From positions 1 to 53,339 of the forward strand of contig CANIZL010000041.1 of the NCBI GenBank assembly GCA_947471985.1: DNA of 53,339 bases. Direction: 5' to 3'. Made by a program: the position numbers and the translations under genes. How positions within the stretch are numbered: the stretch's first letter is position 1; every line of letters starts with the position of its first letter. Under the pieces are notes generated by a model. The model was given only the letters and a program-made list of their open reading frames with translations. It did not search any database and was not told the DNA's origin. Shown here in pieces: positions 1 to 53,339 of this stretch. Source of the stretch: Verrucomicrobiota bacterium. GTDB taxonomy: Bacteria; Verrucomicrobiota; Verrucomicrobiia; Limisphaerales; UBA9464.

Positions 1-1780
1 GGAATTGGCGTACCGAGAGCGTGATACCGAAATCCTGCTGCATCCGGGCCAGCAGGCGCATGGCGGAAAGCGAATGTCCCCCCGCCGCGTAAAAATTGTC
101 GCTGCCCGGGCCTGCCGCCTTCCCGAGGATTTCCTCCCAGATCCGCGCCACCCGGGCGGCCGATTCGGTGGCCGGAAGCGGGCGGGCGGGGACCTCGGGA
201 GCCGCTGCCAGCGCAACTTCGCCCCAAGTTGCCAGGGCCGAACGATCCAGTTTGCCGCTGGCCGTTCGGGGAAGGCGGTCGACGGTCCGAAAAATCGACG
301 GGACCATGGGCCCGGGAAAGTGCTCCGTCAGATATCGGCGGATTTCGTTAGGATCCCGCGGTTCGACCTCCCGGGGCACGACCAAGGCGAGCAATTCCAG
401 TTCCTGATGCCGATCCAGCCGGGTGGTCACCGCGGCTTCCCGAATCGTCGGGTGCTTTTCCAACGCCGCTTCCACGGCGGTGAGGTCCACGCCCAAGCCG
501 CGGATTTTCACCCGCAAATCCTGCCGCCCGCTGAACTCCAAAACGCCATCGGCGCGCCGAATCGCGTGATCTCCGGTATGATAACGGGGTTCGTTGGAAG
601 CTGGATCCACTCGGAATGCCTGAGCGGTGAGTTCCGGCTGACGCCAGTATCCCGGGGCCACGGCGGGGCTGGCGATGGTGATCTCGCCCGGCTCGCCGGC
701 ACCCACCTCGCGCCCTTCGGCATTCACCAGCCGCAAATCGACGCCGGGCAAGGGGCGTCCGATCGGTACCGGTCCCATGCCCTCCACGTCCGAGGCATCG
801 ACCCGGTGCAGGGCGTAATTTCCGGTCTCGGTGCTGGAGATGACGTTATACAAATCGCCGCGGGGAAAGGCTGATCGAAAACGAGGCAAATCCCGGCTGT
901 GAAGCGGTTCGCTGGTGACGCGGATCAGGCGGATCTCGGGGAAGCTTCGGTCCAGGGGGAGGGATTGGAGGAAGTGACGGAAAATCGAGGAGGGCGCGGT
1001 GAAGACGGTGGCGCGTTGCTGGAACAAGTGGTCGGCCAAGGGTGCCAGGCCCCGCTCGCGGAGATCGTATCCCAGAATCGTGGCTCCCCGTAAAAGCGCC
1101 CGCAGGAGGTTGGCGATTCCGTTGGCCGTGGACGGTGCGGCGAGAAAACACAGGCGATCCGTCGGCCGCAAGGATTGATCGCCGGTGAGCGCGTCGACAC
1201 TCCAGATCAAATTACGATGGGTGCGCTGGACGCCTTTGGGTTGCCCGGTCGAACCCGACGTGAACATCAAACAAGCGAGTGCCTCGGCGGAAACTTCCCA
1301 CCCCGGATCCGCAGCGGAAAAATCGGCATCGGTCCAGGGCGCGATCCAGCAGTCCACTCCCGGCGGCAGAATTCCAGCGAGTGTGGCGGCGGGGGCGGGC
1401 CCGGTGAGGACGGCCACCGGCTCGATGGCTGTGAGGGTGTCCCGGAGGTTGGCGAGCGGGGCCAGGGGATCCAATCCAACGACCGCATGCCCCGCTTTCA
1501 GCACCCCGAGGAAACCCGTCAGCTGCGCGACGCCCAACGGCAGCAGCAGGCCGAATCGTTGGCCGGGATCGGGCCAGCGGGCACGAAGTGCGTGGGCGAT
1601 CCGGTTGGCGGCGCGATTCAGTGCGCCGTAGGTGATGGATTCAGAATCGGTGAGAAAAGCGAGCGACTCAGGATAATGATGCGCTTGTTGCTGAAAGAGG
1701 TGACCGATGGAAGCCCACGCCGGGGCGGGTGGCGGTGTTACGTTCGGCTCGCCAAATTCGGGGATTCCCGGAGCGGTCAT
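1..1780 (-). CDS. NRPS-like adenylation and carrier protein (partial)
   Basis: Activates an acid as its adenylate and loads it on a carrier arm. The 593 visible residues start directly with an adenylation domain (no condensation domain): P-loop FTSGSTGQPKG at 173-183, an A5-like STETG at 316-320, YHTGD at 400-404 and the A10 lysine K510 in ASGK. A carrier domain follows, with AAGGHS and the phosphopantetheine serine at S570. The reading frame is still open at the left edge, so more domains may follow. The ATG at 1780 overlaps the stop of the upstream gene (ATGA, 1777-1780), which implies translational coupling. Aligned by eye with GrsA, the position of Asp235, which holds the alpha-amino group of amino acids, is Ala219 here; a non-amino-acid substrate is inferred. 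The product is unknown. Confidence 0.88.
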   Translation of the reverse strand, partial: MTAPGIPEFGEPNVTPPPAPAWASIGHLFQQQAHHYPESLAFLTDSESITYGALNRAANRIAHALRARWPDPGQRFGLLLPLGVAQLTGFLGVLKAGHAVVGLDPLAPLANLRDTLTAIEPVAVLTGPAPAATLAGILPPGVDCWIAPWTDADFSAADPGWEVSAEALACLMFTSGSTGQPKGVQRTHRNLIWSVDALTGDQSLRPTDRLCFLAAPSTANGIANLLRALLRGATILGYDLRERGLAPLADHLFQQRATVFTAPSSIFRHFLQSLPLDRSFPEIRLIRVTSEPLHSRDLPRFRSAFPRGDLYNVISSTETGNYALHRVDASDVEGMGPVPIGRPLPGVDLRLVNAEGREVGAGEPGEITIASPAVAPGYWRQPELTAQAFRVDPASNEPRYHTGDHAIRRADGVLEFSGRQDLRVKIRGLGVDLTAVEAALEKHPTIREAAVTTRLDRHQELELLALVVPREVEPRDPNEIRRYLTEHFPGPMVPSIFRTVDRLPRTASGKLDRSALATWGEVALAAAPEVPARPLPATESAARVARIWEEILGKAAGPGSDNFYAAGGHSLSAMRLLARMQQDFGITLSVRQF

Positions 1781-3741
1781 GGATAGACCGTTTGAATGCG
1801 GGTGTAGAATTCCCGATCCGCCTCACCGTGTTCGGGCGGTCCGAGACCGGAGGCTTTCCAACCCCCAAACGGTAGATCAACGGCGGCGCCGGCGGTGGAT
1901 TGATTTACCTTTAGGATGCCGGCCTGAGCGGTGGTGAGGAACGCCTGCTGGCGTTCGGCGTTTGTGGTGAAAACTGCGGCCACCAAGCCTTGGCGGACGC
2001 CGTTACAAAGCTCCAGTGCGTGCGCCCAGGTGTCCGCTGGTTGAATGACCAGAACGGGCCCGAAGAGTTCTTCCTGTACCAACTCATCGTCTGGGTGCTC
2101 GCAGACCACCACGGTGGGTGGCAAATAAGCGCCGACCTCCGGCGTGGCTGCGGCCGGCGGTGTCGGCGAGACGAAGGAGATTTCCGGGCGCGTGCGGGCT
2201 CGGTCGAGCGTGGCTCGGATTCGGTTCCGGTGGGCTGCGGAAATCAGCGGGCCGATGATGGTTTGGGGATCCAGCGGATCGCCGAGGGGCAGGCGGGCAG
2301 TGGCCGCCGAGAGCAACTGAAGGAATTCCGGCAGGCAGGTGCGATCCACGATGGCGCGGCGATTCGCCGTGCAGCGTTGTCCGGCCTGGGCGAAAGCCCC
2401 TTCGGCGATGAGTGCGGCGGCGCGAGGCAGGTCGGCGTCCGACCAGACCACCGCCCCATTGTTGCCACCCAGTTCCGCCTGCAACGGGATGTGTCGCCGC
2501 GCACAGATCTCCTGCGCCGCGTAGCCCGCCGACAGGGAACCCGTCAGGGAAACCGCATCGATGCCGGGATGGGAGAGCAGGGCCTCCGCCGTCGCCCGAT
2601 CACCGGTCAGCAGATTCAGCACGCCCATGGGGAATCCGGCAGCGTCCCAATGTTGCAGAAGTTGCGCGGCGATGTCGGATCCAGCTGGGGCGGGTTTCCA
2701 GACGACGGTGTTTCCGTGCGCCACGGCGGCGCCGAGTTTTCCCAGCGGCAGGAAAAGTGGGTTGTTCCACGGCGTCACCAACGCCACCACCCCCAGCGGA
2801 CGGCGACGAACATAGGGATGGTTCGAGTGTGGGGCGGGGGCGTCCGCGGGTTCCTCGCGGAGCCGTCGCACCAGGGCGTGCACTTGCGCGACTGCGATGG
2901 CCGCTTCTTCGCGGGCGAACCGGATGGGTTTCCCCGTTTCCTCGGCGATCGCCGACGCCCAGGACGGATCGTTGGCCATTCCTTCCGCCAACCGAGCCAA
3001 CGCCTCCGCGCGGGCAACGGGAGACCGGGCCGCCCAGTCGGGACAGGCCTGTCGGGCGCGCTCGACCGCCGCGGCCACTTCGGACGCCCGGGCGATGGGA
3101 ATTGGCGTTAACTCCCGGGTGGAGTGGGCCGGGGATTGACGGCGGATTACCGGGCTTTCTTTCGACAAAACGGGAGTGACCGTGTGCGTAGGGGGGGAAG
3201 TCGCGAGGAGTTCCGCGACGGAACAAAAACGGGCGCCGCGCGACGCCAGGTAGCGCCGGGTGATGGCGGCGTGCACGGGGTCATCGCTCCCGACGGCGTC
3301 GTCGACGATCGTGACCTGAAAGCCGTGCTGATACGCGTCCAGGGCCGTGGCCCGCAGGCAGGCGTGCAAGTGGACGCCCGCCAGCCAGAGCGTGTCGGCA
3401 CCGGATTCCCGGAGGATCGCCGCCAGAGTTGGCGCGCCAAACGCGCTGAAAAAGCGTTTGTGTGCGATTGGTTCCGACGCGGTGGGTTGAAGTTCCGGGG
3501 GCGGTTGGTGTCCGGGGGTTTCGCGGACGCACCGCCATTTCCCGGCGTGCACCCAGTGGGGCATGCGGGTGTCGGGACGGCGATCCACCGTGGTCCAAAC
3601 ATGCACCACCGGAATCTGGCGCTGACGACAGGCGCGCAGAAGCGCCGCGCAGCGTTCGATGAGGAAGCCGGCGGCGGGCTCGATGCCGGGCGCACGCAGG
3701 TAGTCCTGCTGGAGGTCGATGAGCAACAGGATCGGCTTCAC
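1777..3741 (-). CDS. isochorismatase-like hydrolase / aldehyde dehydrogenase fusion
   Basis: A 654-residue protein made of two enzymes. Residues 1 to about 185 are a cysteine hydrolase of the isochorismatase/nicotinamidase family with its full triad visible: D9, K95 and C128 (HLHACLR). After a short linker, residues about 210-650 form an NAD(P)-dependent aldehyde dehydrogenase with N326 (TPWNNP), E423 (ELGG), catalytic C457 (GQRCTAN) and EELFGPV near 557. Both active sites look intact. The start is GTG at 3741, seven bases after the stop of the dehydrogenase gene; the MKPILLLIDLQQD beginning fits the hydrolase fold exactly. It sits between an IMDH-like enzyme and an adenylation-carrier protein, so it probably makes or trims a precursor for that carrier. 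The substrates cannot be read from the sequence. Confidence 0.9.
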   Translation of the reverse strand: MKPILLLIDLQQDYLRAPGIEPAAGFLIERCAALLRACRQRQIPVVHVWTTVDRRPDTRMPHWVHAGKWRCVRETPGHQPPPELQPTASEPIAHKRFFSAFGAPTLAAILRESGADTLWLAGVHLHACLRATALDAYQHGFQVTIVDDAVGSDDPVHAAITRRYLASRGARFCSVAELLATSPPTHTVTPVLSKESPVIRRQSPAHSTRELTPIPIARASEVAAAVERARQACPDWAARSPVARAEALARLAEGMANDPSWASAIAEETGKPIRFAREEAAIAVAQVHALVRRLREEPADAPAPHSNHPYVRRRPLGVVALVTPWNNPLFLPLGKLGAAVAHGNTVVWKPAPAGSDIAAQLLQHWDAAGFPMGVLNLLTGDRATAEALLSHPGIDAVSLTGSLSAGYAAQEICARRHIPLQAELGGNNGAVVWSDADLPRAAALIAEGAFAQAGQRCTANRRAIVDRTCLPEFLQLLSAATARLPLGDPLDPQTIIGPLISAAHRNRIRATLDRARTRPEISFVSPTPPAAATPEVGAYLPPTVVVCEHPDDELVQEELFGPVLVIQPADTWAHALELCNGVRQGLVAAVFTTNAERQQAFLTTAQAGILKVNQSTAGAAVDLPFGGWKASGLGPPEHGEADREFYTRIQTVYP

Positions 3742-3748
3742 ACGCTTC

Positions 3749-4906
3749 TTAAGCTGCGGCCGGCGCCCGGACGGCCTCGGCCACCAATTGGCCTAATTGC
3801 CGGGTGCCAACGATCGGGTGGTTGCCCTCGGGGAGATCCGCTGTGCGCCAGCCCGCGCGCCAGACCGCCCGGACGGCGGCGTGGATCGCTTCGGCCGCGT
3901 CGATGAGACCGAAGCTTTCCCGGAGCATCAGTGCCGCGGAATAGATCTGGCCCAGAGGATTGGCCCGATCCGTGCCGGCCAGATCGTAGGCGGCACCGTG
4001 GTTGGTTTGATAGACCGCGTGGCCGGCGGCGGAAAAACTGCCACCGAAAGTCAGGGCCCGGGACCCCAGTAAAACGCCGCCGAGATCGGACAAGATGTCG
4101 CCAAACAAATTCGGGGCTACGATCACATCGAAGTCGCGCGGTTGCTGGAGGAGTCGATAGCCCGCGTAATCGATGTCGAGGAATTCACAGCCCACGGCGT
4201 GGGCGGCGGCGATGTCCTGGGCGCAGTCGCGCCAAAGTTCACTGATGCCGGGCACCCCGGCTTCCTTGTACACCACAGTAAGCTTGTTTCGTCGTTGTTG
4301 CGCCAGGCGGGCGGCGACCGTCACCACGCGGCGGACCTCCGTCTCGGAATAGCCAAAGGTGTGGTCGCGACGGCGTTCTCCCTTCGGATCGTGGGTCGAC
4401 ACGGCCTGGCCCTGATAGAGACCCGATGCCCCTTCCCTCACGATGAGGAGATCGACTTCCGCCGTGTGTCCATCGCGCATGCGGCCGGCACCGGCGAACT
4501 CCGCGGGGACGACGATGGGATTGAGTTTGCAGAAGAGATCGAACTGGGCGCGTAAGTCGTAGACATAGCGCCCGCCGCCCGGGCCATTGAGCAGGGCGCC
4601 GCCCCGGGAAAAAATCCGGGAGGCAAAGGCCACGACGTCCGCGGGCAGTGGGGGTTGTCCCCGCTTCTCCGCCAAGCGTCCGATCTCGCCGCCATACTCT
4701 AGTCCCAGGGTGAAACCGTGAACTGTCGCTGTGGCCTGAAGCACCTCCAGTGAGGCCTGAACCACCTCCGGTCCGATGCCCTCGCCGTTCAGCACTCCGA
4801 TGAGTACGTGGCGGCTCGCGGGCTGGCGAACTCCAGCGGAGAACTCGTTGCTGGCGAGCCAGTCCAGGCACCCGGCCCCGGCAATATTCGGCGGAGAAGG
4901 GGTCAT
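3749..4906 (-). CDS. isocitrate/isopropylmalate dehydrogenase-like protein
   Basis: Belongs to the beta-decarboxylating dehydrogenases that oxidise a 2-hydroxyacid (malate, isopropylmalate, isocitrate type) with NAD(P) and metal. With the ATG at 4906 it has 385 residues; GEGIGPE lies at 41-47, a typical N-terminus with about 30 extra residues. The frame is open further upstream to 5290, but that part looks non-coding and lies across from the transporter gene. Visible are VREGASGLYQGQ (Arg and Tyr), VVYKEAGVP (catalytic Lys) and NLFGDILSDLGG (metal-binding Asp pair). The ANLRP motif that normally supplies another substrate-binding Arg reads CKLNP, so the substrate is probably not ordinary isopropylmalate. 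It is first in the operon with the hydrolase-ALDH fusion and the NRPS-like protein. A housekeeping leuB role is less likely because no leu genes are nearby. Confidence 0.85.
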   Translation of the reverse strand: MTPSPPNIAGAGCLDWLASNEFSAGVRQPASRHVLIGVLNGEGIGPEVVQASLEVLQATATVHGFTLGLEYGGEIGRLAEKRGQPPLPADVVAFASRIFSRGGALLNGPGGGRYVYDLRAQFDLFCKLNPIVVPAEFAGAGRMRDGHTAEVDLLIVREGASGLYQGQAVSTHDPKGERRRDHTFGYSETEVRRVVTVAARLAQQRRNKLTVVYKEAGVPGISELWRDCAQDIAAAHAVGCEFLDIDYAGYRLLQQPRDFDVIVAPNLFGDILSDLGGVLLGSRALTFGGSFSAAGHAVYQTNHGAAYDLAGTDRANPLGQIYSAALMLRESFGLIDAAEAIHAAVRAVWRAGWRTADLPEGNHPIVGTRQLGQLVAEAVRAPAAA

Positions 4907-5166
4907 GGGCGAGGGCACGGCGGAAATCGACCGGCGGAGTGGTTGGCCGCGGATGGACGTAACGGAAGGCAGTGAGGCTTCCGAGGACAGTGCGCAGGCA
5001 AAAAGCAGGGGCTCCCATGGGGTGGGATAAACACGGGCATGGCGGCGGCAAGCCTGCGATTTGCGTCGGGGAAGGCAAGCTGTTCTATCGGGTGTCCGCG
5101 ACCCTTTGGTGGAAGCGGGAGTAGGCGCACTCCGGCGCGGTGATTTATCCGGATTGTTCGGATGAG

Positions 5167-5194
5167 CTGACGCCTTCAGCAGCGGTGGTACAAT
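5167..5194 (+). promoter_or_regulatory. possible sigma-70 promoter for the CDF transporter
   Basis: CTGACG (5167-5172), a 16-base spacer and TACAAT (5189-5194). The -10 box overlaps the ATG at 5193, so if it is used, translation must begin downstream, for example at the ATG at 5289. By-eye match only. Confidence 0.35.
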
Positions 5195-6182
5195 GAGCAT
5201 GACTTTCGTCGATGCGTGCCTAGGCTGCCGGGCCGTGCTCGATCCAACGAAACCGCTCAACGATACCGCCGGGGCTGCTGCCCGGCGCATGCAGGGCTAT
5301 CGTTCGGGCGCGCGACTGGCTCTGCTCGGGGTGGCGGTCAATTTTCTGCTCGCGTTGGTTAAGATCGCCGCCGGCATCGTGGGACATTGCTATGCGCTGA
5401 TTGCGGATGGGATCGAATCGACCCTCGACATCTTCGGCTCGCTCGCCATTTGGTTCGGACTCAAGGTCGCGTCGGAGCCGCCCGACGACGAGCATCCCTA
5501 CGGTCATGGCAAGGCGGAGCCCCTGGCGGCGGCCATCGTGGCGTTTGCGGTCATTCTGGCGGCGATCGGACTGGCCGTAGAAAGCGTGCGCGAGATCATT
5601 ACCCCGCACCATTCCCCGGCACCGTTCACCCTCGGGGTGTTGGTGGTGGTCATTGTCGTCAAGGAGACGCTCTTTCGGCGGGTGGCCCGGGCGGCGGAGA
5701 GCCTCGGCAGCAGTGCGGTGAAGACGGACGCCTGGCATCACCGCTCGGACGCCATCACCTCGGGTGGCGCGTTCATCGGTATTTCCATTGCCCTGATCGG
5801 CGGTCCGGGTTGGGAACCCGCGGATGATTGGGCAGCGTTGTTTACCTGCGGCATCATCGGCTTCAATGGGTGGCAGTTGCTGAAGCCGGCACTGCTGGAA
5901 ATCATGGACACGGCGCCGCCGAAGGAACTCGAAACCAGTGTTCGGCAGATTGCCGGCACGGTGCCGGGGGTGGTCGAAGTGGAGAAGTGCCGCCTGCGCA
6001 AAATGGGGGTGGAGTTTTACGTCGACATCCACATCGGGGTGGCGGCGACGTTGACGGTGCGGGAAGGCCATGTGATTGCGCATGCGGTCAAGGATGCGAT
6101 CCGGGCGGCCAATCCCGCAGCGGCGGATGTCCTGGTGCACATTGAGCCGGTCGAGCCGGTCGTTGTGGCCGGTGGGGGGTGA
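5193..6182 (+). CDS. cation diffusion facilitator (CDF) metal transporter
   Basis: Exports divalent metal ions across the inner membrane by proton exchange, as known for the FieF/YiiP family. About six hydrophobic segments are visible, with the transport-site residues E75 and D79 (GIESTLD) in helix 2 and H182 and D186 (HHRSD) in helix 5. The motif DDEHPYGHGKAEPLAA lies in the loop after helix 2, and a cytoplasmic ferredoxin-like domain ends the protein. The frame from 5193 gives 329 residues, but the first 32 are not part of the fold and the ATG at 5289 (MQGYRSGARLALL, 297 residues) puts helix 1 where the family has it; a possible promoter overlapping 5193 also favours 5289. The metal cannot be told. 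It stands alone, divergent from the left-edge operon. Confidence 0.92.
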   Translation: MSMTFVDACLGCRAVLDPTKPLNDTAGAAARRMQGYRSGARLALLGVAVNFLLALVKIAAGIVGHCYALIADGIESTLDIFGSLAIWFGLKVASEPPDDEHPYGHGKAEPLAAAIVAFAVILAAIGLAVESVREIITPHHSPAPFTLGVLVVVIVVKETLFRRVARAAESLGSSAVKTDAWHHRSDAITSGGAFIGISIALIGGPGWEPADDWAALFTCGIIGFNGWQLLKPALLEIMDTAPPKELETSVRQIAGTVPGVVEVEKCRLRKMGVEFYVDIHIGVAATLTVREGHVIAHAVKDAIRAANPAAADVLVHIEPVEPVVVAGGG

Positions 6183-6285
6183 GCCCCAAGCAATTTTGCG
6201 CCGCGAATTTGATCGTTCGCGGGGGGGGGCACTTTGGGAGCCCTTTTGCCGCCACGGCTGGCCGGGACCGGAATTTGAAATTTTT

Positions 6286-6314
6286 TTGAACGCCCACCCA
6301 AAAACCTGTCTAAT
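6286..6314 (+). promoter_or_regulatory. sigma-70-type promoter for the Gld-like operon
   Basis: TTGAAC (6286-6291), a 17-base spacer and TCTAAT (6309-6314). This is the best promoter match seen in the window. It would give an mRNA leader of about 105 bases before the ATG at 6427. Confidence 0.5.
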
Positions 6315-6426
6315 GTTCGAACTTCATTGAACGACGGGTGGCGGTGGCTAACGGCAGTTCGCTCAAGTTCGGTGGGAGCGAGTGCTTATGGTTTCGTGTC
6401 AGCCCCCGCCCCGGTGGTGATCAGTC

Positions 6427-7380
6427 ATGATAACTGTAGAGAATCTGGTAAAAGAATTCGGAACGAAACGGGCCGTCAACGGCGTTTCCTTCACGGTGCA
6501 AAAGGGCGAAGTGCTTGGTTTTCTGGGGCCCAATGGCGCTGGTAAATCAACCACCATGCGCATGCTGACCGGCTACATGCCACCTACTTCCGGAAAGGTG
6601 AGCATTGGGGGGCGCGAGGTGACGGAGGATCCGATCGCGGCCAAGAAACTGGTGGGTTACCTGCCGGAAAGTGCCCCGAGCTACTCGGACATGACCGTCC
6701 GGGGTTTCCTGAGTTTCTGTGCGGAATTGCGCGGACTCTCCGGCTCGGCCCGCAACGACGCCATCCAACGGGTGGCCGGTTTGTGCTTCCTGGAAAACGT
6801 GTTGCATCAATCCGTTGATACACTTTCCAAAGGCTACAAGCACCGGACCTGCCTGGCCCAGGCGTTGATTCATGATCCCGAGGTGCTGGTCCTCGACGAG
6901 CCGACCGACGGTCTCGATCCCAACCAAAAGCACGAGGTGCGCCAGCTCATCAAGCGGATGGGGCAGACCAAGGCGATTATTTTCTCGACCCACATCCTCG
7001 AAGAGGTCGAGGCGTGCTGCTCCCGGGCGATCATCATTGATCGCGGCGTGGTGGTGGCAAACGGCACACCCGAGCAATTGAAGTTGCGGGCCAGGAACGC
7101 GGGATCGGTCACGCTGCGGCTGACGGGTGCGGCAGCGGAAGCGGTCCGCGGCAAACTTTCGGGCCTGTCGCTCGCGGGCGAAGTCTCGCTGGGGGCGGAC
7201 GGCTCCGTGGTTACCGCCCGGATTCTGCCGCGCGACAAGAACGTCGGCCTCGAACTCGGTCGCGCCATTGGAGATCTGGCGCTGACGGAGCGGTGGAAGG
7301 TTGAGGAACTGCACACGGAAGAGGGCCGCCTGGACGACGTTTTCCGGGCCATCACGACGGCCGACACCAAGAAGAGCTGA
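6427..7380 (+). CDS. ABC transporter ATP-binding protein, GldA-like
   Basis: ATPase subunit of a Gld/NatA-type ABC complex at the inner membrane. Walker A GPNGAGKST is at residues 34-42, the signature reads LSKGYKHR rather than LSGGQ (a common variant in this branch), and Walker B is LVLDEPTDGLDP. The last hundred residues are a variable regulatory tail. It is the first gene of a four-gene operon with a membrane permease 71 bases on, then a GldG-like and a DUF4340 protein. In gliding Bacteroidota such complexes are linked to motility; in Verrucomicrobiota and Planctomycetota the same set is common without gliding, so the exported substrate is unknown. No clear ribosome binding site precedes the ATG. 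Confidence 0.92.
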   Translation: MITVENLVKEFGTKRAVNGVSFTVQKGEVLGFLGPNGAGKSTTMRMLTGYMPPTSGKVSIGGREVTEDPIAAKKLVGYLPESAPSYSDMTVRGFLSFCAELRGLSGSARNDAIQRVAGLCFLENVLHQSVDTLSKGYKHRTCLAQALIHDPEVLVLDEPTDGLDPNQKHEVRQLIKRMGQTKAIIFSTHILEEVEACCSRAIIIDRGVVVANGTPEQLKLRARNAGSVTLRLTGAAAEAVRGKLSGLSLAGEVSLGADGSVVTARILPRDKNVGLELGRAIGDLALTERWKVEELHTEEGRLDDVFRAITTADTKKS

Positions 7381-7451
7381 CCCTGGTTGTCCGGTGGCGC
7401 GAGTTGTTGCCGATGCCGGACGCCCCTGAATCAAAATTTGAGAATCGACCC

Positions 7452-8201
7452 ATGAGTGAATCCTTTCGTAATATCTGGACGGTGACCAAGCGTGAATTGT
7501 CGGGGCTGTTTGCCTCGCCGGTGGCCTACGTCTTTCTGGTCATATTCCTGCTGCTGCTCGGTTTCCTGACGTTTTCGCTGGGCGGCTTCTTTGAACGCGG
7601 CCAGGCGTCGCTTTCGGAATCCTTCTTCTACTGGCATCCGTGGGTGTACCTGCTGCTCGTGCCGGCGGTTGGTATGCGCCTGTGGGCGGAAGAACGCCGC
7701 CAGAACACCCTGGAGCTCCTCCTCACCATGCCGATTGCGCCGTGGCATGCGATCGTGGGCAAGTTCCTGGCGAGCTGGTTGTTCCTCGTGCTGGCCTTGG
7801 TTCTGACCTTCCCCATCGTCATCACGGTCGGTCGCCTGGGTTCCCCGGATTACGGTTCCATCATTTCCGGCTACATCGGCAGTGCGCTGTTGGCGGGCTC
7901 CTTCCTCGCCGTCACCGAGCTGACCTCGGCCATGACGCGTAATCAGATCATCAGTTTGATCATGGCCTTGGTGGTGTGCTTCGGGCTGATCCTCTGCGGG
8001 TTTGAGCCGGTGACGAATCTGATCCAGGACACACTGGGCGACACGTTTGTGAGCCTGCTGCGGAGCCTGAGCACGTGGTATCACTTCGATGCCTTCAAGC
8101 GCGGTGTGGTGGACTTCCGCGACCTGTTGTATTTCGGCTCGGTGACCGGCTTCTGCCTCTTCACGACGAGCGTGGTGCTCCGCGGTGTGCGCGGCGCCTG
8201 A
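7452..8201 (+). CDS. ABC transporter permease, GldF-like
   Basis: Membrane subunit of the Gld-like transporter, 249 residues with about six hydrophobic segments. It starts with a short cytoplasmic part (MSESFRNIWTVTKRELSGLF), has an LWAEERRQNTLELLLTMP motif typical of the ABC-2 permease family after helix 2, and ends with a helix and a short basic tail. An in-frame ATG at 7404 exists, but the ATG at 7452 is where the family begins and I use it. It sits between the ATPase and the GldG-like gene (33 bases downstream). Confidence 0.9.
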   Translation: MSESFRNIWTVTKRELSGLFASPVAYVFLVIFLLLLGFLTFSLGGFFERGQASLSESFFYWHPWVYLLLVPAVGMRLWAEERRQNTLELLLTMPIAPWHAIVGKFLASWLFLVLALVLTFPIVITVGRLGSPDYGSIISGYIGSALLAGSFLAVTELTSAMTRNQIISLIMALVVCFGLILCGFEPVTNLIQDTLGDTFVSLLRSLSTWYHFDAFKRGVVDFRDLLYFGSVTGFCLFTTSVVLRGVRGA

Positions 8202-8234
8202 AACTCCCTTTAATTTCCTTCCTATCTCCCGACC

Positions 8235-10106
8235 ATGAATCCGTCGAAGACCCTGCTTTATAGCACCCTGGGCGTGGGCCTGGTGCTCGTGGCCCTGCTG
8301 GGCGCGAATTTGATCGTCAGCCCGCTGCGCCTCCGTTCTGATTTTACCGCCGACCGGCTGCATACGCTGTCGGAAGGCACGGTGCGCATTTTGGAAAAGG
8401 TGCGTGGCCTCGATACCGACATCACGGTCAACTTCTACGTATCCGGCAAGGCCAACAAGCTGCCGTCCTTTGTGGAGCCGCTGGCCCGCAACACCGAGGA
8501 TCTGCTCAATGAATTCAAGGCCCGGTCCGGCGGCCGCATCGTGGTGAAGAAGCTGGATCCGGAGCCGGATTCGGAAACGGAAGACGCCGCCAAACTGGAC
8601 GGCATTGAGCCGATCCAGAATCCGCAGAACGGTGGCGGTTATTACCTCGGCGTGGCGGTGAATCTGGACCCGGCCAAGGCCGTGCTGCCCGCCATCACGC
8701 CCGACACCGACCGGCTGCTGGAATACAATCTGGCCCGGGCGATCTCCCAGGTCATGCAGACCAACAAGCCGGTCATCGGGGTGATGTCCTCGCTTCCGGT
8801 CACCGGTGGCATGAACCCGATGGCCATGCAGATGGGGGGGCGGCCTCAGCAAAGCGAGCCTTGGGTGGTCGTGTCGGAATTGAAACGGGATTTTGACGTG
8901 GAATCGGTGGGCATGGATGTCGACAGCATCGACGAGAAGATCAAGGTGCTGCTCGTGATTCACCCGAAGGATATCTCCGAAAAGGCCCAGTATGCGGTGG
9001 ATCAGTTTGTGCTGCGGGGCGGCCGGCTGATTGCGCTGCTCGATCCGAATTGCCGGGCGGATACGCGGGGCGCCAACAACCAGATGGGCATCAATTTCGG
9101 GGCGGCCTCGACGATGCCGAAGCTGCTCAAAGCCTGGGGGCTGGAAATGGATACGACCAAGATCGTGGCCGACCGGGAGTTTACCCGGCAGTTGAACTTC
9201 GGTCGCGGACCGCAGTGGGCGCCGGCCTATATGTGGCTGAACAAAAAGGGCATCAATGCGGATGACGCGTTGTTCTCCCAGACGGACAATTTGTTGATGC
9301 CCTTTGTGGGCGCCTTCACGGGCAAGCCGGCGGACGGGCTGAAGATGGAGACGATCCTGAAGACCACGACTGACGCGCAGATGGTGGACGGGCTGACGGC
9401 GGACATGAACGGGGCGAAGACGATGGATGACTTTGCGCCCAGTGGCGTGTCCTACAATCTGGCGGTGCGCTTGACCGGCAAGTTCAAGTCAGCGTTCCCG
9501 GACGGCAAACCCGGCGAGACCAATGCGGCGGCGGCGACCGGGCTCAAGGAAGGCAAGGCGGAGAACACGGTGTTCCTGTTCGCCGATGCCGACTTCATTT
9601 TTGATCAATTCTGCGTGCAGATCGACCGCATGTTCCGGGTGGCGGTGCCGTTCAACGGCAACCTGCCCATGATGCAGAACGTGGTCGAGCAGATGGCGGG
9701 CGATGCGAACCTGATTGGTTCCCGCAGCCGGGCGTCGGTGCGGCGTCCGTTCACGGTGGTGCAGGAGATGCAGGCCGCCGCCAACAAACGGTTCCAGGCG
9801 GAGATTTCCGGATTCCAAAAGCAGGTGGAGGATGCGCAAAACAAGATCTCCGCCATCCAGAGCAAGAAGGAAGGCAACCAGAAGTTCATTCTGGCACCGG
9901 AAGCGGCCACGGAATTGAAGAAGGTTCAGGAAATGCAGGTGAAGGCGAACAAGGACCTGCGTCGCGTGCGCCGGGATTTGAACAAGGACATCGATTCCAT
10001 GGAGAACCGCTACAAGTGGATCAACATCGGATTGATGCCCGCGCTCGTCACCGTCGCAGGCATCGCCTTCGCCATGAGCCGCCGTTCCAAGCAGGCGGCC
10101 AAGTAA
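8235..10106 (+). CDS. GldG-like ABC-associated membrane protein
   Basis: A 623-residue protein with one N-terminal membrane helix (about 8-28), a large domain outside the cytoplasm, a charged coiled-coil stretch (about 515-590) and a C-terminal helix followed by a short SRRSKQAAK tail. This is the layout of GldG-family auxiliary subunits, whose soluble domain resembles the intraflagellar IFT52/DUF4350 fold. It follows the ATPase and the permease and precedes the DUF4340 gene by 34 bases, so all four are likely transcribed together. Its exact role is not established, even in well-studied relatives. Confidence 0.87.
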   Translation: MNPSKTLLYSTLGVGLVLVALLGANLIVSPLRLRSDFTADRLHTLSEGTVRILEKVRGLDTDITVNFYVSGKANKLPSFVEPLARNTEDLLNEFKARSGGRIVVKKLDPEPDSETEDAAKLDGIEPIQNPQNGGGYYLGVAVNLDPAKAVLPAITPDTDRLLEYNLARAISQVMQTNKPVIGVMSSLPVTGGMNPMAMQMGGRPQQSEPWVVVSELKRDFDVESVGMDVDSIDEKIKVLLVIHPKDISEKAQYAVDQFVLRGGRLIALLDPNCRADTRGANNQMGINFGAASTMPKLLKAWGLEMDTTKIVADREFTRQLNFGRGPQWAPAYMWLNKKGINADDALFSQTDNLLMPFVGAFTGKPADGLKMETILKTTTDAQMVDGLTADMNGAKTMDDFAPSGVSYNLAVRLTGKFKSAFPDGKPGETNAAAATGLKEGKAENTVFLFADADFIFDQFCVQIDRMFRVAVPFNGNLPMMQNVVEQMAGDANLIGSRSRASVRRPFTVVQEMQAAANKRFQAEISGFQKQVEDAQNKISAIQSKKEGNQKFILAPEAATELKKVQEMQVKANKDLRRVRRDLNKDIDSMENRYKWINIGLMPALVTVAGIAFAMSRRSKQAAK

Positions 10107-10140
10107 ACCCGTCACTCCAAAAGCGATCGATCATAGCATC

Positions 10141-11355
10141 ATGAAGGGTAAACAACTGGGAACACTCGTCGTCGCCGCCGCCGTGTTGGGCGGACTGGGT
10201 TGGTACGTGCGCAATCGTGGCGCACAGGTTTCGGAAAAGGCCCGGGTGGGCATGGGCGAGAAATTGCTCGGCAACTTCGACGTCAATAGCGTGACCGCCC
10301 TGCGCGTCGTCTCCGGCACAAATGCCGTGAACGTTGCCTTCAGCGGCGACAAATGGGTCGTGAAGGAGCGCGGCGGTTACCCGGCCAATTACACCACCAT
10401 CACCGAGATGGTCCGCAAGCTGTCCGACCTCAAGGTCACCAAGCCGCTCAATGTTGGTCCATCGCGGCTGTCGGCCCTCGATCTGGTGCCGCCCGATAAG
10501 GGCCCGGGTGTGCTGGTGGAACTATTGGGCGCCGACGGCAAGCCGCTGAAGTCGGTCTTGCTGGGCAAGAAGGTCATGCGCGAAGGCCAGGATAATTCGC
10601 CCTTCGGGGGCGGCGGCGGCTTTCCGGTGGGCCGATATGTCATGGTCGGCGGCGATGCCAAGACGGCCGCGCTGGTCAACGACGCGCTCGGGGGCAGTGA
10701 GGCCAAATCGGAGGATTGGTTGTCGAAGGACTTCTTCAAAGTGGAGCCGCCGGTGCTCAACGTCATCGTGATCAAGGCTGAGGCGACCAACAGCTTTCAA
10801 CTGACCCGGACCAATGAGTTTTCGGCGTGGGAGTTGGTGGACGCAAAAGGCGAGGAGAAGCTGGAAACCAGCAAGGCGGCGCAGTACGGCACGCTGCTCG
10901 GATCGCCGGCGTTTGATGATGTGGTGATCGCACCGGACCTGGCGGCACTGGGGCTGGACAAGCCCACCACGGCCACCGTGCGGACGACCGCTGGCTTTGT
11001 TTATGAATTCAAGCTGGGCAAGGAGCAGGGTGCCAATGCCAGCATTCCGCTGCAATTGACGGTTAAGGCGGAGTTCCCCCGGGAACGCACCCCCGGCAAG
11101 GATGAGAAGCCGGAGGACAAGACCAAGCTCGATCAGGAATTCAAGGACAAGCTCGTCAAGCTGGACGAGAAATTGAAGGCCGAGCAGGGTTATTCGAAGT
11201 GGACGTATCTGGTCAGCAAATGGTCGATCGATCCGTTGCTCAAGAATCGGGGCGATCTGTTTGCCGATAAGAAGTCGGAGGGGGCCCCGGACAATCCCGG
11301 AGCGCCGATCGGATTGCCCCCTGGTCTGGAGGGTTTGAATTTTAACGGGAAATAG
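10141..11355 (+). CDS. DUF4340 domain-containing protein
   Basis: A 404-residue protein anchored by one N-terminal helix (GTLVVAAAVLGGLGWYV) with a periplasmic beta-rich repeat domain of the DUF4340 type. The second half is Lys/Glu-rich, with a charged stretch near 310-350 that may be extended or coiled. It is the last gene of the Gld-like operon, and a hairpin with a T-run (11401-11448) follows. DUF4340 proteins are regularly encoded next to GldFG-like genes, so a structural part in the same complex is likely; the biochemical role is unknown. Confidence 0.87.
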   Translation: MKGKQLGTLVVAAAVLGGLGWYVRNRGAQVSEKARVGMGEKLLGNFDVNSVTALRVVSGTNAVNVAFSGDKWVVKERGGYPANYTTITEMVRKLSDLKVTKPLNVGPSRLSALDLVPPDKGPGVLVELLGADGKPLKSVLLGKKVMREGQDNSPFGGGGGFPVGRYVMVGGDAKTAALVNDALGGSEAKSEDWLSKDFFKVEPPVLNVIVIKAEATNSFQLTRTNEFSAWELVDAKGEEKLETSKAAQYGTLLGSPAFDDVVIAPDLAALGLDKPTTATVRTTAGFVYEFKLGKEQGANASIPLQLTVKAEFPRERTPGKDEKPEDKTKLDQEFKDKLVKLDEKLKAEQGYSKWTYLVSKWSIDPLLKNRGDLFADKKSEGAPDNPGAPIGLPPGLEGLNFNGK

Positions 11356-11400
11356 GGGCGCGAGCCGCGGTTGATCGGCGGCGATTGTTGGCCGCAATGA

Positions 11401-11448
11401 GGGGCTGGGGATGGTCCATTTACTTGGGCGCCGCAGCCCCCTTTTTTT
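11401..11448 (+). terminator. probable terminator of the Gld-like operon
   Basis: GGGGCTG (11401-11407) pairs perfectly with CAGCCCC (11434-11440) and is followed by T7 (11442-11448). The loop is long (26 bases), which lowers confidence. Confidence 0.45.
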
Positions 11449-11639
11449 GCTGGGTTCGGTTGGGTTGCTCCTGCCGAAGTTGATGCGGCGGCCCCTGCGT
11501 CGGTGTCACTGGCACACCCCATTTCAAACGGGGGATTTCGGAAAGGACGCCGAATTTGCCCCTTCTAACCCGGGGTCGTGCTTTCCGTTACACGGGGTGC
11601 CTTGTGGTACTTTCGTCCGGGGCCTAGATCCTCTCCGTC

Positions 11640-12131
11640 ATGAAACGACTGACTCATGGGTGCCTGTCCTTGGCCACGGCTGCGGTATTGGTGTCGGGAT
11701 GTGTGACCCCACCGGATCCGGAGTCTTTTGATGTCAGCCTGGTCACCCTGGCCGGCGGCAATGCGACACTGTGGGAGACGGAGGCGGTGGTGACTGTGCG
11801 CTTGCAGAATGCCACACCCAATGACATCAGCATCACGGGGGCGGCCCACAAGCTGTACCTGAACGGCACTTACGTGGGGCAGGGCTTGTCCAGCGAGGCC
11901 GTTACCGTCCCCCGGCTCGGCACCACGACCCAGAACATTACGGTGCACCTGAAGAATTTCACGGTGGTGCGCAAATTGATCGGCATGCAGGAGACCCGGG
12001 TGGCGGCCTACAAAGTGGAGAGCCGCATCTACGGCGCCGTGGCCGGCGGTGGTTCGCGCAGTTTTCGGGCGATGAAGGAAGGCTCGGTCAACCTCGACTC
12101 CTTCCTGCATCCCGCCGACACCGCGAAATAG
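11640..12131 (+). CDS. LEA-type-2-like (WHy domain) lipoprotein
   Basis: A 163-residue exported protein. The N-terminus MKRLTHGCLSLATAAVLVSGC is a lipoprotein signal with lipobox VSGC, so the mature protein is anchored by a lipid on Cys21. The rest is a single beta-sandwich with the pattern of water-stress/hypersensitive-response (LEA_2) domains: TVRLQNATPNDISITGAAHK followed by LYLNGTYVGQG. Such domains are found in many bacterial envelope lipoproteins of unknown role. The gene follows the Gld-like terminator and is convergent with the next gene (37 bases between the stops). Confidence 0.75.
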   Translation: MKRLTHGCLSLATAAVLVSGCVTPPDPESFDVSLVTLAGGNATLWETEAVVTVRLQNATPNDISITGAAHKLYLNGTYVGQGLSSEAVTVPRLGTTTQNITVHLKNFTVVRKLIGMQETRVAAYKVESRIYGAVAGGGSRSFRAMKEGSVNLDSFLHPADTAK

Positions 12132-12168
12132 CGATGTCGGCGGTGCGCCGATTCCGGCGCGGTCTCCG

Positions 12169-14592
12169 TCAGCGACTCAGTTGGCGCGCGGCTGCCGTGC
12201 GCAGGCGACTGTCCGGGGCACTGACCAGTTGATTGAGCAGATCGGCCGCCGGGCGTCCGTAAGCTTCGTTGAGCCACAGGGCTTCCAAACGGGCGCGGGG
12301 ATCGGTTTGCCGGGCCAGCCAGCCGGTGATCTCGGGAAGCACCTTGGCTTCGCCGCGCTGACGCAGGACGACCCGGGCCTGCTCCTGTTCCCAGGCATTG
12401 TGGCTCAGGGTCAGGTCGAGCAGGTCCCGGGTGGATTTCACCGTCAGGTCGGGCGCCAGTCGGGTTCCGCGATTGCCGGCCTTGCCGGTGATGCGCCAAA
12501 TGCGGCCGTGCTCCTTGTCCCGGCGGGGATCGCGGAAATCGACCTCGCCGTGCTGAATGATGGGATTGCTCCAGTCCGCCACGTACAAGGCCCCGTCGGG
12601 TCCGAGCCGCACGTCAATCGGGCGAAACGTCACGTTGGTCGAACGCAGCAGGTCGGGCAGTTCCTTGGTCTGAAAGCTCGAGCCGGATTCATTCACCGCG
12701 AAACGCACGAGGCGATGCGCGCGGAAGTCACAGGTGACCGCGGTCCCCTCCCAATCGGCGGGAAAAGCGGGGGAATGGATGATCTCCAGACTGGCAAACT
12801 TGGGATAATTTCCGGGGCTGATGCTATCGCCCTCGCGGCGCATGTCCGCATAGGTGAAATAGGTGCCGCCTTCCATCGCGTGGTACAGCCCCTTGCCGCC
12901 GGCGCCATCGGTGAAGAAGGAATTGCCGTATTGATCCCAATGATGTCCCCACGGGTTGCATCCACCCTTGGTGAAGATTTCCAGTTCAAAGGTGTCGGGA
13001 TCAAAACGCCAGATGCCGGCGCTGTTCAACCGGCGAACGCCATGCGGCGTTTCGATGTGCGTATGGGTGTAGATCGATTGATTGAAGTACAGGTGGCCGT
13101 CGTAGCCCCAGCGCAGCGTGTGGAGATTGTGATGCGTGTCCTCGGTGCCGAAGGATGAGAGGACGATGGTTTTGGTATCGGCCTTTCCATCGCCATCGCG
13201 ATCCGCGAAGTGCAGCAACTGATGGCTGGCGGCGACATAGCAGCCGCCGCGTCCATCGGGGACCACCCCGGTGGGTACCACCAAGTCGTCGGCAAAGACG
13301 GTGTGACGATCCGCCTTCCCGTCGCCATCCGTGTCCTCCAAGACAACCACGGTATCATAGGCGGGCTGTCCCGGTTGGATCATGGGATACAGCTCGGACG
13401 ACGCGACCCACAAGCGGCCGCGGGGATCCCAATTCATCTGAATGGGTTTGTGCAGCAGTGGGTTTTCGGCCCACAGCGTCACCTCCAAATCCGGACTGAT
13501 TTCGAAGGTGGGAATCGGTTGGGGATTGCGGGGGGCCGGCGTGGGGCGCTTCAACGCGATTATGTGATCGTTGACGGCCTGAACGGCCGCAGGATCGAGC
13601 CGCTGCGGATCGCGGAGCCCGGCGATGCGGGTATCCCATTCAGCGACCAAGGGGTCGAACCGGGGAATCTCCACGGCATTGCGTCCCTGTTCGTGTTTGC
13701 GGAAACCGAACAGATAGGTGGAGTTGGCCGGGCGCCAGCGATGGAAGAAGAGTTCGTTTTTGGCGCGAATGGCGTTGAGCAGAGGCGAGGCGGGCGCCTC
13801 GCCGACGGCGGGACTGGGCAACTTGAGGCCCAGTTGTTGCACGATCTGATTGGCGAGTTGGGCGTGGCCGTGGGCGTTCGGGGCGAAGCCGTCCACGGTG
13901 CCGGGGGTGGCAGTATTGCCGCTCAGTACCGGATGCGCCTGCAGCAGGGAAACGAACGCCAGATGGCGATCGGCCGCCAACTGGCGAAGCGCGGCATCGG
14001 TGGCCCGAACGGCGGCATCTTCGGGGAATCCGGTGGCGGACAAACCGTTGGAATCGCCGGGCTGGGAACGCTCCCGCAGCGGTGGTCCCACCACGACAAA
14101 GCGGACCGGGGTACCGCTCACCGCGTTTACGGCATCCATCAGGCGGACCAGATCCGCAGTAAATTTCGCGGCTTTGGCGTCCGCCGCACCGGCCGGCGTG
14201 GCCGCGAGTTCGAGAGCGGCCGTGGTGCCGTAGCTGAGGAAGGCCACCGTGGGTTTCACCAAGGACACCTGCTCCTTTACGTGATTAAGCCAATCGGTCT
14301 CGGGCTTGTTCCAATCAAAGCTGGCCCGGGCCCGGCCCATCGGAGTGTCGCCGGCCCACGAGAGGTTGCGAAACGTCAGGGCGCGATCCGGTTGGGCGAG
14401 CGTGAGGTCCAACTCGAGGTAGCCGTAATCGACTTCCCGTTCGAAAAAGGTGTCCCCGAGGAACAACACCCGATCACCGTTTTTGAATTCCAGCGCGGCA
14501 TCGGCGGCGAGCGATTGCATCGCCGCGGCGGCGACCACGGAAAGGCACCGAAGGGCGACCCGGATGCGGAGCGGGGCGGAGGGAGAAAGCAT
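12169..14592 (-). CDS. SGNH hydrolase-like / PVC-type dehydrogenase fusion, exported
   Basis: An 807-residue secreted protein. A signal peptide (about 1-31, ending near QSLAADA) is followed by an SGNH/GDSL-like domain in which the nucleophile motif reads FLGDTFF (GDT for GDS), with VVGPPL and a NAHGH block that may hold the His. From about 330 it is a six-bladed propeller of the 'membrane-bound dehydrogenase' type, with acidic calcium-like loops DTDGDGKAD and DRDGDGKAD. HEAT-like repeats end the protein, which stops at QLSR without the c-type cytochrome domain that usually closes this family. It is downstream of thiE with an 88-base gap that carries a strong palindrome. Start: ATG at 14592; the frame is open further up but that part overlaps thiE and has no signal peptide. 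Confidence 0.85.
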   Translation of the reverse strand: MLSPSAPLRIRVALRCLSVVAAAAMQSLAADAALEFKNGDRVLFLGDTFFEREVDYGYLELDLTLAQPDRALTFRNLSWAGDTPMGRARASFDWNKPETDWLNHVKEQVSLVKPTVAFLSYGTTAALELAATPAGAADAKAAKFTADLVRLMDAVNAVSGTPVRFVVVGPPLRERSQPGDSNGLSATGFPEDAAVRATDAALRQLAADRHLAFVSLLQAHPVLSGNTATPGTVDGFAPNAHGHAQLANQIVQQLGLKLPSPAVGEAPASPLLNAIRAKNELFFHRWRPANSTYLFGFRKHEQGRNAVEIPRFDPLVAEWDTRIAGLRDPQRLDPAAVQAVNDHIIALKRPTPAPRNPQPIPTFEISPDLEVTLWAENPLLHKPIQMNWDPRGRLWVASSELYPMIQPGQPAYDTVVVLEDTDGDGKADRHTVFADDLVVPTGVVPDGRGGCYVAASHQLLHFADRDGDGKADTKTIVLSSFGTEDTHHNLHTLRWGYDGHLYFNQSIYTHTHIETPHGVRRLNSAGIWRFDPDTFELEIFTKGGCNPWGHHWDQYGNSFFTDGAGGKGLYHAMEGGTYFTYADMRREGDSISPGNYPKFASLEIIHSPAFPADWEGTAVTCDFRAHRLVRFAVNESGSSFQTKELPDLLRSTNVTFRPIDVRLGPDGALYVADWSNPIIQHGEVDFRDPRRDKEHGRIWRITGKAGNRGTRLAPDLTVKSTRDLLDLTLSHNAWEQEQARVVLRQRGEAKVLPEITGWLARQTDPRARLEALWLNEAYGRPAADLLNQLVSAPDSRLRTAAARQLSR

Positions 14593-14633
14593 GGGGGGAA
14601 TCTGGCGATTATCCGGCCGGTGTGAATGGGAAA

Positions 14634-14657
14634 GCGCTAGTTTGTGCAAACTTGCGC
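14634..14657. promoter_or_regulatory. 24-base imperfect palindrome upstream of the SGNH-dehydrogenase gene
   Basis: Arms of eleven bases with one mismatch around a TG centre: GCGCT-AGTTTG-TG-CAAACT-TGCGC. It lies 42 bases before the ATG at 14592. On the minus strand a GATAAT box lies between it and the gene at 14613-14608. It could be an operator or the hairpin of a leader; no regulator is identified. Confidence 0.4.
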
Positions 14658-14681
14658 GAGCGACGGTGACCCTCGCTGATT

Positions 14682-15338
14682 TTACAGACGTCGACGGAAC
14701 TCGCGGGTGGCCTGGGCGACATCCGGTGCCTGAAGAATGGCCGAGACCACGCAGATGCGTCGGGCGCCGGCCGCCAGCACGGCATCGAGGTTCAGGAGGT
14801 GGATGCCGCCAATGGCAAACCAGGGCACGTTGAGGTTGGCGGCGGCCCAACGGACATAGTCCAACGTGACGGCGGCGCGTCCCGGCTTCGTTCCGGTGGG
14901 GAACACGGGACCGACCGCCACATAGTCCGCCCCAGCTGCCACGGCGCGGAGGGCCTGATCGGGAGCGTGGCTGCTGAGGCCCAGGGCAGGGGCGGGATCC
15001 ATGGTGGAGGCCGCCGGGGCCGACCACAGGGCAGCCGCCTCGGAGAGTTTACGCTCCTCAAAAAAATCCTCCTGACCGAGGTGCACACAGGGCACGCCCG
15101 CAGCCCGACCCAGTTCGGCGTGATCATTGAGGACGCACCAGACTCCGGCGGCCCGGGTGACTGGCAGGACGTCGTCGATCAGTCGCCGGACGTCCTCCAG
15201 GGGGACGCCTTTGGCGCGAATCTGAACGAGATCGGCGCCGCCATCGCACAACTGTCGGGTCAGCTCCGCCACGGGGCGGCCGTTCAGGTACGCGGCGTCG
15301 ATAAAGGTGTAGAGCCGGCAATCGGTGAGGGCTTTCAT
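14682..15338 (-). CDS. thiE: thiamine-phosphate synthase
   Basis: Joins HMP-pyrophosphate and thiazole phosphate to form thiamine phosphate in the cytoplasm. The 218-residue length is normal for ThiE and the TIM-barrel motifs are present: ADLVQIRAKG (pyrophosphate-binding region), VLNDHAEL, HLGQEDF, GLSSHAPDQ, VAVGPVFPTGTK, and FAIGGI near the end. The carboxyl end (TREFRRRL) is complete. It stands without other thiamine genes. The gene downstream is unrelated and starts after an 89-base gap, so co-transcription is possible but not shown. Confidence 0.93.
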   Translation of the reverse strand: MKALTDCRLYTFIDAAYLNGRPVAELTRQLCDGGADLVQIRAKGVPLEDVRRLIDDVLPVTRAAGVWCVLNDHAELGRAAGVPCVHLGQEDFFEERKLSEAAALWSAPAASTMDPAPALGLSSHAPDQALRAVAAGADYVAVGPVFPTGTKPGRAAVTLDYVRWAAANLNVPWFAIGGIHLLNLDAVLAAGARRICVVSAILQAPDVAQATREFRRRL

Positions 15339-15416
15339 GAAGCGGACGGCGGGTGCGACAGATGGAGAGTTGGACCGTGGTCTCCGGTGGGCGGCGGCGG
15401 TAAGATGCGGCCCGGA

Positions 15417-16187
15417 TCAGCGGTAACTGGAGAACAGTTCGTCCGCCAACGGGCTGAGCTGAGCCGCACGCACCTGACGGTCGCGGAAATTTTCCAGATG
15501 GCCATCGAGGAAGGAGAAGATGACCTTGCCGTTGTGCAGCACGAACAGGCCGGTGGCGGCGGTGCCACCGGGATGAAAGGCGGGATTGCGCATGGTCCGG
15601 GGATCCTCGTTAACGAAGGCGACTTTGGCAGAAGGACGCAGGACCCGGCTCAGTTGGACGCCTTCAGGGCCCACGCCTTTAAGCCCGGGATCGAACCAGC
15701 CATTCAGGCTATAGTTCACGCGCAAGGCTGCACCGAGTTTGCCGGAACTGGGACACCGGTAGACGGGGCGGGGGGTGGTGACGCGGCGATCAAAATGCTG
15801 GCGGGGCTGCCCGGAGAGGTAGGGGAAGAGCGAGCCGGATTCGGGGTGGAAGCCAAAGTTGGTACTTTTCCAAGCTGAGGAGAGGGCGATTTGATCCAGG
15901 GTCTGTCCGCCCCAAACCCAATCCGGCTCGAAATTGCGATTTACGCCTCCCGGCCACGGCAGGGTGTCGCGGTAATCCGGGGCATAGACCTGCAGGGCGA
16001 GGGTCAGTTGCCGGAGATTGCTGCGACAGACAGAGGCCCGCCCGGCCTCGCGCGCCCGGGAAAAAGCCGGAATCAGTAAGGACGCCAAAAGACTGATCAC
16101 CGCCAGGACCACCAGAAGTTCAACCAAAGTGAAAGCCGCCGTCCGAGGACAGCGGCTGCTTTTCACTGACGATTGATCCTTCAACAT
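15417..16187 (-). CDS. type II secretion prepilin-like protein ([10 protein letters not shown]-terminus)
   Basis: A 256-residue prepilin-like protein of the kind found in large numbers in Verrucomicrobiota. A short leader (about 18 residues) is followed by the hydrophobic helix [20 protein letters not shown], and a beta-rich domain ends with [14 protein letters not shown], the DG motif of the family. The residue before the cleavage phenylalanine is Ala (AAF) instead of the usual Gly. It is in tandem with a second prepilin-like gene 36 bases upstream. Probably a minor pseudopilin or an exported fibre subunit; no secretion genes are in the window. A ribosome binding site-like AAGGGGG lies five bases before the ATG. 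Confidence 0.88.
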
Positions 16188-16223
16188 GGTCGCCCCCTTA
16201 GGCTGGGCGTCCGCTTCCCGATC

Positions 16224-17081
16224 TCAAAGAGAGAAGCGGCTACCGTTGCTCTTGTTTTCGGAGGCGTGGTTTTTGATCCACGCATGGTCCTGCTTGAATT
16301 TGGCGTCCGAAATACCGTGGTGATCGTGGGCGATCGTGGTACGGGCGTAGTCGATTTGCTTGAACTTCGCGATTTCCGCGTGCCCGTCGGTAAAGGCAAA
16401 ATTGGCCGAGGTGCCGTGGTAATTGGCCGGGACATGATACATGAACGACTCGGTCATGTTCACCCCGAAAAAGGGCCGGCAGACGCTTTCAGGATGGATC
16501 TCGGCAAAGGTGAAAATATCGGAGGCTGCGCCCACCGAGCTCGTCTTCTTGAAGATCGAATATGCGCTGCCCGGATCGCCCTGACCGCTGTAGGCGGCGC
16601 CGTTCCAGCCGATAAACGAGTTCAGACCGTAATTGCGGGGCAGATAGACTTTGACTCCGGCGACCAACCTCACTTTGTCAGCCGGGCACTTAAAGCTGCC
16701 TTTGGCCAGCAGGTAAGGTCCGAGCAGGGACACGCGGGGATCGACGAGAATCGCCGCGCTGGCCGCGTCCACCAGGTTGTTGCCGTCGCGTCCTTCGGAC
16801 CACACCGTGGCCTGCCGATTGGCGGGCACCGCGTTCAGATTCAAGGCGGTATCACCTTCACCGTTGAGGACCCACATATCATTGAAATCCGTCGCATAGC
16901 TCAAGGTGGCGATCATCATCTGCTTTTCATTATTGAGGCAGGAGATGCCTGTCGCTTTGGACTTGGCCCGCGACAGCGCGGGCAGCAGCATGCCGGCGAG
17001 AATCGCTATGATGGCAATTACCACCAGCAGCTCAATCAGCGTGAATCCGCGACGAGCACGGACGGGTAGACAGGTATTCAT
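16224..17081 (-). CDS. type II secretion prepilin-like protein ([10 protein letters not shown]-terminus)
   Basis: A 285-residue prepilin-like protein: leader [12 protein letters not shown] cut before [20 protein letters not shown], then ALSRAKSKA, a Cys-bearing LNNEKQMM helix, and a beta domain ending in [13 protein letters not shown]. This is the canonical G-FTLIEL cleavage site, unlike its neighbour. An in-frame ATG at 17099 would add six residues; the ATG at 17081 leaves the normal short basic leader. It lies just before the second prepilin-like gene, and the pair is probably co-transcribed. The function is a guess: structural subunit of a type II-like secretion system or surface fibre. 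Confidence 0.88.
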
Positions 17082-17155
17082 GATTTCTCGAACGCTCAAA
17101 CGTGTGGAACTGCTCTCAGCCTGCGGTGGAATTGCCGTTCTGGCAATCCTGAAAT

Positions 17156-17461
17156 TTAACCGGAAAGTAACTCGTCCAGCTCGGCCAGCGGGCCTTCATG
17201 GTGCTGGTCGATGGCCAATTGGCGGGCGGCGAGAAAGGCCGCGCGCGCGCCTTCCCGATTCCCGGTCTGTAACTCGATTTTCCCCAGCAAAATCTGCACC
17301 ACCATCCAATCCGCCCGTTTCGACAGGGCAACCTGCAGGTGCTCACGGGCCCCGGCCCAATCACCGCGGTCGTAGAGTGCCTTGCCCAGACTGAATCGGG
17401 CCAGCTCGTTTTCCGGATGCTGGGCCACCATGGCCCGTTGACGGGCAAGCGGATCGTTCAT
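17156..17461 (-). CDS. small TPR-repeat protein
   Basis: A 101-residue cytoplasmic protein made of about three tetratricopeptide-like helix pairs: [21 protein letters not shown], then [23 protein letters not shown], then [17 protein letters not shown]. No signal peptide and no catalytic domain. It lies between the smc terminator and the prepilin genes. Such small TPR proteins act as protein-protein adaptors; the partner is unknown. Confidence 0.75.
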
Positions 17462-17496
17462 TGTCCCTTTGCTTTAGCAGCGGAATCTGAGGACGG

Positions 17497-17527
17497 AAAA
17501 CCCCGTTTTCCTGGTTGAAAAACGGGG
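17497..17527 (-). terminator. probable smc terminator
   Basis: On the minus strand CCCCGTTTT and AAAACGGGG form a perfect nine-base-pair stem (loop nine bases, plus coordinates 17501-17527), followed by TTTT and CC (17500-17497). It sits 30 bases after the smc stop. Confidence 0.6.
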
Positions 17528-17557
17528 CGTAACCGGCCGTCGGACCTGCCTCCCGGA

Positions 17558-20500
17558 CTATTTGGCCATGACCACATCGCTGTCCGCCTCGGCGACGGAG
17601 CCTTCCAGGGCGGTGCCCCGGACCGTGTCGGCGATGCTGGGAACTTCGGTCGCCCGCTCGGGCGCGCCTTCGGCCTTGGCGAATTTGACGCTGACAATCC
17701 GGCTCACGCCCTGCTCCTGCATCGTGACGCCGTACAGCACGTCGGCCATCGCGATGGTGCGTTTGTTGTGGGTGATCACCACGAACTGGCTGTGCTCCAA
17801 AAAGCGGCGCAGCACCTTGAGGAACCGGTTGATGTTCGATTCATCCAGCGGCGCGTCCAGCTCGTCGAGCACGCAGAACGGCGACGGCTTGACCTGATAG
17901 ATCGAGAACAGGAGGGCCACGGCGGTCATGGTCTGTTCGCCACCGGACAGCAGGCTGATGCTCTGCAGTTGTTTGCCGGGCGGGCGCGCCATGATATCGA
18001 TGCCGGACTCCAACACGTCGCCATCGTCCACCAGTTTGAGATCCGCCTTACCTCCGCCGAACATCTCAGTGAACATGACCTGGAAATTCGCCCGGATCTT
18101 CTCGAAGGTTTCGACGAACATCGTCTTGGTTTCGGTATTGATCCGATTGATCACTTCGCTGAGTTCGGTCTTGGCCTGGACGAGGTCGTCGTACTGCCGG
18201 TTCAGGAAATCCGAGCGTTGCTCCGTCTCTTCGTATTCCTCGATGGCCACCAGGTTCACGGGGCCGATGTCATCCACTTTGCCCTGCAGTTCGGTGACCT
18301 GGCGGGCGATGGCGTCCCAGTCGGTGCTCAACCCGGCGGCGGCGAGGTCGTCGCCGGTCACGGTTTCGATCTTCGGTGTGCCGTCGTCGGCGAAGGTGAC
18401 CTGGATGGCTTCGCTGCGGACCTCGTCGAGGGTGACCTGGTATTTGGTCTGGATCCGCTCGCGCAGGTTTTGGACGGCCATGGTTTTCTGGGCCAGTTCG
18501 ACTTCGAGCTGACTGCGGCGGGCCTGCAGGGCCGTGACCTGGGCCCGGCGTTCGCGCAATTGGTCTTCGCGTGCGTGGATTTCGCCTTCCTGGAATTTCT
18601 TGTCTTCCATGAGCTGGGCGATCTGGGTGGCGAGGGTTTCGCGTTCGCCCTGCAACTGTTCCGCCTGCCGCCGGCTCTGGGCGATGCCGGCTTCGAAGTT
18701 GTCGCGGCGTTCGCCGAATGAGCCGAGTTCCTGATTCAACCGGGCGACCAACGCGGTAAGTTCCCGGATGCGTACTTCCAGGGGCGAGCGCTGCCGGCCG
18801 TGGGACGCGAAGAGTTGTTCCTCGGTGGCCAGCTGGACCTTGGCGTCGTTAAGTTCCTGGGTGGCGGCATCGCGCTGGGTGCGCAATCCCTCCACGGCTT
18901 CCGTGTATTCCGCGACGAGCGCGCCGGAGGCCTGTTCGCGGGCTTCCAATTCGGCGACCTGCGCGGACAGGGCATCCCGTTTCTGGCTGCTGGCGGATTC
19001 CTGGGTGGCCAGGGCGGCCAGGTCCCGATCGACCTGTTCCAGGCGTTGTCCCAGGCTGCGGCGGGAATTCTGCAGGGCGTTGAATTCGCCCTGCCGGGTG
19101 GCCACGGCGACCTCCTGCTGGCGCAGTTCCGTCCGGGCTTCCTCAAGGCTGGCCTGGAGCGCCGTTTGTTCGGAGAGCAAGGCGCCTTTGGACCGGCTGG
19201 CTTCATCGACGCGGACGGCGAGGATGGTGATTTCCGCCTGCAGCTCGGCGATCTGATTTTTCCGGCCGAGGATGCTGGCGGGGGCCTTGCCGGACCCCTG
19301 CTGGGAACCGCCCGTGAAGATGCCGGCGCGGGTCAGGATTTCGCCGCCGGGCGTCACGAAATCGTACAATCCGCCAGAGGCCCGATACGCCGCGGTGGCG
19401 GTCGCCAGGTCCGGAACGATCACCGTCTGGCCCAGCAGGGCGGTGATCAGGGGCAGGGTGGCGTCATCGCACGTCACCACGGAGAGGGCGGGAACGCCGT
19501 GGGCCGCCGCGGCGGTAAGATCCGGTGCGCCCTGATAGCCGGAGGTCGCGAGCTGCAGCGCGGCGAGGCTGGCGCGGCCCTTTTTGTTCGTGGCAAGATC
19601 TGCGAGAATCCCCGTCGCCGCCTCCGGCTGTTCGGTGAGCACCAACTGCAATTGCTGTCCCAGGGCGGCTTCCACGGCCGACACATGCTGGTCGGGCACC
19701 CGGATGCGGTCGGCGAGGGAGCCGAGGACCTCCTGGCTCTGTTTGAGAGCGGCCAGAGCCCCGGCGCCAAAGCCCTCGTGCTGGGAATCCAATTGCTCGA
19801 GCAACTGCAGGCGACTGCGCTTCTCCGCCTGTTGCCGCAGGACGGCGTCGAGTCCCTGCTGGGCCTGATTGATCTCCCCCTGGATGGCGCGCAGTCGCAA
19901 CTGGCGCTCCTCCAAAGTCAGGCGCGACGTCTGCACCTGCATCCGTTCGTTTTCGACCTGCTGGGTGAATTCGGCGACGAGGCCCTCGACGCGCAGCTGT
20001 TCCTCCTCGAACTGGACCTTCTCGGAATTCAGCTTCTCCAACCGCACGACGTTGCCCTGCATTTGGAGGGCCAGCTGATTGATGTCGTTGCGCACCCGGC
20101 TGAGGCCTTGGGCGACAGCGAAGGCATCGCTTTGGGCCCGGCGCAATTCGTCCTGCTTGCGGGCCAGTTGGCTTTCGAGGCCGCTGAGGTGCTCGCGCTT
20201 CTCGCTCTGGATGACCCGCAATTGTTCGACCTGTTGCTCACTGACCGCCAGCCGTTCAAGGAGGGACTCCAGTTCGATTTGGGCGATGCTGCACCGTTCC
20301 TCGGACTGGGTAATGTCCTGATTCGCCCGGGAATTCTGTTCGGCCAGCTCAGCCAGACGCTCCCGATTGAAGGCGATCTTGGCTTCGTTGCGCTCGACCT
20401 CGGCCTTCAGTTCGAGGCCGTGCTGCTGGCGGGTCGAAATGTTCTGGTCGAGTTCCGACAACTGCGTCCGGAGTTGCAATACCTCGTCTTCGAGCCGGAG

Positions 20501-21304
20501 GACGGTCTCCTGGCCGACTTCGATTTCGAGCTTGGATTTTTCCGCGCCCTCCTGACGCGCGACGATTTCCTCCTGGAGGCGATCGAACTGGTGCCGGGCC
20601 AGCTGAGTATCGAGGTGCTGGAGTTCGGCCTGCAGCGCCTTGAAACGGCGGGCCTTGCCGGCCTGGCGCTGGAGCGAGCCGATCTGGCGTTTCACCTCGC
20701 GGATGAGGTCCTGGACGCGGAGGAGATTTTGTTCCGTGGCCTCGAGTTTGCGAAGGGCCTCCCGCTTTTGCTGCTTGAACCGGGTGATGCCGGCCGCCTC
20801 CTCGAACACCAGACGCCGGTCGTCGGGCCGGCTGGAAAGGATTTGGGTGATGTTCCCCTGGGCCATGATCGAGTAGCTCGTCTTGCCCATGCCGGTGCCG
20901 GCAAAGAGTTGTTGGATATCGCGCAGCCGACAGCTGGTTTTGTTGAGGAAATATTCGGAGCCGCCATCGCGGAAGACCCGGCGGGTGAGGGTCACCTCGT
21001 TGAACTCGACCGGGATGCCGGCCGCCTTGAGCTGCTCGGTGTCCACATCCCCCAGCGTCAGGCTGACTTCCGCCATGCCGAGGGGTTTGCGCGTGTCGGT
21101 CCCGTTAAAGATGACGTCCGCCATTTCGCCGCCGCGGAGGGCCTTGGCCGATTGTTCCCCCAAAACCCATCGAATGGCGTCCGACACATTGGACTTGCCG
21201 CACCCGTTGGGGCCGACAATGGCGGTCACGCCGGGCTGGAAATTCAGCGACGTCTTGTCGGCAAAACTCTTAAACCCGAGCACCGTGAGGTTCTTGAGGA
21301 ACAT
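17558..21304 (-). CDS. smc: chromosome segregation protein Smc
   Basis: The 1248-residue ATPase that organises and segregates the chromosome. Walker A GPNGCGKSN lies at 31-39 and DAIRWVLGEQSAKALRG follows. Two long coiled coils frame a globular hinge (about 510-680, with FVTPGGEILTRAGIFTGG). The C-terminal head carries the signature LLSGGEQ (about 1118) and Walker B FCVLDELDAPLDE, then VVITHNKRTIAMAD. The last 40 or so residues (AKAEGAPERATEVPS onward) are an acidic tail beyond the conserved core. The start at 21304 (MFLKNLTVLGFKSF) is the exact family start. It is followed by a clear hairpin terminator at 17497-17527. No scpA/scpB genes are next to it. Confidence 0.97.
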   Translation of the reverse strand: MFLKNLTVLGFKSFADKTSLNFQPGVTAIVGPNGCGKSNVSDAIRWVLGEQSAKALRGGEMADVIFNGTDTRKPLGMAEVSLTLGDVDTEQLKAAGIPVEFNEVTLTRRVFRDGGSEYFLNKTSCRLRDIQQLFAGTGMGKTSYSIMAQGNITQILSSRPDDRRLVFEEAAGITRFKQQKREALRKLEATEQNLLRVQDLIREVKRQIGSLQRQAGKARRFKALQAELQHLDTQLARHQFDRLQEEIVARQEGAEKSKLEIEVGQETVLRLEDEVLQLRTQLSELDQNISTRQQHGLELKAEVERNEAKIAFNRERLAELAEQNSRANQDITQSEERCSIAQIELESLLERLAVSEQQVEQLRVIQSEKREHLSGLESQLARKQDELRRAQSDAFAVAQGLSRVRNDINQLALQMQGNVVRLEKLNSEKVQFEEEQLRVEGLVAEFTQQVENERMQVQTSRLTLEERQLRLRAIQGEINQAQQGLDAVLRQQAEKRSRLQLLEQLDSQHEGFGAGALAALKQSQEVLGSLADRIRVPDQHVSAVEAALGQQLQLVLTEQPEAATGILADLATNKKGRASLAALQLATSGYQGAPDLTAAAAHGVPALSVVTCDDATLPLITALLGQTVIVPDLATATAAYRASGGLYDFVTPGGEILTRAGIFTGGSQQGSGKAPASILGRKNQIAELQAEITILAVRVDEASRSKGALLSEQTALQASLEEARTELRQQEVAVATRQGEFNALQNSRRSLGQRLEQVDRDLAALATQESASSQKRDALSAQVAELEAREQASGALVAEYTEAVEGLRTQRDAATQELNDAKVQLATEEQLFASHGRQRSPLEVRIRELTALVARLNQELGSFGERRDNFEAGIAQSRRQAEQLQGERETLATQIAQLMEDKKFQEGEIHAREDQLRERRAQVTALQARRSQLEVELAQKTMAVQNLRERIQTKYQVTLDEVRSEAIQVTFADDGTPKIETVTGDDLAAAGLSTDWDAIARQVTELQGKVDDIGPVNLVAIEEYEETEQRSDFLNRQYDDLVQAKTELSEVINRINTETKTMFVETFEKIRANFQVMFTEMFGGGKADLKLVDDGDVLESGIDIMARPPGKQLQSISLLSGGEQTMTAVALLFSIYQVKPSPFCVLDELDAPLDESNINRFLKVLRRFLEHSQFVVITHNKRTIAMADVLYGVTMQEQGVSRIVSVKFAKAEGAPERATEVPSIADTVRGTALEGSVAEADSDVVMAK

Positions 21305-21494
21305 ACTGCCGCCATTAGTGCCCTTTTGGCTGCCGCTTGCAAGATCAAAGACGCTACCGGTTGGGGTGACTTATTCGCAAAACCACAAGCGGTTGGGGTT
21401 TCGGTTTGTGAATAACTTTGTTAGCAATGGCGCGAACCGGGCCTGTGCTGCGTAAAAAAGGGGGGGAGGGTGCGACCTTCGGGTGAGGTGCGGC

Positions 21495-21532
21495 AAAAAA
21501 ACACCCGGAGGTGTCGTGACACGTTCCGGGTG
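21495..21532 (-). terminator. strong terminator of the isomerase-oxidoreductase operon
   Basis: On the minus strand CACCCGGA and TCCGGGTG form a perfect eight-base-pair stem directly followed by T7 (plus coordinates: stem arms 21525-21532 and 21502-21509, T-run 21501-21495). A small GTGTC/GACAC stem lies inside the loop. Confidence 0.8.
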
Positions 21533-21578
21533 AGTTGTTTGGGCCGTCGAGAGTTTCGGCGCCCAGCAATGTCGGGGA

Positions 21579-22478
21579 CTAGGCGCCTTCCCCGGCGAAG
21601 ATGCGGTCCATCTCGCGGCTCAGCTTGACCAGACCCTCCGGGGATCCGGCGCCACCCTGTTCGGCGATCGCCCAACCCGAAAAATGGATGTCATCCAGGG
21701 CCTTCATGACGGCGGGCCAATGGTTGTCGCCGGTGAGGAACTCGGCATCGAAGCCCGCCCACTTGCCCTGTTTGTCCGACTTGGCCCGGCTGTACTCCTT
21801 GATGTGCAGGGTTTGGATGCGGGGGCCGAGGATGCGGACCCACTGTTCGGGCCAGCCGTAGTGGATGATATTGCCGACATCGAAGTGCCAGCGGACGAAA
21901 GGGGACTTGAATTCGTCGACGTACCGGGCGGCTTCCATGGGGCTGAGGAGGAAGTTGTTCCAGACGTTTTCGATGCTGATGCGGACGCCGAGGGATTTCG
22001 CCAGCGGCACGGCTTTGCGGATTTCGGCGATCGAACGATTCCAGGCGTCGTCGTAGGAAATCTTGTCGTTGACCACCGCCGGGACGAGCAGGACGGAGGG
22101 GGCGCCGTACGCTTTGGCATCGCGCAGGGACTGTTCCAGGCCGGCGAGGCCGGCGGCCCGGGTGGCGGGATTGGGATCGGACAGCGGTTTGGCCCAGTGG
22201 GTGTGGCAGCAGACGGATCCCGCCTGCATACCGGTCTCCTTGAGCGCGCGCTGCATTTCTTCGACGTCCATGCCGCCCATGGGCTCCACTCCGTCGAAAC
22301 CGGCGGCCTTCACCGCCTGCATTTTTTCCAGTACGGAGCCCTTAACCCCCACGGTACCCCACATGATGCCCTTGCGCAGCTTGCGCGGCCCGGAGGCGGC
22401 GGCGGCGAAGGTCGACGGCGCGGCGGCCGCCAGCAGGGTCGTGCTGGCGGAGGCGGCGAGAAACGAGCGGCGTGTCAT
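21579..22478 (-). CDS. exported xylose-isomerase-like TIM-barrel protein
   Basis: A 299-residue protein of the sugar-phosphate isomerase/epimerase (hydroxypyruvate-isomerase-like) superfamily, with a Tat signal (TRRSFLAASASTTLLAAAA) so it is exported folded. The barrel shows GFDGVEPMGG, GSVCCHTHW, SIENVWNNF (metal-binding Glu), WHFDVGNI (Asp/His) and IQTLHIKEYSR. The gene lies 44 bases after the Gfo/Idh/MocA gene, and a strong terminator follows. This pair is a common PVC arrangement thought to serve carbohydrate breakdown. The actual sugar is unknown. Confidence 0.87.
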   Translation of the reverse strand: MTRRSFLAASASTTLLAAAAPSTFAAAASGPRKLRKGIMWGTVGVKGSVLEKMQAVKAAGFDGVEPMGGMDVEEMQRALKETGMQAGSVCCHTHWAKPLSDPNPATRAAGLAGLEQSLRDAKAYGAPSVLLVPAVVNDKISYDDAWNRSIAEIRKAVPLAKSLGVRISIENVWNNFLLSPMEAARYVDEFKSPFVRWHFDVGNIIHYGWPEQWVRILGPRIQTLHIKEYSRAKSDKQGKWAGFDAEFLTGDNHWPAVMKALDDIHFSGWAIAEQGGAGSPEGLVKLSREMDRIFAGEGA

Positions 22479-22522
22479 GTGGCGTGGAGTAACCGTGGGG
22501 TGTTTTTAGGAGGATTCTTCGC

Positions 22523-23833
22523 TTAGATGAGCTTGGAAACACCGGGCCGGGAGATCGGCGCAACGGGGAGGTCCATGTTCCAGTCGAATTTCTGCGGCAC
22601 CAGGCTCTGCTGCGAGTTCAAGGCCTGTTCCCAGGTCACCTCGGCGCCCGTGTAGGCGGCCAGGCGGCCCATGATGCCCATCAACGTGCTGCTGGCCATC
22701 CAGTCTCCATCGTTGTGCCACTCGCCGCCGCGGACGGCCTTGTACAACTGTTGGTGCTCGTAGACGTACATCTGCGGTTTGTCGCCGCGGTACTTCCACT
22801 TCATCTGGTCGCCGGACTTGATGTACGGATCGTTCCAACCCGACCAGCCCTTGCCGGTGGTGCCGATCACGTAATCGGAATTGTCATTGAAACAGCCGGG
22901 TTCCTGGCGCTGGGCCACCACGCCGCGGGCGCCATTGGCCCATTCATAGACGACGGTCATGTGGTCGAAGATGTTCCCGTCGTAGTTCGGATGGTTGCGT
23001 CCACCGTTGGCGGTGCACTTGACCGGCGGCACGTCCTTGAAGGCCCATTTTACCTTGTCGACGGTATGGATGCACTGTTCCACGATGCCGTCGCCGGAGA
23101 GCCAGGTGTAGTTCATCCAGTTGCGCATCTGCCACTCGAGGTCGGTCATGTTGGCCGGCTTCTTCCCGTTGAGGGATTTCACCGGACCGGTGAGATAAGT
23201 GCCGTAAACGGCCGAGACCTCGCCCAGGGCCCCATCATGGATCTGGCGATAGAACGCCTGCCGGGGCAGATCGTAGCGCCAGCAGAATCCGGACACGATG
23301 TTGAGCTTCTTTTCCTTGGAAATGCGCACCGACTCCATGACGTGGCGGAGCATGGGACCGTCGGTCGCCATGGGTTTTTCGCAGAAGATGTTCTTGCCGG
23401 CTTCCACCGCGTAGCGGAGGTGGAAGGGGCGGAATCCGGGAGGCGAGGCCAGCAGTACCACGTCCACGCCGGAATCGATGACCTTCTTGTAGGCATCCAG
23501 GCCCGTGAAGGTCTTTTCGGGCGTTACCGCGACCCGTTCATTGAATTGTTCCCGCAGGCCCTTCAGGGACTTTTCCGCCTGATCAGGAAACGCGTCGCCG
23601 ACGGCGGTCAGGATCAGGTTGGGATCCGCGTTCATGGCATCGCCCGCCGCGCCAGTGCCGCGGCCGCCACAACCGACGAGACCGATCTTGATCGTGTCGG
23701 TATTGGCGGCAAAGGCCTTTTCGCGGATGAGGATGGCCGGGGCGGCGAGGGCCACGGCCGAAGCCGCGGTGGAGCGGCGCAGGAATTCACGGCGCGAAGC
23801 CGGGAGCGGATCGAGGTTCATACGGGGATTCAT
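22523..23833 (-). CDS. exported Gfo/Idh/MocA-family oxidoreductase
   Basis: A 436-residue NAD(P)-dependent sugar oxidoreductase. It begins with a Tat-type signal (SRREFLRRSTAASAVALAAPA), then the Rossmann motif GLVGCGGRGTGAAG and the EKP motif (CEKPMATDG) that holds the catalytic Lys. The C-terminal beta-sheet domain has the Gfo/Idh dimerisation pattern (RGGEWHNDGDWMASSTLMGIM). I start at the ATG at 23833 (MNPRMNLDPLPASRREF); a longer frame reaches 23938 but its extra 35 residues cross the divergent promoter region. First gene of a two-gene operon with the isomerase-like protein. Divergent from the DUF1592 gene, with a shared inverted repeat. Confidence 0.9.
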   Translation of the reverse strand: MNPRMNLDPLPASRREFLRRSTAASAVALAAPAILIREKAFAANTDTIKIGLVGCGGRGTGAAGDAMNADPNLILTAVGDAFPDQAEKSLKGLREQFNERVAVTPEKTFTGLDAYKKVIDSGVDVVLLASPPGFRPFHLRYAVEAGKNIFCEKPMATDGPMLRHVMESVRISKEKKLNIVSGFCWRYDLPRQAFYRQIHDGALGEVSAVYGTYLTGPVKSLNGKKPANMTDLEWQMRNWMNYTWLSGDGIVEQCIHTVDKVKWAFKDVPPVKCTANGGRNHPNYDGNIFDHMTVVYEWANGARGVVAQRQEPGCFNDNSDYVIGTTGKGWSGWNDPYIKSGDQMKWKYRGDKPQMYVYEHQQLYKAVRGGEWHNDGDWMASSTLMGIMGRLAAYTGAEVTWEQALNSQQSLVPQKFDWNMDLPVAPISRPGVSKLI

Positions 23834-23852
23834 GACGCCGGTATTGGTCCCA

Positions 23853-23986
23853 GATTCAATCGGGTTACGCAAGGACTTGCCGCCGGCGCGGCCAAAAAAC
23901 TTCCGCCACAGAGTGGCGCGCCGCCGCTTTGTCGACACTTTGGTTCAATATCCCTCGCCGATATGGCGTCGGTGACAGATTGAATC
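23853..23986. promoter_or_regulatory. inverted 9-mer pair in the divergent promoter region
   Basis: GATTCAATC at 23853-23861 and its exact reverse complement GATTGAATC at 23978-23986, the latter touching the ATG at 23987; the first lies 19 bases upstream of the ATG at 23833. It may be a paired operator that controls both divergent genes. It could also be chance. Confidence 0.25.
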
Positions 23987-26419
23987 ATGCGACGTTCCTG
24001 GTTGATTTTGGCCTTGTTGGCCGTGGGTGCGGCCACGGCGGTGCTTTTTGCGGTCCGGCGTTTGCGTCCGGCGTCGATGGCAGCGTCAGGCATTGATCTG
24101 CCGGCCCGTCTGGCGGCGGCGAACCCGCAGTTCCACACCGAGATCCGTCCTTGGCTGCAGCAATACTGTGGCGACTGCCATGCCGATGGCGCGGACAAGG
24201 GAGGCGTAAACTTTGATGGGTTTACCAATTCCACCCAGGTCTTCAATCAGCGGATCGTTTGGGAACGGGTGTTGGATAACGTGAAGAGTGGGGCCATGCC
24301 CCCGCCCAAGAAAAAGCAGCCGGACGCGCCCCAGCGCCAAAAGGTGTTGGCATGGCTGGATCACGTCCTGTACCCGCTGGATCCGAAGAACCCGGACCCC
24401 GGACGCGTGACGGTCCGCCGGCTCAATCGCACCGAATATAACAACACCGTGCGCGACCTGCTGGGCGTGGAGTTCAAACCGGCGGATGAGTTTCCGCAGG
24501 ACGATGTTGGCTATGGTTTCGACAACATCGGGGATGTCTTGTCGTTGCCGCCCATTCTGTTTGAGAAGTACCTGCGGGCGGCGCAACTGGTGACGGAGGC
24601 GGCTTTACCGTCCGGCCCGGCCCGGCCGCAGAACCGTTATTTTGGACCGGCGGAGATTCAGGGGCACAGCCACGAGGGGGAGCTCTACGCCTTGCTCGAC
24701 AAGGAAGGTGAAGTTTATGTTGATTTTCCGGTCAAACAGCCGGGCGAATTCCTGCTGCAGGTGCGGGCCTTTGGCAAGCAGGTGCCCGAGCGGATCTCCA
24801 AGGAGCGGGTAAAGATGGCCTTGGGGATCGGCCCGGACCTGCTGGTGACGAACGAGGTGGCGGCGAAGTCAGAGAATCCGCGGGATTATGAGTTTCGGGT
24901 GCCGCTGCCCGCGGGCAGTCACCGGTTCCGCGTGGCGTTTCTCAATGATTTTGGACAGGAAGAGGTCAAACAGGAAACCCGTCCGAGCGGCCGGATGATT
25001 TCCGTGACCAACCGGTTTGATCGCGATTTGTGCATCAACTCGGTCCGGATCATCGGCCCCTTCACGGAAGCGCCGCCGCCGCCGACGGAATTTCAGCAGT
25101 GGCTATTCGGGGTGTCCGCCGACAGTGGCAGCCTGACCAACGCCCCTGAACAGGCCGCGGCCGTGTTGGAGCGGTTTGCGGCGCGGGCCTTTCGCCGGCC
25201 GGTGACGCCCGACGAAGTGGAGCGGCTGGTTCAGCTGTACCGGGTGGCGCGGGCGGAACAGCCCTACGTGGCGGCGATTCGGCACGCCCTGACGGCGGTC
25301 CTGGTGTCGCCGCATTTCTTGTTTCGGGGCGAGTTGCAGGCCGAGCCCGACAATCCCCGGGCCATCCATCCCATCAATGAATACGCTTTGGCCGCGCGGC
25401 TGTCGTATTTTCTCTGGAGTTCCCTCCCGGACGAGGAGCTGACGACCCTGGCCGCGCGCGGTCAGTTGCGCCGGGAACTGCCGGCTCAGGTCCGACGTTT
25501 GTTGCGGGATCCGAAAAGCCGGGCGCTTACGGACAATTTCGCCGGGCAATGGCTGCAGTTACGCCTGCTGGATCTGGTCTCGCCGGACAAGGTGAAATTT
25601 CCGGACTTTGACGAGTATCTGCGGAGTTCCATGCGCACGGAGACCACCCTGCTGTTTGATCACATCATCCGGCAGGATCGGCCGGTGACGGAATTCCTGA
25701 CGGCGGACTACACCTTTCTCAACGAGCGTTTGGCGCGCCACTATGGGCGCCCGGAAATCAAGGGCGGGGAATTCCGGCAGGTATCCCTGACCGGCACCCC
25801 CCGGGGCGGGGTGATGACCCACGCCAGTTTTTTGACGTTTTCGTCCAATCCCACCCGGACCTCGCCGGTCAAACGCGGCAAGTGGGTATTGGATAATTTG
25901 CTGGGCATGCCGCCGCCGCCCCCGCCGCCGAACGTTCCGGAGTTGGGGGAACGCAATCTGAAGGGAACCCTGCGGCAGCGCTTGGAGGAGCACCGCGCCA
26001 ATGCCGTCTGCGCCTCCTGCCATTCGCGCATGGACCCCATCGGGTTTGCGTTGGAACACTTCGATGCCATCGGACGCTTCCGGGAGAAGGACGGGGAGAA
26101 TCCCATCGATTCCGCCGACACCCTGCACACTGGTGAGAGTTTTCGGGACCACACGGATCTGCGGAATTTGCTGGCCAAGGCGCACGGTCCGGACTTTGCC
26201 CGAACGCTTTCGGAGAAGCTGCTGACCTATGCGCTGGGCCGGGGATTGGAATGGTATGATCGTCCCACGCTGCAACAGTTGCAGCAACGGCTGGCGCGGG
26301 CGGATTACCGCTTCAGTGAGCTGGTCCTGGCGATCGCCGAGAGCGTCCCGTTTCAACGGCGACGTGGGGAAGGGGATCCTTTTGCGGACCGTCCCGTAAC
26401 GCATGCCGATGCCCGGTAG
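23987..26419 (+). CDS. DUF1592-family planctomycete cytochrome c protein
   Basis: An 810-residue envelope protein with an N-terminal membrane anchor (WLILALLAVGAATAVLFAV). A c-type heme site C61-x-x-C64-H65 (CGDCH) lies in the PSCyt1-like region. It is followed by a DUF1587 stretch (RRLNRTEYNNTVRDLLG), DUF1595 (FAARAFRRPVTPDEVE), DUF1592 (LTAVLVSPHFLFRGE), DUF1588 with C675-x-x-C678-H679 (CASCHSRMDPIGFALE) and DUF1585 at the end (LLTYALGRGLEWYDR). All pieces are in the usual order and length. Proteins of this kind normally sit beside a DUF1552 gene, but the next gene here is a fructose-bisphosphate aldolase. The family is thought to be a periplasmic electron-transfer or hydrolase-linked complex; the substrate is unknown. 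Confidence 0.92.
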   Translation: MRRSWLILALLAVGAATAVLFAVRRLRPASMAASGIDLPARLAAANPQFHTEIRPWLQQYCGDCHADGADKGGVNFDGFTNSTQVFNQRIVWERVLDNVKSGAMPPPKKKQPDAPQRQKVLAWLDHVLYPLDPKNPDPGRVTVRRLNRTEYNNTVRDLLGVEFKPADEFPQDDVGYGFDNIGDVLSLPPILFEKYLRAAQLVTEAALPSGPARPQNRYFGPAEIQGHSHEGELYALLDKEGEVYVDFPVKQPGEFLLQVRAFGKQVPERISKERVKMALGIGPDLLVTNEVAAKSENPRDYEFRVPLPAGSHRFRVAFLNDFGQEEVKQETRPSGRMISVTNRFDRDLCINSVRIIGPFTEAPPPPTEFQQWLFGVSADSGSLTNAPEQAAAVLERFAARAFRRPVTPDEVERLVQLYRVARAEQPYVAAIRHALTAVLVSPHFLFRGELQAEPDNPRAIHPINEYALAARLSYFLWSSLPDEELTTLAARGQLRRELPAQVRRLLRDPKSRALTDNFAGQWLQLRLLDLVSPDKVKFPDFDEYLRSSMRTETTLLFDHIIRQDRPVTEFLTADYTFLNERLARHYGRPEIKGGEFRQVSLTGTPRGGVMTHASFLTFSSNPTRTSPVKRGKWVLDNLLGMPPPPPPPNVPELGERNLKGTLRQRLEEHRANAVCASCHSRMDPIGFALEHFDAIGRFREKDGENPIDSADTLHTGESFRDHTDLRNLLAKAHGPDFARTLSEKLLTYALGRGLEWYDRPTLQQLQQRLARADYRFSELVLAIAESVPFQRRRGEGDPFADRPVTHADAR

Positions 26420-26658
26420 CCGACCCCGACCGAGGGCCGGAGCGGGTTCGGGATGGGCGTGAAAAAGATTTATGGCTGCCCGCCCCGGGTTTCGGGATGC
26501 CATCGATGCGGGCGTTTCCCGGGTTTTATCGGGCGGCAAACGGTCGTCCTCCCGGCCCACAAACCCCAAAAAAAGCATTTTGCCCGGGGCGAGTTGGGCC
26601 TGCTAGCCTCCGGGCTTGTTCGACTGCAATTGGTCGGACGAATTTGCATTTTACGTCT

Positions 26659-27624
26659 ATGCCACTGACACATACGCGCGACCTGTTCGCCAAGGCCCTC
26701 AAGGGCAAATACGCCCTCGGCGCTTTCAACGTGAATAACATGGAGCTGCTCCAGGCCATCATCGAGGCCTGCGAGGAGGAAAAGGCTCCGGTTATGCTGC
26801 AGATTTCCCGCGGCGCCCGGGATTACGCCCACCCGGTGTACCTCAAGGGTCTCATCGACTCCGCGGTGAAGCTCTCCACCATCCCGATCGCTGTGCATCT
26901 CGATCACGGCGATACGTTTGAATTGTGCAAGCAATGCATCGACGAGGGATTCACCTCCGTGATGATTGATGCGTCGCACGAGCCCTTCGACAAGAACGTG
27001 GAGATCACCCGCAAGGTGGTCGAATACGCCCACAAGCATAACTGCGTGGTGGAGTCCGAGCTGGGACACTTGGTGGGAGCGCAGTTTGATGACGGCGAAG
27101 AGGGCGGGAACTATTCCGTGGGCGGTCACTACACGCATCCGGAAGAGGCCGTGAAATTTGTGAAGGATTCGGGCTGTGATTCGCTGGCGGTGGCCATCGG
27201 CAACAGCCACGGCGCCTACAAGTTCAAGGGCGAACAGCACTTGGACCTCCAGCGCCTCAAGGACATCAAGAAGGCGTTGATGGATGCCGGACTCGGTGAT
27301 TATCCCCTGGTGCTTCACGGTGCCTCTTCGGTGCCGAAGGATTTGATCCAGAAGATCAACGCCAACGGCGGCGCGATGGGCGAAGACACGGCCGGTGTGC
27401 CGGAGTCGGACATTGAAGTGGCGCGCCGGACGGGCTGCACCAAGGTCAACATCGACACCGATTTGCGGTTGGCGATGACGGCGGCCATCCGCGAGGTGCT
27501 TTTCACGAAGCCCAAGGAATTCGATCCGCGGAAGTATCTGGGCCCGGCGCGGAAGGGTGTGAAGGAACTGGTGCGGCACAAGCTGCGCAATGTGTTGTGC
27601 TGCTCCGGTCACGCTTTTGACTGA
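26659..27624 (+). CDS. fba: class II fructose-bisphosphate aldolase
   Basis: Cleaves fructose 1,6-bisphosphate into two triose phosphates (glycolysis, gluconeogenesis) in the cytoplasm. The zinc-dependent class II signatures are present: VHLDHGDTFELCKQCI (zinc-ligand His and the Asp base), VESELGHLVGAQ, NSHGAYK (His), LHGASSVP (His) and KVNIDTDLR near the end. With the ATG at 26659 it has 321 residues, slightly longer than usual because of an insert around FDDGEEGGNYSVGGHYTH, common in this class. An upstream in-frame start exists but adds unrelated residues. Followed by a strong terminator (27654-27682). It is a single-gene unit. Confidence 0.95.
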   Translation: MPLTHTRDLFAKALKGKYALGAFNVNNMELLQAIIEACEEEKAPVMLQISRGARDYAHPVYLKGLIDSAVKLSTIPIAVHLDHGDTFELCKQCIDEGFTSVMIDASHEPFDKNVEITRKVVEYAHKHNCVVESELGHLVGAQFDDGEEGGNYSVGGHYTHPEEAVKFVKDSGCDSLAVAIGNSHGAYKFKGEQHLDLQRLKDIKKALMDAGLGDYPLVLHGASSVPKDLIQKINANGGAMGEDTAGVPESDIEVARRTGCTKVNIDTDLRLAMTAAIREVLFTKPKEFDPRKYLGPARKGVKELVRHKLRNVLCCSGHAFD

Positions 27625-27653
27625 AAAGGCGAACCTAGGCTAATCAGTTCAGC

Positions 27654-27682
27654 AAAGGGCGGCCTTCGGGCCGCCCTTTTTT
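27654..27682 (+). terminator. strong rho-independent terminator after fba
   Basis: Perfect eight-base-pair GC stem GGGCGGCC (27657-27664), TTCG loop, GGCCGCCC (27669-27676), flanked by AAA/TTT, then T6 (27677-27682). Confidence 0.93.
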
Positions 27683-27738
27683 ACTGCTGGCCCGGGCATT
27701 GGCGGGTGAGTGGGGCGAATGGCGGATTTGGGAGAGAC

Positions 27739-27762
27739 CACCATACAATTTATCACCATACA
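27739..27762. repeat. tandem CACCATACA direct repeat
   Basis: CACCATACA at 27739-27747 and again at 27754-27762, fifteen bases apart, each followed by a TTTA-like step. It lies about 55-80 bases before the Calx-beta gene, so it might be a binding site for a regulator. No function known. Confidence 0.3.
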
Positions 27763-27817
27763 TTTACCCAGTAGTTTCCGGTTGCAACCCGGCTGCTTTT
27801 GTTGAGGTTACGCCCTC

Positions 27818-30733
27818 ATGCACTCGCGTTATTTTCGGGCGGCAGCCCTGATGGGGGGTCTTTTTTTGGGATTGTTTGGCCCGCTTTTGGCCGGACAGCA
27901 CTCGGGGGGAGATTCCCGTACCGGTATTGGGAGCCTGCCGATTGTGCAGAGCCTGAGTCCGTCCGAGTTGGCCGTCATCGTGGCGGCTCCGTCGACGGTT
28001 CAGCCGGCCGCTGAATGGGACGCGGTGTGCACCGTGACCAATCAGGGGACTTCCACGCTGGGAACCATCGGTCTGCAGCTGAGCCGGTTCGCGGGACTGG
28101 AGGTGCTTTCCTCGAGTGTCGGCACGCTGGACGCCGCTTGTTGCACCGATGTGGTGGTCAATGGCGTCGCCGCCCAGCTGGCCCCGGGCGAAAGTGTGGC
28201 AGTAACCGTGCACCTTCGGGCCACCGGCCCCGGGGTCTGGCCGGTCAACGTGCGGGCCTTTGATGATTTGAACGACCCGTCTGAGTCGGGGGACGAACGC
28301 TTTGTTTATGCGGAACCTCCGGGCGGGAATGCGACGGCGCCGAACTTTGCGGTGCCCTTTTCGCACGTCGAATGGTCCAGCGCCCGAAATGAGTGGATTG
28401 CCTGGAGTGGTCGCACCGTCGTGTTTCTGTCCCCGTTTTCGCTGGCGCCCCACGACGCCATCCGGTTTCCGGAGTTCGCGAGTGGCTTTACCCCGGCGGA
28501 AGATGGTCAGCATATCTGGGCCATTCTTCAAGGCGGGGATGTGGGGCGGTTGTCGCTGACGTCGGGGACCTTCGATTTGCGCTTCCCGGTACCGCTTTCC
28601 TTGGCGGATGGGCACGGAGTCATCGTGACGGCGCCTTTCCAGCCGGACGTAATTATGGCGTTCGGGCCGGATGCCGAGGGGCAGCCGACGGCCATCCACT
28701 ACAAGAACGGCGTGGCCAGCGGGTTGAGCTATACGAATGGATTGGCGGCAGTGGGTGCGCCGTATCGGGGAACCTCCTCGTTCAATCGCTACTACATCGC
28801 TTTGGGAACCCAATTGCGGGAATTGCAGGTGACGCCTGCGGGGCTGGAAGAAACTCAGAATCTGGACGCGCTGGGTAAAGAGGGCACGCGACTGGGCTTT
28901 TCGGCTGGTCTGCTCTTTCACTCACCCGACGCAGCGTTGGATGTGGAGACGTTGGCGGTTCTGCCAACCGGCGCGTTGACCGACCTGTTCGTATTTGGCC
29001 TTGGCTATGGCGCGGCACCGGTGGGGCCGAACTTTGAGATCCGCTCCTACGACAGCTACCGGCGGGCGGTCACCTGGAAGGCGATGCTCGTGACTTCGGA
29101 ACCGCCGCAATTGGTATCCGGTGGATTTTTGGGCGCCTTGGTCCAGGGCTTGCATGGGGGCATCTTCCTCGCACCGCCGAATCCCGGGGTGGATGTCCGC
29201 ATCGGGGCCGGATTGGCCGTGCCCAACCAACCGGTGGGTACCGTGGTGTCGGCGCAGGTGAACCTGGCGAAGTACGGCGCGTGGAGTGCTACGAATACGC
29301 GACTGATCGCCGAGTACACCGACGGCTTGGGTGCGGTGAGTCCGGCGAGCTCCACCAACAACTGGGTGCTTCCGCTGGGTGTCATTGAGTCCACGGCGGT
29401 GGTGCAGGTTTCCTTCGTTATCAACGGATTCGGGCCGCAATCGGTCACCCTGCGGGTGGAATCGGATTTTTCGGACCCGGACTTGTCGAACAACTCGGTG
29501 GTCCTGACGTGGAACCCGGACGTCATCAACGCCCTGGTGTTGGATGACGTCTCGGTGGCCGATGATGGGCAGCCGCTGAAGCTGCATCTGAGCGGGCCCG
29601 CCGCGACGGATATGGATTTTACCCTTCACCTCGATTTGCTGACGGCCTCCCTGGATGACGTCACGGGAACCAACTTCACGGTCCATTTCCCCCAGGGCAC
29701 GTCGACGGCGGAGGTGCCCATCGTGGTGGCGGATACTGCGGTGGAAGGAGCCGAACAATTCCGTCTGGTATGGGATTCGGGGGCACTGGCGTCGACCCAT
29801 CCGTTTGCCTTGGTTACGATCACCAATGATGACCGGGTGGAAGTTCTGACGGCTAATGTGGCGACAATCGAGGGCAACGCAGGAACACACACGGTTTCGG
29901 TGCCCGTGATTCTTTCGGCGGCCGCCGAAGTTGAACTGCACGTCGGTTATGTGACGACCGCCCGCACGGCGTCGGCCGGGCTGGATTTTGTAGCGGCCAG
30001 CGGAACTCTGGTCTTCGCGGCGGGGCAGCGGACCAATCAGATCGAAGTGCAGGTGATCGGGGATACGGTCCTCGAAGGTGACGAGAACTTTGAACTCACC
30101 TTGTCGCTGCCTCCGGAAATCACGCCTCTGGTGGAGATGCCTCTGGTGACGGTGCGGAATGATGACCCGGCGCATTTGTTCGTGGAAAACCTGAGCATTC
30201 CCGAAGGGAATTCCGGGACCAACACCGTCCTGTTGCCCGTGATTCTAGAAGCAACCGCGACCGGCCACCTGGAGGTTTCTTACAGTTTGGTGGGCGGGAC
30301 GGCGACGGCGGGCCTTGATTTTGTGGCGGCGAACGGGGTGCTGTTTTTTGAAGCCGGCCAGCGCACAAATTATATCGCGATCAGCGTTATTGGCGATGTC
30401 GCGGTCGAAGGCAACGAACAGTTGACCGTGGCCCTGGTAGCGCCGCCGGGTATTGCCCTTCCAGCGCTGGCGCCGGTGATCACCCTGGTTGACGACGATC
30501 AGGAGACGGTGATCACGCCGGTGGTCCTGCGGGCGGGCCGGAATGACTCGGGCGTGCCGGTCTTCGAGTTCGACACCGTTTCCGGGCGTAGCTACACGGT
30601 GGAGAGACGGGCCAATCTGTCGACCGGTGACTGGGTGGTTCAGGGTTCGGTTCGGGCGGGAACGGGTTCGCCTATAGTGATTGAAACTGGCGCTTTGTCG
30701 GCGGAAGGTTACTGGCGCGTTCGGGTTCAGTGA
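27818..30733 (+). CDS. secreted Calx-beta repeat protein
   Basis: A 971-residue surface or secreted protein. A signal peptide (MHSRYFRAAALMGGLFLGLFGPLLAG) is followed by a CARDB/DUF11-like domain (about 40-160) and a propeller-like middle region, then three Calx-beta-type modules (from about 570), two of them near-copies that share TATAGLDFVAA/GTLVFAAGQRTN and IGDTVLEGDENFELTL. The end has a verrucomicrobial C-terminal module (RSYTVERRANLSTGDW). Calx-beta domains bind calcium and are typical of adhesion proteins. Neither an LPXTG nor a PEP-CTERM sorting tail is visible. GAGGT lies ten bases before the ATG, a rare ribosome binding site in this window. Function: probably adhesion or extracellular binding. 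Confidence 0.82.
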   Translation: MHSRYFRAAALMGGLFLGLFGPLLAGQHSGGDSRTGIGSLPIVQSLSPSELAVIVAAPSTVQPAAEWDAVCTVTNQGTSTLGTIGLQLSRFAGLEVLSSSVGTLDAACCTDVVVNGVAAQLAPGESVAVTVHLRATGPGVWPVNVRAFDDLNDPSESGDERFVYAEPPGGNATAPNFAVPFSHVEWSSARNEWIAWSGRTVVFLSPFSLAPHDAIRFPEFASGFTPAEDGQHIWAILQGGDVGRLSLTSGTFDLRFPVPLSLADGHGVIVTAPFQPDVIMAFGPDAEGQPTAIHYKNGVASGLSYTNGLAAVGAPYRGTSSFNRYYIALGTQLRELQVTPAGLEETQNLDALGKEGTRLGFSAGLLFHSPDAALDVETLAVLPTGALTDLFVFGLGYGAAPVGPNFEIRSYDSYRRAVTWKAMLVTSEPPQLVSGGFLGALVQGLHGGIFLAPPNPGVDVRIGAGLAVPNQPVGTVVSAQVNLAKYGAWSATNTRLIAEYTDGLGAVSPASSTNNWVLPLGVIESTAVVQVSFVINGFGPQSVTLRVESDFSDPDLSNNSVVLTWNPDVINALVLDDVSVADDGQPLKLHLSGPAATDMDFTLHLDLLTASLDDVTGTNFTVHFPQGTSTAEVPIVVADTAVEGAEQFRLVWDSGALASTHPFALVTITNDDRVEVLTANVATIEGNAGTHTVSVPVILSAAAEVELHVGYVTTARTASAGLDFVAASGTLVFAAGQRTNQIEVQVIGDTVLEGDENFELTLSLPPEITPLVEMPLVTVRNDDPAHLFVENLSIPEGNSGTNTVLLPVILEATATGHLEVSYSLVGGTATAGLDFVAANGVLFFEAGQRTNYIAISVIGDVAVEGNEQLTVALVAPPGIALPALAPVITLVDDDQETVITPVVLRAGRNDSGVPVFEFDTVSGRSYTVERRANLSTGDWVVQGSVRAGTGSPIVIETGALSAEGYWRVRVQ

Positions 30734-30845
30734 ACCGAGGGACGGATATGACTCGGGGCTGGTTTGAACTTCCGAGTCGGGACTCGATCGGCGCGCGCTC
30801 CAGCGTCGACCGGGTCCATGGCTGAGCCCAGCCTGGTCGTCACTC

Positions 30846-31316
30846 ATGCCACTTGTTCGTATCCTGGTTGATGGGTTTAGCCTGTTGCATCGCTGGCCGG
30901 CGGTGTGTGCGGGGCGGCCGCCGCATTCGGCGGCGGCCCGGGAAGCTCTGATCACCAAACTAACCCACTACCGCGATGCGGTGGGCACGCCCCTGACCAT
31001 TTTTTTTGACGGTCAGGGGGCCCCCGTCGGCACCCCACGGGCGGCGAGTTCGCGTCAGGTGGAGGTGATTTACAGTCCCGCAGGCAAGACGGCGGATGAT
31101 CTCATTGAGCGCGTGGCGTATCGGTTGAAGGACTACGGCCATGCGCTGGTCGTGACCGACGATCATGCGGAGCGGGACACGGTCATGGCGTTCGGCGCGT
31201 GGTTTGCGAGTTGCGCGAACTTCATTGCGCAGGTGGAGGCGGAGTTGGGCGACCTTGCCGTGGATGTGAAGGCGCACAACCGGAGGGAACGCGAACACTT
31301 CCGTCGCGGGCGTTGA
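30846..31316 (+). CDS. NYN-domain (YacP-like) ribonuclease
   Basis: A 156-residue cytoplasmic protein with the PIN-like NYN fold. The acidic residues are in place: D9 (RILVDGFSLL), D56 and DD near 81 (KTADDLIERV), and DD near 103 (VVTDDHAERD). Relatives of YacP (Rae1) cut mRNA on the ribosome. It stands between a Calx-beta protein and a kinase, with an inverted repeat (31333-31366) after its stop. Length matches the family. The RNA target is unknown. Confidence 0.82.
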   Translation: MPLVRILVDGFSLLHRWPAVCAGRPPHSAAAREALITKLTHYRDAVGTPLTIFFDGQGAPVGTPRAASSRQVEVIYSPAGKTADDLIERVAYRLKDYGHALVVTDDHAERDTVMAFGAWFASCANFIAQVEAELGDLAVDVKAHNRREREHFRRGR

Positions 31317-31332
31317 GCCTTTACGTCGATCC

Positions 31333-31366
31333 AACCGGATCCCCTCTTGGGCCCATTCATCCGGTT
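31333..31366. repeat. inverted repeat AACCGGAT/ATCCGGTT
   Basis: AACCGGAT (31333-31340) and its exact reverse complement ATCCGGTT (31359-31366) with an 18-base loop, between the NYN and kinase genes. No T-run follows, so it is not a standard terminator. It might be an operator or an mRNA hairpin. Confidence 0.35.
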
Positions 31367-31416
31367 CCGGCCTTGTCGATTGGCCGTTCACCAGTAGGTT
31401 TGGCTGCTTTTACAAC

Positions 31417-32445
31417 ATGTCAGCCGAACGTAAGTCCATGAAGATGGTTTCCTGCCCGCACTGCCAGGCGCGGGTATTTTTGCCGGGGGATCTGGCGCCA
31501 CTGCAGGAGGTGCCGTGTACGAAATGTCAGCGGTCCGTGATGATGCCGGCGACGTTGCGCCAATTCGAATTGCGATCCGTCATTGCGTCGGGCGGGATGG
31601 GGACCGTGTTTCGGGCCTGGGACACGATGTTATCGCGGGAAGTGGCGGTGAAATTGATGAAGCATGAATTCGCGCAGGATCCGGCGGCGGTGGAGAATTT
31701 TGCGATCGAGGCCCGGGCTTGCGCACAGTTGAACCACACCAACATCATTCACATCTACACCTTCGATGAGCATGATCAGGATCGGTATCTGGTGATGGAA
31801 CTGGCCGATTCCGGCTGTCTGGATTCCTGGATTGAAAAGCAGGGAAGAGTGACGGAACTGGATGTGCTGGATATCGGCATCAAGCTGGCAGGTGCTTTGC
31901 AGACCGCGTTGAAACACGGTTTGCTGCACTTGGATATCAAACCTGGAAATATCCTCTTCAATTCCGACGGAGAGCCCAAGCTGGTGGATTTTGGGCTGTC
32001 GCGAAAAGCCGATGCCGACACCGATCTTTACGCGCCCATATTCGGGACGCCCTATTATATCGCTCCCGAACGTGTGCGCCGGGAAGGCGACACCTTCAAG
32101 GCCGACCTCTATTCCCTGGCGGGAACCCTGTACCACGCGTTGACGGGGCACGTTCCCTTTGAAGCGCCGACGGTGGAGGAGGTGGTGGCGGCCCAGATCT
32201 CCACGCCCTTGCGGCCGGCGCATGAGGTGCTGCCGGGAGTCAGTGCCGATACGAGTGAAGCCTTCAGCCGGGCGATGGCCAAGGATCCCGCCCAGCGCCA
32301 TGCCAGTTATGACGAATTCATCCTGGCCCTCACCGCGGCCCGGTCACAGCTCCTGATCCGGCAGTTTGCGCCGCAGGCATCCGTGAACACCTCGACGGGC
32401 GAAGTCGTGTCGGACGGAGGCAAGAAGAGTTGGTGGCGCCGGTAG
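31417..32445 (+). CDS. Ser/Thr protein kinase with N-terminal zinc ribbon
   Basis: A 342-residue soluble kinase. The first 40 residues carry a CxxC...CxxC zinc ribbon (C13, C16, C34, C37). Then comes a Hanks-type kinase domain: glycine loop ASGGMGTVFRAWD, catalytic Lys in REVAVKLMK, HLDIKPGNILFN in place of HRD with the same catalytic Asp, VDFGLSRK (DFG), and GTPYYIAPERVR (activation segment, APE). No transmembrane segment or PASTA domain, so it acts in the cytoplasm. Starts at residues 8 or 10 are also possible. The TPR gene follows about 60 bases later and may be its partner. The target is unknown. Confidence 0.9.
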   Translation: MSAERKSMKMVSCPHCQARVFLPGDLAPLQEVPCTKCQRSVMMPATLRQFELRSVIASGGMGTVFRAWDTMLSREVAVKLMKHEFAQDPAAVENFAIEARACAQLNHTNIIHIYTFDEHDQDRYLVMELADSGCLDSWIEKQGRVTELDVLDIGIKLAGALQTALKHGLLHLDIKPGNILFNSDGEPKLVDFGLSRKADADTDLYAPIFGTPYYIAPERVRREGDTFKADLYSLAGTLYHALTGHVPFEAPTVEEVVAAQISTPLRPAHEVLPGVSADTSEAFSRAMAKDPAQRHASYDEFILALTAARSQLLIRQFAPQASVNTSTGEVVSDGGKKSWWRR

Positions 32446-32502
32446 GGATCGCCTTTTGCGGCTGAACCTTTCCTTCGGACGCGCACCTGCCAGAATCGTG
32501 CC

Positions 32503-33024
32503 GTGGACGCCAGTGTGACAGCCTTAAAAGATCCGTCGGTGCAACTGCGCCTGCGGGCGGTGGCTGGGTGGATGGAACTGGGTCTGCCCGCGGAAGGTTT
32601 GGGGGAATTGGCGGATCTGCCGGCCGTCCTACGGGAGCACCCGGAGATTCTCAAGGTACGCTTCAGCATCCTGCGGCCCCTGCGGCGATTCTCGGAGGCG
32701 CTGGATACGGCCGAGCAGATTACCCATCAGGCCCCGGGTGACAAATGGGGCTGGCTGTACCGGTCCCATGCGCTGCACTGGCTCGGCCGTTCGGGTGAAG
32801 CCTACTCCCAATTGCAGCCGCTGCGGGAGAAGTTCCCGCACGCTTTTGAAGTGCCCTATGACCTCGCCTGCTATTGCGCCCAGACCGGCCGGGTCGATGA
32901 GGCCCGGACCCTGATCCAGGAATGTCTGATCCTGAGCGGGCCCAAGCGGACCGAGGTGCGCGCCATGGCACTTCAGGATCCGGATTTGCGTCCCCTGTGG
33001 CTCGAATTGGGCGCGGAGGCCTGA
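32503..33024 (+). CDS. TPR-repeat protein
   Basis: A 173-residue soluble protein with TPR-like helix pairs: LDTAEQITHQAPGDKWGWLYR, ALHWLGRSGEAYSQL and LACYCAQTGRVDEARTL. Start is GTG at 32503; no in-frame ATG fits. It follows the kinase gene by 57 bases, so the two probably share a transcript and the TPR protein may scaffold the kinase. No signal peptide. The exact role is not visible. Confidence 0.7.
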   Translation: MDASVTALKDPSVQLRLRAVAGWMELGLPAEGLGELADLPAVLREHPEILKVRFSILRPLRRFSEALDTAEQITHQAPGDKWGWLYRSHALHWLGRSGEAYSQLQPLREKFPHAFEVPYDLACYCAQTGRVDEARTLIQECLILSGPKRTEVRAMALQDPDLRPLWLELGAEA

Positions 33025-33060
33025 GCCGTTACATCTGCCGTCCCGGTCCAAGGTAATTTC

Positions 33061-36000
33061 ATGCAATTCTGTCCTGTTCGATCCTTTCGGTGGCGATCGC
33101 TTCAGTGCGCTCCGATGGCGCTGTGGTTGGGCGCTTCGCTGGGTGTCGATGGCGCGGTGGCCCCGCCTTTCGATGCCAGCCAGTTCGTCCTCGATCCCCA
33201 GGTCGTCATGACCCGATGGGCGGCGGAACCCGATGTGGTCGACCCCGTGGCGCTGTGTTTCGATGAGGCGGGCCGGGCCTATGTCGCGGAGTGCCGTGAT
33301 TATCCGAAGGGTGCCGGACCGGGGGGGGCGGTGAATTCCACGATCCGATTGCTGGAGGATACGGATGGCGATGGCCTGCCGGATCGCTCGACGTTGTTTG
33401 CTGACAAGCTCAGCTACGTCACCAGCGTCACACCTTGGCGGGGGGGGCTCCTGGTGGCGGCCGCGCCGGAGCTTCTCTTCCTCAAGGACACCGACAATGA
33501 TGGGAAAGCCGATGTTCGGGAGGTGGTGCTCAAGGGGTTTCATCTGGGGGTGAGTGACTCGCTGGTCAATGGACTGCGGTTTCATCTCGATGGGCGCATT
33601 TATGGTGCCAACGGGGGCAATAACGGAGTGGTGTCGTCACCCCGCTGGCGTGGGGAGGATCTGGAGCGGGGTCCGGTGGATCTGCGCGGCCATGATTTTG
33701 CCTTTCAGCCGGACACGGGGACTTTCGAACTGACCACCCGTTCCAGCGGGGGCTTTGGTTTGGTGTTTGACGATTACGGTCGTGCGTTCACGACCTATAA
33801 CATCAATCACATCCAGCACTGTTATCTGCCGCGGCGCTATGCGGAACGTTATCCCGCTCTGCCGGTGGAGGGGCTTACAGTGAGCATTTCCGATCATGAG
33901 GAAATGAGCCGGATTTTTCCGATCAGTGAAGCCCGCACGCGGCCGAACCATCCGGAACAAGCGGGTCATTTCAGTGCGGCGGGGGGGATGGGATATGTGG
34001 GTTCCGGGAAATGGCCGGCGGCCTTCTATGGGTCGGTATTCGTCTGTGATGTGGTGGGCAATCTGGTGCATCGGGACACCATTCATGAAACCGGACTGGG
34101 ATTTCAGGCGTCCCGCGGCACGAATGAACTGGACCGGGAATTTCTCGCGTCCCGCGATCCGGATTTTCGCCCGGTCGGTCTGGAAACGGGGCCGGACGGC
34201 GCACTGTATCTGCTCGCGATGCAACGGACGGTCATTGAGCATCCGGACTACATCCCGGAGGCGATGCGTTCGCGGCAGGATGCGCGGGCGGGATCGGATC
34301 GGGGACGCATTTATCGACTGACGCTGACGGGTGGGATGCCGTGGACGAAGGTGGATCTGCGGTCGTGGAAGAATGTGGATCTGGTGCCGCTGCTGGCGCA
34401 TGAGGATCAATGGTGGCGGTGTACCGCGCAGCGCCTGCTTCTGGAGCGGCGTGCGATGGATGCCGTGGTGGCCCTGCGCCTCCTGACGCGGGATCCGCGC
34501 CCGCTGGCGCGACTGCATGCTCTTTGGACGCTGCGGGGATTGGGCGTGCTCAACAGCGGGGAAATGCTGAATGCCCTGCAGGACGGTCATCCCGGCGTCC
34601 GGGAAAATGCCCTGCTCCTGGCGGAGCCGGTGTTGGCGACCACTCCCAGCCTGGTGCCCGCGGTGCTGTTAATGCTGTCGGATCCATGGCCCCGGGTTCG
34701 TTACCAGGCCATCCTGACCGCCGGAGTGGGTACGGGGGAACGGGCCATTGGTCCGCTTGGGCTGGTGCTGCGGTATCAAGGCGGGGACCCCCGGGTGCGA
34801 ACCGCGGTGCTGGCGTCTGTCGCACCTTCCGATTTGGGTACGGTCCTCAACGCGTTGTTGCGGGATCGGGGTGCGGCCATGACCCAGGCGGGGGCACTGA
34901 TCGAAGTTTATCGGGATGTCAGCACGCTCATCGGTGCCCGGGCGGAGGCCCGGCCGGTGGATTTTGAAAATGTGCTGAAACGCCTGAGCCTGGGCGTGGG
35001 CGAGACGGTGCGATCGACGATTCTGGAGGGACTTCTGGCCGGGTTGGAGCGGAGCGGTGGCCAGCCGCGACCGTCGCCGGCCGGGAGTGCGGCCTTGCTG
35101 GCGCTGGCCAGCCGCGCGCCGGAATCCCGGCTGCCCTTGCTCTGGCGGTTGAGTCGTCTGGCGGGCCTGCCCGACGCACCCGCACTGCTGGCAGCACTGC
35201 CGGCGGCGCGGACTGGAGCCACCAATTCCGAAGTTCCACTGGCGCTGCGGCTCAGTCATGCGGCGTTGCTGGGCTTTGACCCCGAACCGACGGGCCGGCG
35301 GGCGCTGTTGTCGTGTCTGTCCGGAACCGAACCGTCCGAGCTGCAAGCCGCTGCGCTGGTGGAATTGCAGCGCACCCCGGTGGATTCCCTCGGAGTGGAG
35401 CTCATGGGCCGGTGGCGTTCGTTGGCCCCGACGGTCCGCACATCGGTCCTGCGTCTCTTGCTGAGTCGCCGGGCATGGCATGCGGCCCTCGTCCAGGCGT
35501 TGGAGTCCGGTGGGGTGACGCTGGGGGAATTAAGTCTGGATCTGGAGCAACGTCGTCGCCTGCTGAATGACGGCCCTGCGGAGCTTCGCGAGCGCGTCAG
35601 AAAATTGGTGGGCGATGGAGAATACGCGAATCGCTCAAAGGTCGTGAGCGAATGGCTGGCCCGCCTGCCGGCCACCGGGGATGCCGCCCGGGGGCGGACG
35701 ATCTTCACCGCCGACTGCGCCAAATGCCATCGGGCTGCGGGCGCCGGACATAATGTGGGTCCGGATCTCAACGCGGTGGTTCACCGCAGTGTGGAGGATC
35801 TCCTGGCGAATATTTTGGATCCGAACATGGCGGTGAATCCTGGATTCGTTGCGTATGTGGCGGAGACCCTCGATGGGGAAACCCAGACCGGATTGCTGCT
35901 CTCGCAGGATTCGGCCACGGTCACGCTGGTTCAGGCCGACGAACACCTGGTCAGCCTGCCCCGCAAGCGGCTGGCGAAACTGGAGAGCTCGGGCCGTTCC

Positions 36001-36081
36001 CTCATGCCCGAGGGGTTGGAGCAGGGCAAGACGCCACAGGACTTGCGGGATCTGATTGCCTTTCTGCAGACGCGGCGTTGA
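33061..36081 (+). CDS. PVC-type dehydrogenase with HEAT-like repeats and cytochrome c domain
   Basis: A 1006-residue exported protein. After a signal peptide (about 1-33) it has a beta-propeller with acidic loops DTDGDGLPD and DTDNDGKAD. A helical HEAT-like repeat region follows (about 450-860), then a c-type cytochrome domain with C886-x-x-C889-H890 (DCAKCH) and an axial Met candidate near LDPNMAVNPG. Domain order is that of the 'putative membrane-bound dehydrogenase' proteins abundant in Planctomycetota and Verrucomicrobiota. AAGG seven bases before the ATG is a real-looking ribosome binding site. Compared with its relative at 12169-14592, it keeps the cytochrome domain and lacks the SGNH domain. 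It probably oxidises a sugar or alcohol in the periplasm. Confidence 0.9.
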   Translation: MQFCPVRSFRWRSLQCAPMALWLGASLGVDGAVAPPFDASQFVLDPQVVMTRWAAEPDVVDPVALCFDEAGRAYVAECRDYPKGAGPGGAVNSTIRLLEDTDGDGLPDRSTLFADKLSYVTSVTPWRGGLLVAAAPELLFLKDTDNDGKADVREVVLKGFHLGVSDSLVNGLRFHLDGRIYGANGGNNGVVSSPRWRGEDLERGPVDLRGHDFAFQPDTGTFELTTRSSGGFGLVFDDYGRAFTTYNINHIQHCYLPRRYAERYPALPVEGLTVSISDHEEMSRIFPISEARTRPNHPEQAGHFSAAGGMGYVGSGKWPAAFYGSVFVCDVVGNLVHRDTIHETGLGFQASRGTNELDREFLASRDPDFRPVGLETGPDGALYLLAMQRTVIEHPDYIPEAMRSRQDARAGSDRGRIYRLTLTGGMPWTKVDLRSWKNVDLVPLLAHEDQWWRCTAQRLLLERRAMDAVVALRLLTRDPRPLARLHALWTLRGLGVLNSGEMLNALQDGHPGVRENALLLAEPVLATTPSLVPAVLLMLSDPWPRVRYQAILTAGVGTGERAIGPLGLVLRYQGGDPRVRTAVLASVAPSDLGTVLNALLRDRGAAMTQAGALIEVYRDVSTLIGARAEARPVDFENVLKRLSLGVGETVRSTILEGLLAGLERSGGQPRPSPAGSAALLALASRAPESRLPLLWRLSRLAGLPDAPALLAALPAARTGATNSEVPLALRLSHAALLGFDPEPTGRRALLSCLSGTEPSELQAAALVELQRTPVDSLGVELMGRWRSLAPTVRTSVLRLLLSRRAWHAALVQALESGGVTLGELSLDLEQRRRLLNDGPAELRERVRKLVGDGEYANRSKVVSEWLARLPATGDAARGRTIFTADCAKCHRAAGAGHNVGPDLNAVVHRSVEDLLANILDPNMAVNPGFVAYVAETLDGETQTGLLLSQDSATVTLVQADEHLVSLPRKRLAKLESSGRSLMPEGLEQGKTPQDLRDLIAFLQTRR

Positions 36082-36180
36082 TGGCTGAGCCCCGCCACGG
36101 GTCGGGATGGGCGGTCGGCGAATGTGCTCGGCGGTTCATCCTCAATTGCCTGACGCCGGTGGCCTCCGTAGCGTTGGGGC

Positions 36181-38664
36181 ATGTTGAGTCACGAAACAGC
36201 GTTGCCGCGGGCCGCCCGGGTCGTGGTCGTGGGCGGCGGAATTGTCGGATGCAGCATCGCCTATCATCTGACTTTGCTCGGGTGGCAGGATGTCGTGGTC
36301 CTCGAACAGAACCAACTCGCGGGCGGCACCACCTGGCATGCCGCGGGTTTGATTGGGCGTCTGCGGACGACCAACTCCATGACCAAGATCAACAAGTACA
36401 GTGCGGAACTGTACGCCCGATTGGAACAGGAGACCGGACATCCCGTGGGCTGGCAGCAGGTGGGCAGCCTGATCGTGGGCCGCTCCGCGGAACGGATGGT
36501 GCAATTGCATCGTACGGCGGCCATGGCGGAGTGGTTTGGCGTCGAGGTGCAGATCATCAGTCCCGAGGCGGCGCAGTCCAAATGGCCGCTCCTGCGGGTT
36601 GATGATGTTCAGGGTGCGGCGTGGCTGCCGCACGACGGCAAATTGATCCCGCAGGAGGTGACCCGGGCTCTGGCCATCGGGGCCCAGAAGCGGGGCGCCC
36701 GGATTTTTGAGCTGGTGCAGACGCTGGAAGTGTTGCACCGGGACGGACGGGCGACCGGTGTACGGGCACGCCGCCGCGGCGACGACGCGCCACCCGTTGA
36801 GATCGAGGCCGATTACGTCGTGCTGGCCGGGGGCATGTGGACGCGGGAGCTGGGACTGCGCTGCGGCGTGACGATTCCGCTATATCCCGTCGAACATCAT
36901 TATGTCGTGACCGAACCGATCCCCGGTGCCTTCGATGCGTTGCCGGTGGGGCGGGACCCGGACCTCTGCATCTATTTCCGGGGCGAAGGCGACGGGGTCA
37001 TGCTGGGGGCATTCCAGGCGCATTCGAAACCCTGGAACGTGGGACGCATCCCCGATCCGTTTTCGTTTCAATTGCTGGATCCGGACTGGGAAAAACTCCG
37101 CGAACCCCTGGCCAACGGAAAACATCGAATTCCGGCCCTCGAATCGGCGCGATTTGCCCGGTTCGTCAACGGCCCGGAGAGTTTTACGCCCGACAATAAT
37201 TTCATCCTCGGCGAAGCGCCCGAATTGAAGCGTCTCTTCGTGGCGGCCGGCTTTAATTCGGTGGGGATTGCCAGTGCGGGCGGTGCCGGGAGGTATCTCG
37301 CAGAATGGATGCAGGAAGGTCAGCCCAGCATTGATTTATGGACGGTGGATATCCGGCGGTTTGGTCCCTGGGCCAACAACCGCTCCTTTCTCCAGGATCG
37401 CTCCGCGGAGGTGCTGGGGCTGCACTATCAAATGGCCTGGCCCAATCGGGAACTGGAAACGGGCCGCGGGCTGCGGCAAACGGCGTTGCATGAGCGTCTG
37501 GCGTCGGCGGGTGCCTGTTTTGGCGTCAAGAATGGCTGGGAACGGCCCAATTGGTTTGCCCGCTCCGAGCCTGGCTTTGCGGCCGTTCCGCGGGCGGAAT
37601 ATGGCTTCGGCCGGCAGAACTGGTTTGCCAACCACGCCGCGGAACATCGGGCGGCGCGCGAACGGGTGGCGCTCTTCGACCAAAGCGGCTTCGCCAAACT
37701 TCAGCTCAAGGGCCGGGATGCCGTCACGGTGTTGCAACGTCTCTGTGGCAATAATGTCGACGTACCCGTCGGCCGGACCGTCTACACCGGGATGTTCAAT
37801 GAACGCGGTGGATTTGAGAGCGACCTGACCGTCGTCCGGCAAGCCTTGGATCAATTCCTGATGATCACCGGCACGGCCCAGCCGGTGCGGGACGCCGATT
37901 GGATTCGCACCCACATTCATCGGGGCGAACACGCGGAACTGGTGGATGTAACCTCCGGCACGGGTGTGCTGGGACTGATGGGACCGCTGGCCCGACGGCT
38001 GCTTTCCGCCTGCTCGGATGCCGATCTCACCAACGAAGCGTTCCCCTTCGGTACGGCGCGCGCGATTTCCGTGGGGCCGGCGACGGTGCTGGCGATTCGT
38101 CTGACGTATGTCGGTGAATTGGGTTGGGAACTGCATGTACCGATGGAGCAGATGACGCGGGTCTATGACACGCTGCAGGCCCAGGGAGGGGAATTCGGCC
38201 TCACCCATGCCGGCCATTACGCCATCAATTCGCTGCGCCTGGAAAAGGGCTATCGAGCCTGGGGTGCGGAATTGTCGCCCGACGATTCGCCGTGGGAGGC
38301 CGGGTTGGGGTTCGCGGTGGATGGCCGCAAGGAATTCCTGGGCCGGGCGGCGCTCCAGCGACTTCAGGCCGCGGGCTTGAAGCGGCGGTTGGGCATTTTC
38401 GTTCTGGAGGATCCGGAGCCCGTGCTCTGGGGTAGTGAACTGATTTATCGCGAGGGCCAGCCAGTTGGCTACACCACTTCGGGCTCCTACGGTCACACGG
38501 TGGGTGGCGGGATTGGCATGGGGTACATCAATCATGCGGGCGGTGTAACCCCGGAATTCCTGAAGGCGGGTCGATATGAGGTGGGGGTGAATGGCCGGCG
38601 CGTTCCCGCCCGACTTCATCTGCGGGCACCCTACGATCCGGACCGCGTTCGCATTTTGACATGA
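36181..38664 (+). CDS. dimethylglycine/sarcosine dehydrogenase-like FAD protein with GcvT domains
   Basis: An 827-residue flavoprotein. N-terminal Rossmann motif VVVGGGIVGCSIA (14-27) and TTWHAAGL with H53, the covalent FAD site of dimethylglycine dehydrogenases. A DAO domain runs to about 400. It is joined to a GcvT (T-protein)-like folate-binding half (about 440-820) with KLQLKGRDAVTVLQRL, GLMGPLARRLL, YVGELGWELHVP and the C-terminal GcvT barrel. It is expected to oxidatively demethylate an N-methyl amine such as dimethylglycine and pass the one-carbon unit to folate. Its last four bases overlap the next start (ATGA), which couples the two proteins in translation. No partner genes for sarcosine breakdown are nearby. 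Confidence 0.9.
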   Translation: MLSHETALPRAARVVVVGGGIVGCSIAYHLTLLGWQDVVVLEQNQLAGGTTWHAAGLIGRLRTTNSMTKINKYSAELYARLEQETGHPVGWQQVGSLIVGRSAERMVQLHRTAAMAEWFGVEVQIISPEAAQSKWPLLRVDDVQGAAWLPHDGKLIPQEVTRALAIGAQKRGARIFELVQTLEVLHRDGRATGVRARRRGDDAPPVEIEADYVVLAGGMWTRELGLRCGVTIPLYPVEHHYVVTEPIPGAFDALPVGRDPDLCIYFRGEGDGVMLGAFQAHSKPWNVGRIPDPFSFQLLDPDWEKLREPLANGKHRIPALESARFARFVNGPESFTPDNNFILGEAPELKRLFVAAGFNSVGIASAGGAGRYLAEWMQEGQPSIDLWTVDIRRFGPWANNRSFLQDRSAEVLGLHYQMAWPNRELETGRGLRQTALHERLASAGACFGVKNGWERPNWFARSEPGFAAVPRAEYGFGRQNWFANHAAEHRAARERVALFDQSGFAKLQLKGRDAVTVLQRLCGNNVDVPVGRTVYTGMFNERGGFESDLTVVRQALDQFLMITGTAQPVRDADWIRTHIHRGEHAELVDVTSGTGVLGLMGPLARRLLSACSDADLTNEAFPFGTARAISVGPATVLAIRLTYVGELGWELHVPMEQMTRVYDTLQAQGGEFGLTHAGHYAINSLRLEKGYRAWGAELSPDDSPWEAGLGFAVDGRKEFLGRAALQRLQAAGLKRRLGIFVLEDPEPVLWGSELIYREGQPVGYTTSGSYGHTVGGGIGMGYINHAGGVTPEFLKAGRYEVGVNGRRVPARLHLRAPYDPDRVRILT

Positions 38665-40109
38665 CGCCACGTTCCGACGGAGGGCACACCGCTTTCTTTG
38701 CGGCCGCGCAGCGTGTGACGCTGATCCCGCGGCCCGTTCGGCACGGATGGATGATGTTGCTGATCTGTTTGGCGGGTTGTCTCACGGCTCGCTCCCGGCC
38801 GGCGGCGGTGCGACCGATTCCCGAGTTCCTCCGGCGGACGTTTGCGCTGGCTCCCTTTTATCAGAAGCACCTGCTGGTCGGCGGCCTGCCGGTGGTGGGC
38901 TCGGCCAAGGTGTCCGATGACGCGCTGCGCGAGGCGGCGTGGCTGGTGGAACATCTGATGGCGGCGCGCCCCGACGTGCTCCACGCCATGGCATCCAATC
39001 ACACGCGATTGGCCGTGATGGCCTGGAATGAATACACCACCGACATTCCCGAGCATGCCGGATTGACGCCCAAAGTGTACTGGGATCGCCGTGCGCGCGG
39101 GCTGGGGGCGACGCCGGATGCGCCGGCGGTGAGTTACGCGGAGGAGAATCTGCTGGCCTTTCCGGGGGATCCTTACCCGACCGAAAACATCGGCATCCAT
39201 GAGTTCGCCCATGCCATCCACGAAATGGGATTGAGTACCGTGGATCCAACCTTCGATAGGCGTCTGCAGTCGGCCCATCAAAGTGCGACCAACCGAGGAT
39301 TGTGGCGGGGTACCTACGCGGCCTCCAATCGGCACGAGTATTGGGCCGAGGCGTCGCAGAGCTGGTTCGATGACAATCGGGAAAACGACGCGTTGCACAA
39401 CCAGGTGAATACCCGCCGGGAGCTCGTGAAGTACGATCCCGGAGTGGCGGCGCTGTGCCGGGAGGTTTTCGGGGAGGGCGCCTGGCGGTATCATCGCCCG
39501 CTGCTGCGACCGTCGGCGGAACGACGGCATCTGACGGACCTGCCGGGCGGGAAATTACCGACGTTTCGTTGGCGTCCCGAACCCGTTCCCGAACACCCGC
39601 GGGTTCTGCTCCAGACGGCCCTCGGGGACGTCGAGGTGGAACTGGAAGCGACGCGTGCGCCCGTAACGGTGAGCAATTTTCTCTACTACGTGCACGCTGG
39701 GCTCTACGCGGACGGTCGATTTTTTCGGGCGGTCCGCGCAGATAATCAGCCAACGAATGCCGTACGCATTCAAGTGCTCCAGGCGGAAGCGAATCCGGCC
39801 CGGACCAATGAATTTCTTCCGGCCATTGCCCTGGAGCGGACCCGTGACACGGGCGTGCGCCATCAATTGGGCACGCTGTCCATGGCCCGTTCCGATCCCG
39901 ATACGGCGCAGGACAGTTTCTTTTTCTGTCTGGCGGATGAGCCGGAATTGGATTTTGGCGGACGACGCAACCCGGACGGTCAGGGATTTGCCGCCTTCGG
40001 TCGGGTGGTGAAGGGGTTGGAGGTGGTACGGAAGATCCATCAGCAGCCTTTTACCAATCAGCTCCTGGTGCCGCCGATCCAGCTGCAGCGGGCCATCCGA
40101 TTGAACTAG
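38661..40109 (+). CDS. metalloprotease-like / cyclophilin PPIase fusion lipoprotein
   Basis: A 482-residue lipoprotein with lipobox LAGC (Cys40) after an unusually long basic leader. Residues about 60-300 look like a zinc protease: H180-EFA-H184 is a HExxH site and RHEYWAEA about 48 residues later has the pattern of the second zinc-ligand segment in lethal-factor-like (ATLF/M34) enzymes. Residues about 310-480 are a cyclophilin-type peptidyl-prolyl isomerase (QTALGDVEVELE, SNFLYYVHAGLYADGRFFRAV, FGRVVKGLEVV). The two activities in one envelope protein are unusual. Its start overlaps the stop of the FAD protein gene (ATGA, 38661-38664), so the two are co-translated. Substrate: probably a protein in the periplasm. 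Confidence 0.85.
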   Translation: MTPRSDGGHTAFFAAAQRVTLIPRPVRHGWMMLLICLAGCLTARSRPAAVRPIPEFLRRTFALAPFYQKHLLVGGLPVVGSAKVSDDALREAAWLVEHLMAARPDVLHAMASNHTRLAVMAWNEYTTDIPEHAGLTPKVYWDRRARGLGATPDAPAVSYAEENLLAFPGDPYPTENIGIHEFAHAIHEMGLSTVDPTFDRRLQSAHQSATNRGLWRGTYAASNRHEYWAEASQSWFDDNRENDALHNQVNTRRELVKYDPGVAALCREVFGEGAWRYHRPLLRPSAERRHLTDLPGGKLPTFRWRPEPVPEHPRVLLQTALGDVEVELEATRAPVTVSNFLYYVHAGLYADGRFFRAVRADNQPTNAVRIQVLQAEANPARTNEFLPAIALERTRDTGVRHQLGTLSMARSDPDTAQDSFFFCLADEPELDFGGRRNPDGQGFAAFGRVVKGLEVVRKIHQQPFTNQLLVPPIQLQRAIRLN

Positions 40110-40145
40110 CCATCGTCGGCCGGGGCCGGGCGGACGGCGACGGAT

Positions 40146-41072
40146 TCAAATTCGCTGAACGGCCACCACCACGTTGTCGGCCAGCTGGAATCGTCCGAGG
40201 GCGCGCTCGAGCAGGCTGTAGATCCAACGGAGCGGCTTCAAGCGGGCGTCCTGTTTCCAGGCATTCGTGCGTGCGAGCAGTTGCGCCCGTTGGGTGTCCG
40301 GGACGAGCGCCCCATGTCCTCGGAAATCCCGGGCGATCACCAGCGGATTAAAGTGGGTGGAATGAATCCCCACCGTGCGGAAATGACCGGACCGGGTCAG
40401 CACGGCTTCCAGGGTTTCGCGGGTGAAGTAATTGACGTGCTGCGGCAGGATGTAGCGGTAGCGACCGCCCAGGAGACGCACGGCGAGGGAGCGATAATTG
40501 GGGGTCAGAGCGAGGAAGATCCCCCCGGGACGCAGGAGCCGCGACGCCTCCTGCACAAAGGCCTGGGGATTGGGCAGATGTTCCATCACGGCCCAGAAGG
40601 TGAGGACATCAAACGGCGGCTCGGCGGCCAGTTCCGCCAGCGATCCGCGGTGGATTTGGAGTCCCAGACTTTCGGCGTGATCGACCGCCGCTCCGGCGAT
40701 GTCGTTGCCCACCGGAGTGTAGGCCGCGCCGTAGCGCTGCCGGAGTTGGTGAAGAAAACCGCCGGTGCCGCACCCGACATCCAGGATCCGCCCGCCGGCA
40801 CAGTACCGGCGCAGCAGGCGCACTTCGCGTTCGTAACGAACCGGCGCGTGATCGCTGCGCAGTTTGTCGGGCGAAAGGTAGAATTGCGCGCCGTCGCCCT
40901 CGTAGTAGTCGCCCGTGCGGAATTCCGGCAGCAGCGGATTTTGAAAGACCATTCTGCACCCGATGCAGCGGGTCAGCGTCATCGCTCCCTTGGTTAGGAC
41001 CGGCGACGAATCCGTCGAATCGCAGACCGGGCACGCCCGAGGGGTTAAGGCGGTGGCGGACGGGTGGGGCAT
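40146..41072 (-). CDS. class I SAM-dependent methyltransferase with zinc-ribbon N-terminus
   Basis: A 308-residue protein. Residues 14-40 have a CPVC...CIGC zinc-ribbon motif. The methyltransferase core follows with ILDVGCGTGGFLHQL (motif I), DVLTFWAVMEHLPNP (the 'E' and acidic motifs) and LLRPGGIFLALTPN (motif IV/post-I). This Zn-binding, SAM-binding combination is typical of sugar and polysaccharide methyltransferases, as in O-antigen or S-layer glycan clusters, but no other such genes are close. Convergent with the upstream protease-PPIase gene, 36 bases between the stops. Confidence 0.85.
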   Translation of the reverse strand: MPHPSATALTPRACPVCDSTDSSPVLTKGAMTLTRCIGCRMVFQNPLLPEFRTGDYYEGDGAQFYLSPDKLRSDHAPVRYEREVRLLRRYCAGGRILDVGCGTGGFLHQLRQRYGAAYTPVGNDIAGAAVDHAESLGLQIHRGSLAELAAEPPFDVLTFWAVMEHLPNPQAFVQEASRLLRPGGIFLALTPNYRSLAVRLLGGRYRYILPQHVNYFTRETLEAVLTRSGHFRTVGIHSTHFNPLVIARDFRGHGALVPDTQRAQLLARTNAWKQDARLKPLRWIYSLLERALGRFQLADNVVVAVQRI

Positions 41073-41105
41073 GCAGAGGTGGCGTCGTGGATGGGTTTCC
41101 TGGAT

Positions 41106-41948
41106 TCAGTGAGGAGCCGTGGCCAGCCAGCGTTGCCGTACGGACTCTGCCAGCAGCACTGCGGCAGCGCTGCCCACATTGAGGGAGTCCACCCCGGATT
41201 GCATGGGGATGGAGACGCTGGCGGCGCAGGCCGCGATCACTTCCGGGCGGAGCCCGGGGCCTTCGGCGCCGATGACCACGGCGACGTCCCGAACGAAGCT
41301 GGTTTCCCAGAGCGTGGGTGCGCTGGGACGGGGGACGGCTGCCAGACAGGGAATTCCGTTCGCCTGCAGCTGCAGGATCGTGTCGAGGAGGTTGGTGCTG
41401 CGAAAATAGGGGAGCCGGAAGATATTGCCCATGGAGGCGCGCACCGAACGGCGCAGGTAGGGATGGGCACTGTTTTCGCCGCTGACGAAGGTGTCGACGC
41501 CAAGGGCGATCGCATTGCGAATCAGGGTGCCGACATTTTCGGCGTTGGTCAGTCCGTCCGCCACCAGCAGGAGCCGATGCTGGCCGCGGTCCGGCCGGTT
41601 CGGAGGATTCAACAATTCCGCTTCGGAAATCGAGGGAGGGATCCGGCCCAGAGCCATGACGCCCTGATACATTTTGTAGCCCGTAATCATTTCCAGAATC
41701 CGCTGGTCGACCACCAGCAGAGTCAGCGGAGAGGTGCGGGACGCGATAAGCGCTTCGAATTCCGGCCGCCAGCGGGGTGAGACGACAATGGCGGTGACCT
41801 CGTGGGGGGAGGCGAGAAAGCGTCGGACGACCTTGGGATCCTCCGCGATGAAAATTTCATGGCCCGCGTCGTCGTCCTGGGCCTTCATGTTGCGGAAGGG
41901 AATCAGGCGGGGATCCTCCAGTTCCGTAATCATTTCGACAGCGTGCAT
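41106..41948 (-). CDS. TrmH/SpoU-family RNA 2'-O-methyltransferase
   Basis: A 280-residue protein of the knotted SPOUT fold. The SAM-binding motifs are all visible: LLVADGLTNAENVGTLIRNA (motif 1, with the Asn and Arg), VVIGAEGPGLRPEV (motif 2) and IPMQSGVDSLNVGSAAAVLL (motif 3). It has the small N-terminal substrate domain of the rRNA-methylase subgroup. It methylates a ribose 2'-OH in rRNA or tRNA; which nucleotide is not readable. It lies 33 bases downstream of the methyltransferase gene's start region and is divergent from the LuxR-type gene. Confidence 0.93.
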   Translation of the reverse strand: MHAVEMITELEDPRLIPFRNMKAQDDDAGHEIFIAEDPKVVRRFLASPHEVTAIVVSPRWRPEFEALIASRTSPLTLLVVDQRILEMITGYKMYQGVMALGRIPPSISEAELLNPPNRPDRGQHRLLLVADGLTNAENVGTLIRNAIALGVDTFVSGENSAHPYLRRSVRASMGNIFRLPYFRSTNLLDTILQLQANGIPCLAAVPRPSAPTLWETSFVRDVAVVIGAEGPGLRPEVIAACAASVSIPMQSGVDSLNVGSAAAVLLAESVRQRWLATAPH

Positions 41949-42109
41949 TGATCACCGCAAGTAACCTCAAGGGCGACGGTAAAACAATCCTGCTTCCAAG
42001 GTTCTCGACTCGGCCGGAATGCGTCGGAAGTTGCCGGACCTTGCGTGCGTCAGCGTCGATTTTGGTGGTGGATGGTGTGCTTTGAAACCTCGGGTTGGTT
42101 TGGGATGAA

Positions 42110-42454
42110 ATGTCGGCGTCGGAAACGGGCAAATGGGATCGCGACCCGGTCGCCCAACCCCTTTATCCTGCCGGGGATGGAAGTGCGCTAATTGGGCGGA
42201 GGCGGGCGGGCTGTCGTCGTTCGGAGTTGCGTTGCCGTACCGGCGGACCCCGGAAGGCTTGCGCAACCCTGGCAATCACCCGGCGGGAAGCTGAGACCTT
42301 GCGCGGGTGGAGCGCCGGAAAGAGTAACGCGGAGATCGCGCTGATTTTGGAGTCGTTCCGGCGGACGGTGGAAAAACATGTGGAAAACCTGCTCCGCAAA
42401 CTCGGGGTGGAGAACCGAGCTGCCGCGTCGCGCGTGGCCCGAACGCTGCGGTGA
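42110..42454 (+). CDS. LuxR-type helix-turn-helix protein without receiver domain
   Basis: A 114-residue protein. Only its C-terminal half (about 57-114) is recognisable: a GerE/LuxR DNA-binding domain, TRREAETLRGWSAGKSNAEIALILESF followed by TVEKHVENLLRKLGV. The N-terminal 55 residues have no recognisable fold and are rich in Arg and Gly, so the true start may be inside, or it may be a degraded two-component regulator. An in-frame TTG start lies fifteen bases upstream. The next gene, a SIS protein, begins 58 bases on and may be its target. Confidence 0.6.
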   Translation: MSASETGKWDRDPVAQPLYPAGDGSALIGRRRAGCRRSELRCRTGGPRKACATLAITRREAETLRGWSAGKSNAEIALILESFRRTVEKHVENLLRKLGVENRAAASRVARTLR

Positions 42455-42512
42455 CCCCGGCCGCCCCCAGCTGGATCTCGCGGAACCGAAACCCATACGC
42501 TATGTCCTCTCC

Positions 42513-43286
42513 GTGACTGCTGCCTATTTGGAGAAATGTCGTGGCTTGGTGGATCGGGTGGCTGCCCAGGAGGCGGCCATTCGGACCGTCGCCGACCTGT
42601 TCGCCGCGTCGATTCTGGCGGGAAGGATGGTGCACCTTTTTGGCTCCGGCCATTCGCGGATCCTCGTGGAGGAGATGTGGCCCCGGTATGGTTCCTTCCC
42701 TGGTTTCAATCCCATCGTGGAATTGTCGTTATCCTTCCACAATCTCGTGGTGGGGGCCAACGGGCAGCGGCAGGCGATGTTCCTGGAGAATGTACCCGGT
42801 CTGGCGGCGCGAATTCTGCGCAACTTCGACCTCTCGCCACTCGACTCCGCCCTGGTGGTGAGCTCCAGCGGGTGCAACGTGGTGCCCATCGAAATGGCCG
42901 AGGAATTCCGTCGACGCGGCGTGCGGGTGGTGGCGATCGTGTCGCTGGCCCATAGTGCCGCCTCGACGAGTCAGCGCGCGGATGGCCGCAAGCTGACGGA
43001 TTTTGCCGACGTCGTGTTGGATACCGGCGCGCCGATTGGTGACGCGATGGTCACGGTTCCGGGATTGGCGACACCTGTGGCTCCCGGTTCCACGGTGGGC
43101 GGGTGTTTGCTGGTCAATTCGATCAAGGCCGAAGTGGCCGCGCGACTGACCGCAGCCGGTCAACCGCCCACGGTCCTGTCGGCCGGAGTTCTGGTCGGCC
43201 GCGAACGGGCGACCGCGTTGTTTGAAGCCGCCTATGACGAACACGCCCGCCGCCTGGCCCGGCTTTACGAAAACCTTGGTGTATGA
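42513..43286 (+). CDS. SIS-domain protein, UPF0309-like
   Basis: A 257-residue cytoplasmic sugar-phosphate-binding protein of the SIS fold. The motif FGSGHSRILVEEMWPRYG is the phosphate-binding start, VVSSSGCNVVPIEMA the second SIS loop, and VTVPGLATPVAPGSTVGG the third segment. Start is GTG at 42513. A longer frame overlaps the HTH gene with no recognisable residues. Proteins of this kind isomerise or bind sugar phosphates; the sugar is unknown. It lies 58 bases after the LuxR-type gene and 67 before the MetE-like gene, so the three may share a transcript. Confidence 0.85.
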   Translation: MTAAYLEKCRGLVDRVAAQEAAIRTVADLFAASILAGRMVHLFGSGHSRILVEEMWPRYGSFPGFNPIVELSLSFHNLVVGANGQRQAMFLENVPGLAARILRNFDLSPLDSALVVSSSGCNVVPIEMAEEFRRRGVRVVAIVSLAHSAASTSQRADGRKLTDFADVVLDTGAPIGDAMVTVPGLATPVAPGSTVGGCLLVNSIKAEVAARLTAAGQPPTVLSAGVLVGRERATALFEAAYDEHARRLARLYENLGV

Positions 43287-43353
43287 ACCGACAATTTCCG
43301 TCCGCCTCAATTCCCAGCCGTGGCCGTCAGGGCCGCTTTGATTCTTTCCGCCT

Positions 43354-44409
43354 ATGAAATCCTGTCCGCTCCGCACGTCCGTCATTGGCAGCTATCCCTT
43401 CCCGAGTTGGTTGGAATTAAGTGCCGCGCATTTGGATCAGTTTGGCCCCGATGATCTCGCGGAACTGCAACACGATGCCGTCACGGTGGCCGTGGCCGAC
43501 CAGCGGGCCGCCGGGCTCGATGTCATCACCGATGGCGAACAAACCCGGTTGGATTTCAATCTGAGCTTTTACGGATTCATCGAGGGCATCGCGTTGGAGG
43601 CGGCAAGTCCCCGGCGTTTCGGGCCGCCGGCGCATGATCAGCGGGGGAAACACGCGGTGACCGGGGAACTGCGCGCGAGTCGCGGCCTCGGGGCGGTGGC
43701 GGAATTTCAACGACTGCAAAAAGTCGCGGAATCGGTGCCCGGTGCGCCGGATCATCCGGTGACCCTTAAGATGTCGGTGCCTGGGCCGTACACGATGTCC
43801 GGTCGATTGCTGCCCAATGCGGCGCTCGGGTATCCGGATCGATGGGCCCTGACGGAAGCCCTCCTGCCCCTGGTGCGCCGCGAGGTGGAGGCCTTGGTGG
43901 CGGCGGGCTGCCGGGAGATCAGTGTCGATGAACCCAGCATGAGCTGTTACGCCTATCGGGAGGATGTGCGGCGCCTGGTGGATATCTATAATCGGACGAT
44001 CGAATCGGTGATCGGGCGTACCCGGGTGTGCATGCATCTCTGTTTCGGGAATTACAAGGCGCGGGCCGTGGGGCCCCGGCAATTGGCGCCGATGTTTCCG
44101 GGATTTCTGGACCTGAAGTGCGACGAACTGCACGTGGAAATGGCCAGCCGTGAATTCGCGGAATTGGAGCTTATCGCCGAGGTGTCCCGGCGGATGGATG
44201 TGGCGGTGGGGATTGTCGACGTGAAATCGTATTACATCGAAACCCCCGATGAGATTGCCCGCCGGGTGCGTCGCTGCCTGGAATACGCGCCGGCGGATCG
44301 GTTGGTATTCGCGCCGGACTGTGGACTGAGCCAGACCGCACGCTGGGCGGCCCGCAAGAAACTCACGGCGATGTGCGCTGGAGTTCAGCAGGTTCGGCGG
44401 AGCCTCTGA
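43354..44409 (+). CDS. MetE-core-like methyltransferase
   Basis: A 351-residue protein of the cobalamin-independent methionine synthase family (C-terminal barrel only). The zinc-binding set is present: H228-x-C230 (MHLCFGN), E262 (LHVEMASRE) and C323 (APDCGLSQ). It also has VIGSYPFP at the start and KSYYIETPDEIARRV near the end. Full-length MetE has two barrels and about 750 residues; this is the short single-barrel form found in many bacteria and archaea, whose methyl donor need not be folate. It is close to the SIS gene and near, but not next to, the dimethylglycine-dehydrogenase-like gene. Probable role: methyl transfer from an unknown donor to a thiol. Confidence 0.85.
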   Translation: MKSCPLRTSVIGSYPFPSWLELSAAHLDQFGPDDLAELQHDAVTVAVADQRAAGLDVITDGEQTRLDFNLSFYGFIEGIALEAASPRRFGPPAHDQRGKHAVTGELRASRGLGAVAEFQRLQKVAESVPGAPDHPVTLKMSVPGPYTMSGRLLPNAALGYPDRWALTEALLPLVRREVEALVAAGCREISVDEPSMSCYAYREDVRRLVDIYNRTIESVIGRTRVCMHLCFGNYKARAVGPRQLAPMFPGFLDLKCDELHVEMASREFAELELIAEVSRRMDVAVGIVDVKSYYIETPDEIARRVRRCLEYAPADRLVFAPDCGLSQTARWAARKKLTAMCAGVQQVRRSL

Positions 44410-44427
44410 AGCGTTGGATCGAGGGAC

Positions 44428-44460
44428 GCCGCCCGCGGGGATTGCCGGGGCGGCTTGGTT
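44428..44460 (+). terminator. possible terminator between the MetE-like gene and argH
   Basis: GCCGCCC (44428-44434) pairs perfectly with GGGCGGC (44448-44454), loop 13 bases, followed by a mixed TTGGTTT. It lies between two convergent genes; the weak T-run leaves doubt. Confidence 0.35.
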
Positions 44461-44475
44461 TCCGGGCGCGGTGGC

Positions 44476-45942
44476 CTACGCTAGGAGCTTCTGCCAGCGG
44501 GCGAGTTGTTTGCGCACCTCGCGGGTGCCGGGCGCGCCGGTGATGCTGCGGCGGGCCATCGCGCGCTCCAGGTCAAACGTCGACAGAACGTCAGCGCCAA
44601 ATTCGGCGGAAACACTCTGATACTCGGCGACGGAGAGTTCGTTGAGCGGCCGCCCCAGTTTTTCCGCCCGGGCGACGACGGCGCCCACCACGTGATGGGC
44701 CTGTCGAAACGGCAGGCCGCGACGTACCAGATAGTCCGCCAGATCGGTGGCCAGAAGTTGGGGATCGCGGGCGGCGGCGGCACAGGTGGCCGTGTTCACC
44801 TCGGTCTGATCCAGCATGGCCCCGGTCAATCGCACGCAGGCCCGGATCGTATGGGTGGTGTCGAACAACCGCTCCTTGTCCTCCTGCAGATCCCGATTGT
44901 AGGTCATGGGCAGGCCTTTCAGGAGGGTGAGCAGGGACATGAGATTGCCCACCACCCGACCGGTTTTGCCTCGCGTGAGTTCGGCGATATCCGGATTTTT
45001 CTTCTGCGGCATCAACGACGATCCCGTGGTGTAGGCATCGCCGATGCGGATGAAGCTGAACTCGCTGCTGAACCACAGGATGATGTCCTCGCTCAAGCGG
45101 CTCAGGTGCACGGCCATCAAAGCGGCCACGGCACAGAATTCCACCATGAAATCGCGATCGCTCACGCCGTCCATGGAGTTTTGGGTGACTCGGGGGCGTC
45201 CGCGTTCGTCGACAAAACCAAGCTGGAGCGCCACGAATTCCCGATCCAAGGGCAGGGTGCTGCCGGCCAGCGCGCCGGAGCCGAGCGGGCAGACATTCAG
45301 CCGCTGGCGGGCGTCCTGCAGGCGTCCGGCGTCGCGCTGCAGCATCTCCACATACGCGAGCAGGTGGTGCGCAAAATAGACCGGCTGCGCGCGTTGCAGA
45401 TGGGTGTAGCCGGGGATCAGGACCGTTTCATTGCGCGCCCCCAGGCGGACCAGAGCCGCCTGCAGCGCGCGGAGTTCCCCGGCCAGCACGTCCATTTCGT
45501 CCCGCAGCCATAGGCGCACATCCAAGGCCACCTGATCATTGCGCGAACGGGCGGTGTGGAGTTTCGCCCCGGCGGGGACCCGACGGGTTAATTCCGCCTC
45601 CAGGTTCATGTGGACGTCCTCCAATTGCGGATTCCAGACGAATCTTCCGGCCTCCACGTCCGCGGTGATTTCCGCGAAGCCCGTTTGGATGGCTTGCAAT
45701 TCCGCCGCCGTCAGGATGCCGATCTTTTTCAGCATGGCGGCGTGGGCCAGCGATCCCCGGATGTCGTGGCGCCAAAGTTGCCAATCGAAGCTGATCGATT
45801 CGGAGAACGCGGCGACATCCGCCGCGGGGCCGGTGCCGAAGCGCCCGCTGCGGGAGACGGGGGACGATGCGGGTGCGGGCGCGGGCGTTGCGGAGGCGGC
45901 AGTCGCAGACGGGCGATTTGATTTTGCAGAGGTCTTGGCCAT
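44476..45942 (-). CDS. argH: argininosuccinate lyase
   Basis: Splits argininosuccinate into arginine and fumarate, the last step of arginine synthesis. Motifs of the fumarase/aspartase superfamily are present: SRNDQVALDVRLWLRDEM, HLQRAQPVYFAHHLL and the signature GSSLMPQKKNPD. The length is 488 residues. The first 30 or so residues are an Ala/Pro/Ser-rich extension (AKTSAKSNRPSATAASAT...) not found in the enzyme core, which begins at about 34 with GRFGTGPA. It is a single gene, convergent with the MetE-like gene. Confidence 0.96.
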   Translation of the reverse strand: MAKTSAKSNRPSATAASATPAPAPASSPVSRSGRFGTGPAADVAAFSESISFDWQLWRHDIRGSLAHAAMLKKIGILTAAELQAIQTGFAEITADVEAGRFVWNPQLEDVHMNLEAELTRRVPAGAKLHTARSRNDQVALDVRLWLRDEMDVLAGELRALQAALVRLGARNETVLIPGYTHLQRAQPVYFAHHLLAYVEMLQRDAGRLQDARQRLNVCPLGSGALAGSTLPLDREFVALQLGFVDERGRPRVTQNSMDGVSDRDFMVEFCAVAALMAVHLSRLSEDIILWFSSEFSFIRIGDAYTTGSSLMPQKKNPDIAELTRGKTGRVVGNLMSLLTLLKGLPMTYNRDLQEDKERLFDTTHTIRACVRLTGAMLDQTEVNTATCAAAARDPQLLATDLADYLVRRGLPFRQAHHVVGAVVARAEKLGRPLNELSVAEYQSVSAEFGADVLSTFDLERAMARRSITGAPGTREVRKQLARWQKLLA

Positions 45943-46048
45943 GTCAAAAGCGAGGAACAGTGGCGGGCAAATCCGCGGCTTGGAAGGCTCAAGTGAGTGG
46001 GCTCAACCGGGCCCGGCCTTCCGCCGCGAGCGAGTCCCGGGATCAAAT

Positions 46049-46792
46049 TCAAATGCCGCGCGCCACGGCCCACACCACCACCTCGGCCGCGCCGGCCTCG
46101 CGCAGCACTCGGGCCACTCCATTGGTCGTCGCCCCGGTGGTGAACACATCATCGAGGACGATGAGCCGTTGGTTCTGAAGTTGCACCCCGGGCCGTCGGT
46201 CGAAGGCGCGCTGGACGTTTTCGGAACGTTCCGCCCGACTCAGGGTGGTTTGGGATTCCGTGGGGGTGATGCGTTCGACCAGGTCGTTTCGCAGTGGAAT
46301 CTGCAGCGATTCGGCGAGGGGTTCCGCCAGCAATTGGGCTTGATTGAATTCCCGTTCCCGCTGCTTCACGGGATGCAGGGGTACGGGGACGATCCCATGC
46401 CACGGGGCGCTGGCGGCGCGGAGAGCGGGCAGGGCCTCCTGCAGGAGCAGTTCCGTAAGAAACGGCCGAAACCACAGGGCACGCTGATACTTGAACTGAT
46501 GAATGGCTTCCAGGATCGGGCCCTTCGCTTCGGCCACGGCGCGGGACGACGTGAAATGGAGGGTCAGTTCGCGACAGTTGGAGCATTCAAACTCCTGCGT
46601 CACCCCGCCGGCGAACGGCAGACCACAGCGTTGACAGTAGGGCGCACGGATGTAGCGGATGCGGCGACGACATTCGCTTCCCACGTAGCCCTCGGCGGCC
46701 GTGGCGCGTTCATCGTGGCAGATTTGGCAGACCGGAGGGAACACCAGACCCAGGACACTTTCCCACCAGCTCGGCCGGTTAGCGGTGTTCAT
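46049..46792 (-). CDS. ComF-family phosphoribosyltransferase
   Basis: A 247-residue ComF-like protein, linked to DNA uptake in competent bacteria. It has zinc-binding Cys pairs (CQICHDE, YCQRCGLPF, ECSNCREL) and a PRTase core with LIVLDDVFTTGATTNG, the PRPP-binding loop. A longer frame to 46966 exists, but the start at 46792 (MNTANRPSW) is where the fold begins; the longer one lies entirely over the preceding CPBP gene. This start overlaps the upstream gene's end by 14 bases. Exact cellular role is not established outside model species; no competence genes are nearby. Confidence 0.88.
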   Translation of the reverse strand: MNTANRPSWWESVLGLVFPPVCQICHDERATAAEGYVGSECRRRIRYIRAPYCQRCGLPFAGGVTQEFECSNCRELTLHFTSSRAVAEAKGPILEAIHQFKYQRALWFRPFLTELLLQEALPALRAASAPWHGIVPVPLHPVKQREREFNQAQLLAEPLAESLQIPLRNDLVERITPTESQTTLSRAERSENVQRAFDRRPGVQLQNQRLIVLDDVFTTGATTNGVARVLREAGAAEVVVWAVARGI

Positions 46793-47672
46793 GGTGCGCG
46801 GACGTGGGGCGGCGGCGGTGCAGGATGACGCCAACGCCCGCGAGGACCAAAAGCGCGAGCCAGCCATCATAAAGTCGACTGGAACCCCAGAAAGACCCGG
46901 CCACCGCCACTCCGGTGGCAGTGGTGGCAAAACCGTACGCCTTGAGCCAAAAGATCCAGCCGGCATGGAGGCCGACGCCGAACCAAATGTGGCCCGTGCG
47001 TTCGCGGGCCTGGGCCAACAACCAGCCGGCGAGGGTCAACGTCAGCCAGCCGGGGATCAATTCCCGCACGTCCATGAATCCCGCCAACATCCGCCCCAGC
47101 GTGGTGAATCCCGAGGTGGCGGTGATGACGGTGGGGCTGGGTGGGCGCTGGAAGAAATGAACGAACGCGTAGAGGCCGCTGCTCAAGGCCGCCGCCCACG
47201 CGAAGGAACCGGCCCGACGCAGCGCGGAATACACCGCACCACGAAACAGCAGTTCCTCCAGCACGCTGACCAGCAGGGCCGAGCCCAAGGCGGTGCCCAG
47301 ATGGCGGAACCAGAGCGGGGCTGCCGCGGCCGGATTCCAGATCCGGGCACCCGCCAGTACGGTTATCAGTGCGGCCAGTCCCAGGGATCCCCAACCGTAG
47401 CCGATACCCCGGAGCCAATCGCGTACGTGAGCGGTGGGCTGATCGGCGCCGATGGATCGCCACGAGTTCGCTCGCAGCGCCCGGAGCAGCGGCCACAGCC
47501 CGGCCAGGGCGAGTCCCAGCAGGCAGCGGTTTACGTACCGGTGGAACGGTTGGTGGGCGAGGGATGAATCGGGCCCGATCGCCTGAACGCCGTGCCACAC
47601 CCAGGGCGACACCAGCGCCGCACCGAGCAATACCACGGCGAGATAGAGGAGCAGGGCCCGCACGGGTTTCAT
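46779..47672 (-). CDS. CPBP-family intramembrane metalloprotease
   Basis: A 297-residue membrane protein with about eight hydrophobic segments. The conserved motifs are present: EELLFRG (SVLEELLFRGAVYS) near 160, and a downstream ALSSGLYAFVHFF segment with the His, matching the EExxxR...HxxxN type. CPBP proteases cut inside the membrane; some members are only chaperones or bacteriocin-immunity proteins. Its 3' end overlaps the start of the ComF-like gene by 14 bases. The substrate is unknown. Confidence 0.88.
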   Translation of the reverse strand: MKPVRALLLYLAVVLLGAALVSPWVWHGVQAIGPDSSLAHQPFHRYVNRCLLGLALAGLWPLLRALRANSWRSIGADQPTAHVRDWLRGIGYGWGSLGLAALITVLAGARIWNPAAAAPLWFRHLGTALGSALLVSVLEELLFRGAVYSALRRAGSFAWAAALSSGLYAFVHFFQRPPSPTVITATSGFTTLGRMLAGFMDVRELIPGWLTLTLAGWLLAQARERTGHIWFGVGLHAGWIFWLKAYGFATTATGVAVAGSFWGSSRLYDGWLALLVLAGVGVILHRRRPTSAHHEHR

Positions 47673-47750
47673 GCGGCAGGGCGAGGACCAGGGCGTTTTT
47701 TGGTGAAGCTCAATCGCCCGCCAAGGAAGCAGTTTCCGGGGCCAAAGGAA

Positions 47751-47780
47751 TCAAAAGTCGCGGGCCCGGGTCCCCGGGCC
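47751..47780 (-). terminator. possible weak terminator after the DUF1501 gene
   Basis: GGCCCGGG/CCCGGGCC is a perfect eight-base-pair stem with a two-base loop (47763-47780). On the minus strand it is followed by CGCGACTTTT, a short and interrupted T-run. Confidence 0.3.
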
Positions 47781-47792
47781 GGCGCCCATCGA

Positions 47793-49100
47793 TTAACCCA
47801 CCAAGCGGAGCGGCGGAAAGGTCCGGCCCAAAATGGGTGTGCTGGGTGTGCCGAGCCAGTGCTCGAGCAAATCGGCATAAATGGCGCGGAAATCCGTGTG
47901 GTGACGCACATCGCCGTTCAGGAGATCGGCGGGCGCCAGACTCGGTGCCGGGCCATGGAATCCGGGACGAATCTTCCCGCCCAGGAGGAACACGGGCGCG
48001 CCTGCTCCGTGATCCGTGCCGCCCGATTGATTTTCCGCCACGCGCCGTCCGAATTCCGAGAAGGTCAACACGGCCACCCGATCCAATTGGCCCAGGGCGT
48101 TGAGGTCGGCCACGAAGGCGGCCAGGGCGTCGCCGAGTTCCCTCAGTAGGCGGGCGTGCGCGCCGAGTTGATGCGTGTGGGTGTCGTAGCCGCCGTGGCT
48201 GAGATAGAAGACCCGCGTGGGCAGACCCCCGGCGATCAGTTGGGCCACCAATTTCAGGTTGGCCGCGAGGGCGTTGGCGGGATAGGAGACCTCGTTTTTC
48301 ACCTTGGCGGCCAGGCGTTGGATCGTGTCGCTGCTGGTTTGCGCGGTGAAGGCGGTTCGTTCGAGGAACGCGCGGGGATCGTCCACCGTCAGGTGCCCGG
48401 AACCGAGGTTTTGAATGGTGCCGCCGGAGGGGCCGACCTCCGCGTTCATCTGCCGATAGAACGGGCGACCGCTTCCGCCGTCGCTCATCTTGCCCTCGTC
48501 GGGCTCGACATACTGGTACGCTTGGGGGTTCTCCAGACTGATTCCGCTGGGCTTTTGAGCCGCAAAGGCCTGGGGCCGGGTGCGACCGAGGGCGACGCCC
48601 ACCGTCGGATCCTGACCGGAACACGCGTGATCAAAATAGCGACCCAGCCAGCCGTGGCGTTCGACCTTCTGGCTGTCGCTGGCGGTGGCCCAGATTTCGG
48701 TGGAGCGGAAATGGGAGCGGTTGGGGTTCGGGTAGCCTACGCCGTGAACCACCGCCAGTCGGCCCTGGTCCTGCAGGACCTGAAATCCCCGCAACGCCGG
48801 ATGGAGGCCGAATTGATCATTGAGTTTGAGGACGTCCGCGGCGGCGAGACCCAGGTGTGGCCGGGCCCGGTGATATTCATCGTTCGCAAACGGCACCACG
48901 GTGTTGAGTCCGTCATTGCCCCCCGCCAGCTGCAGGACCACCAGGATGGGCGTGTCCCGGCCGGTTTTGGCCTGCGTCGCCGAGCGGGCCTCGGCCTCGG
49001 CGGACAGAGATTGAAAAGTGCCGGCTAGGAAACCAGGCACGGTGGCGGCGAAGGAACCGCCGACGGCGGAGGTTCGTAGAAAAGAACGTCGGGATTGCAT
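47793..49100 (-). CDS. DUF1501 family exported protein
   Basis: A 435-residue protein with a Tat-type signal (SRRSFLRTSAVGGSFAATVPGFLAG). It shows the DUF1501 landmarks: LVVLQLAGGNDGLNTVVP, GVGYPNPNRSHFRSTEIWAT, FYLSHGGYDTHTHQLGAH and LTFSEFGRRVAENQSGGTDHGAGAP. The fold is related to the alkaline-phosphatase/sulfatase superfamily. It lies 42 bases downstream of a DUF1800 gene, and the two families nearly always occur as a pair, so they probably act together in the envelope. The reaction is not known. Confidence 0.95.
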   Translation of the reverse strand: MQSRRSFLRTSAVGGSFAATVPGFLAGTFQSLSAEAEARSATQAKTGRDTPILVVLQLAGGNDGLNTVVPFANDEYHRARPHLGLAAADVLKLNDQFGLHPALRGFQVLQDQGRLAVVHGVGYPNPNRSHFRSTEIWATASDSQKVERHGWLGRYFDHACSGQDPTVGVALGRTRPQAFAAQKPSGISLENPQAYQYVEPDEGKMSDGGSGRPFYRQMNAEVGPSGGTIQNLGSGHLTVDDPRAFLERTAFTAQTSSDTIQRLAAKVKNEVSYPANALAANLKLVAQLIAGGLPTRVFYLSHGGYDTHTHQLGAHARLLRELGDALAAFVADLNALGQLDRVAVLTFSEFGRRVAENQSGGTDHGAGAPVFLLGGKIRPGFHGPAPSLAPADLLNGDVRHHTDFRAIYADLLEHWLGTPSTPILGRTFPPLRLVG

Positions 49101-49142
49101 GGGACAGGTGGGAAGTGTGGGATGGTGAAGCGTGGGTTAGGT

Positions 49143-50615
49143 TCACGTGAGCTGGTATTCGGACGTGCACATGGCCAGCCGAAGCAAGCCCCGCAGTTGC
49201 TTGGGCCCGTGCGTCTCCTGCGATTCCAGAAAGCGCAGCAATGCCGAGCGATCCTTCTCGGGCAGGCGGGATTGAAAAAGGCGGCGCTCCACCGCGGCCA
49301 CGAGGGCTTCCGGGGACTTCCGATCTTCGTCGCCAAACAACCGCTCAACGGGGGCGGCCCCGATAGCCAAGGCGCGTGCGCGCGTCGAGCCGGCCGGTTT
49401 TGTGCCGCGTTGAATCCGGGGCAGGGGATTCTCGCCGGTCGTGAGCAGCAGGGCGAGATTGTGCCGTGTGAGCAGGGTGCTGGTGTTGATCCAGGCGATC
49501 CCGCCATCCCAGCCTTTGACATTGGGGGGATTGAACAACTCCTGGCCGAGCAAGCGGAGGGAATTGTGGGTGAGGGGCGCGGGGGGCAGATCCCGTTCCA
49601 ACTGCCGGCAGGCCCCGACCAGCAATTGCACGGGGGATTTGATCTGCCGGCGACACCGGGCGGGTTCGTAGAAGGCGACGCTGTGGAAAATGGTTTTCAG
49701 AAACGGGGCAAACTGCAGATCGTGGCGCCGAAGTTCGGCGGCGAGGGCCGAGGACTCCTCATCCGACGGTTCCGTTCCGGCGAAGAAACTCCACAGCTTG
49801 CCGGCGATGAACGCCGCCGCTGCGGGCTGGCGCGTGATGAGACGAATTAATCCGTGTTCGTCGAAATCTCCCGTCTCGCCCAAGAGGTGCTTGGGCCGCG
49901 GATCGCGAAGGCGTGGCCGATGGACGGGCTCCTGCCGCAATCGATCGTAAGTCAATCCGGTCAGTGCCCGGGCCGCCTCGGTGACATCGGACTCGGTGTA
50001 GTTGCCCTCGCCCAGGGTGAAGAGCTCGAGGAGTTCCCGGGCATAGTTCTCGTTGGGGTGGCCGGGTTTGGATTCGGCCTGGTCGAGATACAGGAGCATG
50101 GCGGGATCCTGCGTGACGGCGGCCAGCAAGGCCGGCCAGTGGCCGGCGGCGTGTTCCCGGAAGAGCTGGTTCTGCCGGTACATAAGCCGCGCACTGCGAA
50201 CTTTTTGGGCGCTGGTGGCGAAGTGGCCGTGCCAGAATAACGTCAATTTCTCCTGCAAGGGCGCGCCTTCGGCCGTCATCCGTCGCAGCCAGATCTGTTG
50301 TAACTCCAGCAGGTGTCGGTGGTTCTCCTGTTGGACTTCCCGTCGCATTTTTTGCCGCTGTTCCTCCGTTGCCTGCCGGAGCGCGGCCAGCTTGGTCGCA
50401 CGGTCGGGGTCGGGCCGCGCCCAGTCGGGTTCGGTGAAGGCCACGGGGGCGGCGGTGAAATCGAGCAACTGCCGAACGGCACCGGGCAACCCCTGCGAGT
50501 GCAGGCGCTCGATTTCGCCGGGAGTGCCTCCCCAGCCCGCCCGATTCAACAGATGGGCCGCCGCGGCGTGGTTCCATCGGGCTTCCGGCAAAGGTGTGAG
50601 ATCCAACTGATTCAT
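49143..50615 (-). CDS. DUF1800 family protein
   Basis: A 490-residue protein of the DUF1800 family: AAHLLNRAGWGGTPGEIERL at the start, LFWHGHFATSAQKVR, ENYARELLELFTLGEGNYTE in the middle, and LLRLAMCTSEYQLT at the end. I use the ATG at 50615; a longer frame to 50681 adds 22 unrelated residues. There is no clear signal peptide, although its partner, the DUF1501 protein 42 bases downstream, has one. The pair is conserved throughout Planctomycetota, Verrucomicrobiota and some Proteobacteria. The function is unknown. Confidence 0.93.
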   Translation of the reverse strand: MNQLDLTPLPEARWNHAAAAHLLNRAGWGGTPGEIERLHSQGLPGAVRQLLDFTAAPVAFTEPDWARPDPDRATKLAALRQATEEQRQKMRREVQQENHRHLLELQQIWLRRMTAEGAPLQEKLTLFWHGHFATSAQKVRSARLMYRQNQLFREHAAGHWPALLAAVTQDPAMLLYLDQAESKPGHPNENYARELLELFTLGEGNYTESDVTEAARALTGLTYDRLRQEPVHRPRLRDPRPKHLLGETGDFDEHGLIRLITRQPAAAAFIAGKLWSFFAGTEPSDEESSALAAELRRHDLQFAPFLKTIFHSVAFYEPARCRRQIKSPVQLLVGACRQLERDLPPAPLTHNSLRLLGQELFNPPNVKGWDGGIAWINTSTLLTRHNLALLLTTGENPLPRIQRGTKPAGSTRARALAIGAAPVERLFGDEDRKSPEALVAAVERRLFQSRLPEKDRSALLRFLESQETHGPKQLRGLLRLAMCTSEYQLT

Positions 50616-50756
50616 GGGGGAGCAGACGATTGAGCCCGGCAAAAGGTTACCCCGGCCAGTCCACCCCGCGATTTCCGCCATTCACCGCTTTTTACTGGGC
50701 AGTTCCCGGCTTGCGCTGCAACGTGACGTAGTTCTAGTCGAGTCAGTTGATTCTTT

Positions 50757-52907
50757 ATGAGGACGGAAACTTTTTTGGCGACCCTGAACTCCGCGGTGGA
50801 TACCCGGACGGCCAAAGCCATGAAGCGTGCCGGGCGCCGCGCATTGATCGTCGCGTTGCTCGTGGGCGGTTCGGCCCGGGCCGGCGCGGCCAGCATCGCG
50901 CGGGTCTGGAATGAACGGGCCCTGGCGTCCATCCGGGTGGACACGCCGCATCCACCCGCCCAAGCCCGCAACCTTTTCAGTCTGTCGGTCTGCATGTACG
51001 ACGCGTGGGCGGCGTATGACACCAATTCCTCCGTGGGGTACGTCTATCGCGACAAGCACCCGGCGGTCGATGTCGCCGCGGCCCGCCGGGAAGCCATCAG
51101 CTATGCCGCGTATCGGATCCTGCGGGAGCGTCATGTGTTTTCCAAGACGGCGACGACCACGTTGGCGGCGGACGATGCCCAGATGGAAGCGCTGGGCTAC
51201 AGCACCAGCAATCAATCGCGGGATACCAGCACGCCGGCGGGGGTTGGCAACACCATCTACGATCAGGTGTCCGCCTGGTTCATCAACGATGGAGCCCGGC
51301 AGACGGAAGGAACTCCGACGTCGCCCTATCCGGACTACCCATTGTCGCAGGGCGGATACTTTTATCTGAATCCGCCCTTGGCTGTGGCGATTGCCGGAAT
51401 TGATGACGGAACGGGGCGCACGGTGGTGGATGTGAACCAGTGGCAGCGATTGCAGATCGTCAACGGCTTCGATCAAAACGGATTCCCCACCGGACCGGTT
51501 CAGCCCTATCTCGGCGCGCAATGGCTGGGGGTACGCCCGTTTGCCCTGACCCGCGTGGACGCCACCAAGCCGTGGATCGACCCGGGTCCGCCGCCGTATT
51601 TTTACGAAAACGACAGCAAGGCCAGTGCCGCGTTTCGCAGCAATGTGGTGGAGGTCATCCGGCACAGCAGCGAATTGACCCCGGATGATGGTGTGACGAT
51701 GGACATCTCGCCGGGATCCTTTGGCAATAATTCCTTGGGCACCAATGACGGCCACGGACATGCATTGAATCCGGCGACGGGACTGCCCTACGAGCCCAAT
51801 GTGGTCAAACGGGGCGATTTTGTGCGGGTATTGGCGGAGTTTTGGGCGGACGGCCCGAATTCGGAAACCCCTCCCGGGCATTGGAATACGCTGGCCAACG
51901 CAGTGGCCGACCATGGCGCCACGGTTAAACGGATTGGCGGTACCGGGCCGGTGGTTCCGGATCTGGAGTGGGACGTGAAGTGCTATTTCAGTCTGAACGC
52001 CGCGTTGCACGATGCCGCGTGTAGTGCCTGGTCATTAAAACGTTACTATCTGGGCTGGCGGCCCATCACCGCAGTTCGCTATTTGGCGGGCTTGGGGCAA
52101 TCGTCGGATCCATCACTGCCGCACTACCACAAAAACGGCCTGCCGTTGATCCCCAATATCATCGAGTTGGTGACGCCGGCGACCATCGCTTCGGGCCGCC
52201 ACGCCGGACTTACAGTGGGGCAAATTGCGCTGCTCACCTGGCCGGGTGAACCCGGGGATCCGGCCAATCAGTACCAAGGCGTTAAATGGAAGCACGGTAT
52301 TTCCTGGGTGCCGTACCAGCGGAAGAATTTCGTGACGCCGGCCTTCCCGGGCTACACTTCGGGGCACAGTTCCTTCAGTCGGTCCGCGGCGGAGCTTTTG
52401 GCCGCCTTTACGGGATCCGAATACTTTCCGGGCGGAATGGCGACCTACACGTCGCCGGCGAACACGGGTTTGGCCTTTGAGAAAGGCCCCAGCACGGATA
52501 TCCAACTCCAATGGGCCACCTACTTTGACGCGGCGGATCAGGCGGGCCTGTCGCGCATCTGGGGGGGCATTCACCCGCCGATCGACGATTTCGGCGGACG
52601 TGTGGCCGGAGCGCAATGCGGACGGCAAACGTGGGCGCTGGCGCGGAAATACTGGAACGGGGAGGTGGCGTCCACCTCGCCGAACCTGGCGATCCGGCAA
52701 CTGAAGAACGGAGCTCAGGAACTTCGCTTCGAAACTTTGCGCGGCTTGTACTGCAAGTTGCAGTCGGCCCCGGAGCTGAATGCCGCCTTTGCGGACGATG
52801 GCGGCGGCTTTACCCAAGTGATGGAAACCCTCTGGGTGCGAACGAATACGCCCACCGAGGGGGACCGCTTTTATCGCGCGGTGATTGCCACGAAACCCGC
52901 GCCTTGA
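50757..52907 (+). CDS. vanadium-haloperoxidase-like PAP2-superfamily exported protein
   Basis: A 716-residue exported protein with all three active-site segments of the vanadium haloperoxidase/PAP2 superfamily: K428 to R435-P436 (KRYYLGWRP), S-G-H537 (YTSGHSS) and S-R600 to H606 (SRIWGGIHPPIDD). The spacings K to R (7) and R to H (6) equal those of the fungal vanadium chloroperoxidase (K353-R360, R490-H496). The ATG at 50820 (MKRAGRRALIVALLVGGSARAGA) gives a cleaner signal peptide than the ATG at 50757 and is my preferred start. Exported; may be a haloperoxidase or an acid phosphatase. It is divergent from the DUF1800 gene. Confidence 0.88.
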   Translation: MRTETFLATLNSAVDTRTAKAMKRAGRRALIVALLVGGSARAGAASIARVWNERALASIRVDTPHPPAQARNLFSLSVCMYDAWAAYDTNSSVGYVYRDKHPAVDVAAARREAISYAAYRILRERHVFSKTATTTLAADDAQMEALGYSTSNQSRDTSTPAGVGNTIYDQVSAWFINDGARQTEGTPTSPYPDYPLSQGGYFYLNPPLAVAIAGIDDGTGRTVVDVNQWQRLQIVNGFDQNGFPTGPVQPYLGAQWLGVRPFALTRVDATKPWIDPGPPPYFYENDSKASAAFRSNVVEVIRHSSELTPDDGVTMDISPGSFGNNSLGTNDGHGHALNPATGLPYEPNVVKRGDFVRVLAEFWADGPNSETPPGHWNTLANAVADHGATVKRIGGTGPVVPDLEWDVKCYFSLNAALHDAACSAWSLKRYYLGWRPITAVRYLAGLGQSSDPSLPHYHKNGLPLIPNIIELVTPATIASGRHAGLTVGQIALLTWPGEPGDPANQYQGVKWKHGISWVPYQRKNFVTPAFPGYTSGHSSFSRSAAELLAAFTGSEYFPGGMATYTSPANTGLAFEKGPSTDIQLQWATYFDAADQAGLSRIWGGIHPPIDDFGGRVAGAQCGRQTWALARKYWNGEVASTSPNLAIRQLKNGAQELRFETLRGLYCKLQSAPELNAAFADDGGGFTQVMETLWVRTNTPTEGDRFYRAVIATKPAP

Positions 52908-53127
52908 GTCGTCTCAGCGTTGTTCTGTATTGGGATGGAGGAGCCGTTTGTCGTCGTGACAGGTGGGTTTGGAGGGCAGGCGTCCCCGTAGCCGCGGTGG
53001 GCCAAGATGCGCTCGCCGGGATACGGTGGCCGTACATTAACTCAAACCCAGGTCCGAACGGGTTGACCCTGCCTCTCCTGGGGCCGCGTATTTGGTTTCC
53101 TCATCGTCGCTCGCCCCGGTTGTCTCA
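52908..53127. other. intergenic region after the haloperoxidase-like gene
   Basis: About 220 bases between the haloperoxidase-like gene and the apparent left end of the insertion sequence. I see no gene, clear terminator hairpin or RNA gene in it. Together with the insertion-sequence leader it makes a stretch of about 350 bases without a gene. Confidence 0.6.
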
Positions 53128-53339
53128 GAGCCCATCTGAAAACTCATTGCTTGAGAATGGTGGGTTAAAATCGTTAAAATGCCGAGCAAATCGCGCGTTT
53201 ATGTTTGACATGAGCCTGAAGTTGAGTTGGTCAACTTTCCGCGGCAGCGGCTGTCGGGGCGATGAAAAAATCGATTTTCGCGACCGACCTTACGGATGCT
53301 CAATGGGCATTTCTGGAAGACATGCTGCCAAAGCCGGCA
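53128..53339 (+). mobile_element. left end of an IS5-family insertion sequence (partial)
   Basis: The stretch begins with GAGCCCATCTGAAAACTCAT (53128-53147), a plausible terminal inverted repeat, then an AT-rich leader with two GTTAAAAT copies (53164-53171, 53173-53180), a TTGACA box (53205-53210) and a hairpin AAGTTGA/TCAACTT (53219-53237). The transposase start follows at 53262. The right end is outside the window, so the repeat and target duplication cannot be confirmed. Confidence 0.6.
53262..53339 (+). CDS. IS5-family transposase, N-terminus (partial)
   Basis: 26 residues of a transposase, cut by the right edge: MKKSIFATDLTDAQWAFLED and then MLPKPA. The LTDAQWAFLE...LP pattern is the start of the DUF4096 helical domain of IS5-family transposases. 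The rest, including the DDE catalytic core, is outside. The reading frame is open to the end. Confidence 0.82.
   Translation, partial: MKKSIFATDLTDAQWAFLEDMLPKPA

Follow-up and report, generated by a model that had tools for sequence, protein, structure and literature searches.

NRPS loading modules that lie beside IMDH-family genes have been described in cyanobacteria. In the fma, portoamide and pahayokolide-like loci, an IMDH-family gene stands beside a predicted non-amino-acid loading module, and the available passages of the preprint describing them present IMDH genes next to an alpha-keto-acid-selecting loading module as a bioinformatic prediction (PMC13252402). According to the same passages, those loci possess the full set of synthase, dehydratase and dehydrogenase, and a KR domain reduces the keto acid (PMC13252402). 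The locus studied here is a variation on this known theme, in which a loading module is accompanied by genes for its precursor. In contrast to the cyanobacterial loci, it has a remodelled dehydrogenase paralog as the sole enzyme of that set, together with a hydrolase-aldehyde dehydrogenase (ALDH) fusion, and KR was not found in the A-T proteins scanned. A further likeness is to the fungal non-reducing A-T-TE quinone and furanone synthetases, as set out in extracts of PMC9047271; their layout recurs in eight of the genomes carrying the locus (carriers), but the window's own enzyme would differ from them in layout if contig C128 is its continuation.

The window, the whole stretch of DNA that was analyzed (53,339 nt), is the entire contig C41 of genome G000, so its left edge is the end of the assembly and the end of the gene lying there is not reached. 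The sequence-only reading had placed three linked minus-strand genes at this edge, separated by a 7-base gap and joined by an ATGA overlap. A base-by-base check confirmed both junctions and the ATG at 4906, and all three genes are present as described, with the following features.

3749..4906, minus strand: IMDH-type dehydrogenase paralog (Iso_dh) of an NRPS-associated clade; Pfam Iso_dh, E=3e-62
1777..3741, minus strand: cysteine hydrolase (isochorismatase superfamily)-ALDH fusion; Pfam; GTG start
3214..3732, minus strand: isochorismatase-superfamily hydrolase domain of the fusion; PF00857, residues 4-176, E=8e-37
1786..3150, minus strand: aldehyde dehydrogenase domain of the fusion, with acid-releasing-type residues; PF00171, residues 198-652, E=1e-116
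2..1780, minus strand: A-T protein, NRPS initiation part with no C domain ahead, open at the contig end
251..1696, minus strand: first adenylation (A) domain; Asp235 replaced by Ala, A5 motif ISSTE versus YGPTE, Arg at 299
2..154, minus strand: carrier (T/PCP) domain, partial; PF00550, residues 543-593; GGHSL serine

The longest open frame of the Iso_dh gene begins farther upstream than its ATG, at 5290. The A-T gene matched the Pfam families AMP-binding (E=1e-60), AMP-binding_C and PP-binding. Since its A domain is followed by a T domain with the phosphopantetheine serine (GGHSL), the protein is of the NRPS type, in agreement with the sequence-only reading.

Occurrence of the trio and synthetase layouts

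The gene trio is a conserved unit across genomes. Within the order, 14 of 320 genomes have the fusion, and exactly these 14 have the IMDH paralog, so the condition under which the sequence-only reading would have been refuted, a trio not kept as a unit, does not apply. Outside the order there are seven more carriers, in other parts of the phylum and in the class to which a Planctomycetales MAG belongs. The fusion and the paralog are adjacent in 18 of the 21 carriers, and an A-T gene is located at the fusion locus in 17; in G015, G016 and G038 the paralog lies apart from the fusion and adjoins another A domain without Asp235. Protein identity to relatives is approximately 42-63% for the fusion and the dehydrogenase and 31-49% for the A-T part, and recurrence at these identities indicates an arrangement far above chance. 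The paralog tree and the ALDH tree have a clade in common (G084, G782 and G330) that spans the phylum of the window and the class of the Planctomycetales MAG, so the paralog and the fusion seem to move together. When contigs were searched with the window's fusion as the query, a single locus was found, in a Planctomycetales MAG. A 337/383-aa protein gave no match in a profile search of solved structures, and its AlphaFold model (pLDDT 31.8) was set aside.

The A-T part is, judging from the sequence, probably the start of a longer synthetase with the layout A-T-C-A-T-TE. Its continuation would be contig G000:C128, which encodes C-A-T-TE; the window itself has no C domain before the contig ends. 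The ends of C41 and C128 do not overlap, and about 15 codons are estimated to be absent at the junction. C domains are present in carriers G015, G016, G039, G040, G330 and G440. Among first C domains of carriers, those of G015, G016, G039 and G040 come closest to the C domain of C128 (51, 51, 48 and 44% identity, respectively) and have the motif HHxx[SC]DRWS in common with it; those of G440, G330 and the second line of G016 are 36, 26 and 35% identical to it and lack the motif. The complete A-T-C-A-T-TE layout is found in a single gene in G440 and G016. Layouts of the relatives are otherwise A-T-TE, A-T-C or multimodular lines, with an A-T-TE protein, in part with a methyltransferase-like N-terminus, at the locus of eight carriers and without a C domain. 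Asp235 is absent from the seven A domains compared from A-T-TE carriers. The methyltransferase-like N-terminus gave weak matches only. Six non-NRPS proteins of C128 were scanned (ArgJ, an amino-acid kinase, RNase H, a kinase/regulator pair and a cupin); they look housekeeping or regulatory, so the locus seems small.

Dehydrogenase, fusion and first A domain

The paralog forms a clade distinct from the other Iso_dh proteins of carrier genomes. It resembles LeuB in fold (best VIA-align Z 46.0 to 5j33_A, rmsd 1.6, 345 aligned) and in its catalytic Lys, Tyr and Asp residues, but its best NCBIfam model, LeuB TIGR00169, scored 201.9 bits, below the cut-off of 353.2. All 19 paralogs compared retain Lys185, Tyr139, Asp217, Asp241 and Asp245, which we take to be the IMDH catalytic residues in LeuB numbering; this count excludes the dehydrogenases of G038 and G082, which have frame breaks. 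Arg104, presumably the substrate-holding residue of LeuB in the same numbering, is lost in all 19 (Asn in the window) and kept in 11 of 11 other family members, drawn from nine carrier genomes with the partial matches L094 and L096 excluded. Arg94 and Arg132, which we assume to be LeuB residues likewise, are retained in the paralogs. The paralogs also differ from LeuB in a shorter specificity loop and a new, invariant Arg101. Given the loss of Arg104, the substrate could be something other than a 3-alkylmalate. At carrier loci, neither an alkylmalate synthase nor an isomerase could be recognised. A dedicated synthase resembling isopropylmalate synthase was rejected because six carriers have no extra HMGL-like copy (3, 3, 3, 3, 3 and 4 matches per genome versus 4, 3, 3, 3, 3 and 3 in six non-carriers). 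Together these two results leave no visible dedicated source of the paralog's substrate.

In the hydrolase domain, all 19 fusions have an Asp-Lys-Cys triad (D9, K95 and C128), the G246 fusion being split over two frames by a frame break; the triad was checked in all 19, and alignment A2 comprised 12 of them. We take Cys-less members to be true isochorismatases of the EntB/PhzD type and those with Asp-Lys-Cys to be cysteine amidohydrolases. By these residues the domain is of the cysteine amidohydrolase type and not a true isochorismatase, so the earlier label 'isochorismatase-like' holds for the superfamily and fails for the type. The best solved chain was 1ilw, a hypothetical pyrazinamidase/nicotinamidase, and the N-carbamoylsarcosine amidase-related 3eef ranked third, with the true isochorismatase 2fq1 lower. 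The domain therefore resembles nicotinamidase and N-carbamoylsarcosine amidase in triad and solved chains, but differs from them in being fused to an ALDH. It was not seen in carriers G330 and G775 and may be dispensable. The ALDH catalytic residues N326, E423 and C457 are present in 21 of 21 carriers, and betaine-aldehyde and aminomuconate-semialdehyde dehydrogenases rank high among the solved chains matched.

Asp235 is absent from 18 of 19 first A domains, the 19th (G440) being gapped there, and the Pro of YGPTE is missing in all 19 (counts exclude the G246 A domain). In contrast, both are kept in seven of seven downstream A domains. The pattern of the first A domains is the one anticipated where the substrate is an alpha-keto acid, an alpha-hydroxy acid or another non-amino acid. 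KR is a feature of known depsipeptide modules that handle keto acids. By Pfam, no KR was found in 17 A-T proteins at fusion loci, three further ones or C128, a result that covers the window and G038 modules only as far as their contigs run and leaves a few codons between C41 and C128 out of view. For an alpha-keto acid A domain, PMC11253843 reports Ile at position 235 and a missing Pro, and one keto-acid candidate described in extracts of PMC10949194 retains Asp235.

A proposed starter-unit pathway and its alternatives

We give an even chance to the explanation that the trio is the precursor-and-loading part of an NRPS, in which the dehydrogenase and the ALDH would make a non-amino starter acid for loading by the A-T protein. 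In its favour are the co-occurrence and adjacency of fusion and paralog, the loss of Asp235 and Pro in the first A domains, the clade common to the paralog and ALDH trees, the alpha-keto acids that IMDH-type enzymes make and the cyanobacterial precedent. Counting against it are the paralog's missing substrate source and lost Arg104, the lack of KR in the proteins scanned, the two carriers in which no hydrolase domain was seen, G517 with no A-T gene in the 20 kb covered, the less similar first C domains of G440, G330 and the second line of G016, the gap at the C41-C128 junction and the keto-acid candidate that retains Asp235. From the gene content we infer substrates, step order and product as follows. 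The IMDH-type paralog would act on a 2-hydroxy acid that bears an uncommon substituent, oxidising and probably decarboxylating it; the ALDH domain may turn an aldehyde group of this compound into the carboxylate, and the cysteine hydrolase may remove an amide or carbamoyl group along the route. The acid formed would have no alpha-amino group; an alpha-keto acid is the likeliest class, ahead of an alpha-hydroxy acid, and a further acidic terminus may be present. After adenylation by the first A domain, this acid would be tethered to the T domain as the starter unit, and the C-A-T-TE module of C128, whose A-domain code we read as Ile/Val-like, would then probably join one hydrophobic residue in this genome. 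The sequence-only reading had already suggested that an acid is made by oxidation and then loaded onto a carrier, and this is plausible. Slightly more tentatively, the trio may represent a new route to an NRPS starter acid, with an IMDH paralog re-purposed away from 3-alkylmalates and a hydrolase-ALDH, forming an exchangeable cassette of Planctomycetota and, if the phylum given for the window is right, Verrucomicrobiota that serves at least four synthetase layouts.

The starter could instead be an alpha-hydroxy or plain dicarboxylic acid, its distal carboxylate created by the ALDH and the hydrolase and held by Arg299 while the dehydrogenase trims the skeleton. We consider this unlikely. The Ala or Gly reported at position 235 of alpha-hydroxy acid A domains, in the portion of PMC11253843 available, fits it. 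Some of the best scores of the ALDH domain come from the alpha-ketoglutaric semialdehyde dehydrogenase and 2,5-dioxovalerate dehydrogenase models, all far under their cut-offs. Of the 16 first A domains at fusion loci, 11 have Arg299 (14 of 19 when three additional domains are counted), but the other five of the 16 have C, G, Y, N or K instead, and the position was mapped by alignment only. IMDH-type enzymes, moreover, normally produce alpha-keto acids. A starter that is an aromatic acid, tailored on its ring or side chain by an oxygenase and the ALDH and loaded by an aryl-acid kind of A domain, appears less probable again. A Rieske oxygenase (phthalate-4,5-dioxygenase/LigXa-like) adjoins the fusion or the paralog in four carriers (G016, G247, G269 and G517) and is found within the order solely in carrier genomes, and the A-T-TE relatives resemble enzymes using aromatic alpha-keto acids (PMC9047271, in extract). 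However, the Rieske gene is present in only three of the 14 carriers of the order and was not found in the window's own genome, for which reason it was rejected as a core gene and treated as optional tailoring; the A5 motif also differs from the aryl-acid form QQVxFMAEGL given in the same part of PMC11253843.

That the dehydrogenase and the fusion serve ordinary catabolism and lie near an NRPS by chance seems improbable. The gene neighborhood does vary among carriers, and G517 has no A-T gene in the 20 kb covered. All enzyme families of the trio are common in catabolism. Yet the fusion and the paralog have the same presence pattern among the genomes of the order, and adjacency to A domains without Asp235 is repeated even where the two lie apart. 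The phosphonate or siderophore pathway raised by the sequence-only reading is the least probable of all. IMDH-like enzymes are found in some phosphonate pathways, but a search for PEP mutase (TIGR02320) gave no match at E<=0.001 in the window's genome (96% complete), leaving the phosphonate route unsupported. A siderophore is opposed by the triad of the hydrolase, which by the type motif as we take it is not that of an isochorismatase, and no siderophore gene was present among the six further C128 proteins scanned.

Among open-licence PubMed Central texts, no paper describing the gene set was found, and the cassette probably points to a natural-product family that those texts do not describe. 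The bacterial groups carrying it are little explored as natural-product producers. If the cassette reading is correct, a family of small molecules across at least four synthetase layouts would have one building block in common, and the all-or-none co-occurrence of the cassette would provide a sequence hook for mining natural products. It would also pose a biochemical question, namely what a leucine-pathway dehydrogenase without its substrate-holding Arg oxidises, and which acid the A domain loads.

A three-gene cassette and its distribution

The window, assigned to the phylum Verrucomicrobiota in the sequence-only reading, spans contig C41 of its genome (G000) from end to end, and its left edge carries three minus-strand genes (the cassette) forming an apparent operon:

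4906..3749, minus: Iso_dh-family dehydrogenase, ATG start at 4906
3741..1777, minus: fusion of an isochorismatase-superfamily hydrolase with an aldehyde dehydrogenase (ALDH), GTG start
1780..2, minus: A-T protein of NRPS type, truncated within the carrier domain by the contig end

Both gene junctions (a 7-base gap and an ATGA overlap) and the ATG at 4906 agree with the sequence-only reading. Since the right neighbour, a cation-efflux transporter gene at 5193, is divergent, the operon starts with the dehydrogenase gene.

A fusion profile identified 14 of 320 order genomes as carriers, with two more (G775 and G782) in a phylum sample (n=387) and five among 397 genomes of the class of a Planctomycetales MAG (L024/G320), which makes 21 genomes with the fusion or its ALDH. 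The full fusion was present in 6 of 50 genomes of the family (G000, G015, G016, G038, G039 and G040). A profile for the dehydrogenase paralog, derived from carrier loci and blind to relatives with E worse than 1e-90, returned the identical 14 of the 320 order genomes and none besides; second-ranked Iso_dh matches in eight genomes were much weaker (E 9e-75 at best). Such an overlap would arise by chance at about 1e-24 if draws were independent, but the genomes are related and the 14 carriers represent 5 families and 8 genera.

In 18/21 carriers the fusion or ALDH gene directly follows the paralog. In G015, G016 and G038 the paralog was on a different contig, each time adjoining an A-domain gene lacking Asp235. 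An A-T gene was found at the fusion locus in 17 of the 21 carriers. Among the remaining four, G038 has the A-domain gene next to its paralog, the fusion loci of G084 and G702 stop at a contig edge, and no A-T gene was found in 20 kb at that of G517. The A-T gene of G782 is on the opposite strand, and that of L024 precedes the dehydrogenase. Internal frame breaks, reflecting assembly errors or decayed copies, were seen in the fusion of G246 (L048 8573-10506) and the dehydrogenases of G082 (L052 10978-12029) and G038 (L101 1529-2590).

The dehydrogenase paralog and the hydrolase-ALDH fusion

The predicted dehydrogenase fold was that of isopropylmalate dehydrogenase (IMDH, LeuB), with a mean pLDDT of 88.9 and 5j33_A as best VIA-align match (Z 46.0, rmsd 1.6, 345 aligned). 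Neither score nor residues fit LeuB itself. Nineteen paralogs (G038 and G082 were left out for their frame breaks) were compared with 11 further Iso_dh proteins from nine of the carriers and formed a single clade (100/100) apart from them. In IMDH numbering, the paralogs retain Arg94, Arg132 and the catalytic Lys, Tyr and Asp. Arg104, present in 11/11 of the other Iso_dh proteins, was N, S, V or T in all 19 paralogs, where the specificity loop was shorter and a new Arg101 was invariant. The mechanism should nevertheless be LeuB-like NAD-linked oxidation, probably with decarboxylation.

The hydrolase domain was rejected as an isochorismatase and is a cysteine hydrolase, because the triad D9-K95-C128 was present in 19/19 fusions (split over two frames in G246). 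The ALDH residues N326, E423 and C457 were found in 21/21 carriers, and this domain should release a free acid. In a tree with five further ALDHs from the family, those of the 21 carriers formed one clade (100/100). Both the paralog and ALDH trees contained a clade of G084 (same order), G782 (same class) and G330 (Planctomycetales MAG class), which suggests that the two genes were exchanged together.

Synthetase layouts and the first A domain

The third gene differs in domain layout between carriers.

Domain layouts of the third cassette gene
A-T-TE: five carriers (G246, G247, G269, G304, G775)
Methyltransferase-like domain-A-T-TE: three carriers (G082, G244, G305); methyltransferase-like domain under the Pfam cut-off
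A-T-C: G015, G016, G330
A-T-C-A-T-TE: G440
A-T-C-A-T-C-A-T: G039
Four modules plus TE: G040
A-T plus tail without Pfam match: L024 (tail 5255-6274), G782 (tail L067 12256-12948)

The L024 tail gave a weak acyltransferase-like NCBIfam match (E 2e-5). The paralog adjoins an A-T-TE protein in G015 and a second synthetase line, A-T-C-A-T-TE, in G016. A Rieske oxygenase is an optional neighbour (G016, G247, G269 and G517); in G016 it lies with the paralog and this second synthetase on a contig apart from the fusion (L100 323-8741). In G440, the stretch from the fusion to the A-T-C-A-T-TE gene contains, as optional members, HemN-like radical-SAM and glycosyltransferase-like genes (L063 4326-8168, L122 13259-13999) and perhaps a second transferase gene. 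Further optional neighbours are proteins of 337/383 aa, 57% identical, which adjoin the cassette in G782 (L067 11223-12236) and L024 (9714-10865); they had no Pfam or PDB match, and their H-x-D...H pattern points to a possible Fe(II)/2-oxoglutarate oxygenase.

A search of G000 with the T-C portion of the G015 protein gave its best match at the right-hand end of contig C128, stopping 26 bases short of the end itself. There an open frame of 1353 aa enters from the right contig end and encodes C-A-T-TE. Its C domain was most similar to those that come first in G015, G016, G039 and G040 (51, 51, 48 and 44% identity), and HHxx[SC]DRWS is common to all five. Seven other C domains had 26-39% identity and different motifs; three of them were first C domains (G440, G330 and the second line of G016), so that the likeness holds for 4/7 first C domains. 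The ends of C41 and C128 did not overlap, about 15 codons being missing as estimated from the G015 alignment. The resulting layout, A-T-C-A-T-TE, exists whole in G440 and G016, and the C128 protein is probably the left continuation of the window A-T protein. The second A domain has the code D-A-F-F-L-G-V, close to Ile/Val codes. Six further C128 proteins were scanned: a cupin, a histidine kinase and its response regulator, ArgJ, an amino-acid kinase and RNase H. G000 has NRPS pieces elsewhere too: C38 carries a frame of 2827 aa, and there are pieces close to contig ends on C30 and C95 (L102, L103, L098).

The comparison covered 19 first A domains, of which 16 (out of 17) belong to fusion loci and three adjoin the paralog elsewhere, with positions mapped by motif-based alignment. 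Asp235 was missing in 18/19 (one was gapped there) and the YGPTE Pro in 19/19; both were kept in 7/7 downstream A domains. Arg occupied position 299 in 11/16 first A domains at fusion loci (14/19 overall) and may hold a second acidic group. Numbering follows GrsA, with the ten positions listed in PMC11253843. According to that review, position 235 is Ala or Gly in alpha-hydroxy acid A domains and Ile in an alpha-keto acid A domain, and Met replacing the YGPTE Pro is important for keto acids. The Asp235 rule is not absolute, because a keto-acid candidate retains Asp235 (PMC10949194) and a Phe-activating domain has Val (PMC11253843).

A candidate starter-unit cassette

The simplest account of these gene contents would be a starter-unit cassette for NRPS. 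The dehydrogenase and ALDH would make an acid without an alpha-amino group, which the A-T module would activate with ATP and load. A-T-TE synthetases would release the loaded acid and longer lines would couple it to amino acids; in G000 the partner would probably be one hydrophobic residue. An alpha-keto acid is the favoured candidate for the starter, since acids of this kind are the products of IMDH-type enzymes and the A domain has keto/hydroxy features. No KR domain was found in the sequenced parts of the cassette A-T proteins or in C128, so that a keto acid would probably escape reduction on the line. Six carriers compared with six non-carriers had no additional alkylmalate synthase to accompany the cassette.

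Aromatic alpha-keto acids are the substrates of fungal A-T-TE enzymes, as described in PMC9047271. No description of this gene set was found in open-licence papers. The nearest precedent found, in a preprint (PMC13252402) where it is likewise a prediction, is a cyanobacterial set of leucine-pathway genes adjoining an alpha-keto-acid loading module. Loading modules that come with precursor genes of their own are an already known type of arrangement, but the precursor route of this cassette is apparently new.
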